This document shows, in pieces, positions 1 through 64,000 of a stretch of DNA of 64,000 nt. The notes beneath the pieces are model-generated. The model worked only from the letters and a program-made list of their open reading frames with translations, had not been told where the DNA came from and ran no database searches. The DNA is from Betaproteobacteria bacterium. Its GTDB lineage: Bacteria; Pseudomonadota; Gammaproteobacteria; Burkholderiales; Rhodocyclaceae. The stretch's first letter is position 1; each line of letters opens with the position of its first letter. Both the position numbers and the translations under genes were made by a program. Location of the stretch: NCBI GenBank assembly GCA_016194935.1, contig JACQAO010000070.1:62001-126000 (forward strand), written 5' to 3'.

Positions 1-2
1 CT

Positions 3-179
3 GTTCCGCTGAATGTCGAGCAACCACAACCGGCTTTGCGCGCCGCCCTGAATTTTCTCGGCCAGGCGGCGCCGATGGAATTGGAGCGAGTCAGCCTTGC
101 CGAATTATGGCGCTGGGCCAGGGAACACTGGAACCCTGCGCGTATCCCGCGCCAGCGGAGCTTATCCGCGCCGGAGTAA
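3..179 (+). CDS. C-terminal end of an unidentified protein (partial)
   Basis: An open frame runs in from the left edge and ends at TAA 177-179, giving the last 58 residues of a protein whose start lies outside the window. The fragment is rich in Leu, Ala, Trp and Arg (for example LWRWAREHWNPARIP) and shows no motif I recognise. It has natural-looking codon use and ends 38 bases before the next gene on the same strand, so the two may be co-transcribed. The frame could be fortuitous, but the lack of stops and the protein-like composition favour a real gene. Confidence 0.5.
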   Translation, partial: VPLNVEQPQPALRAALNFLGQAAPMELERVSLAELWRWAREHWNPARIPRQRSLSAPE

Positions 180-217
180 AATCCCGCAAACTGAAAATAA
201 ATATACTGAGAGACCAG

Positions 218-634
218 ATGATCGTCGACGACCTTGCCGGATTGAACCGGATATTGCAGGAGCAGCGCGTGATCGCGGTGGTCGGCTTATCCGCCAATCC
301 AAGCCGCCCCAGTTATTCCGTCGCAAAATACCTGTTGGAGCACGGCTACACCATGATTCCGGTGAATCCCGGGCAGCGCGAAATTCTTGGTCAGAAATGT
401 TATGCGAGCCTGGCGGAAATTCCAGGCAAAGTGGATATCGTCGATTGCTTTCGCAAGTCGGAGGATATTCCACCGCTGGCAGAGCAAGCCATCGCCATCG
501 GCGCCAGGGTGCTGTGGCTGCAACTCGGGGTGATCAACCAGGAAGCGGCCCGGCGTGCGTCCGAGGCGGGCTTGCAGGTAGTGATGGACCGCTGCATCAA
601 GATCGAACACGCGCGGCTGTACGGCGGCGCGTGA
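218..634 (+). CDS. CoA-binding domain protein (YccU-like)
   Basis: A 138-residue protein made of a single Rossmann-type CoA-binding domain (CoA_binding_2 family). The nucleotide-binding turn is visible as VVGLSANPSRPSYSVAKYL near residues 21-39, followed by a parallel beta/alpha pattern with IPVNPG and a C-terminal MDRCIKIEH segment typical of the family. I chose the ATG at 218 because homologues start just before the L-x-x-I-L-x-x-x-x-V-I-A-V-V-G strand; the frame is open further upstream but codes for non-family residues. The cellular role of these small proteins is not well defined. It converges with the clsB-like gene, with an 8-base gap and no clear terminator. Confidence 0.85.
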   Translation: MIVDDLAGLNRILQEQRVIAVVGLSANPSRPSYSVAKYLLEHGYTMIPVNPGQREILGQKCYASLAEIPGKVDIVDCFRKSEDIPPLAEQAIAIGARVLWLQLGVINQEAARRASEAGLQVVMDRCIKIEHARLYGGA

Positions 635-642
635 CAAGAAAG

Positions 643-1812
643 TCAGTGCTCCCTGGCGTAGCCCGCCAACCCCACCATCAGTCGCACCAGCGCGTAGGCC
701 AGCCAGTGCGTCATGCGGGCCGGCCAGGATTTTTTCTTCCAGTCTTCGCGCCGCACTTCCACTGCGCCCTGTTGCATCGCCTGCCGCAAGCTGGCCAGCA
801 GGCCGGCGGCGAAAGCGGAATTCTTCACCACCACATTTGCTTCGCGCGCCAGCAGCAGGCTGAACGGGTCGATATTGCTTGATCCCACCGTGGCCCAGTG
901 GCCGTCGATCACCGCCACTTTGGCATGCAGGAAACTGCGGCGGTATTCGTGGATATGTACACCAGCAGCCAGCAGCGCGCCATACAGCGCTTGCGAGGCA
1001 TAGTGCAGCAGCAGGTATTCGACGCGCCCTTGCAGCAACACGGTCACCTTGACGCCGCGCAGTGCGGCTGCCATCAATGCCTGGCGGAAACTCCGGCCGG
1101 GCAGGAAGTAGGCGTTGGCGATGATGATTTCGTGCTGCGCGGCGGCGATGGCTGCCAGATAGGCGTCCTCAATATCCCGCCGGTGGCGCAGGTTGTCACG
1201 GATCAGGAAGGCCGCCGTCATGTTGCCGCAGGCCGCTGTGACGGCCTCGCATAAGGCCGGCGCATCCGGGCGGCGCTGCAAACTTGCCCACCCCACCAGT
1301 TTCCAGAGATGGCGCATCGCAGCGTGAATCGGCGCCAGCAGAGGACCTTCGATACGCAATGCATAGTCGTAGCGGGGCGGCGTCTGCTTCGGCATATGCT
1401 CGACGTTCATGTCGTCGATGATGTTGATGCCGCCGACGAAAGCGATCCGCCCATCAATCGTCACCAGCTTGCGGTGCATCCGGCGCAGGCGGTGGCGGCG
1501 AAATTTGAAACGCGCCACTTCGGGCCGGTAGACCTGGACTTCCACCCCGGCGGCGATCAATTCGGCGCCGAAGGCCGGCATGAAACCGCGAGCGCCAAAG
1601 CCATCCACCATCACCAGCACCGCCACGCCGCGCCGCGCCGTTTGCAGCAGCGCGGCGACCACGCGCCGTCCTATCGCATCATTCTCGAAGATGTAGCTCT
1701 CGACGCGCACTTCGATCCGGGCTGATTCAATCGCCTCCAGCAACGCCGGAAAATATTCACTGCCAGTGGTCAGAAGGCTGATGCGGTTACCGGGCAGGAA
1801 ATCGGTATTCAC
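643..1812 (-). CDS. clsB: cardiolipin synthase B-like phospholipase D family protein
   Basis: A 389-residue PLD-superfamily enzyme expected at the inner membrane, where ClsB-type enzymes join phospholipids to make cardiolipin. Both HxKxxxxD catalytic motifs are intact: H113, K115, D120 in HRKLVTID, and H296, K298, D303 in HAKVAVID, each followed by the G-S/G-N region of the active site. The length matches E. coli ClsB (YbhO). The start is a GTG at 1812; no ATG is available near the N-terminus. It lies 16 bases downstream of the EEP-family gene on the same strand, the same order as ybhP-ybhO in E. coli, which supports the ClsB reading over other PLD-type enzymes. Confidence 0.85.
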   Translation of the reverse strand: MNTDFLPGNRISLLTTGSEYFPALLEAIESARIEVRVESYIFENDAIGRRVVAALLQTARRGVAVLVMVDGFGARGFMPAFGAELIAAGVEVQVYRPEVARFKFRRHRLRRMHRKLVTIDGRIAFVGGINIIDDMNVEHMPKQTPPRYDYALRIEGPLLAPIHAAMRHLWKLVGWASLQRRPDAPALCEAVTAACGNMTAAFLIRDNLRHRRDIEDAYLAAIAAAQHEIIIANAYFLPGRSFRQALMAAALRGVKVTVLLQGRVEYLLLHYASQALYGALLAAGVHIHEYRRSFLHAKVAVIDGHWATVGSSNIDPFSLLLAREANVVVKNSAFAAGLLASLRQAMQQGAVEVRREDWKKKSWPARMTHWLAYALVRLMVGLAGYAREH

Positions 1813-1828
1813 GATATATCGATGCTAT

Positions 1829-2587
1829 CTACTGATCCGCCGTGAGATGCGCAGAGAGCGCGGCGTGATCGGAAATATGCGACCAGGGCGGCCCGTAATG
1901 CACTTCCGCGTGCTCGATGCTGAAACCGCGCACATAGATGCGATCAAGGCGCAGCACCGGCAAGGCGCTGGGGAAACTCTTCGGTGGCCGACCGGCAACG
2001 CCGCCAAACACTTCGATCAAGCCGAGCCGGTCGATCAATAGATTGTCGGCGCGGTTGCGCCAGTCGTTGAAATCGCCGGCGATGATGAGTGGCGCGTCGT
2101 GCGGCACCCACTGCTCCAGCCGTTCCGCCAGCGCCTCCATCTGTTTGCGGCGCGAGCGACCGAACAGGGATAGATGCACGCACACGCAATGCAACGGCTG
2201 GGCCAGACCCGCCACGTCGATGGCGCAATGCAGCAGGCCTCGACGTTCGAAGCGCAGGCGTGTGACATCCTGATTGTGCGTGGTCAGAATGGGAAAGCGC
2301 GACAGGATGGCATTGCCGTGATGTCCGTGGTCGTGAATGACATTGTGGCCGTAGGCGGTGTTTTGCCACATGGCGTCGGCAAGAAACTCGTGTTGAGGCT
2401 CATCCGGCCAGTCCACGTGGCGCTCTGCATGGCCGAGATGCAGCCCCTGCACTTCCTGCAAAAAAACGATATCCGGCGCCAATTGCCGCAGTCGCTCACG
2501 CAACTCATGCACCATCATGCGCTGATTGAACTGCGAGAAACCCTTGTGGATATTGTAGGTGGCGATGTGCAGGGTATTAGCCGTCAT
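1829..2587 (-). CDS. ybhP: endonuclease/exonuclease/phosphatase family protein (YbhP-like)
   Basis: A 252-residue protein of the EEP fold. Visible family motifs are ATYNIHKG at the N-terminus, FLQEVQG (metal-binding Glu), GDFNDW near residue 160 (catalytic Asp/Asn) and SDHAALSAHL at the C-terminus (catalytic His). The ATG at 2587 puts the first beta strand about eight residues in; an earlier ATG at 2614 would add only nine non-family residues. No signal peptide is seen. It sits upstream of the clsB-like gene in what is probably a two-gene operon. The substrate is unknown; the pairing suggests a role linked to cardiolipin synthesis, perhaps on a phosphodiester lipid headgroup, but this is inference. 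Confidence 0.85.
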   Translation of the reverse strand: MTANTLHIATYNIHKGFSQFNQRMMVHELRERLRQLAPDIVFLQEVQGLHLGHAERHVDWPDEPQHEFLADAMWQNTAYGHNVIHDHGHHGNAILSRFPILTTHNQDVTRLRFERRGLLHCAIDVAGLAQPLHCVCVHLSLFGRSRRKQMEALAERLEQWVPHDAPLIIAGDFNDWRNRADNLLIDRLGLIEVFGGVAGRPPKSFPSALPVLRLDRIYVRGFSIEHAEVHYGPPWSHISDHAALSAHLTADQ

Positions 2588-2702
2588 GAGCGATTGGCGG
2601 TTGTTCCGGAGCATTGGTAATGGATGGGTTTGAATGAACCATGCAGCGCCATAACCTGTGAAGCATATAGTCTCGCTTATTCGTCGAGTGTATCATTGCA
2701 CC

Positions 2703-2963
2703 ATGCTACCTGATCTGCGCGATTTAATTGGCTATGTGGCCGGAATTCTGACGACCGTGGCTTTTCTCCCCCAAGTGCTACAGTCCTGGCGCACCCGCAA
2801 TCTGTCCGGAGTGTCGTTGACGATGTACTCGCTCTTTACCACAGGAGTGGCTCTATGGCTTGGCTATGGCGTGCTGCTCGACAGCTGGCCAATCATCATC
2901 GCCAATGCAGTTACGCTGGCGCTGGCCAGCATGGTGCTGGCGCTCAAGCTAATCCACAAATAG
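2703..2963 (+). CDS. SemiSWEET sugar transporter (PQ-loop)
   Basis: An 86-residue membrane protein forming one three-helix bundle (MtN3/saliva/PQ-loop family). Helices are visible at about residues 5-25, 36-55 and 62-82, with the hallmark FLPQVLQSW in helix 1. Bacterial SemiSWEETs dimerise to make a facilitative pathway for sugars across the inner membrane. I chose the ATG at 2703 because the MLPDLRDLIG start matches family length; the ATG at 2658 would add 15 residues. It stands alone, divergent from ybhP and convergent with the oxidoreductase gene. Its position at the edge of the maltodextrin block may be meaningful or chance. Confidence 0.85.
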   Translation: MLPDLRDLIGYVAGILTTVAFLPQVLQSWRTRNLSGVSLTMYSLFTTGVALWLGYGVLLDSWPIIIANAVTLALASMVLALKLIHK

Positions 2964-2999
2964 CGCAGCGAGCAGATTCTCGAAAAAGGTGGTCCAAAT

Positions 3000-4052
3000 T
3001 CAACAGGTCACCAACTGTCCCGATGCCTGGCTGAGACATACCAACTCGATCAATCGCATCACTTCTACCGCATCGCTTGCCGGTACGGGGTTTGGAGCCC
3101 CGTGCAGCAAGGCGTCTCGTATGCCCCGGTAGTAACAAGAGTAGTCTCCTGGCTGGGTGGGCAACGTTTCCTGTGCCATGCCGTCGTGGCCGGTCAGGGT
3201 CAGCATCCCATCACAACCATCTTTGCCCCAGGAAGGATGCGACGGATCTTCACCACGCTTCAGCGCAGCTTCCTGTGGATCGAGGCCGTGCTTGATGTAG
3301 CGGCCTTTGCTGCCCAGTACCAACAGACGCAGTCCGTCATCGACGCCCAGCATGCTTGCCAGGAGCACCACCTGAAGACCGGTGGGATATTTCAGCAGCA
3401 CGCGAAAGTAATCGATGGCCTGGGCGCCCTGGCGCTGGGTTTCCAGCGTTCCCTTGAGTGAAGATGGGGAACCAAAAAGTTGCAACGCCTGGTCGAGGAG
3501 ATGTGGACCCAGGTCGTACCACAAGCCGTTACCAGGGCCGGCGTGTTCGCGCCAGCGATCACGCACCAGCGGACGAAAGCGCTCGAAACGCGACTCCAAA
3601 TAACTCACTTGGCCCAGGCGTCCATCAAGCAATAGATTACGCAAGGTCAGAAAGTCTGCATCCCAGCGTCGATTATGAAATACGGACAGATGCAGATTCA
3701 GACGATGAGCCAGGGCATGCAATTCGTGAGCTTCACCGGATGTAACTGTGAACGGCTTGTCTACTACCACATGTTTTCCCGCCAGCATGGCGCGCCTGGC
3801 CAGATCAAAATGGCTATGGTTGGGCGTGGCGATCACTACCAGGGAAATGCCGGGGTAATTCAGCACCTCTTCCACTGCCGCGCTGACAAAGACTTCCGGC
3901 CAGTCGGCATGTACTTTTGAGTCATTTCCGGAACACACGGCCGCCAGACGTAATCCGGGGACGCTGCTGATCAATGGCGCATGCAAGATGCTGCCGGCGT
4001 AACCATAACCAAACAGAGCCACAGCAATTGTCCCCAACGGCGCCGTATCCAT
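3000..4052 (-). CDS. Gfo/Idh/MocA family NAD(P)-dependent oxidoreductase
   Basis: A 350-residue two-domain dehydrogenase. The N-terminal Rossmann fold shows the dinucleotide motif GYGYAG at residues 15-20 and the family E/D-K-P motif as D98-K99-P100, followed by the C-terminal alpha/beta substrate domain. It resembles YdgJ/IolX-type enzymes that oxidise or epimerise sugars and polyols. The ATG at 4052 gives the usual spacing to the first strand; longer frames would overlap the end of the ABC ATPase gene. It is the last gene of the run lamB to ABC importer and lies 25 bases behind the ATPase, so it probably processes a sugar brought in by that transporter. The exact substrate cannot be read from the sequence. 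Confidence 0.85.
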   Translation of the reverse strand: MDTAPLGTIAVALFGYGYAGSILHAPLISSVPGLRLAAVCSGNDSKVHADWPEVFVSAAVEEVLNYPGISLVVIATPNHSHFDLARRAMLAGKHVVVDKPFTVTSGEAHELHALAHRLNLHLSVFHNRRWDADFLTLRNLLLDGRLGQVSYLESRFERFRPLVRDRWREHAGPGNGLWYDLGPHLLDQALQLFGSPSSLKGTLETQRQGAQAIDYFRVLLKYPTGLQVVLLASMLGVDDGLRLLVLGSKGRYIKHGLDPQEAALKRGEDPSHPSWGKDGCDGMLTLTGHDGMAQETLPTQPGDYSCYYRGIRDALLHGAPNPVPASDAVEVMRLIELVCLSQASGQLVTC

Positions 4053-4077
4053 CTGTCCGTTCCGCTTGGTGTCCAGG

Positions 4078-5190
4078 TCAGGCAATGCGCAGTTCGGTTT
4101 GGGGATCGAAATATGCAACTTTGGAAAAATCAAGCATCAACTCGATGTTTTCTCCATGCGCCCGGGCATGATCCGGATGCACGCGGCATACCACATCCTT
4201 ACCGTTGATCCGCACCAGCAGCAGTGTGTCCGGCCCGGTGGGTTCGGCCACATGCACCAGAGACTGAATCACATGAATATGCGGCATGCCGCACAACGCG
4301 TCTACCTTGTGGGTAAGTTTTTCAGGGCGCAGACCGACTATCACTTCCTTGCCCAGGTAGGTCTTCAGCTTTGCCTCGGCCCCGTTCAGCGGCAGCACCT
4401 GGGTGACGCCATCGGACACCATGCGCAAGCCGATTCCACCGCCCAACGTCACAATTTCACTGGGGATGAAATTCATCGAAGGCGAACCCATGAAGCCGGC
4501 CACAAACAGGTTGGCGGGGTCGTCGTAGACCTGGCGCGGGGTGCCGAACTGCATCACCTCGCCGGCACGCATGACGGCGATCTTGTCGCCCAGGGTCATC
4601 GCTTCAACCTGATCATGCGTCACATACACGATAGTCTTGCCGACGCGCCGATGCAACAGTTTGATCTCTGTACGCATCTCCACCCGCAGCTTGGCGTCGA
4701 GATTCGACAACGGTTCATCGAACAGGAACAGGATGGGGTTGCGGGCGATGGCCCGGCCCATGGCGACCCGTTGCCGTTGTCCGCCGGAAAGCTGAGCAGG
4801 CTTCCGGTCGAGAAGATGCTGGATTTGCAAGGTCTGTGCAACCCGCTCGACGATTTGATCGCGTTCGGCTTTCGGCACCCTGCGGATATCCAGGCCGAAA
4901 GAAATGTTCTGCCGCGCTGTCATGCTGGGATACAGCGCGTAGGACTGAAAGACCATGGCAATGTCGCGGTCCTTTGGGCTCAAATGGTTGACCATCCGGC
5001 CGCCGATATAAATCTCGCCTGATGTGACGCTGTCCAGTCCGGCGATCATTGACAGCAAGGTCGACTTGCCGCAACCGGACGGCCCGACCATGATGAGAAA
5101 TTCGCCATCTTCCACTTCGATATTGATCCCCTTGAGAATATCCTGGGAACCATAGGACTTGCGTACATTGCGAATCGATAATGCACCCAT
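4078..5190 (-). CDS. sugar ABC transporter ATP-binding protein (MsmK/UgpC/MalK type)
   Basis: A 370-residue ATPase of the CUT1 carbohydrate importer family. Motifs are complete: Walker [10 protein letters not shown] (36-44), Q-loop in VFQSYALYP, signature LSGGQ (134-138), Walker B LFLFDEP ending at residue 160, and the switch His192 in VTHDQ. The C-terminal third carries the regulatory OB/TOBE region typical of MalK-like proteins. A clear ribosome site (AAAGGA) precedes the ATG. It follows the two permease genes closely and should power them. MalK, MsmK and UgpC are hard to separate by sequence; the neighbouring LamB and glucoamylase favour a malto-oligosaccharide role. Confidence 0.92.
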
Positions 5191-5200
5191 CGTTTTTCCT

Positions 5201-6082
5201 TTAGCCCTTCACAGCGCCTGCGGTCAGCCCGCGCACGAAATATTTTCCGGCAACCGCATAGACAAACAGCGTCGGTAATGCAGCGATGATGGCCGCCGCC
5301 ATGTTGACGTTATATTCCGTGACTCCGGTGCTGGTATTGACCAGGTTGTTGAGGGCAACGGTAATCGGCTGCCGATCCCCGGAAGAGAACACAACGCCGA
5401 ACAGGAAGTCATTCCATATCTGGGTAAATTGCCAGATGATGGAAACCATGACGATAGGCAAGGACAGTGGCAAAATAATGCGCCAGAAAATACGGAAGAA
5501 GCCGGCGCCATCGATCTTTGCCGCTTTTACCAGCTCATTCGGCACCGTCACATAGTAGTTGCGGAAAAACAAGGTGGTGAAAGCCAGACCATATACCACA
5601 TGTACCAGCACCAGGCCGGAAGTCGTATTGCCGATGCCCAGCATGCCGAGGGTGTGGGCCATGGGCAGGAGAATAACCTGAAAGGGAATAAAACAGCCGA
5701 TCAGCAGCGCAGAGAACATAAAATCGCTACCGCGAAAACGCCACATGGCCAACACATAGCCATTGAAAGCGCCTACTACGGTGGTGATGAGCACTGCCGG
5801 CGCCACGAAGCGGACGGAATTCCAGAAAAATCCTTGCAGACCTGCGCAAATAGCGCCGGTGCAAGCGCCCGACCAGGCTTTCCGCCAGGCCTCCAGACTC
5901 ACGTTTTTCGGTAATGAGAGCAGGTTGCCGCTGCGGATTTCATCGAGCGACTTGAGTGAGGTGGACACCATTACAAATAGCGGCAACAAGTAGTAGAGGC
6001 ACATCAACAGTAACAGCCCGTACACAATCACCCTGCCTGCCCGCGATACCCCTTGGACTCCGGATGAGCCCCGGTCAGTCAT
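5201..6082 (-). CDS. carbohydrate ABC transporter permease (MalG-like)
   Basis: A 293-residue inner-membrane permease with about six hydrophobic helices. The EAA loop that docks the ATPase is visible in the [21 protein letters not shown] region (roughly residues 195-215). Its length and the short N-terminal cytoplasmic tail match the MalG/UgpE branch of CUT1 permeases. The start ATG overlaps the end of the MalF-like gene by 8 bases, showing translational coupling, and the ATPase gene begins 10 bases after its stop. Together with the MalF-like protein it forms the transmembrane channel of the importer. Confidence 0.92.
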
Positions 6083-7007
6083 GACGACCTCTCCTCAGTT
6101 CCGAATACATCATCGGTATCACCACCGCCACCACTATCATCATCATCATCATGGCGCTGGCCGCGCCCATGCCGATCTGGTTGCGGGTAAATGAAAATGT
6201 GTACATGAACGTGGCAGGCAAGTCGCTGGAAAAGCCAGGCCCGCCGCCGGTCAGCGCCATCACCAGGTCGAAGCTCTTGATGGCGATATGCGACAGGATG
6301 ATGAATGCGGAGAAGAAAACGGGGCGTAAACTGGGTATGACAATGCGCCAGTAAATCACTGGCAGCGAGGCGCCATCGACCTGTGCGGCCTTGATGATGG
6401 AGTCATCAACTCCGCGCAAGCCGGCAAGAAACAAGGCCATGACGAAGCCCGAAGATTGCCACAGACCGGCAATGACCACGGTATATATCGAGAATTCAGG
6501 GTTGACCAGCCAATCGAAGTTGAAATGCGGATAGCCCATCTCCCGCACCGTTTTTTCGATACCCAGGCCGGGATTGAGTATCCATTTCCATGCAGTCCCG
6601 GTGACCACGAAAGACAGCGCCATCGGGTACATATAAATCGAGCGGATGAAGCCTTCAGCGCGTATTTTCTGATCCAGCAGGATGGCTAGAAACAGGCCGA
6701 CAGCCAGGCAGCCGAAGACGAACAGCGAGCCGAACAAAGCCAGGTTGCGCAAAGCAGTCCACCAGCGCTCGTTGGCAAATAGCGTTGCATACTGGATGAA
6801 GCCGGCGAAATGATAGTTAGGCAACATGCGCGAAGAAGTCAGCGACAGGTAGCCGTTCCAGAGGATGAAGCCGTAAATAAACACCAGCGCGCTGATAAAA
6901 GTGGGCGCCACTACAATTTTAGGCAAGGCGCCTTCGAGCCAATCCAGCAAGCCGCCGCCGGGAGTTGATGCGGCCTTGCCTATGGATGGCGCCTGGGCAG
7001 CAGTCAT
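6075..7007 (-). CDS. sugar ABC transporter permease (MalF/UgpA-like)
   Basis: A 310-residue inner-membrane permease with six predicted helices and an EAA loop around IIKAAQVDGASLPVIYWRIV. It is short compared with enteric MalF (over 500 residues) because it lacks the large periplasmic insertion, so it resembles the UgpA/MsmF branch. The ATG at 7007 has a plausible ribosome site (CTGGAG). It lies 85 bases behind the binding-protein gene; that gap may hold a hairpin or processing site that keeps binding-protein mRNA higher, but I see no strong terminator. It pairs with the MalG-like permease that overlaps its 3' end. Confidence 0.92.
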   Translation of the reverse strand: MTAAQAPSIGKAASTPGGGLLDWLEGALPKIVVAPTFISALVFIYGFILWNGYLSLTSSRMLPNYHFAGFIQYATLFANERWWTALRNLALFGSLFVFGCLAVGLFLAILLDQKIRAEGFIRSIYMYPMALSFVVTGTAWKWILNPGLGIEKTVREMGYPHFNFDWLVNPEFSIYTVVIAGLWQSSGFVMALFLAGLRGVDDSIIKAAQVDGASLPVIYWRIVIPSLRPVFFSAFIILSHIAIKSFDLVMALTGGGPGFSSDLPATFMYTFSFTRNQIGMGAASAMMMMMIVVAVVIPMMYSELRRGRHD

Positions 7008-7092
7008 GTTGATCTCCAGTTAATCAGGGCAGACCCGCGCAGACTGAGCAGCCCAAGAGCATGCCCAGTCTACACGGTCAGTGATGCAATGC

Positions 7093-8346
7093 TTACTTGG
7101 ACTTTGCCGCCAATGCGAGTTTTTCAACCGCTGCCTTGGAATCCATGTCTGAGTTAAAAAATTCCGTAACCACGTCCTGCATAGCGCCGGCAATGGCGGC
7201 CGGAACCGCCATGCCGTGAGCAATACTCGGCACCAGCGTACCTTTCTTCGAGGTGGCGACAAAGTCAGCAGCGGACTTCTTGGCGCAATCATCGAATTTA
7301 TCCATTTTCACGTCCAAGCGGGCCGGAATCGAGCCTTTGTTAAGGTTGAATACTTCCTGGAAGGCTGGACTCATAATGGCGCTGGCGAGATCGGCCTGAC
7401 CTTTTTTAGCATCGGGCGTATTCAGGTTGAACATCACGAAGCTGTCGATGTTGAAAGTGAAGGCGTTGGCTGTCCCCGGCGCATCCACGCAGAGGAAGTC
7501 GACCCCCGGTTTTTTGTTGGCGGCAGTGAATTCTCCTTTGGCCCAGTCGCCCATGAACTGCATGCCGGCCTTGCCGTTAATCACCATCTGCGTCGCCAGA
7601 TTCCAGTCGCGCCCGGCGAAGCCTTTATCCACATGCTTGCGTACCATGCGCAGGGTTTTGAAAGCTTTTTCCATGGTAGGACTCTTCAGCGCCGTCTGGT
7701 CAAGCTTCACAAAAGCTTTTTTGTAGAAATCCGCGCCGCCAACTCCTAGCACAATGGATTCAAATACGGTGAAGTCCTGCCACGGCTGACCACCGTGGGC
7801 CACGGCGATAAAGCCGGCCTTTTCCAGTTTATTAGCGGCAGCATCGAACTCATCCCATGTTTTCGGCACGCTTGCGCCAGCCTTCTTGAACACTTCCGGA
7901 TTAACCCACATCCAGTTGACCCGGTGTACATTGACCGGGGCGGCGACATAGTGGCCTTGATATTTCATAACATTGGCCACTACCGGCGGCAGCAGGCTGT
8001 CCCACTTGCCGGCTTTTGCAGTGTCATCAACATTGGCAAGCACGCCTTCCGCACCCCACTCTTGAATCGACGGTCCCTTGATCTGCGCTGCAGTGGGTGG
8101 ATTTCCGGAGACCACGCGGGACTTGAGCACGGTCATGGCATTCTCGCCACCACCGCCGGAAACGGCAAAATCCTTCCATTTGTCACCCTTGGCCTCCAGC
8201 ATCTTCTTGAGTTCCGCTACAGACCTCGCTTCGCCTCCAGATGTCCAGTAATGCAGCACCTCAACTTCTGCGGCAGAGGCGCTTAGGGACAAAAGTGTGA
8301 CGCTCGCCGCAATTACCAATGCTTTTTTCCTGAATATATTCCGCAT
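7093..8346 (-). CDS. sugar ABC transporter periplasmic substrate-binding protein
   Basis: A 417-residue family 1 extracellular solute-binding protein. Residues 1-26 form a classic signal peptide ending SLSASAA, and the mature protein begins EVEVLHYWTSGGEA, the typical first strand of sugar-binding proteins. Later motifs such as GMQFMGDWAKGEF and AAIMSPAFQEVFN fit glucose/maltodextrin-type binders. A strong ribosome site (AAGGAG) precedes the ATG at 8346. It delivers substrate to the two permeases just downstream. The ligand could be glucose, maltose or longer glucans; the block context suggests products of starch breakdown. Confidence 0.9.
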   Translation of the reverse strand: MRNIFRKKALVIAASVTLLSLSASAAEVEVLHYWTSGGEARSVAELKKMLEAKGDKWKDFAVSGGGGENAMTVLKSRVVSGNPPTAAQIKGPSIQEWGAEGVLANVDDTAKAGKWDSLLPPVVANVMKYQGHYVAAPVNVHRVNWMWVNPEVFKKAGASVPKTWDEFDAAANKLEKAGFIAVAHGGQPWQDFTVFESIVLGVGGADFYKKAFVKLDQTALKSPTMEKAFKTLRMVRKHVDKGFAGRDWNLATQMVINGKAGMQFMGDWAKGEFTAANKKPGVDFLCVDAPGTANAFTFNIDSFVMFNLNTPDAKKGQADLASAIMSPAFQEVFNLNKGSIPARLDVKMDKFDDCAKKSAADFVATSKKGTLVPSIAHGMAVPAAIAGAMQDVVTEFFNSDMDSKAAVEKLALAAKSK

Positions 8347-8457
8347 TTCAAATCTCCTTCTTCAGTGTTATGTAACGGTCTTTTACCTGTTTTGATGCAA
8401 CGGCTTTCTGAATCAACAAACGACTGCAAATTGAATTATTCGAGTTTCACGGGCCGA

Positions 8458-9474
8458 TCACCTTTTTTGATTGCTGAGAAAGGCGGCGATTGCCTGGCCA
8501 GCGCCTATCAGTGCGACATCCGGTGCGACTAGCAGTGGCGTTGGTATTGCCTCAAGATATTCACGGAACCGGCCCTTCGCTTCAAAGCGCTCACGGAATG
8601 ATGACTGGACGAACAGTTCGCCGAGTTTTGGGACGATGCCGCCCCCGATATAGACGCCTCCCCGTGCGCCGAAAGTAAGCGCCACATTGCCGGCAAAACT
8701 GCCGAGCAGACCACAGAACAAATCGATAGTTCTTGCGGCATATGCATCATTGCCAAGTGCAAGTTGAGTAATCTGATCTGGCGCCAGGGTGTCGACGCGT
8801 TCTCCATGCACCTGCGCCACAGCCCAATACAATGTCGGTAGACCGATGCCGGAGAGCAGGCGTTCAGCCGATACATGGGAAAACTTGCCGCGTATTACCC
8901 GCAGCACGTCGATTTCGAAATCATCCGTTGCGGCAAGCGTTGTGTGACCGCCTTCACCAGCAACGGCAATCCAGTCGTTGTGCGTCGGGATGACTCCCGC
9001 CACCCCAAGTCCAGTACCTGGACCGATGACTGCCATCGGCGCTTTTATATGAAGGGATGCTGGTCCGGAGAACACCTGATACTGTCGAGGATGCAAGGTC
9101 GGCAGAGCGAGCGCGAGCGCTTCGAAATCGTTGATTACCAGAAGATGTTCAAGACCCAGAACCGACTTTATATTTTCCTTGGAAAACTCCCAGAAACTGT
9201 TGGTGAGCATGACTGCATCGGTGCTGTCGTGGGCAGTGACAGCAGCAGCGACAGCAAATGCGGCGAACGTAAGGCGGACATCCCCCTTGCTGCGGAGAAA
9301 GTCGCGCGCCGCAGCCTCCGGTCCGGGGAAGTCCGCACAGCGCAAGTAGCCGACGCTTCCGACCAATTGTCCGGCTTCTGAGAGCAGTGCAAAGCGCACC
9401 GTGGTTCCGCCAATATCGGCAGTCAGCCACTTTGCCGCTGCATAGTCGGATTTTCCTAAAACAGTATTTTCCAT
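8458..9474 (-). CDS. glk: glucokinase
   Basis: A 338-residue glucokinase of the bacterial Glk (non-ROK) family, which makes glucose 6-phosphate from glucose and ATP in the cytoplasm. Visible motifs are the phosphate loop ADIGGTTVRFALL near the N-terminus, VINDFEALALALP (catalytic Asp), GPGTGLGVAG, and GEGGHTTLAA near the middle. A TTG lies six bases upstream at 9480, but I take the ATG at 9474. It sits between a lipoprotein gene and the binding-protein gene on the same strand, so glucose entering by the importer would be phosphorylated at once. The window encodes a second glucokinase fused to a regulator (12596-14494). Confidence 0.92.
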   Translation of the reverse strand: MENTVLGKSDYAAAKWLTADIGGTTVRFALLSEAGQLVGSVGYLRCADFPGPEAAARDFLRSKGDVRLTFAAFAVAAAVTAHDSTDAVMLTNSFWEFSKENIKSVLGLEHLLVINDFEALALALPTLHPRQYQVFSGPASLHIKAPMAVIGPGTGLGVAGVIPTHNDWIAVAGEGGHTTLAATDDFEIDVLRVIRGKFSHVSAERLLSGIGLPTLYWAVAQVHGERVDTLAPDQITQLALGNDAYAARTIDLFCGLLGSFAGNVALTFGARGGVYIGGGIVPKLGELFVQSSFRERFEAKGRFREYLEAIPTPLLVAPDVALIGAGQAIAAFLSNQKR

Positions 9475-9542
9475 AGTCAATTCAGCGTCTGGCCGTGATA
9501 CTGCGCGGATATTTTTTTGCTACCAAAAAGATATGGCATCAA

Positions 9543-10385
9543 TCAAAGATCCTGCAATATTGAACGGCGCTTATCCCGATACTCCTGTTCAGTGATCAGT
9601 CCGCGTAGTTTCAGGCGCTCGAGGATTTCCAGGCGGCGTTCGATCTCGCTTGCGCCTGGCTGACCTGCTTTTTCGACAGGCGCGTCAATGAGTGGATGTT
9701 TCGCAGATGTGGCGCCGGGATGAACCAATAAATTTCCCATGGCGATTACTTGCCAGTCACCGCGACCAGGCTGCGCTTCTTTCCAGGATGCGCCTTCAAG
9801 CTGACTATCAGGATTGATTATCCGTACCCGACTACCGGGTATAAATGGCCTTAGCGTATGGTTACCGAGCAACTCGTCTTCAAAATTCACCTGGGCCAGA
9901 CCAAAGATTACGTTCAATTGACCATTGGTTATGAACGCCCGGCCTGTCGTCACGCTCTGGCTTTGCAACAGACCCAGGGCGCCATGTGCGCCGGTGACGG
10001 CAAATACCACATCCGCGTCTGCCCGGCTTTTTTCAAGCGCTTTGGCCAAGGGCGGCACAAGTTCGTCAAGCTCCTTGGACGTGAACAATGGGATTCCGGA
10101 AAATGAATTTTTCTTGCCCTTCAATGCGGCCAGTGCGTCCCGTAACCGACCGGTATCTACATGCATTGGTTGATTCGCAGCCGCGCCAGACTCGCTCGGC
10201 TCGATTCGGACAAAGCTGTATTTCCCGCGATAAACCTCGGTCACGGCTTTGGCGCCAGACTCAGCCGCCCCAGTAACCCCTGAGGATAGCCCGAGGATAT
10301 GCATCGTCCCACAACCGTTCAGCAAGATGCTAACGGCAATCAGCGCCAATGCCTTGCTGAAGTTACGGCTGCTCGATACAGGCAT
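9543..10385 (-). CDS. predicted lipoprotein with C-terminal SHOCT-like domain
   Basis: A protein of about 280 residues with an N-terminal hydrophobic segment ending in a lipobox (LLNGC), so it is probably a membrane-anchored lipoprotein. The last 35 residues form a short amphipathic motif (RLEILERLKLRGLITEQEY) typical of SHOCT oligomerisation domains. The middle part has no domain I recognise. The start is uncertain: the ATG at 10385 gives a 27-residue signal, while in-frame ATGs at 10424 and 10463 are possible, the last with a better ribosome site. It lies between lamB, with a terminator, and glk. A link to sugar uptake is only suggested by position. Confidence 0.6.
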   Translation of the reverse strand: MPVSSSRNFSKALALIAVSILLNGCGTMHILGLSSGVTGAAESGAKAVTEVYRGKYSFVRIEPSESGAAANQPMHVDTGRLRDALAALKGKKNSFSGIPLFTSKELDELVPPLAKALEKSRADADVVFAVTGAHGALGLLQSQSVTTGRAFITNGQLNVIFGLAQVNFEDELLGNHTLRPFIPGSRVRIINPDSQLEGASWKEAQPGRGDWQVIAMGNLLVHPGATSAKHPLIDAPVEKAGQPGASEIERRLEILERLKLRGLITEQEYRDKRRSILQDL

Positions 10386-10583
10386 GGTTACGACGCTACG
10401 TCTGAATCCAGGGGTAATTTTCATCGGCGTATGCAGGAAAGTTTTATCTACTGGATATCTCATCGGATAAGCCCCATCACGAAAACAGCCATCCGTAATA
10501 GATGTACCGCTACGGAGTTTGAGTGTGTTGCAGGAAGCCAGGGATTGAGCAGCCGCCCATGGTTTTTTGTTCAATTCCCCCAG

Positions 10584-10620
10584 AAAAAAAGGGTGGCATG
10601 CAGATGTCCGCCTGCCACCC
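10584..10620 (-). terminator. Rho-independent terminator downstream of lamB
   Basis: On the minus strand, a GC-rich stem GGGTGGCA/TGCCACCC (arms 10613-10620 and 10591-10598, 14-base loop) is followed by seven T (complement of A 10584-10590). It lies 34 bases past the lamB stop and should end most lamB transcripts, with read-through into the lipoprotein gene possible. Confidence 0.85.
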
Positions 10621-10653
10621 CAACACCAGGAGCATTGCAGTACTACTTGAGGC

Positions 10654-11898
10654 TTACCACCAGGATTCTGCGCTGAGACCTATCACTGATCCGTGCTTGG
10701 CATTGCCGAAGACCCCGGACAAGGACAGAGGATCTCCTGCGGACGCTGCGTTGCGTGCCGCATCATTCCAACTAGCATTGGTGTAGAACAGGCGCAATTC
10801 TGGCCGGGAGTAGTAGCCGGGCCCCGCCGCCAGTGCTGCGGCAATGGTGAATTTCGTCAGGTTCCGGGAGGGGCCGCCATTACCCGGGGTGACGTTGTCA
10901 CGACCGAGGTCGGCCAGGAGCTTGATATGTTGAGTCAGACCATAAGCTACACGTCCGCCGAAGGTTGTCCATTTACTGGCTTTGGTGATGTCGTTGGCGG
11001 TATCTTTCTGATATACGGCAACCAGTTGCCCGCCCAGTTTGTTGGTCAGCTGAGAATACAGGCCTTCCACAATACGGAAGCGATGAACATCGCTTCCATT
11101 GGTAGTATCGCCGGTGCCGCCATTAGCCACGCCCGCACCAGTTCCGTACTGGACGGCAAACTTGTTCTCGCCATTGCCAAAAACATTCGATTGACGGTGC
11201 TGAACGGTGAGCATGGAGCCGCCTTTGCGATTTGCCAGATTGCTATCCTTGGCAATCAGCGCCAAGCCGAACTCCAGGCTGCCCCCGGGGTTGACATTCA
11301 GGCCGCGCAGTTGGAAGTCATGACGAGTAGATGAATCGCCGGTGTTCAGGGCAAGCGGCGTGGTCGTATTGTCTTCCCGCAGGAGGGCGTAGCTGAATTT
11401 CATTCCGGCGTTACCCACCGGCAGATCTTCCAGACCGGCGCCCACGCCCGACGGGTTCCAGTAAAAGAAGTCAGTGATGTGGAGGTCTTCGCGCTTGTAG
11501 TAGCGGCGCCCCATCCAGGCCGTGGCGCCGCCAAGCTCGGGTACCTTCTCGGCTGAAAGATAAACCTGCGGCAAACCGATTTCACCGCTGCCTTTGGACA
11601 GACTGGCGCTGCTGGCCTGACCGTTAATGATATTGAACATTACATTGGCCTTGAAGCTGGCGCCGTCGTCAGTTTTGACAACTTCCTGTCCCAGCATCAA
11701 CTCCCCGTATACGCCGCACTCGTTGCCAAGACGGTATTTGGATCCGGCGCCCGCCAGGCCGAAACAGGTTTGCCCGCCGCTGGCCGAGTTGGAGCCGGTA
11801 TTTGCGCGGAAATATCCGTGGTAGTCCAGGGCAAGTGCGGAATGACTTGCGATCAGCGCCCCGGTAGCCAGTATCGCTTTCTGTAGTTTCTTTTGCAT
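10654..11898 (-). CDS. lamB: maltoporin (LamB family)
   Basis: A 414-residue outer-membrane porin of the LamB family, which forms trimeric 18-strand barrels with a greasy slide for malto-oligosaccharides. Residues 1-23 are a signal peptide (ending SHSALA), and the mature protein starts LDYHGYFRANTGSN, very close to LamB proteins. Family features include the Cys pair in QTCFGLAG...LGNECGVYGEL, GRRYYKREDLHITDFFYWNP, and a C-terminal strand ending ESWW with an aromatic last residue. The start ATG has no rival nearby. It is divergent from the glucokinase-RpiR gene and is the outer-membrane entry for the ABC importer encoded downstream. Confidence 0.93.
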   Translation of the reverse strand: MQKKLQKAILATGALIASHSALALDYHGYFRANTGSNSASGGQTCFGLAGAGSKYRLGNECGVYGELMLGQEVVKTDDGASFKANVMFNIINGQASSASLSKGSGEIGLPQVYLSAEKVPELGGATAWMGRRYYKREDLHITDFFYWNPSGVGAGLEDLPVGNAGMKFSYALLREDNTTTPLALNTGDSSTRHDFQLRGLNVNPGGSLEFGLALIAKDSNLANRKGGSMLTVQHRQSNVFGNGENKFAVQYGTGAGVANGGTGDTTNGSDVHRFRIVEGLYSQLTNKLGGQLVAVYQKDTANDITKASKWTTFGGRVAYGLTQHIKLLADLGRDNVTPGNGGPSRNLTKFTIAAALAAGPGYYSRPELRLFYTNASWNDAARNAASAGDPLSLSGVFGNAKHGSVIGLSAESWW

Positions 11899-12119
11899 GA
11901 TTTTCCCCTAAAAAATAATTTTGTACTGCCAGTCAAGGACGTGGTGTCGCTGCTTCATTACTGCCGGTGGTGCACTTGCTTTATCGATCAACAATCGTTG
12001 CCAGGCGTGGGCCACGAGATTTTCTTTCGTTCCCACAGGAACTCAGTAAATTGCTGGAGGCATTGTTGCCAGGCGCGTGCGTCCTTACGACGCAGTTGGC
12101 GAGGCGACTTTTCTGCAGT

Positions 12120-12203
12120 TTCAATGCAGATGAGCGATGAAATTTTCTCCTCCTCATATTTGCTGAGGCTTCTATCCCCACTGTTTTAGAGCGGGGCTTT
12201 TTT
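12120..12203 (+). ncRNA. possible small RNA ending in a terminator (tentative)
   Basis: A stem CCCCACT/AGCGGGG (12176-12182 with 12190-12196, one mismatch) is followed by six T (12198-12203), which is a plus-strand intrinsic terminator shape although no plus-strand protein gene precedes it. Just upstream, 12147-12155 reads CTCCTCCTC, complementary to strong ribosome sites; those of the glucoamylase and TonB-receptor genes in this window match 8-9 bases. The 5' end and promoter were not identified, so the left boundary is arbitrary. On the minus strand the same bases would be an SD-like sequence without a start codon. Confidence 0.25.
12176..12203 (+). terminator. candidate intrinsic terminator in the lamB/glk-rpiR gap
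   Basis: Seven-pair stem with one mismatch (arms 12176-12182 and 12190-12196), seven-base loop, then C and TTTTTT to 12203. The orientation fits plus-strand transcription only. It supports the small-RNA idea but could be a relic. Confidence 0.45.
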
Positions 12204-12214
12204 GTTGTACGCAA

Positions 12215-12229
12215 TGTTATAATATTACA
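12215..12229. promoter_or_regulatory. imperfect HexR-like palindrome near lamB
   Basis: TGTTATAATATTACA pairs in six of seven symmetric positions and resembles the general HexR pattern TGTAATTAAATTACA. It lies about 320 bases upstream of the lamB start. It may be a second binding site for the RpiR-domain protein, but AT-rich DNA makes chance matches likely. Confidence 0.3.
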
Positions 12230-12346
12230 AGCATAAGTCAACGAGTTTTATAAAAAAGATTTTCATGACATGGGCTATGCCTGTAAATATTAAGTAACTT
12301 AATGATATTTAATAATAAATATTTAACTTTATTGATTTGGCTTTGC

Positions 12347-12361
12347 AGTAGTTTAACTACT
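12347..12361. promoter_or_regulatory. HexR/RpiR-type operator upstream of glk-rpiR
   Basis: AGTAGTTTAACTACT is a perfect 15-base palindrome. Its core GTAGTT-T-AACTAC fits the known HexR-type core GTARTT-W-AAYTAC, differing from the gammaproteobacterial consensus mainly at the outer bases. It lies about 250 bases upstream of the glucokinase-RpiR fusion, which itself carries a HexR-like DNA-binding domain, so autoregulation and control of the lamB side are likely. Confidence 0.55.
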
Positions 12362-12595
12362 TATTGGTGATGTAACAGTCCTCCGGGGTTCGCCGCGCCT
12401 ATACTTGATTGACGAAGCCATTCAATTCAGTTTTTGAGCTGGCCGGTGCTTTTGACGACTGGCGGCTGAATCTGGCGGCATACCAGGCTTCAGATCATTG
12501 GTTATCTGAAACGGGGGGAGTTGATTTTTTGCTACGGGTAATTGCATACCAGGAAAGCATGTCAGGTATGATTTGCAGCACCGTTAAACAATCCC

Positions 12596-14494
12596 ATGCG
12601 GCCCCCATCGGTTATGATCGAAACAGATAGCCAACGCCTGCTCGCCGATATCGGCAGTACCTATGCACGTTTCGCCATTGAGACAGCGCCAAATCAACTG
12701 GAGAATGTCATGGCGTTGCGCTGCGCCGACTATCCGGATTTTTTCTCGGCAGTGCGCGCCTATCTCGATACCCTGGGTGATATCTGGATACACCACGCGG
12801 CGGTTGCCATCTCCAATCCGGTGGATAGCGATGCGGTGCAAATGACCAATTACCATTGGCACTTTTCCATCGAAGAGACCCGCGCCCGCCTCAATCTGGA
12901 CACATTGCTGGTGGTCAATGATTTCACTGCGCTGGCCATGGCCTTGCCCTACCTTAAACCTGAGCAAAGGCGACAGATCGGCGGGGGCGAGGCTGATCGG
13001 AGCAGCGTGATAGGGTTGGTTGGGCCGGGAACCGGCCTTGGCGTCTCGGCGCTGGTGCCAATGGATGACGGCTGGCTTTCATTGGGTGCAGAAGGCGGGC
13101 ATGCCAGCTTCTCGCCGCAGGACGAGCGTGAGTTATACCTGTTGCAATACGCGTGGAAAAGCTTCGATCACGTTTCCGCAGAAAGATTGGTAACAGGACC
13201 GGGTATCGAGCTGACTTATCGCGCGCTGTGCGAACGGGCAAGGAAACCCGCTGCGTCGATAGGCGCCAAAGAAATTACGCGCCGGGGTCTGCGCAAAGCA
13301 TGCCCGATCTGCGTGGAAACCCTCGATACCTTTTGCGGCATGCTGGGTACCGTCGCGGCAAACGTCGCGCTCACCCTAGGCGCCCATGGCGGAGTCTACA
13401 TCGGCGGCAGTATTCCGCCGCGCCTGGGAGATTATTTCGATTCCTCGGCGTTTCGCCAGCGCTTCGAGTCAAAGGGCCGCTTCAGCGATTTTCTGGCGCA
13501 CATCCCTACGTATGTCATCACCTCGGATACCGCCACCTTTCTCGGAACTTCGGCGATTCTTGCTGCTCAATTACACAAGCGCGCGCGCAGCGGCTCGATC
13601 ATAAATAAAATCCGGAAATTGCGCGCTACGTTGACGCCCTCTGAACGCCTGGTGGCCGATTATGCATTGTCGCAGCCGCATGCGATGTTGACCAATCCGA
13701 TTTCCGAAATCGCCGGAAGCGTGCGCGTCAGTCAGCCGACCGTGATCCGCTTCTGCCGCACGATAGGATGCGTAGGTCTATCCGACTTCAAGCTGAAACT
13801 CGCTGCGGGTCTTACCGCAACTATCCCGGTCACGCATACCCAGGTCACCAGCAGCGATTCCTCTCAGGAACGCGGCGCAAAGGTGTTCGGAAATACCGCG
13901 TCGGCGATTCTTGAGGCCAGCCATCAACTGGATCGTGTCGCCATCGACCAGGCCGTCGCTTTGCTGCTGAAGGCGCGACGCATCGAGTTTTTCGGTGTAG
14001 GAAATTACGGCATTGTGGCGCAGGATGCGCAATACAAATTTCTGCGTCTGGGCATAGCTACCACTGCTTACACGGATACTCGACTGCAACTGCTGGCAGT
14101 GAACGCAATGTCTGCCGAAGACGTGCTGGTAGTCTTTTCCGGCAACGGAAAAATCACAGAATTGGTAGAGGCTGTCGATAAAGCCGTCTCTAAAGGCGCC
14201 TTCGTTGTGGCGATTACCGAAGGACAGTCGCCTCTGGCCGAGCGGGCGACGGTAGCTGTGGAGGTAGACAATATGGAGGATGCCGATATCCAGATACCCA
14301 TGATCAGCCGCATTCTGCACCTGCTTATCATTGACACTCTTGCCATGGGTGTTGCGATGAGCCGCAGCGGGTCGTGGCCGGAAGAACCGGGGGAAAGCAC
14401 ACCTGTCAAGGCTGTAGTTAAATCGAGACGCAAAGCCGCAAAACCCAAGCCGAATTCGGCTCGGCTCAAGCTACATAAGCCTAAAAAAAAGTAA
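12596..14494 (+). CDS. glk: bifunctional glucokinase / RpiR (HexR-type) transcriptional regulator
   Basis: A 632-residue fusion. Residues about 14-325 are a full Glk-family glucokinase (LLADIGSTYARFAIET, VVNDFTALAMALP, GPGTGLGVSAL, GAEGGHASFSP). Residues about 338-415 are an RpiR helix-turn-helix (SQPTVIRFCRTIGC), and about 445-590 a SIS sugar-phosphate domain (FFGVGNYGIVAQDAQYKF). The last 40 residues are a Lys-rich tail. Such fusions are known in Burkholderiales; HexR responds to the Entner-Doudoroff intermediate KDPG. So one protein may make glucose 6-phosphate and sense its downstream product. The start may be ATG 12596 or 12614; neither has a clear ribosome site. Both enzymatic and regulatory motifs look intact. 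Confidence 0.9.
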   Translation: MRPPSVMIETDSQRLLADIGSTYARFAIETAPNQLENVMALRCADYPDFFSAVRAYLDTLGDIWIHHAAVAISNPVDSDAVQMTNYHWHFSIEETRARLNLDTLLVVNDFTALAMALPYLKPEQRRQIGGGEADRSSVIGLVGPGTGLGVSALVPMDDGWLSLGAEGGHASFSPQDERELYLLQYAWKSFDHVSAERLVTGPGIELTYRALCERARKPAASIGAKEITRRGLRKACPICVETLDTFCGMLGTVAANVALTLGAHGGVYIGGSIPPRLGDYFDSSAFRQRFESKGRFSDFLAHIPTYVITSDTATFLGTSAILAAQLHKRARSGSIINKIRKLRATLTPSERLVADYALSQPHAMLTNPISEIAGSVRVSQPTVIRFCRTIGCVGLSDFKLKLAAGLTATIPVTHTQVTSSDSSQERGAKVFGNTASAILEASHQLDRVAIDQAVALLLKARRIEFFGVGNYGIVAQDAQYKFLRLGIATTAYTDTRLQLLAVNAMSAEDVLVVFSGNGKITELVEAVDKAVSKGAFVVAITEGQSPLAERATVAVEVDNMEDADIQIPMISRILHLLIIDTLAMGVAMSRSGSWPEEPGESTPVKAVVKSRRKAAKPKPNSARLKLHKPKKK

Positions 14495-14551
14495 CCAAAA
14501 AATATCGGTAGTGGGCGTAGTTGCAGCGATTGATTGATTCAGTAATTCCGG

Positions 14552-15181
14552 TCAGCGCCCGGTATGCAGCAGCCTGGCGTGATCTCCCATGGCATCCTTG
14601 AATCTTTGTGCGTCGGGATTCCCTGCCGCGACAGCTTCCGCCAATAGAGCGACGGCTCGCTGTAACTGGGTGTTTTCCGCTATATCGGCTGCATTCAAAG
14701 GCCGGCGACCGGCGCTTTGCGCCTGACGCTGAAGTTGAATCGCCAGCTCGAATCGGGCTTGCGAGTTACCTTGTCCGGACAGGTATTCAAGTCGATCCGT
14801 CAGGCTGGCTTCCGTCGACGCAAGCTTACTGCAGAGCGCCGGGGTCTCCCTGCCATCACGATATGATTTATTGCATTGCGCCAGCTCACGCAGCGTATTT
14901 CCTATGGCGGAAGCGTCAGCCGTATTTGCCTGTTGATCAGCCGTGGCCGGGAGCGCATCACTCCAGCCGTCGCAGTTCGCTGAGGAATGGCTGAACGGAT
15001 TTAAAGCAGTATTCGCAGGGCAGTCCTGGGAAAATGATGAGTGGTCAGCATATGGTTCAGGATAACCAGCGCTGACAGAGGACGACACAACCGCTGTGTC
15101 TTGCCTGTCAGCGTGGTGGGTCACGACGAAATACGCTACGACCAGAGTGATGACGCTTAATGTTGGTGTCCTGGCATTCAT
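14552..15181 (-). CDS. hypothetical protein with N-terminal membrane anchor
   Basis: A 209-residue protein of unknown function. Residues 6-21 are hydrophobic (LSVITLVVAYFVV), followed by a Ser-rich linker and a helical C-terminal half with Ala/Leu/Gln-rich segments (ARFELAIQLQRQA, AVALLAEAVAAGNPDAQRF) that resemble Sel1/TPR-type repeats. It contains Cys in spaced pairs that could form disulfides if the domain is periplasmic. It lies 76 bases downstream of the glucoamylase gene on the same strand and converges with glk-rpiR. I cannot assign a role; linkage to glucoamylase is positional only. Confidence 0.6.
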   Translation of the reverse strand: MNARTPTLSVITLVVAYFVVTHHADRQDTAVVSSSVSAGYPEPYADHSSFSQDCPANTALNPFSHSSANCDGWSDALPATADQQANTADASAIGNTLRELAQCNKSYRDGRETPALCSKLASTEASLTDRLEYLSGQGNSQARFELAIQLQRQAQSAGRRPLNAADIAENTQLQRAVALLAEAVAAGNPDAQRFKDAMGDHARLLHTGR

Positions 15182-15257
15182 TCTGGCGATGTTGCAAACT
15201 TTGATCGGGTAACCCAGTACATATCCGGCACAGCTTGCAGGTCAAGGTGTTGCAGAG

Positions 15258-17837
15258 TTACCAGACCACTGTATCGGACAACGTCACGGTTCCGGTAGCG
15301 GGCGTATTCAGTGTGCGATTGCCATTGCCGGGCAGGTTTTCCCACGTCACCGTACCGTCACTGTTCTTGCGGTAGTATTTATAGGAAATCGCAGAGCTTG
15401 CAGGTAAATTCACTTTGTTCTTCCAGACCGGGTAGCTGGCCGGATCCACTGGAGTACCCAGGTCGGTATTCCATGAGCCCAGTTCAGCCACGCTGCCGGT
15501 CACGTACATCCATTGCCCGGGCGTGGTGCTTGCCGTCACGTTTACGGCCGCCTGCACCTGGCCCGCCGCCGCCGGGATGGTGCAGTTGTTGTAGCGTGAA
15601 CAGACGGACTGAGGAATATCGATGACTTTGTTGGCCTTGATCGAGGCCAGCAGGTTGATGTATTCGCCCATTGCCCAGCTCAAAGGCGCAATTGACTTGG
15701 TTGGGTTACCTGCCACATAGGGCGAAGGTGTAGTGGTTTGCCAGCCGCCATCAATACCGGGAGTGATTGACGCGGTGTTATTCCAGACCTGCTCCGAGAC
15801 GAATCCCTCCGGGGTTGAGAATGCCTTGACGGCGGCCAGGTAGGTGCTGCCGCTGCTGCCGAGGCCGCTCTTGGCAATCTCGTACATTCCGCGTTCAGCG
15901 GTGAAGATCGGCCAGAGACGCCCCTTGCCTGTGCCGTTGTAATTGCTGCCGTCATTCTGCTCGCCATAGCCGTCGAAGTTATAGCGGAACCAGGCATCGC
16001 CTTTCCCGCTGATGGTCTGTTTGATGGCGCTGTCGTAAACCGGCATGGTTGCAACAATTGTGCCGTCGTTAGGACTCTTGACCCCCATGCGAACAAGCTC
16101 AAGGAATCCGCCGTCAATTATTTTGCGTTGATCGTGTGTTCCACCGCCATTCCCTATCGTGTAGGTCGACGCGCTATCCGGACCGCTGGTGGGGTTGTAA
16201 ATCTGGGGACCGGCGCCCGTACCGCTCTTTGCGGCGGGATTTATCCTGATGTAGTACTTGCCGGCGCCCAGTGGACCCGTATTTGTGTAGGTCCATCCCG
16301 TCACATTCTGCTGCCAGTAATCTGCGGTGCGCAGGTAAGTTGATGCGCTGGCGGTATCGTTATTTGCGAGGGCTATTTTTGCAGCAGCGACAAGACCGGC
16401 AATTTCGGCGGCAATGGTCGAAGGGGAATAACCCGAGGTTTCTTCCCAGCGCTCCTGTTGGGTCCACGGGCCATTGGCGACTATGTAATCGGCAGTCAAT
16501 TTGATCTTCGGCCAGATCGGGTTATAGACTGCCGGGCCAAGACGATAGGCCAGCATAATCGGCATCGCCTGTTCATCCATTTGGGTGCCGTTCCAGTAGG
16601 GCGTGCCATTGATTTGCGAATTCTGCGGGAAGCGACCGCTAGCCTGCTGCTGTACGTTGAACAAAAAGCTCACAGCGGATGACGCAGAAGCCGTATCGCC
16701 ACCGGTAATCAGCGCATTTGCGAATTTGAACAGATCACGCGCCCATACAAGATGATAGCCGCCTGTATTCACCGTGTCATTGGCGGTTTCTCCCCACGGA
16801 GTACCCATGCCGGCAATCATCGCGCCATTCGTTTTGTCCTGTATCGACTTGAGTGACATCACGGCTAGATAGTACTGGTCATCCGCAGTGCCTCCCTGCG
16901 TGCTAAGTGAGTTATTGTAGGTATGCCATTCATTGTCGTATGTTGATCGCAGCGTGGTGAGGTTGTCCCCAAGGCTCGCATTGGCCGTATTCATGGCCTC
17001 GGTTTCAGTCGCGCCGAAACCGACAACTACATCGAACGAAATACTGGTTGCGGTGCTGCCGCCAAAGTCGATCCAACCCATTTGCGCTACATTGCCATTC
17101 AACGCAGTGTCATAGGTGTAGTTCATGGTTTTGTCGGCCACGCCGCCGAGCAAGTCTGTCCAGCCGTCATTGACTGCCACAAAGCCTACGGAACTCATGG
17201 CGGCGCCACTGATTACCTTCCAGGGCAGAGATACGCCGATAGCGGAAGCGCGCGTCGATTTCGATGCGACCAGCAGGGTGCGTCCGCCCGAAGCGAGCGT
17301 TTTGCCGGTGTCGCCCGAACCCGCATCGTTGATCGAGGGGTTGTGGAGGATATAGACATTGAAATTACTGACGTTCCAGCCGTTGAGCGCAGTGAATGTA
17401 GTGCGCTGGATCAGTGAGTTTCGTGTCGGATCAACAAAAATAGTCTTGCTGATTTGCCAGTTGTGGCCGCTATTGGTTGTGCTTGTGGCCCAGGTCATTG
17501 ACCGCTTGTCCGGTTGCGTTGCTGTGTAGCTGGCTTGGACCTTTTCTTCGTCGACAAAAGTCTTTGCCGTATCTCCAACCAGAAACTGTAAGTCGACGGT
17601 GTTGGGATTATCCAGTGTCGGGTAAAAAATCTCCGTGACGATGTCACGGTAACCAGTAAAGTAAACTTTGGATGTACTGCTGGCAGAAGTGCCGAGAAAT
17701 GATTTCTGTGCGGGGGCCCAGCTTGACCCGACACCTGGGCCGCCTGGCGCTGTACCACTGCCAAATACGGGAGTGATGGCCAGTGACACTACCATCAGAA
17801 TCGCAGTTATCACTGCCGATAAGATGCGTCGATGCAT
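15258..17837 (-). CDS. secreted glucoamylase (GH15) with C-terminal starch-binding CBM20
   Basis: An 859-residue exported enzyme predicted to release glucose from starch ends. After a signal peptide (VSLAITPVFG), residues about 30-290 are the beta-sandwich domain of bacterial glucoamylases/glucodextranases. The GH15 (alpha/alpha)6 domain follows: YHLVWARDLFKFANAL near 370, QERWEETSGYSPS with the general-acid Glu near 465, and PLSWAMGEYINLL with the catalytic base near 722. Residues about 762-859 are a CBM20 (VTGSVAELGSWN, ISYKYYRKNSDG). I chose ATG 17837 because GGAGGAG (complement of 17844-17850) lies six bases before it; the ATG at 17843 would abut that site. It is the first step of the maltodextrin block. 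Confidence 0.92.
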   Translation of the reverse strand: MHRRILSAVITAILMVVSLAITPVFGSGTAPGGPGVGSSWAPAQKSFLGTSASSTSKVYFTGYRDIVTEIFYPTLDNPNTVDLQFLVGDTAKTFVDEEKVQASYTATQPDKRSMTWATSTTNSGHNWQISKTIFVDPTRNSLIQRTTFTALNGWNVSNFNVYILHNPSINDAGSGDTGKTLASGGRTLLVASKSTRASAIGVSLPWKVISGAAMSSVGFVAVNDGWTDLLGGVADKTMNYTYDTALNGNVAQMGWIDFGGSTATSISFDVVVGFGATETEAMNTANASLGDNLTTLRSTYDNEWHTYNNSLSTQGGTADDQYYLAVMSLKSIQDKTNGAMIAGMGTPWGETANDTVNTGGYHLVWARDLFKFANALITGGDTASASSAVSFLFNVQQQASGRFPQNSQINGTPYWNGTQMDEQAMPIMLAYRLGPAVYNPIWPKIKLTADYIVANGPWTQQERWEETSGYSPSTIAAEIAGLVAAAKIALANNDTASASTYLRTADYWQQNVTGWTYTNTGPLGAGKYYIRINPAAKSGTGAGPQIYNPTSGPDSASTYTIGNGGGTHDQRKIIDGGFLELVRMGVKSPNDGTIVATMPVYDSAIKQTISGKGDAWFRYNFDGYGEQNDGSNYNGTGKGRLWPIFTAERGMYEIAKSGLGSSGSTYLAAVKAFSTPEGFVSEQVWNNTASITPGIDGGWQTTTPSPYVAGNPTKSIAPLSWAMGEYINLLASIKANKVIDIPQSVCSRYNNCTIPAAAGQVQAAVNVTASTTPGQWMYVTGSVAELGSWNTDLGTPVDPASYPVWKNKVNLPASSAISYKYYRKNSDGTVTWENLPGNGNRTLNTPATGTVTLSDTVVW

Positions 17838-18222
17838 GTTCATCTCCTCCGAGACTGCACTTTCCCATTTAACAAGCCCCTGCAAAGCGGCTCCCAAGAA
17901 ACCGGACTGGATGGCTAGAACCGGGAGCTATTCAACGTGCAAGGATTTTTGTAGTAATGATACATATGTAACTTATTATTAGAAATAAAACTACATAGCG
18001 TGCTGGCGCGGAGAATAAAACGTCTTTGAAATACTGTCAACGAAATGTTTGATGAACTGTTTATGCTGTGCATAGCGAGAGCTTGCGTCCGGAAAACAAT
18101 CAATTTTTTGTGTATGTACCCGGATTTTGGGCAAGTCAGGCAGTAGCAGCCTTAAATCCCCTGTAACAAATGGGCGTGATATATTTGGTATTACATTGGA
18201 CTTATCACTGTGAAAGAGGTCA
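17838..18222. other. intergenic region between glucoamylase and gntR
   Basis: 385 AT-rich bases between divergent genes. It contains the palindrome TACATATGTA (17961-17970), a possible -10 TATATT (18180-18185) for gntR, and one TGGTATTA half-site (18187-18194) also seen upstream of the TonB-receptor gene. No open reading frame or RNA gene is convincing here. Confidence 0.5.
18187..18194 (+). promoter_or_regulatory. GntR half-site TGGTATTA upstream of gntR
   Basis: TGGTATTA lies 29 bases before the gntR start, just after a possible -10 element. The same octamer or its complement occurs three times between anmK and the TonB-receptor gene, so it is probably the recognition half-site of the GntR protein and would allow autorepression. 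Confidence 0.4.
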
Positions 18223-18966
18223 ATGAAAAAACGTATCGTCGCCGAATCCAAGCCGGACGACCGCGATAACTCTCCGCTCTATCTTCAGCTTGCGCGCAAG
18301 CTGGAGGAGGATATCCGCCTGGGACGCTACAAGGTGCACGAGGCGTTGCCATCCGAGAGGCTGCTGGCGGAATCTCTTGGCGTATCGCGCGTAACCGCAC
18401 GCAAGGCGATTGACCAGTTGGTTGGCCGGGGCATGATCCTGCGCAAGCGCGGCTCCGGCAACTACATCGCGCCGCATCTGGAGCAGCCGCTATCACGGCT
18501 GACGAGTTTTTCCGAGGAGCTGCATCGGCGCGGTTATGAGCCGAGTTCGCGCTGGCTTGATCGTTCAATCACCCATGCCACCCCGGATGAGCAACTCAGT
18601 CTGGGGCTGTCGACAAACGTCAAAGTCGCGCGCCTGGAGCGGCTGCGCCTGGCGGACGACGTAGTGATGGCGTATGAGTTGAGCATACTGCCGCAAAGCG
18701 TGCTGGCAGAGCCCAAAGCGGTCAAGGATTCATTGTATGAATATCTCGCAAAAATCGGTCAGGTTCCTGTGCGCGCCTTGCAGCATATCCGCGCGCTCAA
18801 TGCCGAGCCGCGTCTCGCGGAGCAATTGGGTGTCGCAAAGGGGAAAGCGGTATTATTTATTACCCGCATTGCTTACCTTGCATCCGGCCAGGCTGTTGAA
18901 CTGACGCACTCATATTGCCGCAGTGACTACTATGATTTCGTTGCGGAAATGTGGAGAGAAGCTTGA
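18223..18966 (+). CDS. GntR family transcriptional regulator (HutC/UTRA subfamily)
   Basis: A 247-residue regulator. Residues about 17-85 are the winged helix-turn-helix (SPLYLQLARKLEEDIRLG, LPSERLLAESLGVSRVTARK), and residues about 100-240 are the UTRA ligand domain, which in NagR/NagQ-type proteins binds phosphorylated amino sugars. A good ribosome site (AGAGG) precedes ATG 18223. Its stop overlaps the start of anmK, so the two are co-translated. It probably represses itself and the amino-sugar genes downstream through TGGTATTA/AATACCA elements. The effector is not known; GlcNAc-6-P or MurNAc-6-P is the natural guess. Confidence 0.9.
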   Translation: MKKRIVAESKPDDRDNSPLYLQLARKLEEDIRLGRYKVHEALPSERLLAESLGVSRVTARKAIDQLVGRGMILRKRGSGNYIAPHLEQPLSRLTSFSEELHRRGYEPSSRWLDRSITHATPDEQLSLGLSTNVKVARLERLRLADDVVMAYELSILPQSVLAEPKAVKDSLYEYLAKIGQVPVRALQHIRALNAEPRLAEQLGVAKGKAVLFITRIAYLASGQAVELTHSYCRSDYYDFVAEMWREA

Positions 18967-20171
18967 ACCGGAATATTGAACTGCTTTATCAACTCGCCGG
19001 AAAACCCTCACGGCGAATTATCGGCCTGATGTCCGGGACTTCGTTGGATGGCCTGGATGTTGCACTGTGCGAGGTGTCAGGGTCCGGTGAAACCACCAAA
19101 GTCACGTTGCAAAATTTTGAAACTGTTATTTACACTGACGATATCAAAGCCGAAATTCGGCAGGTTTTTGCGAAGCAAACAATTGATTTTCAGCACCTGG
19201 CGCTTTTGAACGAGTGGATCGGCATTCTCCATGCCGGGATGATCCTGGATTGCCTCGGGAAATGGCGCGTCCCAGCCAGTGAAGTTGATTTGATAGCGTC
19301 GCATGGGCAAACAGTGCTGCATGCGCCCAAAGTTTTGCATGCCCTGGAAAAATTTCCCAACGCGACGCTGCAAATCGGCGATGGCGACCACATCGCAGTC
19401 GGAACCGGCATCATCACGCTCTCTGACTTCCGGCAAAAACACCTTGCTGCAGGCGGCGAGGGCGCGCCGCTGGCGGTTTATGGCGACTATTATATTTTTG
19501 GCAGGAAGGGCGAAAACCGCATCATGCTCAACCTCGGCGGCATCGCCAACTTCACGTATTTACCTGCCAGCATGAATCCGGAAGAAGTATTCGTCACCGA
19601 CACAGGCGCCGGCAACACGCTGATCGATGCGTTTACCCGCTTGAATTACCCGGAGCGTGCCTGCGACAGGGATGCCGAACTCGCCCGGCAGGGCAGCGTC
19701 AATCAAGACTTGCTGGCCGCACTGAAGTCCGACAGGTTTTTCCGGCAATCCTTTCCCAAAACCACCGGGCCTGAGTTATTCAGTATCGAATACGTTCGCC
19801 ATGCGCAAGAATCAAGCAATACAAAAAATATTTCGGCGCATGACCTGCTGGCGACGCTCACGCGATTCAGCGCTGAAACCATTGCCGAGGCAATTTTAAA
19901 ATGCGCGCACGGCACAGAGCGCAGCATTGCCGACTTCCATATTTACATGTCCGGCGGCGGCATGCACAACCCCCTGCTGACAGGCTGGTTGAAGGAATTG
20001 CTGGGATGCCGGTTTTCACGGACAGACGCCCTGGGCATAAGCGGCGACGCCAAGGAGGCTGTGCTGTTCGCAATTCTGGCTAACGAAAGCGTATCTGGCG
20101 GTAAATCCGATTTTGGCTCACGCAAGGGCATCCCTTCCGTAGCCCTGGGGAAAATTTCATTTCCTTCCTGA
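18951..20171 (+). CDS. anmK: 1,6-anhydro-N-acetylmuramic acid kinase
   Basis: About 400 residues, the cytoplasmic kinase that opens and phosphorylates anhydro-MurNAc to MurNAc-6-P in peptidoglycan recycling. Motifs are complete: GLMSGTSLDGLDVALCEV (ATP loop), HGQTVLH, GEGAPLA, LNLGGIANFTYLP, DTGAGNTLIDAF, and MSGGGMHNPLL. The ATG at 18951 lies inside gntR; a TTG at 18963 that overlaps the gntR stop (TTGA) has a well-spaced GGAGAG and could be the true start, removing four residues. I see no MurQ or NagZ gene nearby, so MurNAc-6-P would be processed by genes elsewhere. The GntR overlap shows the pathway is regulated locally. Confidence 0.93.
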   Translation: MERSLNRNIELLYQLAGKPSRRIIGLMSGTSLDGLDVALCEVSGSGETTKVTLQNFETVIYTDDIKAEIRQVFAKQTIDFQHLALLNEWIGILHAGMILDCLGKWRVPASEVDLIASHGQTVLHAPKVLHALEKFPNATLQIGDGDHIAVGTGIITLSDFRQKHLAAGGEGAPLAVYGDYYIFGRKGENRIMLNLGGIANFTYLPASMNPEEVFVTDTGAGNTLIDAFTRLNYPERACDRDAELARQGSVNQDLLAALKSDRFFRQSFPKTTGPELFSIEYVRHAQESSNTKNISAHDLLATLTRFSAETIAEAILKCAHGTERSIADFHIYMSGGGMHNPLLTGWLKELLGCRFSRTDALGISGDAKEAVLFAILANESVSGGKSDFGSRKGIPSVALGKISFPS

Positions 20172-20189
20172 GAAAAATCATATACCCGC

Positions 20190-20207
20190 ATACCTGAAAA
20201 GTGGTAT
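20190..20207. promoter_or_regulatory. inverted ATACC/GGTAT element downstream of anmK
   Basis: ATACC (20190-20194) and GGTAT (20203-20207) form an inverted pair with an eight-base spacer; the right arm is part of TGGTATTA. This fits a dimeric GntR-family site in the anmK/TonB-receptor gap. Confidence 0.35.
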
Positions 20208-20231
20208 TAGTTTTTTTAAGCCACGGCGCGT

Positions 20232-20278
20232 TTATTCAGGGAAACCGGCATAAATAATGGCCTGGCGACCCTGAATAA
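20232..20278. repeat. 10-bp inverted repeat with a 27-base loop
   Basis: TTATTCAGGG (20232-20241) and CCCTGAATAA (20269-20278) are perfect complements. It lies between anmK and the TonB-receptor gene and is not followed by a T-run, so it may be an mRNA structure or a protein-binding site rather than a terminator. Confidence 0.55.
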
Positions 20279-20315
20279 TGGGCCTTGACTATGTTTAACG
20301 TATCGTGTAAAAATT

Positions 20316-20333
20316 AATACCACAAAAATACCA
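20316..20333 (+). promoter_or_regulatory. tandem AATACCA operators upstream of the TonB-receptor gene
   Basis: AATACCA occurs at 20316-20322 and 20327-20333, a direct repeat with an 11-base period, one helical turn. The same sequence in inverse (TGGTATT) lies at 20202-20208 and upstream of gntR. They are 70-90 bases before the receptor ATG, a sensible place for GntR control. Confidence 0.45.
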
Positions 20334-20404
20334 ATAATTTTCGAGTACCTGAGTACCCAGTAAGGTAGCTCAAACACAGGCAACTCTAAACATCAGGAGG
20401 AGAG

Positions 20405-23146
20405 ATGAAGCCAATAACGCTGCTGCTACGCGCCACTACAGTATTAGCCGTTGTTGCGCTCGGAAATGCGAGCGCTGTTGCACAACAGAATGCTGTGAAA
20501 AAAAACGACGACACACCGCCGGAGTCCAGGCAGGAGGCAGTCGAGGCTATCGTTGTAACCGGCACGCGGATCAAGGCGGCAGGTCTTACATCAACCAGTC
20601 CGGTGAGCCAGATCAGCGCCGAGGAACTGGGACTTCTTCGTGCGGTGACGGTGGAGGATTTTTCAGTGAAACTTCCGCAACTGGCGGGCGGTGTTAATAG
20701 CACATCGGCCGGCAGTGATGCTTTCGGCGCGCAAACCCTGGATTTACGCAACCTTGGCCAGAACCGGACACTGGTGCTCATCAACGGTACGCGCGCGGTG
20801 CCGTTCAGTTTTCGCAATGCAGTGGATGTTAATTTCATCCCCGCGCCACTGTTGAAGCGGGTTGACATCCTGACCGGCGGCGCTGCCGCCGTCTATGGTG
20901 CAGACGCGGTTGCCGGCGTGGTCAATTTCATCATCAATGATGACTTTAGAGGCATACAGGCTTCCACCAACTATCGTGCGGTACGGGGCGGCGGTTCGCA
21001 ATATGGCGTGAATGCCACCTACGGGGCCGCTTTGGGTGATCGCGGCAGTTTTGTGGGCTACCTCGAACACACGGAACGCGAAGCCTTGCTTGCCGGCAGC
21101 CGGGATTTTGCCCTGAACAATCCCCTGTTACTCGCTGGCGCCGGAGGCAACTTCACCGATGTGGCCAGCGGACGCAAATTTTCGGTTAACCAGGCCAATC
21201 AATTCACGCTGACGCCGCAAACCACTGACTACACACCCGGATACATGCTGGTCCAGCCGATGAAACGATTGAATGCATCGGGGTTCTTCAAATACGACCT
21301 GACCAATGACCTTCAGGCCTATGGAAGAATCATGTATTCCAACGTCAAGACGATCGGCGCGCCGCGCTCGGGGCAGGCGCCCGCCGTGGTCAGCGGCGTA
21401 TTTGCCGTCAACAGCAGTAATCCTTTCATTCCACCGGAGGCTCGCAGCCTATTGACCTTCGTGAACGGCACGGCGCAGGTTCAGATCAACCGCTCACTGA
21501 GCGAGCTCGGCGTGAAGACTGCTGAAAATAACCGGGATACGTTTCAGGCACAGTTAGGTCTGCGCGGCCCGATCACCGACGCCGTCAGTTGGGATGTTTA
21601 CGGACAGGTTGGCAGCTCGAAGGAGTCAATTGTCGTCAATGGCGACGGCATAAAATCCAGATTTGCCGGCCTGGTTAACACGACCGATATCTTTGGCCCC
21701 GGCGCGGATTTATCGTCGCTTGCACAACAGTTCAAATATGGTGACCGCGAGCGCAAACAATCCGTAGCTGCCGCGACAGTTTCGGGCGATAGCAGCGATG
21801 TTTTCAAACTTCCAGCCGGCCCAGTGGGTTTTGCCATCGGCGTTGAATCCCGGCTCGAAACCGGCGCCTTCGACTACAACCCTGATCTCGGTCTCTCATT
21901 CAGCCAGGGCGTGGAGACTGGCCCTGCTGTGCCGCCGTTTTTCCGCGCCAATGAAACCTATGCTGAAGTGCTCATCCCAATTTTGGCCAAGTTGCCCTTC
22001 GTCGAAAACTTTTCGATTGAAGGCGCGACGCGCAATTCCGCCTACAAAAAATCGGTGGGACAATCGAACAGTTACAAGTCCGACAAAATCGGTGCTTCGT
22101 GGGCGCTCAGCGAAGATTTTCGCCTGCGCGCCACGCGCCAATCGGTTATCCGCGAGCCCAACATCGGTGAGTTCGCCAACCCGATCTTTTCCATCCCCTT
22201 CAACAGCCTGGTGAACGTCGCGCGTCTCAGACCCAGGTACGCGGGTGACCCTTGCGTGCTTGGCACCGGAAATCCCGAGCAATGCAGGCGTTTCAACGCG
22301 CCTGCCGTCGGCTCGTACAACTCATTGGACCCGACGCTCTTGACCGGTGGCTATTTCTTCGGCGGCAACCCGGATATCCGCGCCGAAAAAGGCACGACCA
22401 AGACACTCGGCGCGGTTTTCACGCCACGGAGCTTGAAGGAACTTAATCTGACGGTCGATTATTACAGCGTCAAGATCAAGGACGCGGTGGGGCAGGTTCA
22501 ACCCATCGACGCACTGACCAGTTGCTATATCACCGATCCCCGGGCCGACAATCCGCTCTGCCAGGCCGTCACGCGCGATCCGGTGACTGGCCGCATCCTC
22601 AACGGATACCCGGTTGATCGCAACCTGGCCGTCATCCAGCAGGAAGGCCTCGACATTGGCGCCAGCTACAAGCAGGATGCTCCGTTTGGACTGACCGGAC
22701 AGAAACTGACCTGGCAATATCAAGCTTCAATCGTCCAGAAGTACATGATTCAGAAAAACCCGGTGCTCGATCCGATTGATTGCAAGGGTACCTATGGATT
22801 CCGCTGTTCTTCCGATGCCGTGACGCTGGTGGCGCCGGATTATCGTCATCGCGCGTCACTGACCTGGGACCGGAATCCGGTGACAACGCAATTGGGCTGG
22901 ACACGTATCGGCAAGGTGCGGGACAGTACGGTCGGCAGCACGGAAACCATTGCCGCGCAAGATTACTTTGACGTGAATCTTTCGTGGCGCGCGCCAGTCA
23001 AGGGGGTGACGGTCAATTTCGGTATCGACAACCTTTTGAATAAACAGCCGCCGCAACCGAAAAACCCTGGAACATTCAACACCTACCCCGACACTTACAA
23101 TGTGATCGGCAGGTCGTTCGGCGTGTCGCTAACTTACCGGCAATAA
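20405..23146 (+). CDS. TonB-dependent outer-membrane receptor
   Basis: A 913-residue receptor importing a ligand across the outer membrane with TonB energy. Residues 1-26 are a signal peptide (NASAVAQQ), followed by the TonB-box/plug start EAIVVTGTRIKAAG and a plug domain to about residue 170 (LDLRNLGQNRTLVLINGTR, LTGGAAAVYGADAVAGVVNF). The rest is a barrel that ends SFGVSLTYRQ, with Gln rather than the usual aromatic last residue. The ribosome site AGGAGGAG is very strong. The subclass resembles Xanthomonas-type carbohydrate receptors. Neighbouring AnmK, symporter and NagX-like genes suggest muropeptide sugars or chito-oligosaccharides as ligand; sequence alone cannot decide. Confidence 0.92.
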   Translation: MKPITLLLRATTVLAVVALGNASAVAQQNAVKKNDDTPPESRQEAVEAIVVTGTRIKAAGLTSTSPVSQISAEELGLLRAVTVEDFSVKLPQLAGGVNSTSAGSDAFGAQTLDLRNLGQNRTLVLINGTRAVPFSFRNAVDVNFIPAPLLKRVDILTGGAAAVYGADAVAGVVNFIINDDFRGIQASTNYRAVRGGGSQYGVNATYGAALGDRGSFVGYLEHTEREALLAGSRDFALNNPLLLAGAGGNFTDVASGRKFSVNQANQFTLTPQTTDYTPGYMLVQPMKRLNASGFFKYDLTNDLQAYGRIMYSNVKTIGAPRSGQAPAVVSGVFAVNSSNPFIPPEARSLLTFVNGTAQVQINRSLSELGVKTAENNRDTFQAQLGLRGPITDAVSWDVYGQVGSSKESIVVNGDGIKSRFAGLVNTTDIFGPGADLSSLAQQFKYGDRERKQSVAAATVSGDSSDVFKLPAGPVGFAIGVESRLETGAFDYNPDLGLSFSQGVETGPAVPPFFRANETYAEVLIPILAKLPFVENFSIEGATRNSAYKKSVGQSNSYKSDKIGASWALSEDFRLRATRQSVIREPNIGEFANPIFSIPFNSLVNVARLRPRYAGDPCVLGTGNPEQCRRFNAPAVGSYNSLDPTLLTGGYFFGGNPDIRAEKGTTKTLGAVFTPRSLKELNLTVDYYSVKIKDAVGQVQPIDALTSCYITDPRADNPLCQAVTRDPVTGRILNGYPVDRNLAVIQQEGLDIGASYKQDAPFGLTGQKLTWQYQASIVQKYMIQKNPVLDPIDCKGTYGFRCSSDAVTLVAPDYRHRASLTWDRNPVTTQLGWTRIGKVRDSTVGSTETIAAQDYFDVNLSWRAPVKGVTVNFGIDNLLNKQPPQPKNPGTFNTYPDTYNVIGRSFGVSLTYRQ

Positions 23147-23167
23147 TTACGTAAGTGCTTGCTATAC

Positions 23168-23191
23168 GGGCGCCTTCGGTTGAAGGCGCCC
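23168..23191 (+). repeat. perfect 10-bp hairpin between receptor and symporter genes
   Basis: GGGCGCCTTC-GGTT-GAAGGCGCCC is a perfect stem with a four-base loop. No T-run follows, so it is more likely an mRNA stabilising or processing structure that sets the ratio of receptor to symporter than a full terminator. Confidence 0.7.
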
Positions 23192-23199
23192 TCATCGCC

Positions 23200-24654
23200 A
23201 TGTCACCCACACTGCTGTTCTCTCTCGTCATCAGTTACTTTTTGCTGCTGCTTGCGGTGGCGTGGGCAACATCGCGGGGGGCGAACAACGACGCGTTTTT
23301 CATAGGCAATAAAAACAGCAACTGGATGCTGGTGGCATTCGGCATGATTGGCACGTCCTTGAGCGGCGTGACGTTTATCAGCGTTCCCGGCGCGGTGGGC
23401 GCGACAGCGTTTACCTATTTCCAAATCGTGCTTGGGCAATTGATCGGCTACTTTGTAATCGCCTTCGTACTGCTGCCCATTTTCTATAAGCTGAATCTCA
23501 CTTCGATTTACGATTTTCTGGGTATCCGGCTGGGTCCGCGCTCGAGAAAAACCGGTGCTTCTTTTTTTATTCTGTCACGCACTGTGGGGGCAACGGCGCG
23601 CCTGTATCTGGTAATCAATATTTTGCAGGACGCGATCCTGGACAGCCTGCACGTGCCGTTTTGGCTGACTGCCGCCGTCATCATCATGATGATTCTGCTG
23701 TACACCTATGAAGGCGGGGTGAAGACCATCGTATGGACGGATACCCTGCAAACTTCCTGCATGCTGCTGGGTCTGGTCATGAGCGTACTCTATTTGCTCA
23801 ACGGCCTGAACCTGTCCATCTATCAAGCCTGGGCTCAAATGGATGCACGCGGGTTGTCAACAATATTCGTGACGGACATTGACAGCAGGGAATTCTGGCT
23901 AAAACAGGTTCTGGCCGGGATGTTTATTGCAATTGCGATGACCGGCATGGATCAGGAAATGATGCAAAAAAACATCTCGGTGAAAACGCTCGCCAATTCA
24001 CAGAAAAACATGGTCACGCTGGCGCTCATCATGGTGTGCGTCGTGCTGCTGTTTTTATTCCTGGGCGGGCTGCTGTATTTATATGCGCCGACAGCAGGTG
24101 TGACAGACATAGGCGACAAAATTTTCCCCGCTGTGGCATTGGGGCACTTGCCGTCGCTGTTGCAGGTGATTTTTGTAATCGCGTTGATTTCGGCGTTGTT
24201 TCCCAGTGCAGATGGCGCAATCACGGCGCTGACATCCAGTTTTTGCATCGACATACTTTCGCTGCAAAAGCGGGAGAATCTTGGTGAGGCCGAGCTTAAA
24301 CATATCCGACATCGCGTTCATCTCGGTTTTGCTGCGATATTCCTACTTCTGATTATGGTGTTCAAATGGATCGACAGCAGCAGCATGATCGGCCTGATTT
24401 TGAAGCTTGCGGCGTTCACCTATGGGCCGCTGCTGGGATTGTTTGCGTTCGGCATTTTGACCAGGCGCAAAGTGCGCGATTCGCTGGCGCCGTGGATTGC
24501 GATAGCCGCACCCTTGATCAGTTTTCTGATTGATGCGTTTCAAGCTGCGCTATTCGGCCGTTATCAAATCGGCCTGGAGCTGCTGATCGTCAATGGCGCG
24601 ATCACCTTCCTCGGCCTGTGGCTGGCGTCACGCCCAGGAATTTCTGCCCCCTAA
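23200..24654 (+). CDS. sodium:solute symporter (SSS family)
   Basis: A 484-residue inner-membrane transporter with about 13 hydrophobic helices. The family signature region GSLSG is seen as IGTSLSGVTFISVPG in helix 2, and AIAMTGMDQEMMQKN and ALFPSADGAITAL match the SGLT-like sodium-binding helices. I chose ATG 23200 because it begins directly with the first membrane helix; the frame is open from 23155 but that stretch contains the hairpin. It follows the TonB receptor and would carry the same ligand, or its product, from periplasm to cytoplasm using a sodium gradient. The link to N-acetyl sugars is by neighbourhood. Confidence 0.9.
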   Translation: MSPTLLFSLVISYFLLLLAVAWATSRGANNDAFFIGNKNSNWMLVAFGMIGTSLSGVTFISVPGAVGATAFTYFQIVLGQLIGYFVIAFVLLPIFYKLNLTSIYDFLGIRLGPRSRKTGASFFILSRTVGATARLYLVINILQDAILDSLHVPFWLTAAVIIMMILLYTYEGGVKTIVWTDTLQTSCMLLGLVMSVLYLLNGLNLSIYQAWAQMDARGLSTIFVTDIDSREFWLKQVLAGMFIAIAMTGMDQEMMQKNISVKTLANSQKNMVTLALIMVCVVLLFLFLGGLLYLYAPTAGVTDIGDKIFPAVALGHLPSLLQVIFVIALISALFPSADGAITALTSSFCIDILSLQKRENLGEAELKHIRHRVHLGFAAIFLLLIMVFKWIDSSSMIGLILKLAAFTYGPLLGLFAFGILTRRKVRDSLAPWIAIAAPLISFLIDAFQAALFGRYQIGLELLIVNGAITFLGLWLASRPGISAP

Positions 24655-24662
24655 GCCAACCG

Positions 24663-25820
24663 ATGTTTACTCCCGCGCGCCCACGTCTGGATTCACTCGA
24701 TGCCTTTCGTGGATTTACCATTGCCGCGATGGTGCTGGTCAATAATCCCGGCGATTGGAACCATCTCTATCCGCAACTGGCGCATGCAAAATGGCACGGC
24801 TGGACTTTCACCGACTGGATTTTTCCTTTCTTCCTGTTCATCGCCGGGGTTTCGATGCGCCTGTCGCTGGGCTGGCGTGCCGATGAGGGCGCCGGCAAAG
24901 CCGTCTTGCTGGCTCAATTGTATAAGCGCGCGGCGATCATTTTCCTGGTCGGCTTGTCGCTCAACCTGGTTCCTGCATTTGACTGGAGCAGCCTGCGCAT
25001 CCCCGGCGTACTACAGCGGATTGCCCTGTGCACCGCGCTGGCCGCGCCTATCGTAGTGTTCTTCCGCTGGCAGTGGCAATGCGCCTGGATCGTTGCGCTG
25101 TTGTCCGTATATACCGCCTTGATGCTGTGGGCGCCGGTACCAGACCAGAACGGTGTAATCCATGCGGGACTGCTGCAACCCGGCGCGGATTTCGGCGCGT
25201 ATGTCGACCGCTGGCTGCTTGGCGGGCATCTGTGGCCGCTGTCGAAAACCTGGGATCCTGAAGGCCTGGTGTCCACCTTGCCGGCGTTGTGCAGTCAACT
25301 CTTCGGTGTGCTTGCCGGCCAGTGGCTGATGAGCAGGTATACACGCGCGGCGCAAACCGTCTGGATGTTGCTTGCCGGCCTGGCGTTTCTCTGGATTGGC
25401 GTCGTGCTGGATGCCATCCTGATGCCGATCAATAAAAGTCTGTGGACCACTTCCTATTGCATCTTCATGACCGGCTGGGCGCTGATCATGTTCTCGGTGT
25501 TTTACGGGTTTCTCGACGTGATCGAGTCGGCGGCGATCCGCGCCAAAGCGCGGATTCTGGCGACACCCCTGATCATTTACGGCATGAACGCCTTGTTCAT
25601 TTTCGCGTTCTCCAGCTTGGTCGCCAAAATGCTGGGCTTCATCAAAATAACCCAGCCGGACGGAACGCCGGTCTCGTTGAAGAATTTACTTGCCGGTGCG
25701 CTCCATGTTCTGCGACTCTCGCCCATCGACACCTCGCTGTTGTTCGCGCTGCTGTTCAACGCCGCGATGTTCCTGGTGGCCTGGGTGATGTGGCGCAAAC
25801 GCTGGTTTGTCAAAGTCTGA
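24663..25820 (+). CDS. nagX: NagX-like membrane acyltransferase family protein (DUF5009)
   Basis: A 385-residue inner-membrane protein with about 10-11 helices. The N-terminal signature LDSLDAFRGFTIAAMVLVN and the FTDWIFPFFLFIAGVSM segment are characteristic of the NagX/heparan-alpha-glucosaminide N-acetyltransferase-like family. In other bacteria nagX genes accompany GlcNAc-utilisation genes, but their reaction is not settled. The ATG at 24663 sits eight bases after the symporter stop and gives the family N-terminus. It ends the gntR-anmK-receptor-symporter cluster, converging with nadA after five bases, with no terminator visible. Confidence 0.85.
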   Translation: MFTPARPRLDSLDAFRGFTIAAMVLVNNPGDWNHLYPQLAHAKWHGWTFTDWIFPFFLFIAGVSMRLSLGWRADEGAGKAVLLAQLYKRAAIIFLVGLSLNLVPAFDWSSLRIPGVLQRIALCTALAAPIVVFFRWQWQCAWIVALLSVYTALMLWAPVPDQNGVIHAGLLQPGADFGAYVDRWLLGGHLWPLSKTWDPEGLVSTLPALCSQLFGVLAGQWLMSRYTRAAQTVWMLLAGLAFLWIGVVLDAILMPINKSLWTTSYCIFMTGWALIMFSVFYGFLDVIESAAIRAKARILATPLIIYGMNALFIFAFSSLVAKMLGFIKITQPDGTPVSLKNLLAGALHVLRLSPIDTSLLFALLFNAAMFLVAWVMWRKRWFVKV

Positions 25821-25825
25821 CCAGA

Positions 25826-26956
25826 TCAGGAAGCGTCGAGCATGCGCTGTAGCGCCACCTTTGCCAGCGCCGCCTCGTGCGGCGGTACGCTGATGCGATT
25901 CACCACATTGCCCGCAGCGAGATTCTCCAGGGTCCAGGCCAGATGCTGCGGGTCGATGCGCTGCATGGTCGAACACATGCAGACGGTGGGCGACATGAAC
26001 TGGACGATCTTGCCTTCCGCCTTGACCTCCTCGGCGAGACGCTCGACCAGGTTGAGTTCCGTGCCGACCAGCCAGCGCGTGCCGGGCGCGGCATCTTTCA
26101 CTGTGCGCAGGATGGTCTCGGTCGAGCCGATGAAATCGGACTGCTGGCATACCTCGAAGCTGCATTCCGGATGCGAGATCACCAGGCCGTCCGGGTATTG
26201 ATTGCGAAAGCGCAGGATATGCGCCGGCTGGAACATCTGGTGCACCGAGCAATGGCCTTTCCACAGCAGGATGCGGGCATTGCGAATTTGCGCGGGGGTG
26301 AGGCCGCCCATTTCCAGGTCGGGGTCCCACACCAGCATCTGCTCCAGCGGTATGTCCATCTTGTGTCCGCTCCAGCGCCCCAGGTGCTGGTCGGGAAAGA
26401 ACAGCACTTTGTCGCGCCGGGCGAAAGACCACTCAAGGATTTTCGTGGCATTGCTGGAAGTGCACACGGTACCGCCGTGCTCGCCGCAAAAAGCTTTCAG
26501 GTCGGCGGCGGAGTTGATGTAGGTGACGGGGGTGAAGTGTTCATCCGGATTCAATACTTCGCCAATCTCGCGCCAGCAGCGCTCGACCTTGGCTAGGCTG
26601 GCCATGTCGGCCATCGAGCAGCCGGCGGCGAGGTCGGGCAGGATGGAGATTTGTTCGGGACGCGACAGAATGTCGGCGACCTCGGCCATGAAATGCACGC
26701 CGCAGAACACGATGAACTCGGCGTCCGACTGGGAGGCCAGGCGCGACAGCTTGAGCGAGTCGCCGGTGATGTCGGCATGCCGATAAACATCGGCGCGCTG
26801 GTAGTGATGGCACAGCAGCACAGCGCGCTTGCCGAGTTGCTCGCGGGCTTTGACGATGCGCAACTGCGCGTCCTCATCGGCCAGGTGATTGTAGCGGTCG
26901 AAGTTGACGATGGCGCGTTGCCCTGAGTGTTGCAGAATTTCGGTGTGGCTGCCCAT
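25826..26956 (-). CDS. nadA: quinolinate synthase A
   Basis: A 376-residue [4Fe-4S] enzyme that condenses iminoaspartate with dihydroxyacetone phosphate to quinolinate in NAD synthesis. The three cluster ligands are recognisable: C113 in GCSMADM, C236 in GHCSVHQMF, and C328 (or C326) in the CMCSTM segment. Other family features are LLCHHYQRADVY, FCGVHFMAE, CTSSNA and SHPECSFEVC. I chose ATG 26956, which matches homologue N-termini; the frame is open to an ATG at 27022 but that would overlap the divergent exporter gene. No nadB or nadC is nearby. Confidence 0.92.
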   Translation of the reverse strand: MGSHTEILQHSGQRAIVNFDRYNHLADEDAQLRIVKAREQLGKRAVLLCHHYQRADVYRHADITGDSLKLSRLASQSDAEFIVFCGVHFMAEVADILSRPEQISILPDLAAGCSMADMASLAKVERCWREIGEVLNPDEHFTPVTYINSAADLKAFCGEHGGTVCTSSNATKILEWSFARRDKVLFFPDQHLGRWSGHKMDIPLEQMLVWDPDLEMGGLTPAQIRNARILLWKGHCSVHQMFQPAHILRFRNQYPDGLVISHPECSFEVCQQSDFIGSTETILRTVKDAAPGTRWLVGTELNLVERLAEEVKAEGKIVQFMSPTVCMCSTMQRIDPQHLAWTLENLAAGNVVNRISVPPHEAALAKVALQRMLDAS

Positions 26957-27020
26957 GGTTGTGACGCGAGACGTTAGAATTACGGAATACAAAGTATAGG
27001 CCGAAGCCCGGTCGTTTGCC

Positions 27021-28205
27021 ATGCCTCTGGAAGAACCCCTGCTATCGCCCGAAATGCTCGACCCCGTTCGCTACCGGGAGTCGCAGCGAGTTACCTGGGT
27101 CAGTGTCGCCGTCAATACTGCACTGACCCTGATGCAGATCGGTATCGGCATCGTGGCGCACGCGCAAAGCCTGGTGGCGGACGGCTTCCATTCCCTGTCT
27201 GATCTGGTGGCGGATTTCATGGTGCTGTTCGCCAACAACCAGAGCCGCCATCCGGCTGACGAAGATCATCCTTACGGCCATCACCGCATCGAGACCGCCG
27301 CCTCCCTGGCATTGGGCTTGTTGCTGGCCGGCACGGGCGGCGCGATTCTGTGGTCGGCAGGCTTGCGTTTGCAGTATCTCGACGAGTTGCCGCCGGTCGC
27401 GCCGATTGCGCTGTGGACGGCATTGGTGGCGCTGGCGGCGAAGGAGGGTTTGTTCCGCTACATGCTGAAGGTGGCGGAAAAATTGCGTTCACCGATGCTG
27501 GTCGCCAATGCCTGGCATGCGCGCTCCGACGCTGCGTCATCGCTGGTGGTGGCGGCGGGCATCGGCGGCAGCCTGCTGGGCTATCGTTTTCTCGATCCGG
27601 TGGCGGCGATTATTGTCGGCTTCATGATCCTGCGCATGGGCTTCAAGTTTTCCTACGAAGCGATTCGGGAGCTGGTGGATACCGCGCTTTCCGACGAGGA
27701 GGTGGAGCGTATCCGCGTCACCTTGCGCGGCGCCTCCGGGGTGCTCGGCCTGCACGAGCTGCGTACCCGGCGCATGGCGCACCAGGTGCTGGCTGACGCG
27801 CATATCCAGGTGGATGCCCGGATCAGCGTGTCGGAAGGCCATCGCATCGCCGAGACGGCGCGGTCGCGGGTGCTGGCGGCGCATCCGGAGGTGCTCGATG
27901 TACTGGTGCATGTCGATGCAGAAGAAGATACCGGCGCCGGATCGCATGGCGCTGAGATCGACTTGCCCGAGCGCGAGGCGCTGCTGGAACACTTGCGCAC
28001 GCTGGTGGGCGTGGATCTGCCCCAATTTGAAAAAACCCTGCTGCATTACCTCGGCAATCGTGTTGAAGCCGAAGTATTCCTGCCGAGTGAAATTTGCTTT
28101 GATCGAAACCGCGTTGTGAGCATTGAACGCCACCTGGCGGAACATCTGGCGAACGATCCTTATTTCAGCGCGGTCAGCCTTAATTGTTGTATAGCACCAA
28201 AATAG
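27021..28205 (+). CDS. cation diffusion facilitator family metal exporter (FieF-like, extended)
   Basis: A 394-residue inner-membrane exporter of divalent cations (iron, zinc, cobalt or similar). Six helices lie in residues 25-220. Metal-site motifs are ADGFHSLSDLVAD in helix 2, DEDHPYGHHRIE after it, and NAWHARSDA in helix 5. The usual cytoplasmic ferredoxin-like domain follows (220-300). About 90 extra residues (305-394, PEREALLEHLRTLVGVDLP to NCCIAPK) go beyond the roughly 300 residues of FieF and may be a second regulatory fold. The C-terminal Cys-Cys could bind metal. The start ATG shares a CATG palindrome with the nadA side. Its stop lies inside an upstream NtrC-like site of glnA. Confidence 0.88.
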   Translation: MPLEEPLLSPEMLDPVRYRESQRVTWVSVAVNTALTLMQIGIGIVAHAQSLVADGFHSLSDLVADFMVLFANNQSRHPADEDHPYGHHRIETAASLALGLLLAGTGGAILWSAGLRLQYLDELPPVAPIALWTALVALAAKEGLFRYMLKVAEKLRSPMLVANAWHARSDAASSLVVAAGIGGSLLGYRFLDPVAAIIVGFMILRMGFKFSYEAIRELVDTALSDEEVERIRVTLRGASGVLGLHELRTRRMAHQVLADAHIQVDARISVSEGHRIAETARSRVLAAHPEVLDVLVHVDAEEDTGAGSHGAEIDLPEREALLEHLRTLVGVDLPQFEKTLLHYLGNRVEAEVFLPSEICFDRNRVVSIERHLAEHLANDPYFSAVSLNCCIAPK

Positions 28206-28209
28206 TGCA
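28193..28209. promoter_or_regulatory. second NtrC-like binding site upstream of glnA
   Basis: AGCACCAAAATAGTGCA follows the NtrC pattern TGCACC-N5-GGTGCA with two outer mismatches. It lies 31 bases centre to centre upstream of the perfect site, three helical turns, as in classical glnA enhancers, and overlaps the stop codon of the exporter gene. Confidence 0.7.
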
Positions 28210-28223
28210 TGTATCTTTATTTT

Positions 28224-28240
28224 TGCACCGTACTGGTGCA
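28224..28240. promoter_or_regulatory. perfect NtrC binding site (glnA enhancer)
   Basis: TGCACCGTACTGGTGCA is an exact match to the consensus TGCACC-N5-GGTGCA. It is centred about 97 bases upstream of the transcription start implied by the sigma-54 promoter, a typical enhancer distance. Confidence 0.9.
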
Positions 28241-28302
28241 TCCGTTTTTTGGAAACTACAATAATGCCCTTATGGCACAATTACATGCCTACACACACCG
28301 CA

Positions 28303-28318
28303 TGGCATAAAAGCTGCT
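28303..28318 (+). promoter_or_regulatory. sigma-54 promoter of glnA
   Basis: TGGCATAAAAGCTGCT has GG and GC at the required 10-base spacing and fits TGGCACG-N4-TTGCW well. Transcription would begin near 28329. With two NtrC sites upstream and ntrBC downstream this is a textbook nitrogen-controlled promoter. Confidence 0.88.
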
Positions 28319-28376
28319 CATCTACCCCAAGTAAATTCCCCATACTGGATGTATTAACCCGCAAGGAGACTCAATC

Positions 28377-29786
28377 ATGTCGCCGCAAGAAGTTTTAAAG
28401 CTCATCAAGGATAAAGAAGTCAAGTTCGTCGATTTCCGGTTTACCGATACACGCGGCAAGGAGCAGCATGTGGGCGTGCCGGCGCGCGTGGTTGGCGTCG
28501 ACAAGTTCGAAGAAGGTCACGCCTTCGACGGCTCTTCGATTGCCGGCTGGAAAGGCATCCAGGCCTCCGACATGCTGTTGATGCCGGATCCGGCCACCGC
28601 ATACATCGACCCGTTCATGGATGAAACCACCCTGGTGATTACCTGCGACGTGGTCGAGCCGTCCGACGGCAAGGGCTATGACCGTGATCCGCGCTCCATC
28701 GCCCGCCGCGCCGAGGCTTATCTGAAGAGCAGCGGCCTGGGCGATGCCGCCTACTTCGGCCCGGAACCCGAGTTTTTCATTTTCGACTCGGTCGAGTGGA
28801 AGGTGGACATGTCCGGCTCATACTGCAAAGTGTTTTCCGAAGAAGCCGCCTGGGCGTCGGGCGAAAAATTTGAAGGCGGCAATACCGGTCATCGCCCGTC
28901 CGTCAAAGGCGGTTATTTTCCGGTGCCGCCGGTCGACAGCCTCAATGACATCCGCGCCGCCATGTGTCTGGCGCTGGAAGCCTGCGGCGTTACGGTCGAG
29001 GTGCATCACCACGAAGTCGCCACCGCCGGTCAGTGCGAAATCGGCACGCTGTTCAACACGCTGGTGCGCCGCGCCGACCAGACCCAGGTACTCAAGTACA
29101 TCGTCCAGAACGTCGCTCACAACTACGGCAAGACAGCCACCTTCATGCCCAAGCCCATCGTCGGCGACAACGGTTCCGGCATGCATGTGCACCAGTCAAT
29201 CTGGAAGGGCGGCAAGAACCTGTTTGCCGGCAATGGCTACGCCGGCCTGTCGGAGTTTGCGTTGTATTACATCGGCGGCATCATCAAGCATGCGCGCGCC
29301 CTCAACGCCATCACCAACCCTGGCACCAACTCCTACAAGCGGCTGGTGCCGGGCTTCGAAGCGCCGGTCAAGCTGGCTTATTCGGCACGCAACCGTTCCG
29401 CCTCGATCCGCATTCCCTACGTCCAGTCCGACAAGGCGCGGCGCATCGAGGTGCGTTTCCCGGATCCTACCGCCAACCCCTACCTGGCGTTCACCGCCAT
29501 GATGATGGCCGGCCTGGACGGCGTGCAGAACAAGATTCACCCCGGCGATCCCGCCGACAAGAATCTGTACGACCTGCCGCCGGAAGAGGATGCGAAGATT
29601 CCCACCGTCTGTTCCAGCCTGGATCAGGCGCTCGATTATCTCGACAAAGACCGCGAGTTTCTGACCCGAGGCGGAGTATTCTCCAACGAGATGCTCGATG
29701 CCTACATCGAGTTGAAAATGGAAGAAGTCACACGCTTCCGCATGACCACGCATCCGGTCGAATATGACATGTACTACAGCCTGTAA
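28377..29786 (+). CDS. glnA: glutamine synthetase, type I
   Basis: A 469-residue GS-I subunit, dodecameric in the cytoplasm, joining ammonia and glutamate. Features include the N-terminal [15 protein letters not shown], the catalytic [47 protein letters not shown] and [10 protein letters not shown]. The adenylylation loop is present as NLYDLPPEE with Tyr398 (Met counted as 1), so activity should be controlled by GlnE. A ribosome site (AAGGAG) precedes the ATG. It is driven by the sigma-54/NtrC promoter and ended by a strong terminator, with ntrBC further downstream. Confidence 0.97.
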
Positions 29787-29810
29787 CCTGGGTTAAGCCT
29801 GGTGCATCAA

Positions 29811-29838
29811 AAGGACGGCGCAAGCCGTCCTTTTTTTT
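29811..29838 (+). terminator. Rho-independent terminator after glnA
   Basis: AAGGACGGC-GCAA-GCCGTCCTT is a perfect nine-pair hairpin with a GCAA tetraloop, followed by a T-run to 29838. It starts 25 bases after the glnA stop and should separate glnA from the genes downstream. Confidence 0.95.
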
Positions 29839-29891
29839 CGCCGGGCTTTCGCATACACTTCCGCGCAATGATGTTTTTCGAGAACCATGCC

Positions 29892-30386
29892 ATGAACCCA
29901 GGTCTTGTCCTGCGCACCGCTTTTCTCTTGTCCATGTTGGGGCAGGCGACCGCGATTGCCGACACGCTCTACAAATGCACCGACGACACCGGCGTCGTGT
30001 TGTACACCAATCAGAAAGGCACTGCAATAAAATGCACCGTTCTGTCGCGCGACCAGCCCATCTCGACCTTTCCTGCGCCCAGGCATACACAGCGCAGCGC
30101 CACCCCGAGTGATTTCCCGCGTGTTGATGGCGGCTTGCAACGCGACCGGGATGCAGAGCGGCGCAAAATCCTCGAACAGGAACTCGCCACCGAACAGCAG
30201 AACCTGGAAAAATCCAGGAAGGAACTGGGCGAACAAGAGGCAATGATTTTGCCGCATGAGCGAAGTGCCGGCGGTGTGGTGGATCAAGCCAAAGTCCAGG
30301 AACGTATTGATGCCTACCGCAGCAAAGCACAGTTGCATGAACGCAATATCGTGGCGCTTAAAAGTGAGTTGGCCAATTTGAAGTAG
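29892..30386 (+). CDS. DUF4124 domain-containing exported protein
   Basis: A 164-residue protein with a signal peptide (AFLLSMLGQATAIA) followed at once by a DUF4124 motif, DTLYKCTDDTGVVLYTNQKG. The C-terminal half is charged and probably coiled-coil (ERRKILEQELATEQQNLEK). It is likely periplasmic. DUF4124 proteins are common in betaproteobacteria, often between glnA and ntrB, but their function is unknown. The start at 29892 gives the best signal peptide; an ATG at 29871 would add seven residues. It lies after the glnA terminator and 48 bases before ntrB. Confidence 0.8.
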   Translation: MNPGLVLRTAFLLSMLGQATAIADTLYKCTDDTGVVLYTNQKGTAIKCTVLSRDQPISTFPAPRHTQRSATPSDFPRVDGGLQRDRDAERRKILEQELATEQQNLEKSRKELGEQEAMILPHERSAGGVVDQAKVQERIDAYRSKAQLHERNIVALKSELANLK

Positions 30387-30434
30387 GCGTTTTGTCCTGC
30401 GCCGGATGTGGCTTGCTTCTTGCTATACACAAGT

Positions 30435-31538
30435 ATGAGCATACAAGCAGATCAGCCTCACAAACATGCACCCTTCGCCGGGCTGGATTTGCTGTCTACG
30501 GCAGTGATCCTGCTTGACGCGCGTCTGCTGATTCGTCATGCCAATCCTTCCGCCGAGAACCTCTTCGCTATCAGTCAGCGCTTGTTGATCGGCAGCCCTC
30601 TTTCGCAATTATTGGGGGAGCCGGTGGAGCTAATGGCCGCGCTGCAAAAAGCCCTGCACAACCGCTGGAGCTATACCGGCTACAACATCGCCGTGGGCCG
30701 TACGCCCGACCAGGCGTTGCATCTGGATTGCACGGTCACGCCGATTGAAGCAAACAATGCACGCCTGCTGCTGGAGTTTCGCCCCATCGACCAGCTCCTC
30801 AAAGCTGCGCGTGAAGAGCGCTTGCTGGAGCAGCAGCAGACCAGCCGCGAGCTGATCCGCAATCTGGCGCATGAGATCAAAAATCCGCTCGGCGGCATAC
30901 GCGGCTCGGCGCAGTTGCTGGAGCACGAATTGAGAATGCTGGCCAATGCGCCGCAACTCAGGGAATACACCCAGGTCATCATCAGCGAGTCCGACCGCTT
31001 GCAGGATTTGATGCAACGCCTGCTGTCGTCGCACCGGATGATGCAGCCGGCGCGGGTCAATGTGCATGAGGTTCTCGAACATGTCCGCCGCCTGGTGCAT
31101 GCCGAGTATGCCGGAGTGCGGGTGCGGCGCGACTACGACACTTCGTTGCCCGATCTCACCGGTGACCGTGAGCAGTTGATCCAGGTGGTTCTCAACATCG
31201 CCCGCAATGCGGCGCAGGCGATGGAAGGCAAGGGCGAGATTATTTTTCGCACCCGCGCCCAGCGCCAGGTGACGCTGGCCAAGCGCCGCTATAGGCTGGC
31301 GCTGGAGTTGCAGGTGATCGACATCGGCCCCGGCATTCCCGGTGAAATCCGCGAGAAGATTTTCTTTCCGCTGGTGTCGGGACGCGAAGGCGGCAGCGGT
31401 CTGGGCCTGACGCTGGCGCAGAGTTTTGTACATCAGCATCACGGCACTATCGAAGTAGATAGTCGGCCTGGATATACCTGTTTCAGCTTGTTGCTGCCTT
31501 TGCACAAGAGCGAGAAAACCCTGGGAGCCACACAATGA
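30435..31538 (+). CDS. ntrB: nitrogen regulation sensor histidine kinase NtrB
   Basis: A 367-residue cytoplasmic kinase that phosphorylates NtrC under nitrogen limitation and dephosphorylates it when PII signals excess. It has an N-terminal PAS domain (about 15-125), the H-box RNLAHEIKNPLGG with phosphorylated H146, the N-box LNIARNAAQAM, and the G-boxes DIGPGIPG and GGSGLGLTLAQ. No membrane segment is seen, as expected for NtrB. I chose ATG 30435; an earlier ATG at 30408 adds nine hydrophobic residues. The stop overlaps the ntrC start (ATGA). Confidence 0.95.
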   Translation: MSIQADQPHKHAPFAGLDLLSTAVILLDARLLIRHANPSAENLFAISQRLLIGSPLSQLLGEPVELMAALQKALHNRWSYTGYNIAVGRTPDQALHLDCTVTPIEANNARLLLEFRPIDQLLKAAREERLLEQQQTSRELIRNLAHEIKNPLGGIRGSAQLLEHELRMLANAPQLREYTQVIISESDRLQDLMQRLLSSHRMMQPARVNVHEVLEHVRRLVHAEYAGVRVRRDYDTSLPDLTGDREQLIQVVLNIARNAAQAMEGKGEIIFRTRAQRQVTLAKRRYRLALELQVIDIGPGIPGEIREKIFFPLVSGREGGSGLGLTLAQSFVHQHHGTIEVDSRPGYTCFSLLLPLHKSEKTLGATQ

Positions 31539-32992
31539 ACCCGGCAATGAACCCGGCTATGAAACCCGTCTGGATCATTGACGATGATCGCTCCATCCGC
31601 TGGGTATTGGAGAAGGCGCTGGAACGCGAAGGCATTCCCTTCGAAAGTTTTGGTTCCGCCGTTGAGGCGCTGAAAATGCTCGATTCCGGCAATCTGCCGC
31701 AGGTGCTGGTCTCGGATATCCGCATGCCCGGCCAGTCGGGGCTGGATCTGCTGCGTTATGTCAAGGCCCATTATCCGGACCTGCCGGTGATTATCATGAC
31801 CGCATATTCCGACCTGGACTCCGCCGTCTCGGCATTTCAAGGCGGCGCTTTCGAATACCTGCCCAAACCCTTCGATGTCGATCAGGCGGTGGCGCTGGTG
31901 CGGCGCGCGATCGGGCATTCACCCTGGGGCGCCGCTGCCGAAGCCGATTTGCAGCAGGACAAGTCGGCGGCAAGCCCGAGTCTGATTCCGGAAATTCTCG
32001 GCAAGGCCGCCTCGATGCAGGAAGTGTTTCGCGCGATTGGCCGTCTCTCCCAATCGCATGCCACAGTGCTGATCAATGGCGAGTCGGGAACCGGCAAGGA
32101 ACTGGTGGCCCATGCCCTGCACCGCCACAGTCCGCGTGCCGACAGACCATTCATCGCCATCAATACCGCAGCCATCCCCAAAGACCTGCTGGAGTCCGAG
32201 TTGTTCGGCCATGAACGGGGGGCCTTCACCGGCGCGCAGGCGCAGCGCCGCGGCCGCTTCGAGCAGGCCGAGGGCGGTACGCTGTTTCTCGATGAAATCG
32301 GCGATATGCCGTCTGAATTACAGACGCGCCTGTTGCGGGTGCTCTCCGACGGCCATTTTTACCGTGTCGGCGGGCAACAGCCGGTCAAGGCAAATGTGCG
32401 CGTGATCGCCGCCACCCACCAGAACCTCGAAGAGCGGGTCAAGCTGGGTTTGTTCCGCGAAGACCTGTTTCATCGGCTGAACGTGATTCGTCTGCGTCTG
32501 CCCACGCTCAAGGAGCGGCGCGAGGACATTCCCTTGCTGACCCGGCATTTTTTGCAGAAAAGCGCGCAGGACCTCGCCGTCGAACCCAAACGCCTGTCCG
32601 AGGCGACGCTGAAATATCTATCCGGGATGGAGTTTCCCGGCAACGTGCGACAGATCGAAAATCTATGTCACTGGCTGACGGTGATGGCGCCGGGGCAGAT
32701 CATCGAAGTGGACGATCTGCCTACGGAGTTTCGTGATCAGTCTTTGCGTGAAGCGCCGCTGGACTGGCTGGACGGACTGGCGTTGGAAGTGGATCGGCTC
32801 ATCGTCACTGCGCCCGGCAGCGTCTTCGAACGGCTCACGCGCGATTTCGAACGTATCCTGATCCGCCGTGCACTGGCCGCCACCGGCGGACGCCGCATCG
32901 AGGCCGCGCAACTGCTGGGGATCGGGCGCAACACCATCACCCGCAAGATACAGGAACACGGGCTGGAGGACGCCAAGCCACCAGCGGCATAG
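31535..32992 (+). CDS. ntrC: nitrogen regulation response regulator NtrC
   Basis: A 485-residue sigma-54 activator. The receiver domain has the acidic pocket DDD at 16-18 and phospho-acceptor D61 (LVSDIRMPG). The AAA+ domain shows GESGTGKE (Walker A), GAFTGA (sigma-54 contact loop) and FLDEIGDMP (Walker B). The C-terminal Fis-type helix-turn-helix reads AAQLLGIGRNTITRKIQE. Three in-frame ATGs lie in a 12-base repeat; the first overlaps the ntrB stop and has GGGAG seven bases before it, while the third (31559) would give a length closer to other NtrC proteins. It should bind the two sites at 28193-28240. Confidence 0.96.
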   Translation: MNPAMNPAMKPVWIIDDDRSIRWVLEKALEREGIPFESFGSAVEALKMLDSGNLPQVLVSDIRMPGQSGLDLLRYVKAHYPDLPVIIMTAYSDLDSAVSAFQGGAFEYLPKPFDVDQAVALVRRAIGHSPWGAAAEADLQQDKSAASPSLIPEILGKAASMQEVFRAIGRLSQSHATVLINGESGTGKELVAHALHRHSPRADRPFIAINTAAIPKDLLESELFGHERGAFTGAQAQRRGRFEQAEGGTLFLDEIGDMPSELQTRLLRVLSDGHFYRVGGQQPVKANVRVIAATHQNLEERVKLGLFREDLFHRLNVIRLRLPTLKERREDIPLLTRHFLQKSAQDLAVEPKRLSEATLKYLSGMEFPGNVRQIENLCHWLTVMAPGQIIEVDDLPTEFRDQSLREAPLDWLDGLALEVDRLIVTAPGSVFERLTRDFERILIRRALAATGGRRIEAAQLLGIGRNTITRKIQEHGLEDAKPPAA

Positions 32993-33002
32993 ATCGTGGA
33001 TA

Positions 33003-33896
33003 ATGCCCGCTGGCATATCCACATCCATTCGACGCTTGAACCGCGCAACGCCACCTGACGCATCGCTCACTTCCGCAGACCGGCAGCGGCCTGCGGAGTC
33101 TCCTGCGGTAAAGACCCTCGACATTGCCGGGATCGCCGCCGCGCTGGGTGATCTGGCGCGGCGTTTCGATGTAGACGTCGTGGCCGAATGCGACTCCACC
33201 AACTCCCGGCTGTTGGCGCTGGCCGAAGCAGGCGCGGCGGCGGGCAGTGTGCTGGCCGCCGAGCGCCAGACGGCGGGGCGTGGCCGGAGAGGCCGCGAGT
33301 GGCTTTCGGCCAGCGGCGACAGCCTGACCTTTTCCCTGCTCTGGCGTTTTCCACCCAGGCTGCCGTTGTCCGGCCTGTCGCTGGCAGTCGGTGTGGCCCT
33401 GGCGCGGGCGCTGGATTCCTTGGACATACCCGGCGTCGCCTTGAAATGGCCCAACGACGTGCTGTTGAATGGCCGCAAGCTGGCCGGGGTGCTGATTGAA
33501 ATGGCGCCCGGCGCACGTTCCGGGGCGGTGGTGATCGGCGTGGGGATGAATCTGCGGTTGCCGCGCGAAATGCCTGAGACCCTCCGGCAAACGTCGGCTG
33601 CGTTGACTGAGGCGGGAACTGCGTTGCCAAGCCCGAGTATTTTGCTGGCGCAATTGTTGACGGCGCTGCATGATGTCTTGCAAAGTTTTGCCGCAGAAGG
33701 TTTCGCCGGTCAACGTCAGGCCTGGCTGCTGCGCCACGCGTATGAAGGGCAGCGGGTGTGCCTGCTTTCCGATTTCGCCGCGCCGCTGCAGGGACATTGC
33801 CGGGGCGTCGACGGCGACGGCGCCCTGCTGCTGGAAACAGCCACAGGCTTGCAGCGCATTGTCAGCGGTGAAGTGTCCCTGAGGGCCGCGCCATGA
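33003..33896 (+). CDS. birA: biotin-[acetyl-CoA-carboxylase] ligase
   Basis: A 297-residue enzyme that attaches biotin to the carboxylase carrier protein. The ATP/biotin loop GRGRRGREW (92-100) and KWPNDVLLNGRKLAGVLIEM are clear, followed by the C-terminal SH3-like domain. The N-terminal 35 residues are Ser/Pro/Arg-rich and contain no helix-turn-helix, so this is a monofunctional (class I) ligase and not a repressor like E. coli BirA. The ATG at 33003 lies ten bases after ntrC. The stop overlaps the coaX start (ATGA). BirA and CoaX are neighbours or fused in many betaproteobacteria. Confidence 0.92.
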   Translation: MPAGISTSIRRLNRATPPDASLTSADRQRPAESPAVKTLDIAGIAAALGDLARRFDVDVVAECDSTNSRLLALAEAGAAAGSVLAAERQTAGRGRRGREWLSASGDSLTFSLLWRFPPRLPLSGLSLAVGVALARALDSLDIPGVALKWPNDVLLNGRKLAGVLIEMAPGARSGAVVIGVGMNLRLPREMPETLRQTSAALTEAGTALPSPSILLAQLLTALHDVLQSFAAEGFAGQRQAWLLRHAYEGQRVCLLSDFAAPLQGHCRGVDGDGALLLETATGLQRIVSGEVSLRAAP

Positions 33897-34642
33897 TCCT
33901 GTGCATCGACTGCGGCAATACGCGGCTCAAATGGGGGCTATACGATGGCGATGGCCGGCGCTGGCTGGAGCAGGGCGCGCTGGCATTGGCCGGGATTGAA
34001 CGTTTGCCGGGGCTGCTCGCCTGCCTGCCGCCTCCGGCGCGGGTGATCGCCTGCAATGTCGCCAGCGATGAAGCTGGTGCTGCGGTCGAGGCCGCCATAA
34101 CTGCAATGGCCGGGATTGCCCCCGGTCTTTCACTGGTCTGGGCGAAGAGCCGCCAGGAACAGTGCGGCGTCAAAAATACTTATGACGATCCGGCGCAACT
34201 CGGCCCGGATCGCTGGGCCGCGTTGATCGGCGCGCGTCATATGCATGCCGGCCCCTGCCTGGTGGTGAATGCCGGGACTGCCACCACCGTTGATGTGCTC
34301 GATGCTGCGGGAGTTTTCCGGGGCGGGCTGATCCTGCCTGGCGTCAGCCTGATGCAAACAGCTTTGGCGAGCGATACGGCCCGGTTGCCGTTAGCGACGG
34401 GGAGGTTCAGCCCCCTGCCGCGCAACACTGCCGACGCTATCGCCAGCGGCGCGCTACAGGCCACGGTCGGTGCGATCAGCCGCATGTTCGCGCCAGTCGC
34501 CGCCAGTCCGGCAGCGCTATGCCTGCTCTCCGGGGGCGCCGCCGATCCGCTGGAAGCGTTGCTGGAGGAGGTGACGCCATTGAAGCGCGTCGATAATCTG
34601 GTGCTGGCGGGGTTGGCGCAGATGATCCAGGCGGGCGACTAG
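33893..34642 (+). CDS. coaX: type III pantothenate kinase
   Basis: A 249-residue cytoplasmic enzyme for the first step of CoA synthesis. It has the ASKHA phosphate motif LCIDCGNTRLKWGLYDG at the N-terminus, GPDRWAALIGAR in the middle, NAGTATTVDVLD and FRGGLILPGV, all typical of CoaX (formerly Baf). The four-base overlap with birA indicates translational coupling. The last CoA enzyme, CoaE, is encoded one gene further on. Confidence 0.95.
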   Translation: MILCIDCGNTRLKWGLYDGDGRRWLEQGALALAGIERLPGLLACLPPPARVIACNVASDEAGAAVEAAITAMAGIAPGLSLVWAKSRQEQCGVKNTYDDPAQLGPDRWAALIGARHMHAGPCLVVNAGTATTVDVLDAAGVFRGGLILPGVSLMQTALASDTARLPLATGRFSPLPRNTADAIASGALQATVGAISRMFAPVAASPAALCLLSGGAADPLEALLEEVTPLKRVDNLVLAGLAQMIQAGD

Positions 34643-34710
34643 CCTCGCTTCGACAAGAGGATAAGACGCGCCGCTGCGCGCCTGCCCAAGATCGGGTAGA
34701 CTTCATCGGG

Positions 34711-35385
34711 GTGAGACTACTACTACTACGCATCACCTTCCTCCTGTTGCTGCTGGCAAACCTGTTGTTTTTTGCCTGGACGCAGGGCTATTTCGGGGCT
34801 GTGGGCGCGGGACACGAGCCACAGCGGCTTGCCAGCCAGTTGGCGCCGGAGCGGTTGCATATCATCGGCATCGGCCAGCCGGCCCCGGTTACCGGCCCGG
34901 TGACAGCCGTAGCCGGGCCTCCGCCAGAAAGCTGCCGCCTGGTGGGCGGACTGTCCAAGGATGAAGCGCAACGTTTGCGCACTGACACAAAATTGACCGG
35001 CCTGCGGCTCGCCGTCAAGACCAGCAATAATTCCTCCACCTATCTGGTGCTTATCCCCTCGCTGGCGAATCGCCTGGCGGCAGACAAAAAATTGGCCGAG
35101 TTAAAGCAATTGGGACTCAGTGGCTTCTACGTCATGCTGGAGGAGGGGGCCTATAAATTCGCCATCTCGCTGGGCCAGTTCGATACCGAAGCGGCTGCCG
35201 TCGAGTTTCTGCAGGGGCTGGCGAAGCGCGGCGTGAAGTCGGCCAAGCTGCAAGTGCTCGACAAGCCTGCCGATCAAGTGCAGTTGGAGGTGCGCGGCCC
35301 AGCCGATTTGCTGGACAAGCAACTGCCGCCATTGTTCGCCGGGAAGACCAGCGCCGCCATCAGCGACTGCCCGGTCGCGCCATGA
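34711..35385 (+). CDS. SPOR domain-containing membrane protein
   Basis: A 224-residue protein with one N-terminal membrane helix (residues 7-24, ITFLLLLLANLLFFAW) and a periplasmic part ending in a SPOR-like domain (about 125-200, FYVMLEEGAYKFAISLGQF, AAAVEFLQGLAKRGVKSAK). SPOR domains bind denuded septal peptidoglycan, so a division or cell-wall role is likely. The start is GTG at 34711, the only start before the membrane helix. Its stop overlaps coaE. The location near zapD, another division gene, is in line with this. Confidence 0.85.
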   Translation: MRLLLLRITFLLLLLANLLFFAWTQGYFGAVGAGHEPQRLASQLAPERLHIIGIGQPAPVTGPVTAVAGPPPESCRLVGGLSKDEAQRLRTDTKLTGLRLAVKTSNNSSTYLVLIPSLANRLAADKKLAELKQLGLSGFYVMLEEGAYKFAISLGQFDTEAAAVEFLQGLAKRGVKSAKLQVLDKPADQVQLEVRGPADLLDKQLPPLFAGKTSAAISDCPVAP

Positions 35386-36029
35386 GTGCGCCGGACAGGC
35401 TGCCCGGATTTATCGTCGGCTTGACCGGCGGCATTGGCAGCGGCAAAAGCGCGGCGGCGGCGATATTCGCCGAGCTGGGGGCGGCAGTGGTCGACAGTGA
35501 CGCCATCGCCCATGCATTGACTGCCCCCGGCGGCGCGGCGATGCCGGCGCTCCGCAAGGCTTTCAGTGCCGGAGTGTTTGCCGCAGACGGGACGCTCGAC
35601 CGTGCCGCCATGCGCCGCCTGGTATTCGCCGATGCTGCCGCGAAGAGCCGCCTTGAAGCCATTCTGCATCCGCTGATCGGCGCCGAAAGCCAGCGCCGTT
35701 GCGAGGCCGAATTGGCGCGCGGCGCGCCTTACGCGGTGCTGGTGGTACCGCTGCTGATTGAATCCGGCGACTATCGGGAACGGGTGACGCGCGTCCTCGT
35801 CGTCGATTGCACCGAAGCGACACAAGTGGCGCGGGTCATGGCGCGCAATGGCCTGCCGCAGGAGGAAGTGCTGCGCATCATGGCGGCGCAGGCGACACGC
35901 GCCGAACGTCTGAAAGCGGCGGACGACAGCATCGACAATAACGGTGAGCCAGGCCGGCTGCGCCCGCAGATCGAGGCCCTGAACCGCCAATATCTGGGGC
36001 TGGCGGCAAAAAAACCGCTGGCAGGTTGA
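35382..36029 (+). CDS. coaE: dephospho-CoA kinase
   Basis: A 215-residue P-loop kinase for the last step of CoA synthesis. The Walker A GGIGSGKS (about 16-23) and the DSDAIAH acceptor motif follow the family closely, as do LEAILHPLI and VVPLLIESG. The ATG overlaps the SPOR gene stop. Its own stop is followed 53 bases later by zapD, as in many proteobacteria. Confidence 0.95.
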   Translation: MSAPDRLPGFIVGLTGGIGSGKSAAAAIFAELGAAVVDSDAIAHALTAPGGAAMPALRKAFSAGVFAADGTLDRAAMRRLVFADAAAKSRLEAILHPLIGAESQRRCEAELARGAPYAVLVVPLLIESGDYRERVTRVLVVDCTEATQVARVMARNGLPQEEVLRIMAAQATRAERLKAADDSIDNNGEPGRLRPQIEALNRQYLGLAAKKPLAG

Positions 36030-36082
36030 GGTTTGCTCACGAATCGTTCAGAATCGCAGGACTTTACACATATGGTTATCGC

Positions 36083-36838
36083 GTGATTATTTACGAATAT
36101 CCTCTCAACGAGCGCATTCGCACGCTGCTGCGTCTGGAGGATTTGTTCGATAGGGCGCAGCACTTTATCGCCGCCGACAGACAGGAAGATCATCACATTG
36201 CCTTGATGATGATCTTCGACATCATCGAAGTGGCCAGCCGCGCCGACCTCAAATTCGATCTGGCGCAGGAGCTTGAGCGCCAGCGCCAGATTTTGCAGTC
36301 CTTTCGCAATAATCCCGAAATTTCCGAAGAAGCGCTGTCGACGGCGCTCGCCGAGATCGAACAAGCCAGCGCCCAATTACTCGCGATTCAAGGCAAGATC
36401 GGCCAGTACCTGCGCGAGAATGACTGGCTGATGGCGGTCAAGAACCGGGTCTCGATTCCCGGCGGCGTTTGTGAATTCGATTTGCCTGCCTATCACTACT
36501 GGCTGCATCGGGACCCGGAGCAGCGCCGCCTGGGCCTCAACGGCTGGCTGCGCCCGATTCTGCCAATACACGACAGCCTGACCATCGTGTTGCGCCTGCT
36601 GCGCGCTTCCGGGCGGGCCGAATTGCAGATTGCGGCGCACGGCGCTTACCAGTTGATGCTGGCCGGTCGTACCGCGCAGATGTTGCGTTTGCGCGTGTCC
36701 CGCACTGATCCGTATATTCCGGAGATCAGCGCCAACAAGTACGCCCTGAATATCCGCTTTACCGAACCCGACGGAGACTTGCGTCCGAGGCCGGTGGAGG
36801 CCGACGTGAGTTTTGAATTAACCTTCTGTAATCTGTGA
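36083..36838 (+). CDS. zapD: cell division protein ZapD
   Basis: A 251-residue FtsZ-associated protein that cross-links FtsZ filaments at mid-cell. The N-terminus MIIYEYPLNERIRTLLRLED (start GTG at 36083) is almost the family consensus and decides the start; the frame is open to a TTG at 36026 but that extension is not family-like. Later motifs include CEFDLPAYHYWLHRDPE and ISANKYALNIRF. The classical partner yacG is not next to it here: an aldo/keto reductase and glgB intervene. Confidence 0.93.
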   Translation: MIIYEYPLNERIRTLLRLEDLFDRAQHFIAADRQEDHHIALMMIFDIIEVASRADLKFDLAQELERQRQILQSFRNNPEISEEALSTALAEIEQASAQLLAIQGKIGQYLRENDWLMAVKNRVSIPGGVCEFDLPAYHYWLHRDPEQRRLGLNGWLRPILPIHDSLTIVLRLLRASGRAELQIAAHGAYQLMLAGRTAQMLRLRVSRTDPYIPEISANKYALNIRFTEPDGDLRPRPVEADVSFELTFCNL

Positions 36839-36844
36839 GGCCCC

Positions 36845-37816
36845 TTGGAATATCGTAGACTCGGTCGTTCCGGCCTGAAAGTAAGCGCCCTGTCCTTCGG
36901 TTCATGGGTCACCTACGGCAACCAGATGAATGCGGCTGGGGCGCGGGAGATCATGGCCGCAGCCTGGGATCACGGGGTCAACTTCTTCGACAACGCCGAA
37001 GTGTATGCCCAGGGCGAATCCGAGCGCATCATGGGCGTGGCGCTGCGCGCGCTGAAATGGCCGCGCAGCCGTTACCTGGTATCGACCAAGTTCTACTGGG
37101 GATTGGCGGACGGCCCGAATGAGCGCAACACGCTGAATCGAAAATATCTGTTGCAGGCCATCGACGGCTCTCTGGCGCGCTTCGGCCTCGATTATGTCGA
37201 TCTGGCGTACTGCCACCGACCTGATCCGCACACGCCGATCGAGGAAACCGTGTGGGCCATGCACGACATGATTGCCGCCGGCAAGGCGCTCTATTGGGGG
37301 ACTTCGGAGTGGAGCGCAGAGGAAATTCGCGCCGCCTGGGAAATTGCCGAGCGCCATCATCTGCACAAGCCGGTGGTCGAGCAGCCGCAGTACAACCTGT
37401 TCTACCGCCGCCGCGTCGAGCAGGAATACGCGCGGCTGTATGCGGATATCGGCATCGGCCTGACCACCTGGAGCCCGCTGGCGTCCGGGCTGCTCACCGG
37501 CAAGTATCGCAACGGCATACCGGCGGGCAGCCGCGGCGCGCTGGACAGCATGGCCTGGCTGCGCGAGAAGCTTACTGACCAGACAAAACTCGCGGCAGTG
37601 GAGCGGCTCGCGGGAATCGCCAGGGAACTCGACGCCACCCTGGCGCAACTGGCGCTGGCCTGGACGGTGCGTAATCCGCATGTCTCCAGCGTGATTACCG
37701 GCGCCACCAGTGTCGCCCAGTTGCAGGACAACTTCGGCGCGCTGGCGATAGTGCCGAAACTGTCTGCTGCGGTACTTGCCCGTATCGACGAGGCGCTCGC
37801 CGGAAATATCGAGTAA
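36845..37816 (+). CDS. aldo/keto reductase (potassium channel beta-subunit-like)
   Basis: A 323-residue TIM-barrel NADPH-dependent reductase of the Kv-beta/YghZ branch. The catalytic tetrad is visible: D49, Y54 ([11 protein letters not shown]), K82 (STKFYWG) and H123 (YCHRPDPHT). Strand and cofactor motifs [16 protein letters not shown] and [14 protein letters not shown] are typical. The start is TTG at 36845, with GAGG in front; no ATG fits. It lies six bases after zapD and converges with glgB. The physiological aldehyde is unknown. Confidence 0.9.
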
Positions 37817-37825
37817 GTCTCGCCT

Positions 37826-39739
37826 TCAGGCGGAACCAGACGCTTGCCGCTTCAAATACACCACCCCCAGCGGCGGCAGGCTTAGCGAGAGGGCATGGGG
37901 ATGTCCCTGTGCCGCCACCGGCAAGGCTACCACGCCACCCAGATTGCCTACGCCGCTGCCGCCATAGATGGCTGCGTCGCTGTTGAGCAGCTCCCGCCAG
38001 TAACCGCCGCAAGGCACGCCGACGAGGTAGTTTTGCCGCGCCACCGGCGTGAAGTTGCATACCACCAGCACGCTGTCATCGGGGCGATGGCCGTGGCGCA
38101 GGAAGCTGACGACACTGTCTTCCCAGTCGTGGAAGTCCACCCAACTGAAACCGTCTGAAGAAAAATCCTTCTGGTGCAGCGCCAGCTCATCGCGGTAGCA
38201 GCGGTTCAGGTCGCCCAGCCAGCGTTGCAGACCGGCATGCAACGGGTATTGCAGGACATGCCATTCCAGGCTCTCGTCGTGTTGCCATTCGCGCCGCTGG
38301 CCGAATTCCCCGCCCATGAACAGCAGCTTCTTGCCGGGATGCGCCCACATCTGCCCATAGAGCAGGCGCAGGTTGGCGAACTGCTGCCATTCATCGCCCG
38401 GCATCTTGCCGATCAGTGATCCTTTGCCGTGCACCACCTCGTCGTGCGACAGTGGCAGGACGAAGTTTTCGGTGAAGGCATACCAGATGCTGAAAGTGAG
38501 CTTGTCGTGGTGAAACTTGCGGAACACCGGATCCTGCTGGAAATACTTGAGCGTGTCGTGCATCCAGCCCAGGTTCCACTTCATGCCGAAGCCCAGCCCC
38601 CCGGCATAGGTGGGGCGCGACACCATCGGCCAGGCGGTCGACTCTTCGGCGATGGTCAGGGTATCCGGGTGATCACGATATACCGCCTCGTTGAGGCTGC
38701 GCAGGAACTGCATGGCGGCGAGGTTTTCGCGCCCGCCATGCTGATTGGGTATCCACTCGCCGGCCTTGCGGCCATAGTCGAGGTACAGCATCGAGGCCAC
38801 GCCGTCGACCCGCAAGCCGTCGATATGGTACTGGTCGAGCCAGAACAGTGCGCTCGACATCAGAAAGGCGCGCACCTCGTTGCGGCTGTAGTTGAAGATG
38901 GCGCTGTTCCATTCGGGATGGTAGCCCTGGCGCGGATCGGCATGCTCGAACAGGTAAGTGCCGTCGAAAAAAGCCAGGCCGTGCTCGTCGCCGGGAAAAT
39001 GCGACGGCGCCCAGTCGAGGATTACGCCGATGCCTGCCTGGTGCAGGTGGTCGATCAGCGCCATCAAATCCTGCGGCGTACCGTAGCGCGAGGTCGGGGC
39101 GAAATAGCCGGTGGTCTGGTAACCCCAGGAGCCGAAGAACGGATGTTCCGTGAGCGGCAACAGTTCGACATGGGTGAAGCCCAGTTCCAGCACATGCGCC
39201 GTCAGCAGCGGCGCGAGCTCGCGGTAACCGAGAGAACGATTGCCTTCTTCCGGCACCCGTCGCCAGGAGCCCAGGTGCACTTCGTAGATCGACATCGGCG
39301 CATCCAGCGCGTTGGCCGCACCGCGCCGCGCCATCCATTCCCCGTCATTCCAGGCGTACGCCATGTCCCACACGCGGGAGCCGGTGCGCGGCGCTACCTC
39401 GCTGAACATGCCAAAAGGATCGGCCTTGTCGACCTGGTAATTGCCGTCGCGCGAAGTGATGTGATATTTATAGCACTCGCCGCTGCCCAGGCCCGGCACA
39501 AAACCTTGCCATACGCCGGAACCGTCCGTGCGCGCGGTGAGCGGCTGGGCCAGCTTGTCCCAGCCATTGAAATCGCCGATCACCGAAACCGCCACGGCAT
39601 TCGGCGCCCACACCGCGAAATGCACCCCGCCGCGTCCGCCGCTGGTGGTGAGATGGGCGCCGAGTTTATCGGCAAGACGCGCATGCGTCCCTTCCTTGAA
39701 CAGGAAGATGTCGTGCTCGGTGAGCAAAGTGGGGATCAT
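37826..39739 (-). CDS. glgB: 1,4-alpha-glucan branching enzyme
   Basis: A 637-residue GH13 enzyme that makes alpha-1,6 branches in glycogen. It has an N-terminal CBM48 (about 30-125, [20 protein letters not shown]), a catalytic barrel with [19 protein letters not shown] (nucleophile Asp near 311) and [10 protein letters not shown] (acid Glu near 363), [13 protein letters not shown], and a C-terminal beta domain. The ATG at 39739 is preferred over a TTG at 39748. It stands apart from other glycogen genes and lies between zapD/AKR and yacG on the opposite strand. It may connect to glucose from the maltodextrin block. Confidence 0.95.
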
Positions 39740-39846
39740 GGCCTGCAAATTTTACGCGCAGTCCACTCAGGCGTACCGTAGCTGTTGAAAGAAAAACCTG
39801 CCTTGAGGCACAATACCGAGGCCATGCAGAAGAAATCCGCTGAGAA

Positions 39847-40053
39847 GTGAATACGAATACGGCCAAGCCGCGCTACGTCAATTGCCCGACCTGCGGCAAG
39901 CCGGTCGCCTGGGCGGCGGAAAACCGTTACCGGCCTTTCTGCTCGAAGCGTTGCAAGATGATAGATTTGGGCGCTTGGGCGGCGGAGGATTATCGTGTTC
40001 CGGTACAGGAGGAACAGCCGCTTGATACCTCCGAGCCGGACGAGCGAGCTTAG
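39847..40053 (+). CDS. yacG: DNA gyrase inhibitor YacG
   Basis: A 68-residue zinc protein. The four ligands are C13, C16, C32 and C36 in [10 protein letters not shown] and [12 protein letters not shown], and WAAEDYRVP follows, all matching YacG. It binds GyrB and blocks its ATPase. The start is GTG at 39847. Its stop overlaps that of leuA by four bases on the opposite strand. Separation from coaE-zapD by an inserted pair is unusual. Confidence 0.92.
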
Positions 40054-41723
40054 TGCGTGGTAGCGCGATTCACGGCGGAGAGCACGGCTTTCAGTGATGC
40101 GCTCAGGGTGTCGTGATCCAGCGCAGCGCCCGAGCTGCGTTGACCGTCGATGTTGAGTTGCACATAAGCCGCCGCTTCGGCATCGGACCCCGAGCCGATG
40201 GCGTGTTCGCTGTAATCGACCACGTTGATTTGACGCTGGCTGTGGCGCATCAGGCCGTCCACGAAAGCCGACAGCGCGCCTTCGCCCTCGCCGCGCAAGG
40301 TGTGCAGAGTGTGCAAAGTGTGCAGGTTGCCGGTTTCGGCGAGCTGCGCTTCGATGATGTCACGACCGCCGTTGCGATCCAGCCGATAGCCCTGTAATGC
40401 GGCGGAGTCCTGACCGGCGACGAAGTGGCGCAGGAACAGCGCATGGATGCTGGCGCTGTCCATCTCGCCGCCGCGTTCTTCGCTGGCTTGTTGAACGATC
40501 TGCGCCAATTCCACTTGCAGCCAGCGCGGCAATACCAGGCCGTAATCCCGCTCCAGTACGAACGCCACGCCGCCCTTGCCGGACTGGCTGTTGACGCGAA
40601 TCACCGCCTGGTAATCGCGGCCCAGATCTTTCGGGTCGATGGGCAGATAAGCCACTTGCCAGGGTTCGTCTTCCCGCTGCTTGTGCAGGCACTTGCGAAT
40701 GGCATCCTGATGGCTGCCGGAAAACGCGGTGTAGACCAGCTCGCCCAGCCAGGGGTGGCGCGGATGCAAGGGCAGGCCGGTGCATTCGCCTGCGACCTGG
40801 ATAATTTCGTCGGGGTTGGAAATATCCAGCTCAGGGGCAACTCCCTGGCTGTAAAGATTCATCGCCATGGTGACGATGTCCATATTGCCGGTGCGCTCGC
40901 CGTTGCCCAGCAAGGTGCCTTCGACCCGCTCCGCCCCGGCCATTACCGCCAGTTCCGCCGCTGCGACGGCGCAGCCGCGATCGTTATGGGTGTGCACCGA
41001 TAAGATGACGGCGTCGCGGCGGCTGATGTGGCTGGAGAAATATTCCACTTGATCCGCGAACACATTCGGCGAGGCGACTTCCACAGTGGTCGGCAGGTTG
41101 AGGATGCATGGATGCTGCGGCGTCGGCTGCCAGATGTCGAGCACCGCTTCGCATATTTCCACCGCATAGTCCGGCTCGGTGCTGGTGAAACTCTCGGGCG
41201 TGTATTCAAACACCCACTCGGTCTCGGGATGCTTGGCTGCTTCGCGCTTGACCCACGCCGCGCCCTGCCGTGCGATGGCGGTGATACCGGCGCGGTCGAG
41301 GCCGAACACGCGTTCGCGCTGCACCGTCGAAGTCGAGTTGTAGACATGCATGATGGCCCGGCGCGCACCTTGCAGCGCGGCGTAGCTCCTGACGATCAAG
41401 TCTTCCCGCGCCTGCACCAGCACTTGTATCGTGACATCGTCAGGAATCTGCTCTGCCTCGATCAGCCAGCGCACAAAATCGTAGTCCGGCTGGCTGGCGG
41501 AAGGGAACCCTACCTCGATTTCCTTGAAGCCCAGCTTCACCAGCAGCGCCCACAAACGCCGCTTCTGCCCGACATTCATTGGCTCCAGCAGGGCCTGGTT
41601 GCCGTCGCGCAGGTCCACGCTGACCCAGCGCGGCGCTTGGGTGATGCGGCGATCCGGCCACTGCCGATGCGGCAGAGGCGGGGACAGTGTGGGCCGATAC
41701 TTGCTGTGGTCAAACGCTTTCAT
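40050..41723 (-). CDS. leuA: 2-isopropylmalate synthase (type 2)
   Basis: A 557-residue enzyme that starts leucine synthesis from 2-oxoisovalerate and acetyl-CoA. The barrel begins [20 protein letters not shown] (metal-binding Asp), continues with [27 protein letters not shown] and [12 protein letters not shown], and ends with the regulatory LeuA dimer domain that binds leucine. This long form resembles actinobacterial and fungal enzymes rather than E. coli LeuA. The regulatory domain holds a Leu-His-Thr repeat near residue 470 encoded by a tandem 9-base repeat. It is divergent from an Lrp-type regulator gene. Confidence 0.95.
40300..40326. repeat. leuA: tandem 9-base repeat inside leuA
   Basis: Three copies of a GTGTGCAAA-like unit encode LHTLHTLHT in the leucine-binding region. 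A unit that is a multiple of three changes copy number without breaking the frame. Confidence 0.7.
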
Positions 41724-41825
41724 GTTGCGATCCTTGTGGCTGGAAAGGGAGAAGAAAGTCTAAAGGAAACCGCAGGGCAATTTCTTGCGTTATATGGCAT
41801 GTATCTGAACAAATTAGCCATATAA

Positions 41826-41855
41826 TTGCCAGTAAAATATAAATACAGCTATAAT
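41826..41855 (+). promoter_or_regulatory. putative sigma-70 promoter for the Lrp-type gene
   Basis: TTGCCA (41826-41831) and TATAAT (41850-41855) are separated by 18 bases, 28 bases before the ATG. The surrounding 160-base gap to leuA is very AT-rich and must also hold the leuA promoter; no separate leuA boxes were clear. Confidence 0.5.
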
Positions 41856-41883
41856 CAATCAACAATATTATCTGTGATGGTAA

Positions 41884-42354
41884 ATGATGGAACTTGATCG
41901 CTATGATCGCCGCATTCTGGCCCTGTTGCAGGAGGAGGGCCGCATCAGCAATCAGGATTTGGCGGAACGCATCGGCCTGTCGCCTTCGCCCTGCCTGCGC
42001 AGGGTGCGCAGCCTGGAAGAATCTGGCTTCGTGGTCGGCTACCGCGCCGTGCTGGACGCCAAAGCCCTGGGGCTGTCGCTGATGGCCTTGATCTACATTT
42101 CCATGGATCGCCATACGCCGGAACGCTTTGCCAATTTCGAGGCGAAGATCAGCGAACTGCCGGAAATCCTGGAGTGCCTGTTGATCACCGGACAGGATGC
42201 CGACTACCAGCTCAAGGCCGTGGTGAGCGACATGGACGCCTATCAGGAACTGCTGCTCAACCGGATTACCCGTATCCAGGGCGTGACCGGCGTGCACTCA
42301 AGCTTCGTGCTGCGCCGGGTGGTGGATAAGACCGCCTTGCCGGTTGGCGCGTAG
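41884..42354 (+). CDS. Lrp/AsnC family transcriptional regulator
   Basis: A 156-residue regulator with an N-terminal helix-turn-helix (ISNQDLAERIGLSPSPCLRRV) and a C-terminal RAM/AsnC effector domain (ALIYISMDRHTPERFANFE to VVSDMDAYQELL). Leucine or another amino acid is the likely effector. Two adjacent ATGs (41884, 41887) are equally good starts. Divergence from leuA with a shared 160-base AT-rich gap suggests it controls leuA and itself. It converges with the Nudix gene, with a 9-pair inverted repeat across both stops. Confidence 0.92.
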   Translation: MMELDRYDRRILALLQEEGRISNQDLAERIGLSPSPCLRRVRSLEESGFVVGYRAVLDAKALGLSLMALIYISMDRHTPERFANFEAKISELPEILECLLITGQDADYQLKAVVSDMDAYQELLLNRITRIQGVTGVHSSFVLRRVVDKTALPVGA

Positions 42355-42376
42355 TCGACAGTCTCGCCGACTACGC
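42349..42376. repeat. 9-bp inverted repeat across convergent stop codons
   Basis: GCGTAGTCG (42349-42357) and CGACTACGC (42368-42376) are perfect complements with a ten-base loop, covering the stop codons of the Lrp-type and Nudix genes. Without T-runs it is a weak candidate for a bidirectional terminator. Confidence 0.5.
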
Positions 42377-43309
42377 TTGCCAGGCCGCGCGGATCGCGGC
42401 GATGCCGTGGGCGCCGGCCCGCCATGCGTATTGCATGTCAGCCGCAGTGAGTCCACCAATGGCATACACCGGCAGCGGCGTGTCGGCGATGAGTTGCGCG
42501 CAGGCTTGCCAGCCGATCCCCGTTCTTCCGGGATGGCTCAGGGTTTCCTTGACCGGGCCAAGCACCACGAAATCCAGTCCACAGCGTGCCGCTTGCGCCA
42601 GATCCTGTGCGTTATGGCAGGAGGCGGCAACCAGTGGAAAATCCGGTCTTGATTCCAACGCCATCAATTGCGCCGCCGTCAAGTGCAGGCCGTCTGCGCC
42701 GGATTGCTGCGCCAGGTTTGCTTCGCTATTGATCAGCACACGGGCCTGGAAGCGATGGCAGAGTGCCACAGCGGCATGGTAGAAGGCGGCTTTCTGCACC
42801 GCCGGCAAGTCCGGTTCGCGTAATTGCAGCAGACGCAGACCGCGTTCCAGCGCCCGTTGCAGCGCAACGATCTGCGCCTCGACACCAATGGCGGCGGCAT
42901 GGCTGATGGCGTAGAAGTCCGGCAGGCTCAATGCCGCCAGCACCGGCGCATTGGCCGGCAGCATGGGCGTTACGCGGACCTGCTGCGCGTACTGCCATTC
43001 CAGGGCATCGTGCTGCAAGTCGCGCAATTCTCCCGACCAGCGCAGGACGCGGAAAAAATGCAGCCGGACGTGCGCGTGTTGGTAGACGAATTCGCGCACG
43101 ATCCACGGATATGCGGTCTCGACGACGATGCCGAGTTCTTCGTGAAGCTCGCGCGCCAAAGCGTCGCGGGGTGTTTCGCCGACCTCTACCTTGCCACCGG
43201 GGAATTCCCAGTAACCGGCATAGACGCTGCCGGGCGGGCGGCGTCCGAGCAGGAAGGCGCCGTCGGACCGGAGGATCACGGCGGCGGCGACATTGACAAT
43301 TTTTTTCAA
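42371..43309 (-). CDS. Nudix (MutT-type) hydrolase fused to a thiamine phosphate synthase-like domain
   Basis: A 312-residue fusion. Residues 1-130 are a Nudix domain with a perfect box, GKVEVGETPRDALARELHEE and LGI after it, as in MutT, which clears 8-oxo-dGTP. Residues about 135-312 are a ThiE/TenI-like barrel (LRLLQLREPDLP, DGLHLTAAQL, FVVLGPVKETLSHPG, YAIGGL). This fusion is widespread in beta- and gammaproteobacteria; the role of the second half is unclear. The start is a TTG at 43309 that overlaps the stop of the DUF815 gene (TTGA), so the two are coupled. Confidence 0.9.
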   Translation of the reverse strand: MKKIVNVAAAVILRSDGAFLLGRRPPGSVYAGYWEFPGGKVEVGETPRDALARELHEELGIVVETAYPWIVREFVYQHAHVRLHFFRVLRWSGELRDLQHDALEWQYAQQVRVTPMLPANAPVLAALSLPDFYAISHAAAIGVEAQIVALQRALERGLRLLQLREPDLPAVQKAAFYHAAVALCHRFQARVLINSEANLAQQSGADGLHLTAAQLMALESRPDFPLVAASCHNAQDLAQAARCGLDFVVLGPVKETLSHPGRTGIGWQACAQLIADTPLPVYAIGGLTAADMQYAWRAGAHGIAAIRAAWQA

Positions 43310-44223
43310 GGCTTGCGTGACTTGCCGGCGGTTTTTCCGGCGTGTTGTTCAGCGTGTTGCCCCGCGTAGTCACGCGCAAACTGCCACGCCACCCGGCCAC
43401 TGCGCGAGCTGCGCATCAAGGTCCATTGCAGGGCTTCCGCCCGCGCCGTTTCGGCCTGGCTGGCGCTCAAGCCGAACTCGCGCAGCCAGTGCGTGCAAAT
43501 CGCCAGGTAATGCTCCTGATCGAATGGATAGAACGACAGCCACAGGCCGAAACGCTCGGACAGGGAAATCTTTTCCTCGACCGTTTCGCCGGGATGAATT
43601 TCGCCGTCGATATGTTTGGCGGCAAGATTCTCGTCCATGTATTCCGGCATCAGGTGACGCCTATTGGAAGTGGCGTAGAGCAGCAGATTTTCCGGCATGC
43701 CGGCGATGGAGCCGTCGAGTACGCTTTTCAGCGCCTTGTAGCCCGGCTCGCTGGCCTCGAAAGAAAGATCGTCGCAGAAGATGATGAAGCGTTCCGGTCG
43801 ACCGGCGATCAGATCGACGATTTCCGGCAGGTCGATCAGATCGTGTTTATCCACCTCGATCAGACGCAGGCCCTTGGCCGCATAGCGATCAAGCACGCCC
43901 TTGACCAGCGAGGACTTGCCGGTGCCGCGCGCGCCGGTCAGCAGGACGTTGTTGGCGCTGTGACCGGCGAGGAACTGGCGGGTGTTCTGTTCGATGCGCG
44001 CTTTTTGTTCGTCGATGCCGCAGAGATCCTTGAGGCGGATGCGATGCGGCTTTGGGACGGCCTGCAAGTGACCGCGCCCGTTGCGCTTGAGCCAGCGGAA
44101 GGCCACCGCAGCGCGCCAGTCGGGCGGCGTTGCAGGAGGCGGCAGCAGGGCTTCGACGCGCGTCAGCAGCGCTTCGGCGCGGGCAAGGAAATGGGCAAGA
44201 TCGTTCTTCGTTTCGGTCGCCAT
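43306..44223 (-). CDS. DUF815 family AAA+ ATPase
   Basis: A 305-residue ATP-binding protein. The Walker A GARGTGKSSLVKG and Walker B FIIFCDDLSFE are clear, with an arginine-rich finger region later (ATSNRRHLMPEYM). The DUF815 family is common in proteobacteria next to the Nudix gene, but its substrate is unknown. The ATG at 44223 is chosen because it begins at the family N-terminus MATETKNDLAHF; a longer frame would run into mltA. Divergent from mltA with a 52-base gap. Confidence 0.88.
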   Translation of the reverse strand: MATETKNDLAHFLARAEALLTRVEALLPPPATPPDWRAAVAFRWLKRNGRGHLQAVPKPHRIRLKDLCGIDEQKARIEQNTRQFLAGHSANNVLLTGARGTGKSSLVKGVLDRYAAKGLRLIEVDKHDLIDLPEIVDLIAGRPERFIIFCDDLSFEASEPGYKALKSVLDGSIAGMPENLLLYATSNRRHLMPEYMDENLAAKHIDGEIHPGETVEEKISLSERFGLWLSFYPFDQEHYLAICTHWLREFGLSASQAETARAEALQWTLMRSSRSGRVAWQFARDYAGQHAEQHAGKTAGKSRKP

Positions 44224-44275
44224 GAGGTAAGCTTGCGGACTTGTGAATTTGTGAACGCCGAACTTTAGCAGAATC

Positions 44276-45523
44276 ATGCCGCGCATTCTTGTCGTTGTCC
44301 TCTTCGCCATGCTGCTTGCCGGCTGCGCTGTACAGCCAACTCAGCCAGCCCGGCCAGTCGCATCTCCCACGGCGCCGCCGCAGACCCAGTGCGCCCCCGC
44401 TGTCTGTCCGATTTGTCCAGCCGCCCCCGCCTGTCCCGCCGTTGAAATTCCCAAACCTGCCGCCCAGGCTTTCGCTGCGGCGCGCTGGGAGGATTTGCCG
44501 GGCTGGCCGGGATCGGATGCCGGGGAATTGGCCCAGACCTTTAATGCATTCCTGGCTTCCTGCGACGCCTTGCAGAACAGGGAGCTCTGGCGCGCCACCT
44601 GCGCCAGCGCCCGCACGCTCGATACGCACGGCGACAATCCCTGGCGGGCCTGGTTCGAAGCGCAATTCCAGCCTTGGCAATTGGTCAACCCCGACGGCAG
44701 CCGCGAAGGCCTGGTGACTGGCTATTACGAGCCGCTGCTGAAAGGCAGCCGAACCCGCAAGAAACCTTACCTGACCCCGATTTACGGCGTGCCTGAAGAC
44801 CTGATTGATGTGGAACTCGGCGAAATTAATCCGGAGCTCAAACACCTGCGGCTGCGGGGACGGATAGAGGGCCGCAAACTGGTGCCGTACTATTCCCGTG
44901 CCGACTGGAGCAAGCAGGAAGCGCAGCGCAGAGCCAGCGTGCTGTTGTGGGCCGAGGACCCCTTCGACGTATTCTTCATGCAGATTCAAGGCTCGGGCCA
45001 GGTGCAGCTCGACGACGGCAGCCGCATCCGCGTGGGCTATGCCGATCAGAACGGCCATCCTTACCGCTCGATTGGCCGCTGGCTGATCGACCAGGGCGAG
45101 TTGAAGCTGGAGCAAGCTTCAATGCAGGGCATCAAGGCCTGGGCCAAGGCGCATCCGCAGCGCGTGGAAGAGTTGCTGGACGCCAACCCCAGCTATGTTT
45201 TTTTCCGCGAGCTGGCGGTGGATGGGGCCGGGCCGCCCGGCGCGCTGGGCGTGGCATTGACGGCGCAGCGCAGTATCGCCGTCGATGCGCGCTACACGCC
45301 ACTGGGTGCGCCGGTCTGGTTGGCCACCACGTATCCGAACAGCGAGCAAGCCCTGATGCGCCTGATGCTGGCGCAGGACACCGGCGGCGCCATCCGCGGG
45401 CCGGTGCGCGCCGATTTCTATTGGGGTTCGGGTAACGAAGCGGGCGCCCAGGCCGGCAAGATGCGCCAAAAAGGGCAGATGTGGGCGTTGCTGCCGCGCA
45501 CTTATACGCCAGTGCAAAAATAA
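44276..45523 (+). CDS. mltA: membrane-bound lytic murein transglycosylase A
   Basis: A 415-residue outer-membrane lipoprotein that cleaves peptidoglycan to 1,6-anhydromuropeptides. The lipobox is LLAGC17, followed by a Pro/Ala-rich linker, the MltA domain (LVTGYYEPLLKGSR, YSRADW, IQGSGQVQLDDG) and a 3D domain holding the catalytic Asp in LAQDTGGAIRGPVRADFYWG. Products of this enzyme are the substrates of AnmK, encoded in this window. It converges with the cupredoxin gene, 24 bases apart. Confidence 0.95.
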   Translation: MPRILVVVLFAMLLAGCAVQPTQPARPVASPTAPPQTQCAPAVCPICPAAPACPAVEIPKPAAQAFAAARWEDLPGWPGSDAGELAQTFNAFLASCDALQNRELWRATCASARTLDTHGDNPWRAWFEAQFQPWQLVNPDGSREGLVTGYYEPLLKGSRTRKKPYLTPIYGVPEDLIDVELGEINPELKHLRLRGRIEGRKLVPYYSRADWSKQEAQRRASVLLWAEDPFDVFFMQIQGSGQVQLDDGSRIRVGYADQNGHPYRSIGRWLIDQGELKLEQASMQGIKAWAKAHPQRVEELLDANPSYVFFRELAVDGAGPPGALGVALTAQRSIAVDARYTPLGAPVWLATTYPNSEQALMRLMLAQDTGGAIRGPVRADFYWGSGNEAGAQAGKMRQKGQMWALLPRTYTPVQK

Positions 45524-45547
45524 CGCACTGAAATGCCGCGTGGGAGA

Positions 45548-45931
45548 TCAGTCCTTGACGATTATTTTACCGCTCATCTCCTCATGGCCGACGCCGCAGA
45601 AATTGTCGCATAAAAAATCGTACACGCCAGCCTTTTGCGGGGTCAGATGTACGGTGGTGACCTTGCCCGGCGGCAGGTCGACGCGGATATCCAGGTCGGG
45701 AACTTTGAAACCGTGAACAAAATCGAGTGAAGTAAATTCAAGGCGGGCCGGCACGCCTGCCTTGAGAATGATTTCATTGGGCGTGTAGATAAATCGCTTC
45801 GCCACGACTTTGACAACGCGCTCTTTGCCGGTCTTCGGGGCCGCGCTGTGGGCGGCCCCGATCGACACCAAAGCGAGTATCGCCAGACAGGCTGTGCCGA
45901 TTTTCCAGCCTTTGCTGATTTGCAGATCCAT
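45548..45931 (-). CDS. periplasmic cupredoxin with a CuA-type site
   Basis: A 127-residue protein with a signal peptide (ILALVSIGAAHSA) and one cupredoxin domain. The metal ligands match the CuA centre of cytochrome oxidase subunit II: H73 (DFVHGFKVPDLDI), then C108, C112, H116 and M119 in CDNFCGVGHEEM. The oxidase Glu position is N110. Unlike COX2 it has no membrane helices besides the signal, so it should be a soluble or anchored two-copper electron carrier. It begins three bases after the phosphoesterase stop. The electron partner could be the cytochrome c upstream. Function as electron carrier or copper handler is inference. Confidence 0.9.
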   Translation of the reverse strand: MDLQISKGWKIGTACLAILALVSIGAAHSAAPKTGKERVVKVVAKRFIYTPNEIILKAGVPARLEFTSLDFVHGFKVPDLDIRVDLPPGKVTTVHLTPQKAGVYDFLCDNFCGVGHEEMSGKIIVKD

Positions 45932-45934
45932 GCG

Positions 45935-46816
45935 TCAGGCCCGTGTCACCGGAAATTCCGTGATCTTGAGTTGGAACGGTTTGTCTTCTGCTTCCACTTC
46001 ACGAAAGCCAAGTCCGGAAAATGGCGCAGCGGGATTCCAGGGCAGCGGTGTGCGCTTGTCCTGCGATCCCGGCGCGGGCAGCGGAAACACCAGCGACTTG
46101 GCGGAATGGTGCGCGATGTGTCCGGTCATATGGTGGTTTTCCTGATGGATATGACCATAGAACACCGTCACGTTCGGGTACTCCATCAGAATCTGGACGA
46201 CCTTGGCGCCGTCGCGGGTCGCCCAATCCCACTTGGGTACCAGGTCGAACAGCGGGCGATGGGTAAATACCACGATGCGCGCGTCCCTGGCTTGCTTGGC
46301 CAGATCAGCGGCAAGCCAGGCAAGCTGTGCCTCGCCGATGCTGGCGCCGGGATCGGAGACGTTATCCAGAGTGACGAAATGCACGCCCTTGTGATCGAAG
46401 GAGTAGTGGGTTTCACCGAAAAACTCCTTGAAGGCGGCGCCGTTATCCAGGGAAGCGTCATGCTCGCCCGGAATGAAGTGCACATTTTTGACCTTCAGAT
46501 CGCTGACGATGTCGCGGAACTCCGTCAGGCGTTTGCGGCGTTCCTTGGGGTCGTCGGTGGTGTGGGTCAGGTCTCCGGTAAACATGATGAAATCGGGCTG
46601 TAGTTCAAGTCCGTTGACGGTTTCCACTGCTTTGCGCAAGGTATTGTTGGCCTCAGGATTGGCCGGCCCCTGGTAACCCCAATGGGAGTCAGAGAGCTGG
46701 ACGAAATAGAAGTCGTCGTAGGCTGCTGCGGCCTGGGTGATCTGGGACAGTCCCGACAGGAAAACAGCGCCTCCGCCGACGGCGGAAAGTTTCATGAAAT
46801 CGCGGCGATTGATCAT
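45935..46816 (-). CDS. Tat-exported calcineurin-like metallophosphoesterase
   Basis: A 293-residue enzyme with a twin-arginine signal (NRRDFMKLSAVGG), so it folds in the cytoplasm before export. Motifs of the metallophosphoesterase fold are D43 and H45 (LSDSHWG), D82 (FTGDLTH), GEHD (117-120), FTHRPLFD and GHIHQENHH. The usual GNHD is GEHD here, changing a bridging-metal ligand from Asn to Glu. A strong AAGGAG precedes the ATG. It lies between cytochrome c and the CuA protein on one strand. The substrate (phosphodiester, phosphoester or other) is unknown. Confidence 0.88.
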   Translation of the reverse strand: MINRRDFMKLSAVGGGAVFLSGLSQITQAAAAYDDFYFVQLSDSHWGYQGPANPEANNTLRKAVETVNGLELQPDFIMFTGDLTHTTDDPKERRKRLTEFRDIVSDLKVKNVHFIPGEHDASLDNGAAFKEFFGETHYSFDHKGVHFVTLDNVSDPGASIGEAQLAWLAADLAKQARDARIVVFTHRPLFDLVPKWDWATRDGAKVVQILMEYPNVTVFYGHIHQENHHMTGHIAHHSAKSLVFPLPAPGSQDKRTPLPWNPAAPFSGLGFREVEAEDKPFQLKITEFPVTRA

Positions 46817-46961
46817 TAAATGCTCCTTGGCTTGGTTGGAGAAAATGGCTGGAGAGGCGGATACGGATCAATGTCATAGAGAGTCATTGCCCGTCCGTAA
46901 GTAATACCGGAGCAGCAGAGAAATTATTCCCGTGCGATGAATTACGCTGCGTCAGCCAGGA

Positions 46962-47333
46962 TCAGTTGGCTGTCAGCGTTTTAAGGTAGGCAATGATGTC
47001 GCTGCGGTCTTTGGCGCTTGGCGCCGAGATGCCCATTTTCTGTCCCGGAACAAATTTCTCGGGGTTGGCGAGCCAGCGGTCCAGGGTTTTTTCGTGCCAC
47101 ACGATCTGCGAAGCCGTCAGCGCGGGAGAATAGGCGTAGTCGGCGCGTGACGCTGCTTTACGACCGAATACGCCACGGTGGGCCGGGCCGACGCCGTTAT
47201 AGTCTGGGTTGTGGCAAGCCGTGCATAGGCTATCGTAACGCGCCTTGCCGCGCACGGCATCGCCGGCGGCGATAGCGCAAGTGGTGAAAGTCATGATCAG
47301 AATTGCCCCGAGAGCTTTGGTATGATGCGGCAT
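46962..47333 (-). CDS. small c-type cytochrome
   Basis: A 123-residue periplasmic class I cytochrome c. It has a signal peptide (LIMTFTTCAIA), heme motif C37-T-A-C40-H41, and axial M100 in PGQKMGI. The overall shape (GPAHRGVFGRKAAS, RSDIIAYLKTL) is like mitochondrial-type cytochrome c. A ribosome site AAAGGA precedes the ATG. It is the first gene of the minus-strand set with the phosphoesterase and CuA protein, 145 bases apart, and divergent from the ECF sigma gene, so it may be under that sigma factor. Confidence 0.92.
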   Translation of the reverse strand: MPHHTKALGAILIMTFTTCAIAAGDAVRGKARYDSLCTACHNPDYNGVGPAHRGVFGRKAASRADYAYSPALTASQIVWHEKTLDRWLANPEKFVPGQKMGISAPSAKDRSDIIAYLKTLTAN

Positions 47334-47479
47334 GACGAAATTCCTTTCAGTTCGGATTGGTCTGGCACATATCGCAATACTGGTGCGGAGGCGGAGTTAT
47401 TCCGGTTTTTTTTGAAACGGAAATACGTATCAGGCGGGAATATTTTGCCGACTGGCGCGGTCTACCTTGTGAGGGCAGC

Positions 47480-48022
47480 TTGACAGAACAAGCACGACAA
47501 TTTGAATCGGTCGCAATGACTTACCTCAATGCGGCCCATAACCTGGCAAGGTGGCTGGTGCAGGATCAGCAGATTGCACAAGACATGGTGCAGGAGGCCT
47601 ACCTGCGCGCCCTCAAGTACCGTGATAGTTTTCGCGGAGGCGACATGCGGCCCTGGTTTCTGGGGATCGTCCGCAATACCTGCTACACCTGGTTGCAACA
47701 GAGCCGGCAGTGGGCGGATCAGGTCGAGTTCGACGAGGAGCGGGACAGCGGTAATTGTGAGTTGATCTTTGGACAGGCGGAGAGCAATCCCGAAACTTTA
47801 ACCATGCGTAAACAGGAGAGCCTGCACTTGAACCAGTCGATCAATGCCTTGCCTGCGCCGTTTCGTGAAGTATTGATTTTGCGCGAACTGGAGGAACTGT
47901 CTTATGAAGATATTGCCGTGGTGGCGGCGATTCCTGTGGGAACCGTAATGTCGAGATTGTCGCGGGCGCGTGCGATGCTGCGCGCAGCCCTGCAACGCCC
48001 GCATGGCAGGGAGGCGGCATGA
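47480..48022 (+). CDS. ECF RNA polymerase sigma factor
   Basis: A sigma factor of about 180 residues. Region 2 is AHNLARWLVQDQQIAQDMVQEAYLRALKY, and region 4 is LPAPFREVLILRELEELSYE with helix-turn-helix EDIAVVAAIPVGTVMSRLSR. The start is uncertain: TTG 47480 has a spaced GAGGG and gives a plausible N-terminus; ATG 47516 would be shorter; the frame is open to 47357. The stop overlaps the next gene by four bases (ATGA). It faces the cytochrome c/phosphoesterase/CuA genes and is a natural candidate for their control. Confidence 0.9.
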   Translation: MTEQARQFESVAMTYLNAAHNLARWLVQDQQIAQDMVQEAYLRALKYRDSFRGGDMRPWFLGIVRNTCYTWLQQSRQWADQVEFDEERDSGNCELIFGQAESNPETLTMRKQESLHLNQSINALPAPFREVLILRELEELSYEDIAVVAAIPVGTVMSRLSRARAMLRAALQRPHGREAA

Positions 48023-48687
48023 TGGAAAACCGCGAAGACAGCGAGCTTGCCGGTTTGATTAAAAAAAATGCGGACTATTTTGAAGCGCCGCATGATCTGC
48101 GCAACCGTATCAACCAGATACTGGCGCAAGCACCCGCGCAACAGGAACCAGGCAGAGCCGGGCGCTGGCCGGCGTGGCGACAGTGGTGGGGCATGGGCGC
48201 CGCTTTTGCCGTGGGCGTGATGTTGAGCGTGGCGGTGGTCTCCTGGCGTGCGCAGCAGGCCGCGCAGGACGATATGGTCGAACAAGTGGTCGATAGCCAT
48301 ATACGATCCCTGATGGGTACGCATCTGTCGGACATTGCCTCATCCGACCAGCATACGGTCAAGCCGTGGCTCAGCCATCACCTGGATTTTTCACCACCGG
48401 TGGCAGACCTGGCGGCGGCAGGATTCCCGCTGACAGGCGGGCGCATGGACTACATGGAGGGGCATCCAGTCGCGGCACTGGTATACCAGCGGCATTTGCA
48501 TACCATCAACGTATTCGTCTGGCCGCTGCATGGCAAGTCACAGGGCGCGCCTGTATCCGCCATGCTGCGGGGGTTCAATGTTCAGTCCTGGGAAAAGGAC
48601 GGCATGCAATTCTGGGCGGTGTCGGATGTCCAAGCCGACGAGCTGGTAAAGTTTGAATCGCTGCTGCGTGAGCAGTCCGGGCTATAG
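48019..48687 (+). CDS. membrane anti-sigma factor (cysteine-free)
   Basis: A 222-residue protein predicted to bind the ECF sigma factor. A cytoplasmic N-terminal region (YFEAPHDLRNRINQIL) is followed by one helix (about 59-76, GMGAAFAVGVMLSVAVV) and a periplasmic domain of about 140 residues (AALVYQRHLHTINVFVWPL). There is no Cys, so the zinc-binding H-C-C motif of ZAS anti-sigma factors is absent. Coupled translation with the sigma gene supports the role. The signal it senses must act through the periplasmic domain; it is not evident from sequence. Confidence 0.85.
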   Translation: MMENREDSELAGLIKKNADYFEAPHDLRNRINQILAQAPAQQEPGRAGRWPAWRQWWGMGAAFAVGVMLSVAVVSWRAQQAAQDDMVEQVVDSHIRSLMGTHLSDIASSDQHTVKPWLSHHLDFSPPVADLAAAGFPLTGGRMDYMEGHPVAALVYQRHLHTINVFVWPLHGKSQGAPVSAMLRGFNVQSWEKDGMQFWAVSDVQADELVKFESLLREQSGL

Positions 48688-48770
48688 AGCGCCCCTGGCT
48701 TGATCGCGCTAGAATTACCGGTCGCCGCTTATGGCGGAAGATTTTCAATTCGATAGAGACGAGGCATTCA

Positions 48771-49010
48771 ATGAGTACACCGGAAATCGCCGCAAAAAAC
48801 CCGTTCGCAGTCGCCGTCGAGAAAGGCAAGGATTATTATTGGTGCGCTTGTGGCCGCAGCAAGTCACAGCCATTCTGCGACGGCAGCCATAAAGGTACGG
48901 ACTTCGCGCCCGTCAAATTCACCGCAACGGAAAGCAACACCGTCTATTTTTGCGGCTGCAAACAAAGCGGGAACAGCCCGCTTTGCGACGGTACTCACAA
49001 ACGACTGTGA
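48771..49010 (+). CDS. tandem CDGSH iron-sulfur domain protein
   Basis: A 79-residue protein with two complete CDGSH motifs: C25, C27, C36, H40 (CACGRSKSQPFCDGSH) and C61, C63, C72, H76 (CGCKQSGNSPLCDGTH). Each should hold a [2Fe-2S] cluster with three Cys and one His. The protein resembles the inner NEET (CISD3/MiNT-like) class, without a membrane anchor. A GAGACGAGG ribosome site precedes the ATG. It likely acts in redox or Fe-S transfer in the cytoplasm. Its relation to the sigma/anti-sigma genes upstream is unclear. Confidence 0.93.
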   Translation: MSTPEIAAKNPFAVAVEKGKDYYWCACGRSKSQPFCDGSHKGTDFAPVKFTATESNTVYFCGCKQSGNSPLCDGTHKRL

Positions 49011-49027
49011 GGACAGTGAAGTTTCGG

Positions 49028-50209
49028 CTACCTTGCCGGGCGTGAGCGGTCAAGCAGCATAGTGCGAAAAGCGTCGAACGCTTTTTGCATGACCAGTTGT
49101 TTGTACGGAAAGGTATCCACAGGGTCGACTGCGTGGATCCAGCCGCCGCTGTCGGCCTCGAATAACAGCAAGCGGCCGTCGCGCGTCTCGCCGCAATCGA
49201 GAACGACATAATCAAGCCCGAGCCGATCCGCAATGGCATGGAAAACCGCATGGCGCCGGACGGCAAAAGCGTGATCGAAGTTTTCCATCATCGCCGCTTC
49301 CTCGTCGCGCTTTTGCGCGCTGGATGACATGCCCGCAGGAATGTAGTGAACCACCCAACTGTCGGAAATTGCAAGATGACAAACATAGGGCTTGCCATCG
49401 ATCAGGGCGATGCGTGACTTGCGATAAAGCCCGTCTTCGCTCCGATAGTCGATAAATTCGGAGACGTAGAATTCGGTTTCCGGATGAGCATCCAGATACG
49501 CGACGCAATCGGCTGCGGCATCAAGTTTCGCCAGGCCCTTGCCGCCGTGGGTGTCGACCGGGCGGATGGTGGATGGAAAGCGGATTGCGCCCGCCTGCTC
49601 CCGCATCAGCCTGCGGGTCTCGGGGATCAACAGGCCGGGAATATCGTTCAAGAGCCGATAGGCCGTATCGCGCGCGCATCTCGCAATGTGCCGCGGCGGG
49701 TTCAGTATCGGTCGCGCCCAGCCGGCAACCAATGCTTCAGCGTAGTCGAGCAACTGCCGGTTCTTGTCGGACTCGCTGATGGCAATCATTGCGACGTCGT
49801 GATCGGGTATGGTTTCAGGCAATGCCTGGTCCGGCGCCAGGAACAGGAAATCGAGACGGATATCGCTGTTTTCCACGACGAATTCAAGGGGCGTGTTGTC
49901 CATCATATCGCCCGGCCCCATCAGCGCCAGCAGGCGGATCGCCGGGCTTGCAGCGCCGGCGATCCGGTACAGGCGCCGCCTTTCCAGCGCCTTGGCCTGC
50001 ATTTCGATGGCGAACTCGCGTTGGCCGAGGGTTTGCAGAATATAGTACATCTGCATATACATATTCGCGGCATCGGGATCGGCAATCGCCTGGTTGATGA
50101 AATCCGGAATCGACGCTACGTGCATGCGTCCGACATGCGCCGATGAAAGAATCGGAAGAAGGTCGATTTCCGCCAAATGGATTTCAGGCAGTGCGGCAGG
50201 CGTAGCCAT
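49028..50209 (-). CDS. ATP-grasp family protein with helical N-terminal region
   Basis: A 393-residue protein. The first 100 residues are helical and TPR-like (DFINQAIADPDAANMYMQM, QREFAIEMQAKALERRRLY). The C-terminal two-thirds look like an ATP-grasp fold of the RimK/carboxylate-amine ligase type: RPVDTHGGKGLAKLD (ATP lid), FYVSEFIDYRSEDGLYRKSR, and VLDCGETRDGRLLLFEADSG with metal-binding acidic residues near the end. The ATG at 50209 is preferred over a TTG at 50212. The product is unknown; I see no small precursor peptide adjacent. Such enzymes ligate an amino group to a carboxylate, often modifying peptides or proteins. Confidence 0.7.
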   Translation of the reverse strand: MATPAALPEIHLAEIDLLPILSSAHVGRMHVASIPDFINQAIADPDAANMYMQMYYILQTLGQREFAIEMQAKALERRRLYRIAGAASPAIRLLALMGPGDMMDNTPLEFVVENSDIRLDFLFLAPDQALPETIPDHDVAMIAISESDKNRQLLDYAEALVAGWARPILNPPRHIARCARDTAYRLLNDIPGLLIPETRRLMREQAGAIRFPSTIRPVDTHGGKGLAKLDAAADCVAYLDAHPETEFYVSEFIDYRSEDGLYRKSRIALIDGKPYVCHLAISDSWVVHYIPAGMSSSAQKRDEEAAMMENFDHAFAVRRHAVFHAIADRLGLDYVVLDCGETRDGRLLLFEADSGGWIHAVDPVDTFPYKQLVMQKAFDAFRTMLLDRSRPAR

Positions 50210-50233
50210 CAAGCGTATCCGCTCAGCAAGGCG

Positions 50234-51982
50234 CTAAAACGCCAGGAATGGCCCGACGCCGCCCGGAGTGTTGGTTCCGCTGATGGCGGTGAATACCTTG
50301 CGACCGAAAAAGAACGGCAGGCCCCAGTCAAAAGTCGAGCTGCCGAAAATCTTGCCGGACGGGCCGCCGGCAGGAGCCGCTGTTACTCCAGCCTTGAGCG
50401 AATCGACATCGACGATGCTGAAGTTTATCGTAGTGCTGGGACTTCCACTGATGGCTTTTATATTGGCCGAAAGCGCCAGTGGCGTAGTCGGGCAATAAAA
50501 CCCGGTCGACAGGCTGCACTGCGTGATTGAGGCGTCGGCGAAGAAAAAGGCGTTGCTGCCGCTGTCGCTGAAGCTGCGCGAAATCGTCTGGCCCTGATAG
50601 GTCGTGGTGAAGTTGCCGCGACTGTCGACCGCGTAAATCGTGGCGCTTCCCAGTGCATTGTTGGCCTGCGTGCCGATGCCGAAGATCAGCGAGCCGGTGG
50701 GGCTGGTGGCCCCGCTGTTGGCGACGGCAGGCAGGATCAGCAACACGCCGTTGTTGTCTTGCGGGAAATGCGCGACCGGATTGGTCACTGCCTGCCCCGC
50801 CGTAATGGTCGTGCCGGTGCATCCGGAAGTCGAACAGGCGTAATAGGTCGCAGGAATCACGCGGGCGATGCATGCATCGCAGTCATTGACGAACATGCCG
50901 ACGCCCAGAATGCCGTTGGCCCCCAGCTTGGCGGCGGTGCTTTCGTTTGCTCCGGTGTTGCTGCAATCGACGGGAATTGTTGTTGCGCCGCCGGGCTGGT
51001 CACCCATCGTCTGGATGGAGATTGCGGCGGCCACTTCGCCGGCCAGTTTGACATCCGCGCGCCGCACCGTACCCCAGGTAAAACCATCGGCGAACACTCC
51101 GCATTCCCCCAGCTCGTTGCCGCTGGCGTGGAGCACGGCAGGCAGCTTGAGCCCTGCGTTGAGCACGCCGGGGCTCACCAAACGCAGCCCGAAAGAGCCG
51201 GTATCCACGATGACATGATCGATGGTCTGGCAGTTCGAAGAGCCGGGCTCGCAGACAGTCACGCTCACATACGGAACGTTGAGCGTGCCGCCCTTGAGGC
51301 CGCCATCGATGAAGATGGACACCGTGTTGGGAACGGCAGTGACCGAAAGCGTAGCCGAACTGCCGGCGCTGCCGCCTGGGCCGCTACAGTTTATGCCATA
51401 GAGATAGCTGCCGATGGCCGACGGAGAAACCGACAGGCTGCCGGCTGTGGCCTGGGCGCCGCTCCAGGCCCCATTGGCGGTGCAGGCGGTGGCATTGGTG
51501 GTGCTCCAGGTCAGCGTAGCGGCTTGGCCGCTGGTGATGCTGGCGGGGTTCAGGGAAATGGATATGGTGGGCGCCGCTGGCGGCGGTTGAGCGACCACGC
51601 TGAGCGTGGCTTGCGCGTTGCCGCTGCCGCCGGGGCCGGTACAGGTGATCATGTAAGTGTAGCTGCCGGCGACGGTTTGTGTGGTGGCCTGGACGCCGCT
51701 GACCCCGATGGCCTGGTTCCAGGCGCCGCTTGAGGTGCAGGCGGCGGCATTGGTTGCGCTCCAGGTGATGTTGGCGGACTGCCCTGTGGTTACCGACAAC
51801 GGACTCACGGAAATGCTGACGATGGGGGCCGGTGCAGGATCAGCGCCGGGTGCGGGCGCGCCGCCGCCACCGCCGCCGCCGCCACAGGCCGCCAGGGTCA
51901 GGGTCAGGGCGGCAATCGCAAAACCTGCAAGGAGCGTGTGGGGCAAGCGGAATCTGCGCAGTGAGCGATGGTATGCGTGCAT
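50234..51982 (-). CDS. DUF3443 family lipoprotein with Ig-like repeats
   Basis: A 582-residue exported protein. The lipobox is LAAC33, followed by a Gly/Pro stretch. Residues about 48-215 carry two repeats of about 85 residues (SISVSPLSVTTGQSANITWS and ISISLNPASITSGQAATLTW) that look like bacterial Ig/PKD-type modules. Residues about 218-582 are DUF3443, with IDHVIVDTGSFGLRLVSPGV, an aspartic-protease-like D-T-G-S motif. It is paired with a DUF2844 protein gene upstream, ten bases away. The pair is conserved in Burkholderiales; function is unknown. The DTGS triplet suggests a pepsin-like fold, active or not. Confidence 0.88.
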   Translation of the reverse strand: MHAYHRSLRRFRLPHTLLAGFAIAALTLTLAACGGGGGGGGAPAPGADPAPAPIVSISVSPLSVTTGQSANITWSATNAAACTSSGAWNQAIGVSGVQATTQTVAGSYTYMITCTGPGGSGNAQATLSVVAQPPPAAPTISISLNPASITSGQAATLTWSTTNATACTANGAWSGAQATAGSLSVSPSAIGSYLYGINCSGPGGSAGSSATLSVTAVPNTVSIFIDGGLKGGTLNVPYVSVTVCEPGSSNCQTIDHVIVDTGSFGLRLVSPGVLNAGLKLPAVLHASGNELGECGVFADGFTWGTVRRADVKLAGEVAAAISIQTMGDQPGGATTIPVDCSNTGANESTAAKLGANGILGVGMFVNDCDACIARVIPATYYACSTSGCTGTTITAGQAVTNPVAHFPQDNNGVLLILPAVANSGATSPTGSLIFGIGTQANNALGSATIYAVDSRGNFTTTYQGQTISRSFSDSGSNAFFFADASITQCSLSTGFYCPTTPLALSANIKAISGSPSTTINFSIVDVDSLKAGVTAAPAGGPSGKIFGSSTFDWGLPFFFGRKVFTAISGTNTPGGVGPFLAF

Positions 51983-51992
51983 GCCGGATGGC

Positions 51993-52475
51993 TTACTGGA
52001 TATCGTCAGCGGTCATGCCCGCCGGTATCTCATTGGTCAAATAAGCGCGGCCAAAAAAATTCCGCATGTGTCCGCCAGATTCGATCACCAGGTTTTTATC
52101 ACGTAAATTTATCCGGGGCTGCCCGGCATGGACGCTGTTGGCCTGCTGCGCGAGCATGACATCGAAGTAAGTACCCAGCAGCTGCCGCAGATCCGGTTTG
52201 AAGGGGCCGGACCAGGTGACTGCGAACACGTTGCCATTGCCGGTAACATATTGTTTGACGTTGGTGCCGGTGGGGAGCGTGGTCTCGTCTATGGTATAAG
52301 ACGCAGGCATGGAGGCCAGCGCCTGGGCTTTGATGCGGATGCTGTTGGCATCGAGACTTGCCGGCTTTCCCCCCAGGGCGGCCAAAGCCGGCAAGCTAGC
52401 GGCGGCAAGCAGCAATGCTGCCAGCAATGTTGCGAATGCTGTGCGTGCCAGGTGCGTCGGCGGGTCGTTGTGCAT
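51993..52475 (-). CDS. DUF2844 family exported protein
   Basis: A 160-residue protein with a signal peptide (LLAALLLAAASLPALAAL) and a DUF2844 domain (TNVKQYVTGNGNVFAVTWSGPFKPDLRQLLG). It is predicted to be periplasmic or surface-exposed. It is almost always found with DUF3443, as here, which suggests the two act together. Function is unknown. The ATG at 52475 is the natural start. Confidence 0.85.
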   Translation of the reverse strand: MHNDPPTHLARTAFATLLAALLLAAASLPALAALGGKPASLDANSIRIKAQALASMPASYTIDETTLPTGTNVKQYVTGNGNVFAVTWSGPFKPDLRQLLGTYFDVMLAQQANSVHAGQPRINLRDKNLVIESGGHMRNFFGRAYLTNEIPAGMTADDIQ

Positions 52476-52654
52476 ATTCGATTAAGTGGCTGGCGGCTGG
52501 TCTCGATAATGGGTGATTCTAATGGAAAGTCAGTTTGCATCTCCATGGAAAATTGTAGCCAAATGTCTCCAGTGAAAACATGCGGCGAGCGGCCCGATCT
52601 GTGTCGATCCGGGTGCGGCAATGAAGTATCATTATGCCTTCGCACCAATGCGCA

Positions 52655-52682
52655 GCCAGCAGCCCTTTGCGGGGCTGCTGGC
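52655..52682 (+). repeat. perfect 11-bp hairpin in the pntA leader
   Basis: GCCAGCAGCCC (52655-52665) and GGGCTGCTGGC (52672-52682) form a perfect stem with a six-base loop, 32 bases before the pntA ATG. No T-run follows; it may be a leader structure or an attenuator-like element. Confidence 0.65.
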
Positions 52683-52714
52683 GTGTTTACCACAAATATC
52701 CGGGGAGTAAAAAC

Positions 52715-54307
52715 ATGGCTCTGACGATTGGAGTACCGCGAGAAATTTTTCCGGGCGAGAAGCGTGTCGCCACCGTTCCGGAAGTCGTTGAGAAGCTCAT
52801 CAAACTGGGTTTCAAGGTTGCCGTGGAATCCGGCGCTGGGGACGCGGCGAATTTCAGCGACGAAACTTACCGTGCTGCGGGTGCGCAGATCGTTGTTGGC
52901 GCAGCCCAGTTGTGGTCTGCATCCGACATCGTCTTCAAGGTGCGCGGGCCGAGCACGGAAGAGGTCGGCCTGATGCGCCAGGGCGGCACGCTGGTAAGCT
53001 TCATCTGGCCGGCGCAGAACCCGGAGCTGCTGCAACAACTCGCGGCGAAGAAGGCCACCGTGCTGGCAATGGACAGCGTGCCGCGCATTTCGCGGGCGCA
53101 AAAACTGGATGCGCTGAGTTCCATGGCGAACATCGGCGGCTACCGCGCCGTCATCGAGGCGGCGCATCACTTCGGGCGTTTCTTCACCGGCCAGATCACC
53201 GCCGCCGGCAAAGTACCGCCAGCCAAGGTCTTCGTGATCGGCGCCGGTGTTGCCGGCCTGGCCGCCATCGGCGCCGCCGCCGGCCTCGGCGCCATCGTGC
53301 GGGCCAATGACACGCGCCCCGAAGTGGGCGATCAGATCAAGTCGCTGGGCGGCGAGTTCGTCCCTGTGGAATACACGGAAGAAGGTTCCGGCGTCGGCGG
53401 TTACGCCAAGGTAATGAGTGACGGTTTCCAGCAGGCCCAGCGCGCAGTTTTTGCCAGGCAGGCCAAGGAAGTCGACATCATCATCACTACCGCGCTCATC
53501 CCCGGCAAGCCTGCACCCAAGCTGATTACTGCCGAGATGGTGCAGTCAATGAAACCCGGCAGCATCATTGTCGATATGGCCGCAGAGCAGGGTGGCAACT
53601 GCGAACTCACCGAGCCCGGTAAGGTGGTCGTCAAGCACGGCGTGACCATCATCGGCTACAGCGATCTGCCGAGCCGTCTGTCCAAGCAATCCTCCACGCT
53701 GTATGCAACCAACCTGTTCCGTCTGACCGAAGAATTGTGCAAGACCAAGGACGGTGTCATCAACGTCAACATGGACGATGAAGTACTGCGCGGCACAACA
53801 GTGGTCAAGGACGGCAACATCACCTGGCCGCCGCCTGCACCCAAGCTCTCGGCTGCGCCCCCGGCGGTGGCTGCCGCCAAGCCGATTGCAGCGCCCAAGT
53901 CGCATGGGCACGGCAAAGGCGGCGCGCCGGCCTCGGCAACCACCATGGCGATCCGCTTCGGCGTGGCTGCGCTGCTGTTTGGCCTCATCGGCTATGGCGC
54001 ACCTTCTGCCTTCCTGGCGCATTTCACGGTCTTCGTGCTGGCCTGTTTCGTCGGCTACATGGTGGTGTGGAATGTCACGCCGGCGCTGCATACGCCGCTG
54101 ATGAGCGTCACCAATGCGATCAGCAGCATCATCGCCATCGGGGCGCTGGTGCAGATCGCGCCGCCGCTGGCGGAGGCTGCGGCGAGCGGCGGGCGGCCGG
54201 AAGACTTGATCCGGGTACTGGCTATGCTGGGCATCGGCCTGACGGCAATCAATATGTTCGGCGGCTTCGCCGTCACCCAGCGCATGCTGGCGATGTTCCG
54301 TAAATAA
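52715..54307 (+). CDS. pntA: NAD(P) transhydrogenase subunit alpha
   Basis: A 530-residue subunit. The soluble NAD-binding domain I ([39 protein letters not shown]) is followed by a Pro/Ala linker (about 385-410) and four membrane helices of domain II in the C-terminal 110 residues. It drives NADPH formation using the proton gradient. The fused alpha subunit is like that of E. coli (not split into alpha1/alpha2). The ATG at 52715 has GGGGAG in front. It is followed directly by pntB. Confidence 0.95.
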
Positions 54308-54318
54308 GGAAAACAGTC

Positions 54319-55740
54319 ATGTCTGAAAGTCTTGCAACCGTTTCCTATATCGGCGCGACGATGCTTTTCATCCTGAGCCTCGGCGGTCTCTCCAATCCGG
54401 AAAGCTCGCGGCGCGGCAATCTCTACGGCATGATCGGCATGACCATCGCCGTGCTGGCGACGCTGTTCGGCCCGCGCGTGACTGTCGGCGGTATCTCCTG
54501 GATCGTCCTGGCCATGGTGGTCGGCGGCAGCATCGGCCTGTATGCGGCGCGCATGGTGAAAATGACCCAGATGCCTGAATTGGTCGCCTCCATGCACAGC
54601 CTGGTGGGTCTGGCGGCGATGCTGGTGGGCTTTGCAAACTACATCGACCCGGCGGCGGCAACCCATCTTACCGAGGCCGAAAAAGCCATCCACGAAATAG
54701 AAATCTACATCGGCATCCTGATCGGCGCAGTCACCTTCTCCGGCTCGGTGATCGCGTTCGGCAAGCTCTCCGGCAAGATCGGCGGCAAGCCGATGCTCCT
54801 GCCGGGGCGTCACTGGATGAACCTCGCCGGCCTGCTGGTGGTGATCTGGTTCGGGCGGGAATTCCTTCATGCCGCTTCGATAAATGACGGCATGGCGGCG
54901 CTGACGGTGATGACCGTGATCGCGCTGCTGTTCGGCATCCACATGGTGATGGCGATTGGCGGGGCTGACATGCCGGTGGTGGTGTCGATGCTCAACAGCT
55001 ATTCCGGCTGGGCGGCTGCGGCAACCGGCTTCATGTTGTCGAACGACTTGCTGATTGTCACCGGCGCGCTGGTGGGATCAAGCGGCGCGATCCTTTCCTA
55101 CATCATGTGCCAGGCGATGAACCGTAACTTCATCAGCGTTATCGCCGGCGGCTTCGGCACCGGCGGCGGTGCTGTTGTGTCCAGCGGCGCCGGTGCGCAG
55201 CCAGCCGGCGAAGTCGTGCCGGTCAGCGCCACCGAGACTGCGGAGCTGCTGCGCGAAGCTCGCAGCGTGATCATCGTGCCGGGCTATGGCATGGCGGTGG
55301 CGCAAGCACAACACACGGTCTACGAGATCGCCAAACACTTGCGCGAAAAAGGCGTCAATGTACGCTTCGGCATCCATCCGGTGGCGGGCCGCATGCCCGG
55401 CCACATGAACGTGCTGCTGGCGGAGGCCAAAGTGCCTTATGACATCGTGTTCGAGATGGATGAACTCAATGAAGACTTCCCGGAGACGGATGTGGCGGTG
55501 GTGATCGGCGCCAATGACATCGTCAATCCGGCGGCGCAGGATGATCCGGGCAGCCCCATCGCCGGCATGCCGGTGCTGGAAGTGTGGAAGGCTAAAACCT
55601 CCATCGTGATGAAGCGCAGCATGGCTTCCGGCTATGCGGGCGTCGACAATCCGCTGTTCTACAAAGACAACAATCGCATGCTGTTCGGTGATGCCAAGAA
55701 GATGCTGGATGAGGTTCTGGCGGCCCTGAAAGTGGGCTAG
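54319..55740 (+). CDS. pntB: NAD(P) transhydrogenase subunit beta
   Basis: A 473-residue subunit with about nine helices in the N-terminal 280 residues (domain II) and the NADP-binding domain III at the C-terminus ([57 protein letters not shown], and the C-terminal [18 protein letters not shown]). It completes the proton-translocating enzyme with PntA. Its stop codon shares a CTAG with the stop of the convergent GGDEF/EAL gene. Confidence 0.96.
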
Positions 55741-57686
55741 TCAGCGCGCGCCTGCTGGAATTTCTGGAACTCTTCCGCAGGCAGCGGCTTGCTGTAGTAA
55801 AAACCCTGGATTTCGTCGCAACGGTTGTCGTGCAGAAAATCCATCTGCTCCGAAGTTTCCACACCTTCGGCAATCACTTTCAGGCCGAGGCTGTGACCGA
55901 GCGTGATGACCGCCTGCGAGATGGCGGCGCTGTCGGTGTCGGTGACGATGTCGCGGATGAAGGACTGGTCAATTTTCAGCCGGTCGATGGGGAAGCGTTT
56001 CAGGTAGCTGAGGCTGGAGAAGCCGGTGCCGAAATCGTCGATGGCAAGCTCGATGCCGACTTCCTTGAGGCTGCGCAAGGTGGCGATGAACAGCTCGGCG
56101 TTGTGCATGATCAGGCTTTCCGTCAGTTCCAGTTCCAGATGCGCGGCGGAAAACCCGGTCTGCGCCAGTATCAGCCGGATCGACATGGCCAGATCCGGCT
56201 GCATGAACTGGCGCGCCGAAAGATTCACCGACAGCTTGATCGACGGCAGGCCGGCATCCTGCCAGGCCTTGGCCTGGGCGCAGGCGGTGCGGAGCACCCA
56301 GTTGCCGATGGGAACGATCAGCCCGACTTCTTCGGCGATGGGGATAAATTCAGCCGGAGAAATCAAACCGCGTTGCGGATGCCGCCAGCGGATCAGGGCT
56401 TCCATGCCGACGATGCGCCTGCTGTTCAGCGCTATCTGCGGTTGGTAACAGAGGAAAAATTCGCCGTTATCCAGCGCCCGCCGCAAATCATTGTCCAGTT
56501 CCAGCCGCTGAATGGCCTTGTCGTTGAGCTCGGGGATATAGCGCTGGATGTTGTTGCGCCCATGCTCCTTGGCGCGGTACAAGGCCATGTCGGCGTTTTT
56601 CAGCAGTGCTTCCACGGTATCGCCGTCTTCCGGCACCAGGGCGTAGCCGATGCTGCAAGTGATAAAGAATTCATGACTGCCAATGTGGTAAGGCAACGCG
56701 ACTTCGACGATGCATCTTTGCAGGATGGCGATGATCGAGGCAGCGGCGGTATTGATCTCGTCGGGATCCTCGAACAGGATCAGCACGAATTCATCGCCGC
56801 CCATGCGCGCCGCCGTATCGCTGCTGCGCAGGCAGGCATTGAGCCGGGCAGACACCATCTTGAGCACCTGGTCGCCGGCCTGGTGACCCAGGCTGTCGTT
56901 GATGAACTTGAAATTATCCAGGTCGATGAAGGCCACCGCCATCAAAGTCTGCTTGTAGCGATTGGCGTAGGAAATACCCTGGGTGATGCGATCCTTGAGC
57001 AGATTGCGGTTGGGCAGGTCGGTCAGCATGTCGTGGGTGGACTGATGCTCCAGCTCGTCCTGGTAGCGCTTCGAGTCGGTCACGTCGTTCTGGATGCCGA
57101 CAAAATGCGTGACGACGCCGTTCTCGTCGCGCACCGGGGCGATCAGCAGATCGTTCCAGAACTGGCTGCCGTCCTTGCGGTAGTTGCGCAGCAGGGCGTG
57201 GCCTTGCTTGTTTCCCCTGAGCGCCGCGCGGATGTTTTCCAGCGCCGGCTGGTCGGTATCTTCGCCCAGCAGGAAGCGGCAATTGCGTCCCACCGCCTCT
57301 TCGGCGGAGTAGCCGGTAATCCGGGTAAACGCCGGGTTGACGTATTCGATGCAGTTGTCCGTACCGTTACTGCCGGTAATGATGATGGCATTGACACTGG
57401 ACTCGATGGCCCGGTCACGTAAACGCAGGGCCTGCGCGGAGCGTTGTGCGTCCTCAAGTTTGCTTTTGACCAGCAGATAAAGCAGCCAGCTTGACGAAAA
57501 AATCACCAGGGTGCCGCTTAACACCTGGCCGCCGGCGAAGTCCGAAAGGGATAGCCGCTGACCGAAAAATACCGTGAGTATGCCGCTGGTCAACACAATC
57601 CAGAAGCTGCCGATCAAGGCGTAGATCGAAGCGATCTTGAGTGCCTGGCGGCTTTCCGTGGAACGCTTGGGGGGCGATGAAGCCAT
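55737..57686 (-). CDS. membrane PAS-GGDEF-EAL cyclic-di-GMP protein
   Basis: A 649-residue signalling protein. Two helices (about 18-41 and 55-73) anchor it, followed by a PAS/PAC sensor (about 90-205, [15 protein letters not shown]). The diguanylate cyclase domain has an intact GGDEF near residue 295. The phosphodiesterase domain has intact EAL ([11 protein letters not shown]) near 428, [31 protein letters not shown] and AEGVETSEQ, so both activities are possible. The frame is open far upstream, but ATG 57686 begins the family N-terminus and avoids overlap with the antitoxin gene. Confidence 0.92.
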
Positions 57687-57799
57687 ACTCTGACTTTCCC
57701 TTAGAATTTTCCAGATTATAGCTTGTGGCGAATGCAATACCCCCTGTTTGGTAGCGGCACATCCGGGATAGTGGCGAGAGCAATAAGTGCTACAATTAG

Positions 57800-57815
57800 A
57801 TACACAAACGTGTAT
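57800..57815. promoter_or_regulatory. palindromic operator upstream of the Phd/YefM antitoxin
   Basis: ATACAC-AAAC-GTGTAT is a perfect six-base inverted repeat, 11 bases before the antitoxin start, next to a possible -10 TACAAT (57791-57796). This is a common arrangement for autorepression by Phd/YefM proteins. Confidence 0.5.
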
Positions 57816-57825
57816 GGAGAAAGTC

Positions 57826-58131
57826 ATGGATTTCGTTACCGTCCGCGAACTCCGCGCCGAGTCGGCCAAGGTGTGGGAAAAACTCGAAGCTGGCGAGGAG
57901 GTGGTGGTCACCCGCAACGGCAAGCCCTTCGCCATTCTGGCGCACACCGAACCGGCGGAACTTGAGGAGAAGCTGCGCGCCCTGCGCTGGGCGCGCTTTG
58001 ATCGCTTGCTGGCAGAACAGCGCCAGCGTGCCGCCGAATCGGGGCGCGACAGGATGACGCTGGAAGAAATCGACGCGGAAATCGCTGCCGCCCGGCGCCG
58101 GCGGCGCAAGCATAATGCTGGCGGTCGTTGA
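57826..58131 (+). CDS. Phd/YefM-type antitoxin
   Basis: A 101-residue antitoxin. The N-terminal DNA-binding part reads VTVRELRAESAKVWEKL, followed by VVVTRNGKPFAILAHTE, typical of Phd/YefM. The C-terminal charged helix (ELEEKLRALRWARFDRLLAEQ) should wrap and block the toxin. The ATG at 57826 is favoured by GGAGAA six bases before; earlier ATGs at 57814 and 57787 lie in or before the operator. It overlaps the toxin gene by 17 bases. Confidence 0.88.
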   Translation: MDFVTVRELRAESAKVWEKLEAGEEVVVTRNGKPFAILAHTEPAELEEKLRALRWARFDRLLAEQRQRAAESGRDRMTLEEIDAEIAAARRRRRKHNAGGR

Positions 58132-58519
58132 TACCAATGTCTGGGTGTCGGCGTTCATAACGCCGGGCGGCACTGCCGCGAAACTGCTGGAGGCCGTCAA
58201 GCGCGGTCGCCTGGCGTTGGCGTACAACAGCGAAATCGAAGCCGAATACAGTGATGTGTTGACTCGTCCGAAGTTCGACATCCTTCCTGATCTGGTCGCC
58301 GAATTCCTCGATCACCTGCACGCCGAGGGTCGGCGGGTAGATCTGGTTCCGCCGCTAGCCATTACCTTGCCCGATCCCGACGACGCTCCTTTCCTTGCCC
58401 TGGCGCGGCATCTCGGCTGCCCCATCATCACCGGCAATGTCCGCCACTTCCCGGCTGCGGCAGGGGTGGAAGTGCTGACACCGGGGGCATGGGTGGCGCG
58501 GGTTATACGGAATGAGTAG
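58115..58519 (+). CDS. PIN-domain toxin (COG1569-type)
   Basis: A 134-residue predicted ribonuclease toxin. Acidic residues of the PIN active site are D6 (VVDTNVWVSAF), E44 (EIEAEYSDVL) and D90 (PDPDDAPFLALA), with ITGNVRHF replacing the more usual TGD. The start ATG overlaps the antitoxin gene, the normal order for such pairs. It converges with the FAH gene. RNA target unknown. Confidence 0.88.
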   Translation: MLAVVDTNVWVSAFITPGGTAAKLLEAVKRGRLALAYNSEIEAEYSDVLTRPKFDILPDLVAEFLDHLHAEGRRVDLVPPLAITLPDPDDAPFLALARHLGCPIITGNVRHFPAAAGVEVLTPGAWVARVIRNE

Positions 58520-58534
58520 TCATGGCGGAGTGTG

Positions 58535-59377
58535 CTAACCCGCTCTGCAAATTTGCGCCTGTTCGCCCAGCCCCTCGATGCCCAGCCGCAGTTGGTCGCC
58601 GGCACGGAGAAAACGCGGCGGCTTCATGCCCATGCCCACACCCGGCGGAGTGCCGGTGGCGATCACGTCGCCGGGCAGCAGGGTGAGGAAGCGGGAAAGG
58701 TAGCTGACGATCTCGGCGCAACCGAAAATCATTTTCGAGGTATTGCCATCCTGCATCCGCTGGCCGTTGACCTCCAGCCACAGACGCAGGTTCTGCGGAT
58801 CGGGGACTTCGTCGCGCGTCACCAGCCACGGGCCGATCGGGCCGAAGCTGTCGCAGCCCTTGCCTTTGTCCCACTGGCCGCCGCGCTCCAGTTGATAAGC
58901 GCGTTCCGAGACATCGTTGATGACGCAGTAGCCGGCGACATGATCGAGCGCTTGTGCTTCCGGCACATGGCGCGTCTCGCTGCCGATGACGATGCCGAGT
59001 TCGACTTCCCAGTCGGTCTTCAGCGAACCCGGCGGCAGCAGGATGGGATCGGACGGACCGTTGATGCAGGTGGTCGCCTTCATGAACAGAATCGGTTCGG
59101 CGGGGATCGGCATGCCGGCTTCTTCGGCGTGGTCGCGGTAGTTGAGGCCGATGCCGAGAAATTTCGAGATGCCGGTGAAAGGCACGCCCAGTCTCGGTTT
59201 GCCGCGCACCAGGGGCAGGGAAGCGGGGCGCAGTGCACGCAAACGTTTCAGGCCGGCGGGCGAGAGTTCGTTCCAGCCGATGTCGGCGACGATGCTGGAT
59301 AAATCGCGCAGGCGACCGTCGGCATCGATCATGCCGGATTTCTCATGCCCTCGCGGGCCGTAGCGCACCAGTTTCAT
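58535..59377 (-). CDS. fumarylacetoacetate hydrolase family protein
   Basis: A 280-residue enzyme with the FAH fold. Metal-binding and catalytic motifs are GIGLNYRDHAEEAG, ILFMKATTCINGPSDPI, DWEVELGIVIGS (Glu ligands), YCVINDVSERAYQLE and VIATGTPPGVGMGM. It resembles ureidoglycolate lyase and 2,4-diketo-3-deoxy-fuconate/rhamnonate hydrolases, which split C-C bonds in sugar acid or aromatic breakdown. The substrate is not determined. The ATG overlaps the rhlE stop by four bases, which is unexpected for such functions. Confidence 0.88.
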   Translation of the reverse strand: MKLVRYGPRGHEKSGMIDADGRLRDLSSIVADIGWNELSPAGLKRLRALRPASLPLVRGKPRLGVPFTGISKFLGIGLNYRDHAEEAGMPIPAEPILFMKATTCINGPSDPILLPPGSLKTDWEVELGIVIGSETRHVPEAQALDHVAGYCVINDVSERAYQLERGGQWDKGKGCDSFGPIGPWLVTRDEVPDPQNLRLWLEVNGQRMQDGNTSKMIFGCAEIVSYLSRFLTLLPGDVIATGTPPGVGMGMKPPRFLRAGDQLRLGIEGLGEQAQICRAG

Positions 59378-60864
59378 TTTTTGCCGAAGCCTCCGAGCAG
59401 CGCGGCGACGGGTTTGTGGTGGCGCTGCGGTGCCGATTTTTCCGCGATCTGCGCCGCGGTGTCCGCAGCGATTCTCGATTCGTAGGGTTTATTTGGATCG
59501 AAATCGAGCTTGGGCAGGTGCGCCGTCGGCGACGGCAGGCGCGGCCTTTCGCCTCTTTCGCTGCGTTCGCGTTCCGGTTGATCACTGCGTTCGCTACGCA
59601 ATGGCGCACGCTCACGATCAGCGTGGCGGCTCCGATCTTCGCGTTTCTCGCGGCTGCCGCTGATCTCGCGCCCGCGTCCGCGTTGGGATTTTTCGACATC
59701 GGCGGCGAGGCCGTGATCGTTGCCGCGCTCGAAACCGGGCGCGGTCACCTGCTCAATAGTGAACTTGATGAGTTTTTCGATTTCCGCCAGATGTTGTTTC
59801 TCCGCCGGGCAGACCAGCGAAGTGGCGTCGCCGAGCTTGCCGGCGCGGCCGGTGCGGCCGATGCGATGCACATAATCCTCGGCGACGTGCGGCAGCTCGT
59901 AGTTAATGACGTGCGGCAGGTCGTCGATGTCCAGGCCGCGTGCGGCGACATCGGTGCCGACCAGCACCTTGATGCGTCCAGCCTTGAAGGCTTCCAGCGC
60001 CTCGGTGCGCTGCTGCTGGCTTTTGTCGCCGTGGATGGCGTCGGCCTCGATACCCTGGCGTTGCAGGTAGTGGGCCAGGCGGCTGGCGCCGAACTTGGTG
60101 CCGACGAAAATCAGCACCTGGCGCAAGCCCTGGTCGCGCAGCAGGTGCACCAGCAGGTGGCGCTTGTCTTCCTGCGCCACGGCATACACGCGGTGGGTAA
60201 TATTTTCGCCGACGGTGTTGCGACGCGCCACCTCGATCAACTGCGGTGTCTTGAGCATGCTGTCGGCGAGCTTGCGGATTTCCTCGGAAAACGTCGCCGA
60301 GAACAGCGAGCTTTGCCGCTCTTTTGGCAACAGCGCCAGGATGCGCTTGATGTCGGGAATGAAACCCATGTCGAGCATGCGGTCGGCTTCGTCCAGCACC
60401 AGCATTTCCACAGAATTGAACGCTACGGTCTTCTGCTGCACATGGTCGAGCAGGCGGCCAGGCGTGGCCACCACGATTTCGCGGCCCTGGCGCAATTCGG
60501 CAATCTGCGGCTTGATGTCGACCCCGCCATACAGGCAGATGGCGCGCAGCGGCAGGTGCTTGCTGTAAGTTTTGACACTCTCATACACCTGCATCGCCAG
60601 CTCGCGCGTCGGCGTGAGGATCAGCGCCCGCACCGGATGGCGCGCTGGTGAAGAGGAGGCGTTGGCGTGACGAGACAAACGTTGCAGCATCGGCAGGGTG
60701 AACCCGGCAGTCTTGCCGGTGCCGGTCTGGGCGCCGCCGAGAATATCCTTGCCTTGCAGAATGACGGGGATGGCCTGCACCTGGATCGGGGTCGGCGTGG
60801 TGTAGCCGTTGTCTGCCACGGCTTGCAGCAATTCGGGCATCAGCCCGAGGTCTTCAAATTTCAA
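59374..60864 (-). CDS. rhlE: DEAD-box ATP-dependent RNA helicase (RhlE-type)
   Basis: A 496-residue helicase. The Q motif TPTPIQVQAIP, Walker A AQTGTGKT, PTRELAMQV, DEAD (VLDEADRMLDMGF), SAT and HRIGRTGRAG are all intact. The last 130 residues are a charged, low-complexity RNA-binding tail (RGRGREISGSREKRED). The start is TTG at 60864, with AGGAG six bases before and MKFEDLGL matching RhlE; longer frames are not family-like. It likely acts in ribosome assembly or cold-stress RNA handling. Confidence 0.93.
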   Translation of the reverse strand: MKFEDLGLMPELLQAVADNGYTTPTPIQVQAIPVILQGKDILGGAQTGTGKTAGFTLPMLQRLSRHANASSSPARHPVRALILTPTRELAMQVYESVKTYSKHLPLRAICLYGGVDIKPQIAELRQGREIVVATPGRLLDHVQQKTVAFNSVEMLVLDEADRMLDMGFIPDIKRILALLPKERQSSLFSATFSEEIRKLADSMLKTPQLIEVARRNTVGENITHRVYAVAQEDKRHLLVHLLRDQGLRQVLIFVGTKFGASRLAHYLQRQGIEADAIHGDKSQQQRTEALEAFKAGRIKVLVGTDVAARGLDIDDLPHVINYELPHVAEDYVHRIGRTGRAGKLGDATSLVCPAEKQHLAEIEKLIKFTIEQVTAPGFERGNDHGLAADVEKSQRGRGREISGSREKREDRSRHADRERAPLRSERSDQPERERSERGERPRLPSPTAHLPKLDFDPNKPYESRIAADTAAQIAEKSAPQRHHKPVAALLGGFGKK

Positions 60865-61032
60865 TGATGGCTCCTGATTCGGCCTGCGTCCGCCTTTTGG
60901 GCGTAGTACCGGTTCAGGCAACGAATTTCTGTGGCGCAGCAATGTCGCCCACCGGCAGGGCAACGAACGTGACAGTATAGCCGAATTCCGTGTGTCCGGG
61001 CCGGCGGATGCGGCAACGCGCGGGACGGGGGC

Positions 61033-61950
61033 TCAATGGCTGCGGCTGGCGGCATCGGTCTCAGCCTCAGCCAGGTAGGCGGCAATCTCCTTGCGCAACC
61101 AGTTTCTCAGCTTCTCGATTTTCGGCGCTGCCTCCAGCCGCAACGGCCAGACCAGCCAGTAAGCATCGGGATAGGGCGGCTCGATTGGCGACAGACGCAC
61201 CAGCCGGCCCTCGCAGAGATCTTTATGCACCAGCGAGCGGCGCGTCAGGCACAGCGCCTGACCCAGGCGCACCGCTTCCAGCATCAGGTTGGAGTCGTTA
61301 AAGCGCGGCCCGTCAAGACGGCGCGGCGCCAGCCCCGCCTCGGTCAGCCACTGGTTCCAGGAATCGCTGTCATGCACCCGTGGTGCGGCGAGAATCTCCC
61401 GTGGCGTGCGCGGCAGGCGTCCGCCGCGAAAGTGCGGTGCAGCCACCACCACATAACTGTCCTCCATCAGTTGTTCGCATTGCAGTTCCGGCCAGAATCC
61501 GCTACCCAGGCGGATTGCCGCATCCACCCGTTCCAGGCGCAGGTCGACCACCTCCAGCGAGGCGCGCACATGCAGCGCGAATCCGGCCAGCGCCTTGCGC
61601 AGCCGGGGCAGGCGCGGCACCAGCCAGCTCACTCCGAAGGAAGGCAGGACAGTCAGCAGCAGCTCGTTTTCCCGGGGTTTGCTGAGCATGGCCTGCGTTG
61701 CCTGCGCCACATCGGACAAGCTCCGGCGTATCTGGGAGGCATACACGCGACCGTCCTCGGTGAGCACCAGACGGCGTCCCTCGCGCCGCAACAGGGCAGC
61801 GCCGAGAAACTCCTCCAGCCCTTTCAACTGGTGGCTGATGGCGCTGTGCGTCACCGCCAGTTCCTCGGCGGCGAGCACCACGCCGCCCAGGCGGGCGACA
61901 GCCTCGAAGGCGCGCAGGGCTTGCAGTGGAGGAAGGCGGTTAGTCGTCAT
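61033..61950 (-). CDS. LysR family transcriptional regulator (GcvA-like)
   Basis: A 305-residue regulator. The N-terminal winged helix contains PLQALRAFEAVARLGGVV and VTHSAISHQLKGLEEFLG, close to GcvA-type LysR proteins, followed by a two-lobed effector domain. ATG 61950 has TGAGGA about eight bases before; a GTG at 61965 is also possible. It is divergent from the DUF2917 gene. A TGTGA/TCACA palindrome overlaps its start, suggesting autorepression. Confidence 0.92.
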   Translation of the reverse strand: MTTNRLPPLQALRAFEAVARLGGVVLAAEELAVTHSAISHQLKGLEEFLGAALLRREGRRLVLTEDGRVYASQIRRSLSDVAQATQAMLSKPRENELLLTVLPSFGVSWLVPRLPRLRKALAGFALHVRASLEVVDLRLERVDAAIRLGSGFWPELQCEQLMEDSYVVVAAPHFRGGRLPRTPREILAAPRVHDSDSWNQWLTEAGLAPRRLDGPRFNDSNLMLEAVRLGQALCLTRRSLVHKDLCEGRLVRLSPIEPPYPDAYWLVWPLRLEAAPKIEKLRNWLRKEIAAYLAEAETDAASRSH

Positions 61951-61966
61951 GTGAAAATTCCTCACA
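61950..61966. promoter_or_regulatory. LysR-type palindrome overlapping the regulator start
   Basis: TGTGA-N7-TCACA (61950-61966) contains a T-N11-A core (61952-61964), the usual LysR box, directly at the start of the LysR gene. Binding here would shut off the gene's own expression. Confidence 0.45.
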
Positions 61967-61978
61967 TCAAAGGTTAGA

Positions 61979-61991
61979 ACAAATCATTTGT
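61979..61991. promoter_or_regulatory. 13-bp palindrome in the LysR/DUF2917 gap
   Basis: ACAAATCATTTGT is a perfect palindrome about 100 bases before the DUF2917 start. It may be a second regulator site controlling the divergent gene. Confidence 0.35.
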
Positions 61992-62084
61992 ATGTCATTG
62001 GAGTGCGGACTAGCATATCCATCCAGACCTTGTGTGGCAATACATAGCATGCATTTATGGCCCGACGGAATTTTAAGGCGCGAT

Positions 62085-62438
62085 ATGGCCCAGCAAGACC
62101 AGATTCGGAAAGAATTCACATATCTGCGTCTCGCGCTTGCTGCCGGCGAAGCCGTCTCGGTATGGGCAAGCAGGCCGCTCAAGCTGGATTGCGAGCAGGG
62201 GCAGTTATGGCTGACACAGGAGAATTCGCCCGCCGACCACTGGTTGCGGCAGGGTGATGCATGGCGCCTGGCCGCCGGCGGACAGCTCGTGGTGGAAGGC
62301 GCAGGCATATTGCGCATTGCCGGGGTGCGGCGCAGCGCCGATTTCCGCCTGCGCTGGAACGATGATGGCGCCGGGGCCGGAGCGGCAAATCCGCTCGTCC
62401 GGCAAAATGACGTATGTGCAATCGGTTGTTTTTCATAG
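62085..62438 (+). CDS. DUF2917 domain-containing protein
   Basis: A 117-residue protein with the DUF2917 signature, a small beta-rich domain (LKLDCEQGQLWLTQENSPADHW, WRLAAGGQLVVEG). It has no signal peptide or helices. Function is unknown. The ATG at 62085 has AAGG before it; an earlier ATG at 62049 would add 12 residues. Divergent from a LysR gene, a recurrent neighbour in Burkholderiales, and 10 bases before the glutathione S-transferase gene. Confidence 0.85.
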   Translation: MAQQDQIRKEFTYLRLALAAGEAVSVWASRPLKLDCEQGQLWLTQENSPADHWLRQGDAWRLAAGGQLVVEGAGILRIAGVRRSADFRLRWNDDGAGAGAANPLVRQNDVCAIGCFS

Positions 62439-62448
62439 GGAGCAAGAC

Positions 62449-63117
62449 ATGTACGAACTCTACATTGGCAACAAGAACTACTCCTCCTGGTCGTTACGCC
62501 CCTGGTTGCTGCTGCGCCATTTCGACATTCCGTTCACCGAGCGCAACGTACCGTTGGGAGGACGCGGCGCGCATGCTGTGCATCGTCCATATTCGGACAA
62601 CGGCCTGGTGCCCTGCCTGCACGATGGGGATTTCCGCGTCTGGGACAGCCTGGCGATTGCCGAATATCTTGCCGAGCGGCATCCGGGCTTGTGGCCGGAC
62701 GATCCGCAGGCGCGGGCCAGGGCGCGTTGCGTCAGCGCCGAAATGCATTCCGGATTTACCGCGCTGCGCCAGGCGATGCCGATGAATATCAAGCTGCGTT
62801 TGCTCGGGCGCACGGCGGCGCCGGAGGTGCAGGCGAACATCGAGCGCATCGTGGAAATCTGGAGCGAGGCGCGCAGCCGTTTCGCCGGTGACGACGGCCC
62901 CTGGCTGTTTGGCCGCTTCAGCATTGCCGACGCCATGTATGCGCCGGTGGTATGGCGCTTACATACTTACGCAGTACCTTTGCCGCAAGCCGCTGCCGAC
63001 TATCGTGACGCCATGCTCGGCCACCCCGAGATGCGCGCCTGGGAAGCGAGCGCCCTGGCCGAAACAGTGAATATGCCTTACGATGCGCTTGCCGCAGAAT
63101 ACGGCGGCCCGCGCTGA
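62449..63117 (+). CDS. glutathione S-transferase family protein
   Basis: A 222-residue cytoplasmic enzyme. The N-terminal thioredoxin-like domain begins MYELYIGNKNYSSWSLRPWL, with Ser residues in the glutathione site (NKNYSSWSLR), and includes LVPCLHDGDFRVWDSLAIAEYL (glutathione-binding). The helical C-terminal domain is complete (FGRFSIADAMYAPVVWRL). GGGAGC precedes ATG 62449. It is likely expressed with the DUF2917 gene under the LysR regulator. The target could be an electrophile or dehalogenated compound. Confidence 0.9.
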   Translation: MYELYIGNKNYSSWSLRPWLLLRHFDIPFTERNVPLGGRGAHAVHRPYSDNGLVPCLHDGDFRVWDSLAIAEYLAERHPGLWPDDPQARARARCVSAEMHSGFTALRQAMPMNIKLRLLGRTAAPEVQANIERIVEIWSEARSRFAGDDGPWLFGRFSIADAMYAPVVWRLHTYAVPLPQAAADYRDAMLGHPEMRAWEASALAETVNMPYDALAAEYGGPR

Positions 63118-63136
63118 GCCAGGGTGTGACCGGACG

Positions 63137-63979
63137 CTAGCCTTGCACCATGTGCAGCGCGGCCTGGAACAAGGCGCTGTGCGGATCGCCGAGAGTTTCG
63201 GCGATGCTGAAGTGGTGGTAGCCGGGCATCGCCACATCCTGTACCGGGCATTGCGGCCAGGCTGACGCGATGAGGCGGTTCTGGCGCTGAAACTCCGCGC
63301 TCTCCAGGCCACCGGCTGCGGTGACCAGCGGTACTCTGCGCGCCGGTAAGTAATTGACCGGACTGACGCGACGTGCGCTCTGCTCATCGAGCTTCAGGCT
63401 GTCGTGCAGGAAGGGCGTCCGCGCCAGCGGGGTCAGATCGTAGAGGCCGCTGACGCAAATTCCACCGCGCAGCAGATCGTCGGGGAGGTCGCTGGCATAT
63501 ATCGGCCATTGAGCCGCCAACATCATCGCCGCCAGGTGACCACCTGCGGAATGGCCAGCGACATGAATGCGCTGGGGGTCGACAGCCAAGCCGGGCGCAT
63601 TGCGCCACAGCCAGGCGCAGGCGCGCAGCATCTGTCGCACCATGGTCTCGATACTGTTGGCCGGCGCCAGACCGTAATTCACCACCGCCAGAGTGACGCC
63701 GGCATCGACGAAAGCCGGCGCGAGAAACGAGAAATCGTATTTGTCGAGCGCGCGCCAGTAGCCGCCGTGGATGAATATCAGGAGCGGCGCGTTGGGATGC
63801 GCGGCGGGGAAAATATCCAGCGTTTCGCCGGGACTGTTGCCGTAATGAAAATCCAAATCGCAACGCATCTGCGCGCGTGTCTCCGCTGAGCGACGCGCCC
63901 AGCGCAGCAAGTATTCGGGATGATCAGGTACGGCGGCGCGGGCGTTGTATTGCCGGTCGAGTTCGGCGGGGTCGAGCAT
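63137..63979 (-). CDS. alpha/beta hydrolase (kynurenine formamidase/esterase-like)
   Basis: A 280-residue serine hydrolase. The oxyanion motif HGGYW (71-75), nucleophile elbow GHSAGG with S144, and a C-terminal His region MPGYHHFSIAETL are typical of the BD-FAE/kynurenine formamidase-like branch. No signal peptide is seen. The start ATG is 21 bases from the right window edge, so operon partners are not visible. It converges with the glutathione S-transferase gene, 19 bases apart. Substrate could be N-formylkynurenine or another ester. Confidence 0.88.
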   Translation of the reverse strand: MLDPAELDRQYNARAAVPDHPEYLLRWARRSAETRAQMRCDLDFHYGNSPGETLDIFPAAHPNAPLLIFIHGGYWRALDKYDFSFLAPAFVDAGVTLAVVNYGLAPANSIETMVRQMLRACAWLWRNAPGLAVDPQRIHVAGHSAGGHLAAMMLAAQWPIYASDLPDDLLRGGICVSGLYDLTPLARTPFLHDSLKLDEQSARRVSPVNYLPARRVPLVTAAGGLESAEFQRQNRLIASAWPQCPVQDVAMPGYHHFSIAETLGDPHSALFQAALHMVQG

Positions 63980-64000
63980 GGCGTACTCCTCAACGGCAGA

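Follow-up and report, generated by a model that had tools for sequence, protein, structure and literature searches.

SoxB, a thiosulfohydrolase, is an exported protein of metallophosphoesterase fold that functions together with cytochromes in a redox pathway, where it works beside SoxAX. In Sinorhizobium meliloti the ECF26 sigma factor RpoE4 drives sorT, a cytochrome c and pseudoazurin, as described in the accessible part of the report (PMC3511301). The preliminary description of the locus studied here held that CuA centres are described mainly from cytochrome oxidase subunit II and nitrous oxide reductase. This was too narrow: PmoD, in the part of its description available, is a CuA cupredoxin that lies outside both enzymes (PMC6189053). 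A search of the literature found no description of the module reported below.

In the window, by which we mean the whole 64-kb stretch of DNA that was analysed, three genes for exported proteins on the minus strand face an ECF sigma/anti-sigma pair on the plus strand. The protein here called MPE (45935..46816, minus strand) is a Tat-exported calcineurin-like protein with Pfam matches to TAT_signal and Metallophos (47.1 bits, cut-off 21.5), in which the GNHD motif is replaced by GEHD (Glu118). The gene of a soluble CuA-type cupredoxin starts 3 nt after it (45548..45931, minus strand; Pfam Cupredoxin_1 and COX2). The third gene (46962..47333, minus strand) encodes an exported class I cytochrome c with a CTACH motif (Pfam Cytochrom_C). 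The sigma factor (47480..48022, plus strand; Pfam Sigma70_r2 and r4) and the anti-sigma factor (48019..48687, plus strand) have reading frames that overlap by ATGA at 48019-48022; the latter was assigned from its position, this overlap and a structure model. The longest open reading frame of the sigma gene begins at TTG 47357, but the start is probably TTG 47480, because the former lies upstream of the promoter-like site of the gene. Gene calls and Pfam agree with the arrangement first reported, and the residues then named are correct (C37, C40 and M100 of the cytochrome; H73, C108, C112, H116 and M119 of the cupredoxin). The five cupredoxin residues have the identity and spacing of a CuA ligand set, and they align with the Thermus CuA domain (phmmer, 68.6 bits).

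Three GGAATA-N17-GT(A/C/T)T sites occur in the window: one before the MPE-cupredoxin pair (GTAT, 46904..46930, minus strand), one before the cytochrome gene (GTAT, 47377..47403, minus strand) and one before the sigma gene (GTCT, 47437..47463, plus strand). All have the −35 GGAATA and −10 GT of ECF26 promoters. By chance 0.02 sites would be expected in 64 kb with the exact pattern, which was derived from the three sites once these had been noticed and took its −35/−10 cores from the ECF26 consensus, and 0.24 with a looser pattern. Among relatives the same site stands upstream of 48 of 78 sigma genes and 41 of 80 MPE genes, compared with about 2% of random stretches. The spacer is 17 only, with 0 sites at 15, 16, 18 or 19. 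The strict site is absent from about half of the relatives' upstream regions. As the site is common to the window and its relatives, control of the exported genes by the sigma factor, proposed at the outset, is supported at the level of sequence. The cytochrome gene has a promoter-like site of its own, so the three exported genes probably form two transcription units.

The gene arrangement is not due to chance: among 80 related loci, 78 have the cupredoxin gene immediately after that of MPE, 76 have a sigma gene within 2.5 kb, and 74 contain all four core genes. The scattering of exported genes that would have spoken against a functional set was not seen for MPE and the cupredoxin. The cytochrome is an optional member, detected by phmmer in 14 of the 80 loci, all 14 with the His73 form of cupredoxin. 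When the gene lists of related loci were compared by eye, no neighbour beyond the five genes recurred, nor did any substrate gene beside the module. All-against-all clustering of neighbours was unusable, as it put the module genes together with their antisense frames; further clusters of wide distribution seemed to consist of antisense or frame-shifted frames, and the remainder were limited to a handful of related genera. We also considered fusions between MPE and a carrier; the long open frames found in GC-rich genomes looked spurious, with no true fusion among the loci viewed.

In MPE the GNH(D/E) motif of metallophosphoesterases, with its metal-ligand Asn, is altered: Glu118 is found in all 81 sequences (window and relatives) and is kept in all 52 GEHD genes of a wider census, whereas Asn is kept in all 47 GNHD controls. 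The nearest solved structures to the MPE model are Rv0805, GpdQ and the purple acid phosphatases; the model is of low confidence in its C-terminal part (pLDDT 69), and statements on the metal site rest on alignment. By alignment six of the seven metal-ligand positions are those of phosphoesterases, and the GEHD group further differs from the GNHD group in Met196 to Trp, Arg146 to His, and Asp202. Phosphoester hydrolysis had been assumed at first; with Asn replaced by Glu throughout, the chemistry of the enzyme may be another.

The census covered two phyla: of 397 Pseudomonadota genomes sampled, 23 contain the GEHD clade, as do 24 of the 199 from Acidobacteriota; the clade also occurs on Actinomycetota plasmids. 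The 52 entries are related and some are identical (L149 and L150). The strict promoter site is present in just 19 of the 52 loci, and in 13 no sigma gene lies within the flank. The GNHD control set consisted of 7 loci and 40 of the places listed next (3 places in that stretch were skipped). Because these controls are mostly not exported, we added a second set of 40 5′-nucleotidase-type places, hand-chosen from a list; 18 have a signal-like stretch, and a few are not clearly enzymes of this type. One carrier rule, the Rieske pattern included, was applied alike to all three sets. A one-electron carrier (cupredoxin, CxxCH protein or Rieske protein) lies within about 1.5 kb of 51 of the 52 GEHD genes; at the remaining locus, L131, none was found within that distance. 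The same rule found a carrier near 4 of the 47 GNHD relatives and 5 of the 40 5′-nucleotidase-type proteins, and the haem test, a bare CxxCH pattern, itself scores in 4/47 and 5/40 controls. Cupredoxin or Rieske alone, with blue-copper and CuA profiles built from neighbours of GEHD genes, gave 36/52 for GEHD versus 0/47 and 0/40. The linkage of carriers to the enzyme supports, on genomic grounds, the suggestion of a periplasmic electron circuit.

The nature of the carrier varies. In the relatives' cupredoxins C108, C112, H116 and M119 are present in 78 of 78 sequences, and position 73 is His in 45 and Met in 33. In other members of the enzyme family a blue copper protein, a cytochrome c or a Rieske protein occurs instead. 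By these sequences CuA is just one carrier version of the module and not its constant part. On the enzyme tree unrelated carriers evidently substitute for one another, being nested in clades of a different carrier: a Rieske protein lies inside the CuA clade and a di-haem cytochrome inside the blue-copper clade (carrier identities were checked with Pfam for examples).

The anti-sigma factor has a short N-terminal domain, a membrane helix at about residues 56-76 and a predicted periplasmic domain (model pLDDT 88), whose resemblance to RseB/MucB is weak but specific (E 4e-4, TM about 0.3). The window protein has no Pfam match, including none to zf-HC2, a domain found in the anti-sigma factors of two relatives. 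H94, H112 and H161 of the periplasmic domain are invariant in 57 of 57 sequences. Thiol sensing was rejected, as 37 of the 57 have no Cys at all. S. meliloti RpoE6 was considered as a bridge to ECF26, a group of which the window sigma is a candidate member, and dropped: pSymA was not among the tblastn matches of the window sigma and anti-sigma proteins against plasmids. With the window sigma as query, no S. meliloti record was among the tblastn matches listed at 1e-12, and the rhizobial plasmid homologues of the pair had no MPE among their annotated neighbours. Brucella BcrS and Bradyrhizobium EcfF, considered as leads to an oxidant signal, were set aside, both being ECF16 factors with NrsF/OsrA-type anti-sigmas in the parts of the reports available (PMC8315932, PMC3420878).

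We propose that the enzyme of this locus works in the periplasm under ECF control and exchanges electrons with a dedicated carrier. The membrane anti-sigma factor would hold the sigma factor and sense envelope stress through its periplasmic domain; on release, the sigma factor would use GGAATA-N17-GTHT promoters to transcribe its own operon, the cytochrome gene and the MPE-cupredoxin pair. MPE would fold with its metals in the cytoplasm and, after export by the Tat pathway, would act in the periplasm as an enzyme with two metals and with electron transfer as part of its catalysis. Its electrons would go to, or come from, the cupredoxin and any cytochrome c that is present, which would connect the enzyme to the respiratory chain. 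The altered metal site may be the reason for the carrier. As a whole we give this explanation an even chance. The broader reading, that a phosphoesterase fold has turned into a redox enzyme, we regard as possible, though somewhat below even: in the clade with GEHD, Trp196 and His146 the Asn to Glu change would create a carboxylate-richer two-metal site that cycles electrons by way of a dedicated, exchangeable carrier, in many members under ECF control, and the clade would form an unrecognised class of periplasmic oxidoreductases, the Met-for-His CuA variant being one natural carrier. Both promoter type and wiring match those of the RpoE4/SorT system, which responds to sulfite, and our best, though doubtful, guess on that basis is that the substrate is a small, reactive, sulfite-like anion.

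MPE could, as in the case of SoxB, be a plain two-metal hydrolase in a periplasmic oxidation pathway, the cupredoxin and cytochrome taking the electrons of another step. The retained fold and most of the metal ligands agree with this, there is precedent for a hydrolase in a redox operon, and some relatives adjoin SoxA/TsdA-type cytochromes or, in Sinorhizobium, lie near soxYZ. However, neither a second enzyme nor a SoxYZ-like carrier is a recurrent part of the module, MPE is the sole enzyme beside the carrier in most loci, and every member of the group has the Glu; we consider this reading unlikely.

Somewhat less probable still is a hydrolase gated by redox state, in which the two-metal site would contain iron in a valence set by the carrier and the redox state of the periplasm would switch a phosphodiesterase on or off. 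The activity of purple acid phosphatases depends on the mixed-valent state, and some of the nearest solved structures contain iron. The Asn to Glu change, however, affects a residue that binds metal in the known hydrolases, and four unrelated types of carrier seem excessive for a switch.

The cupredoxin might instead serve to store or chaperone copper, with the sigma factor answering copper or envelope stress and MPE acting as a repair or signalling hydrolase. In keeping with this, cupredoxins occur in 33 of the 52 census loci, the Sinorhizobium and Phyllobacterium relatives have SCO and cbb3 oxidase genes next to them, and three His in the periplasmic domain of the anti-sigma factor are invariant. 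The reading is improbable, as other members have in that position a cytochrome c or a Rieske protein, neither of which carries copper, and no copper pump or copper regulator recurred next to the window form in the gene lists compared by eye.

If the proposed electron exchange is correct, one branch of a very common hydrolase fold carries out electron chemistry and is marked by a single residue for which genomes can be scanned, and proteins annotated merely as 'metallophosphoesterase' become a testable enzyme class linked to a defined sigma regulon. The natural exchange of CuA, blue copper, cytochrome c and Rieske carriers would then be an experiment run by evolution. The module belongs to soil and water bacteria, and its joining of an exported enzyme that differs from phosphatases in one metal-holding residue with electron carriers of its own suggests undescribed electron-driven chemistry outside the inner membrane.

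Among known systems, SoxB resembles MPE by description only, and SoxYZ and SoxAX are absent from the module. Rv0805, GpdQ and the purple acid phosphatases share the fold and six ligand positions with MPE; they have GNHD or GNHE, whereas MPE has GEHD, differs at Trp196, His146 and Asp202, and is exported and accompanied by carriers. The CuA domains of cytochrome oxidase subunit II and nitrous oxide reductase have the ligand set and spacing of the window cupredoxin, but the latter is, by its sequence, a free, soluble, single-domain protein, and in the 33 relatives with Met one ligand is changed. PmoD, in the available part of the source, differs from it in having another ligand set, located between two chains (PMC6189053). 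In promoter type and gene wiring the module resembles S. meliloti RpoE4-EcfR4, where, in the parts of the reports available, an ECF sigma factor and a membrane anti-sigma factor adjoin an operon that encodes a cytochrome c and a cupredoxin together with an enzyme of the periplasm, and the sulfite response uses promoters of the GGAATA/GTCT type (PMC3511301, PMC6180224). In the RpoE4 system the enzyme is a molybdenum sulfite dehydrogenase, the mark of a SorT-type module, and the cupredoxin is pseudoazurin (azu2), whereas here their places are taken by a GEHD relative of the metallophosphoesterases and a CuA-type cupredoxin.

The preliminary description had three exported proteins divergent from a translationally coupled ECF sigma/anti-sigma pair, and this layout was borne out. 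The minus strand carries the genes for a cytochrome c (46962-47333) and for the Tat-exported calcineurin-like protein MPE (45935-46816), both with Pfam family matches, and for a soluble CuA-type cupredoxin (45548-45931), also with a family match, which begins 3 nt past the MPE gene. The sigma and anti-sigma genes lie on the plus strand and share an ATGA overlap. No NCBIfam model matched MPE at cut-off (best 41.8 of 225 bits).

Eighty related loci were collected with MPE as query. The cupredoxin gene immediately follows MPE in 78/80, a sigma gene is present in 78 (within 2.5 kb in 76) and an anti-sigma gene in 77. All four core genes occur together in 74/80 loci, so the proposed co-occurrence of enzyme, cupredoxin and sigma pair held; at least three of the six loci lacking one or more of these genes are short contigs. 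A cytochrome c resembling that of the window, counted as part of the same set, was detected by phmmer in 14/80 relatives. It accompanies only cupredoxins with His73 (14/44, vs 0/33 with Met73). Locus L212 of a Janthinobacterium plasmid (2727-5046) is a module remnant, in which cupredoxin, short cytochrome and sigma remain and transposase-like DNA occupies the expected position of the enzyme gene.

The CuA arrangement of ligand residues stood for the window protein, all ligands of which align in register with Thermus CuA, but not for the family: His73 is Met in 33 relatives, and other carriers occur elsewhere. This natural ligand change covaries with carbonyl-ligand position 110 (His+Asn in 40 cupredoxins, Met+Ile/Val/Leu in 33, His+Val/Leu in 5).

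The constant element is the enzyme. The Asn of the metal motif GNHD is replaced by Glu118 (GEHD) in 81/81 MPE sequences. Plasmid relatives with 30-38% identity keep the Glu beside other electron carriers: a Rieske protein and a blue cupredoxin, with a sigma gene (Mycobacteroides), a blue cupredoxin (Streptomyces), a SoxA/TsdA-type cytochrome (Sinorhizobium), or this cytochrome type and a di-haem peroxidase (Methylocystis). Because GEHD is kept while carriers differ, we moved the focus from CuA to the enzyme.

A census profile (A2) was built from 21 GEHD-type proteins. It matched 23/397 Pseudomonadota genomes, the window's own included, with E-values of 1.7e-82 or better (next match, 2.3e-29), and gave 29 matches in 24/199 Acidobacteriota genomes (E up to 1e-50). 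The motif residue was Glu in 52/52 matches and Asn in the 47/47 weaker matches examined. Within about 1.5 kb, 51/52 GEHD loci have a carrier: a cupredoxin in 33 (12 nearer the CuA and 21 nearer the blue type), a Rieske protein in 3, a CxxCH protein in 25. A sigma gene is near 39. The 47 GNHD loci have no cupredoxin, Rieske or sigma gene, and a carrier (CxxCH) in 4; 40 5'-nucleotidase-type loci (examined over about 3 kb on the 5' side and 1.5 kb on the 3' side) have no cupredoxin or Rieske gene, a carrier (CxxCH) in 5 and a sigma gene in 1. Fisher tests of GEHD loci against the two control sets gave p = 3e-22 and 7e-19, with related rows and with cupredoxin profiles made from GEHD neighbours. 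At locus L131 a TPR-like protein, read by eye, stands at the carrier position. Acidobacterial locus L088 (genome G431, contig 165) has two GEHD genes at most 4 kb apart, one of CuA and one of blue-copper type. At L231:1-8059 pmoC-, pmoA- and pmoB-like genes (by eye) adjoin the gene for a GEHD enzyme and a pair of peroxidase-like CxxCH genes. L233:5468-5785 encodes a high-potential iron-sulfur protein; the genes for a divergent GEHD enzyme and a haem protein, and tat genes (the last by eye), are nearby.

In the MPE tree, the deeper order of which is unsure (long branches, open forks), carrier type tracks enzyme clade, with substitutions. Three members of the CuA clade have Rieske proteins instead, seven of the blue-copper clade have di-haem cytochrome c, and a third group has a MauG-type peroxidase plus cytochrome. 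Pfam matches on examples were Rieske, Haem_bd with Cytochrom_C, SoxA-TsdA cytochrome and HIPIP. Since unrelated carriers replace one another while the enzyme stays, the pattern argues that the enzyme would depend on the transfer of electrons and not on copper or haem in themselves. That MPE catalysis itself exchanges electrons with the carrier is, in our estimate, evenly balanced between right and wrong. A SoxB-like hydrolase inside a redox pathway is unlikely, and a redox-gated hydrolase somewhat more so. Copper handling, part of the circuit first proposed, is improbable in view of the copper-free carriers.

Searches of open-licence full-text literature found no description of this gene set, the sigma group of which may figure in the ECF reclassification, and no mention of the GEHD motif among the papers listed for it; 'metallophosphoesterase' and 'cupredoxin' met only in a paper on Arabidopsis GPI-anchored proteins.

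Sites of the form GGAATA-N17-GT(A/C)T precede MPE-cupredoxin (46904-46930, minus), cytochrome c (47377-47403, minus) and sigma (47437-47463, plus); PMC6180224 gives the ECF26 consensus as -35 GGAATA and -10 GT. Chance expectation in 64 kb is 0.02 sites with the pattern fitted to the three and 0.24 with a looser one. Among the 80 loci the strict site lies 5' of 48/78 sigma and 41/80 MPE genes, and in about 2% of random 250-380 nt stretches; it is missing in half of the relatives. The spacer is always 17 (15, 16, 18 and 19, none). In the census the site occurs in 19/52 GEHD vs 0/47 GNHD loci, and in 3/40 5'-nucleotidase-type loci. The whole own genome has 11 sites (reversed-pattern control, 2): three in the module, one before a second sigma/anti-sigma operon, five within called genes and two elsewhere. 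From this placing the sigma regulon looks small and local. The second operon (contig 17, L268:3664-6910) is preceded by a small exported protein and followed by a Tat-type protein.

The predicted anti-sigma model (mean pLDDT 88) has two short N-terminal helices, a long membrane-crossing helix and a periplasmic domain; among solved structures, MucB/RseB resembles this domain most closely (E 4e-4, TM 0.3). H94, H112 and H161 are invariant in 57/57 sequences, among which no conserved Cys was found; this disfavours thiol-based switching and would be compatible with sensing of a metal or ligand. At locus L098, on the Mycobacteroides plasmid, a Rieske gene (3709-4413) takes the anti-sigma position: it follows the sigma gene with a 4-nt overlap and precedes the genes for the blue cupredoxin and the GEHD enzyme. 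Its product has an N-terminal stretch as well as a likely transmembrane segment and is possibly a redox-sensing anti-sigma.

FUR-family regulators at L248:4960-5397 and L254:9115-9735 adjoin two peroxidase-GEHD-cytochrome loci and point to oxidant or iron stress instead of a sulfite-class substrate. A sulfite-class substrate is nevertheless our guess, because soxYZ lies near a relative, SoxA/TsdA-type cytochromes occur beside some relatives, and the window module parallels the RpoE4/SorT sulfite system of S. meliloti.
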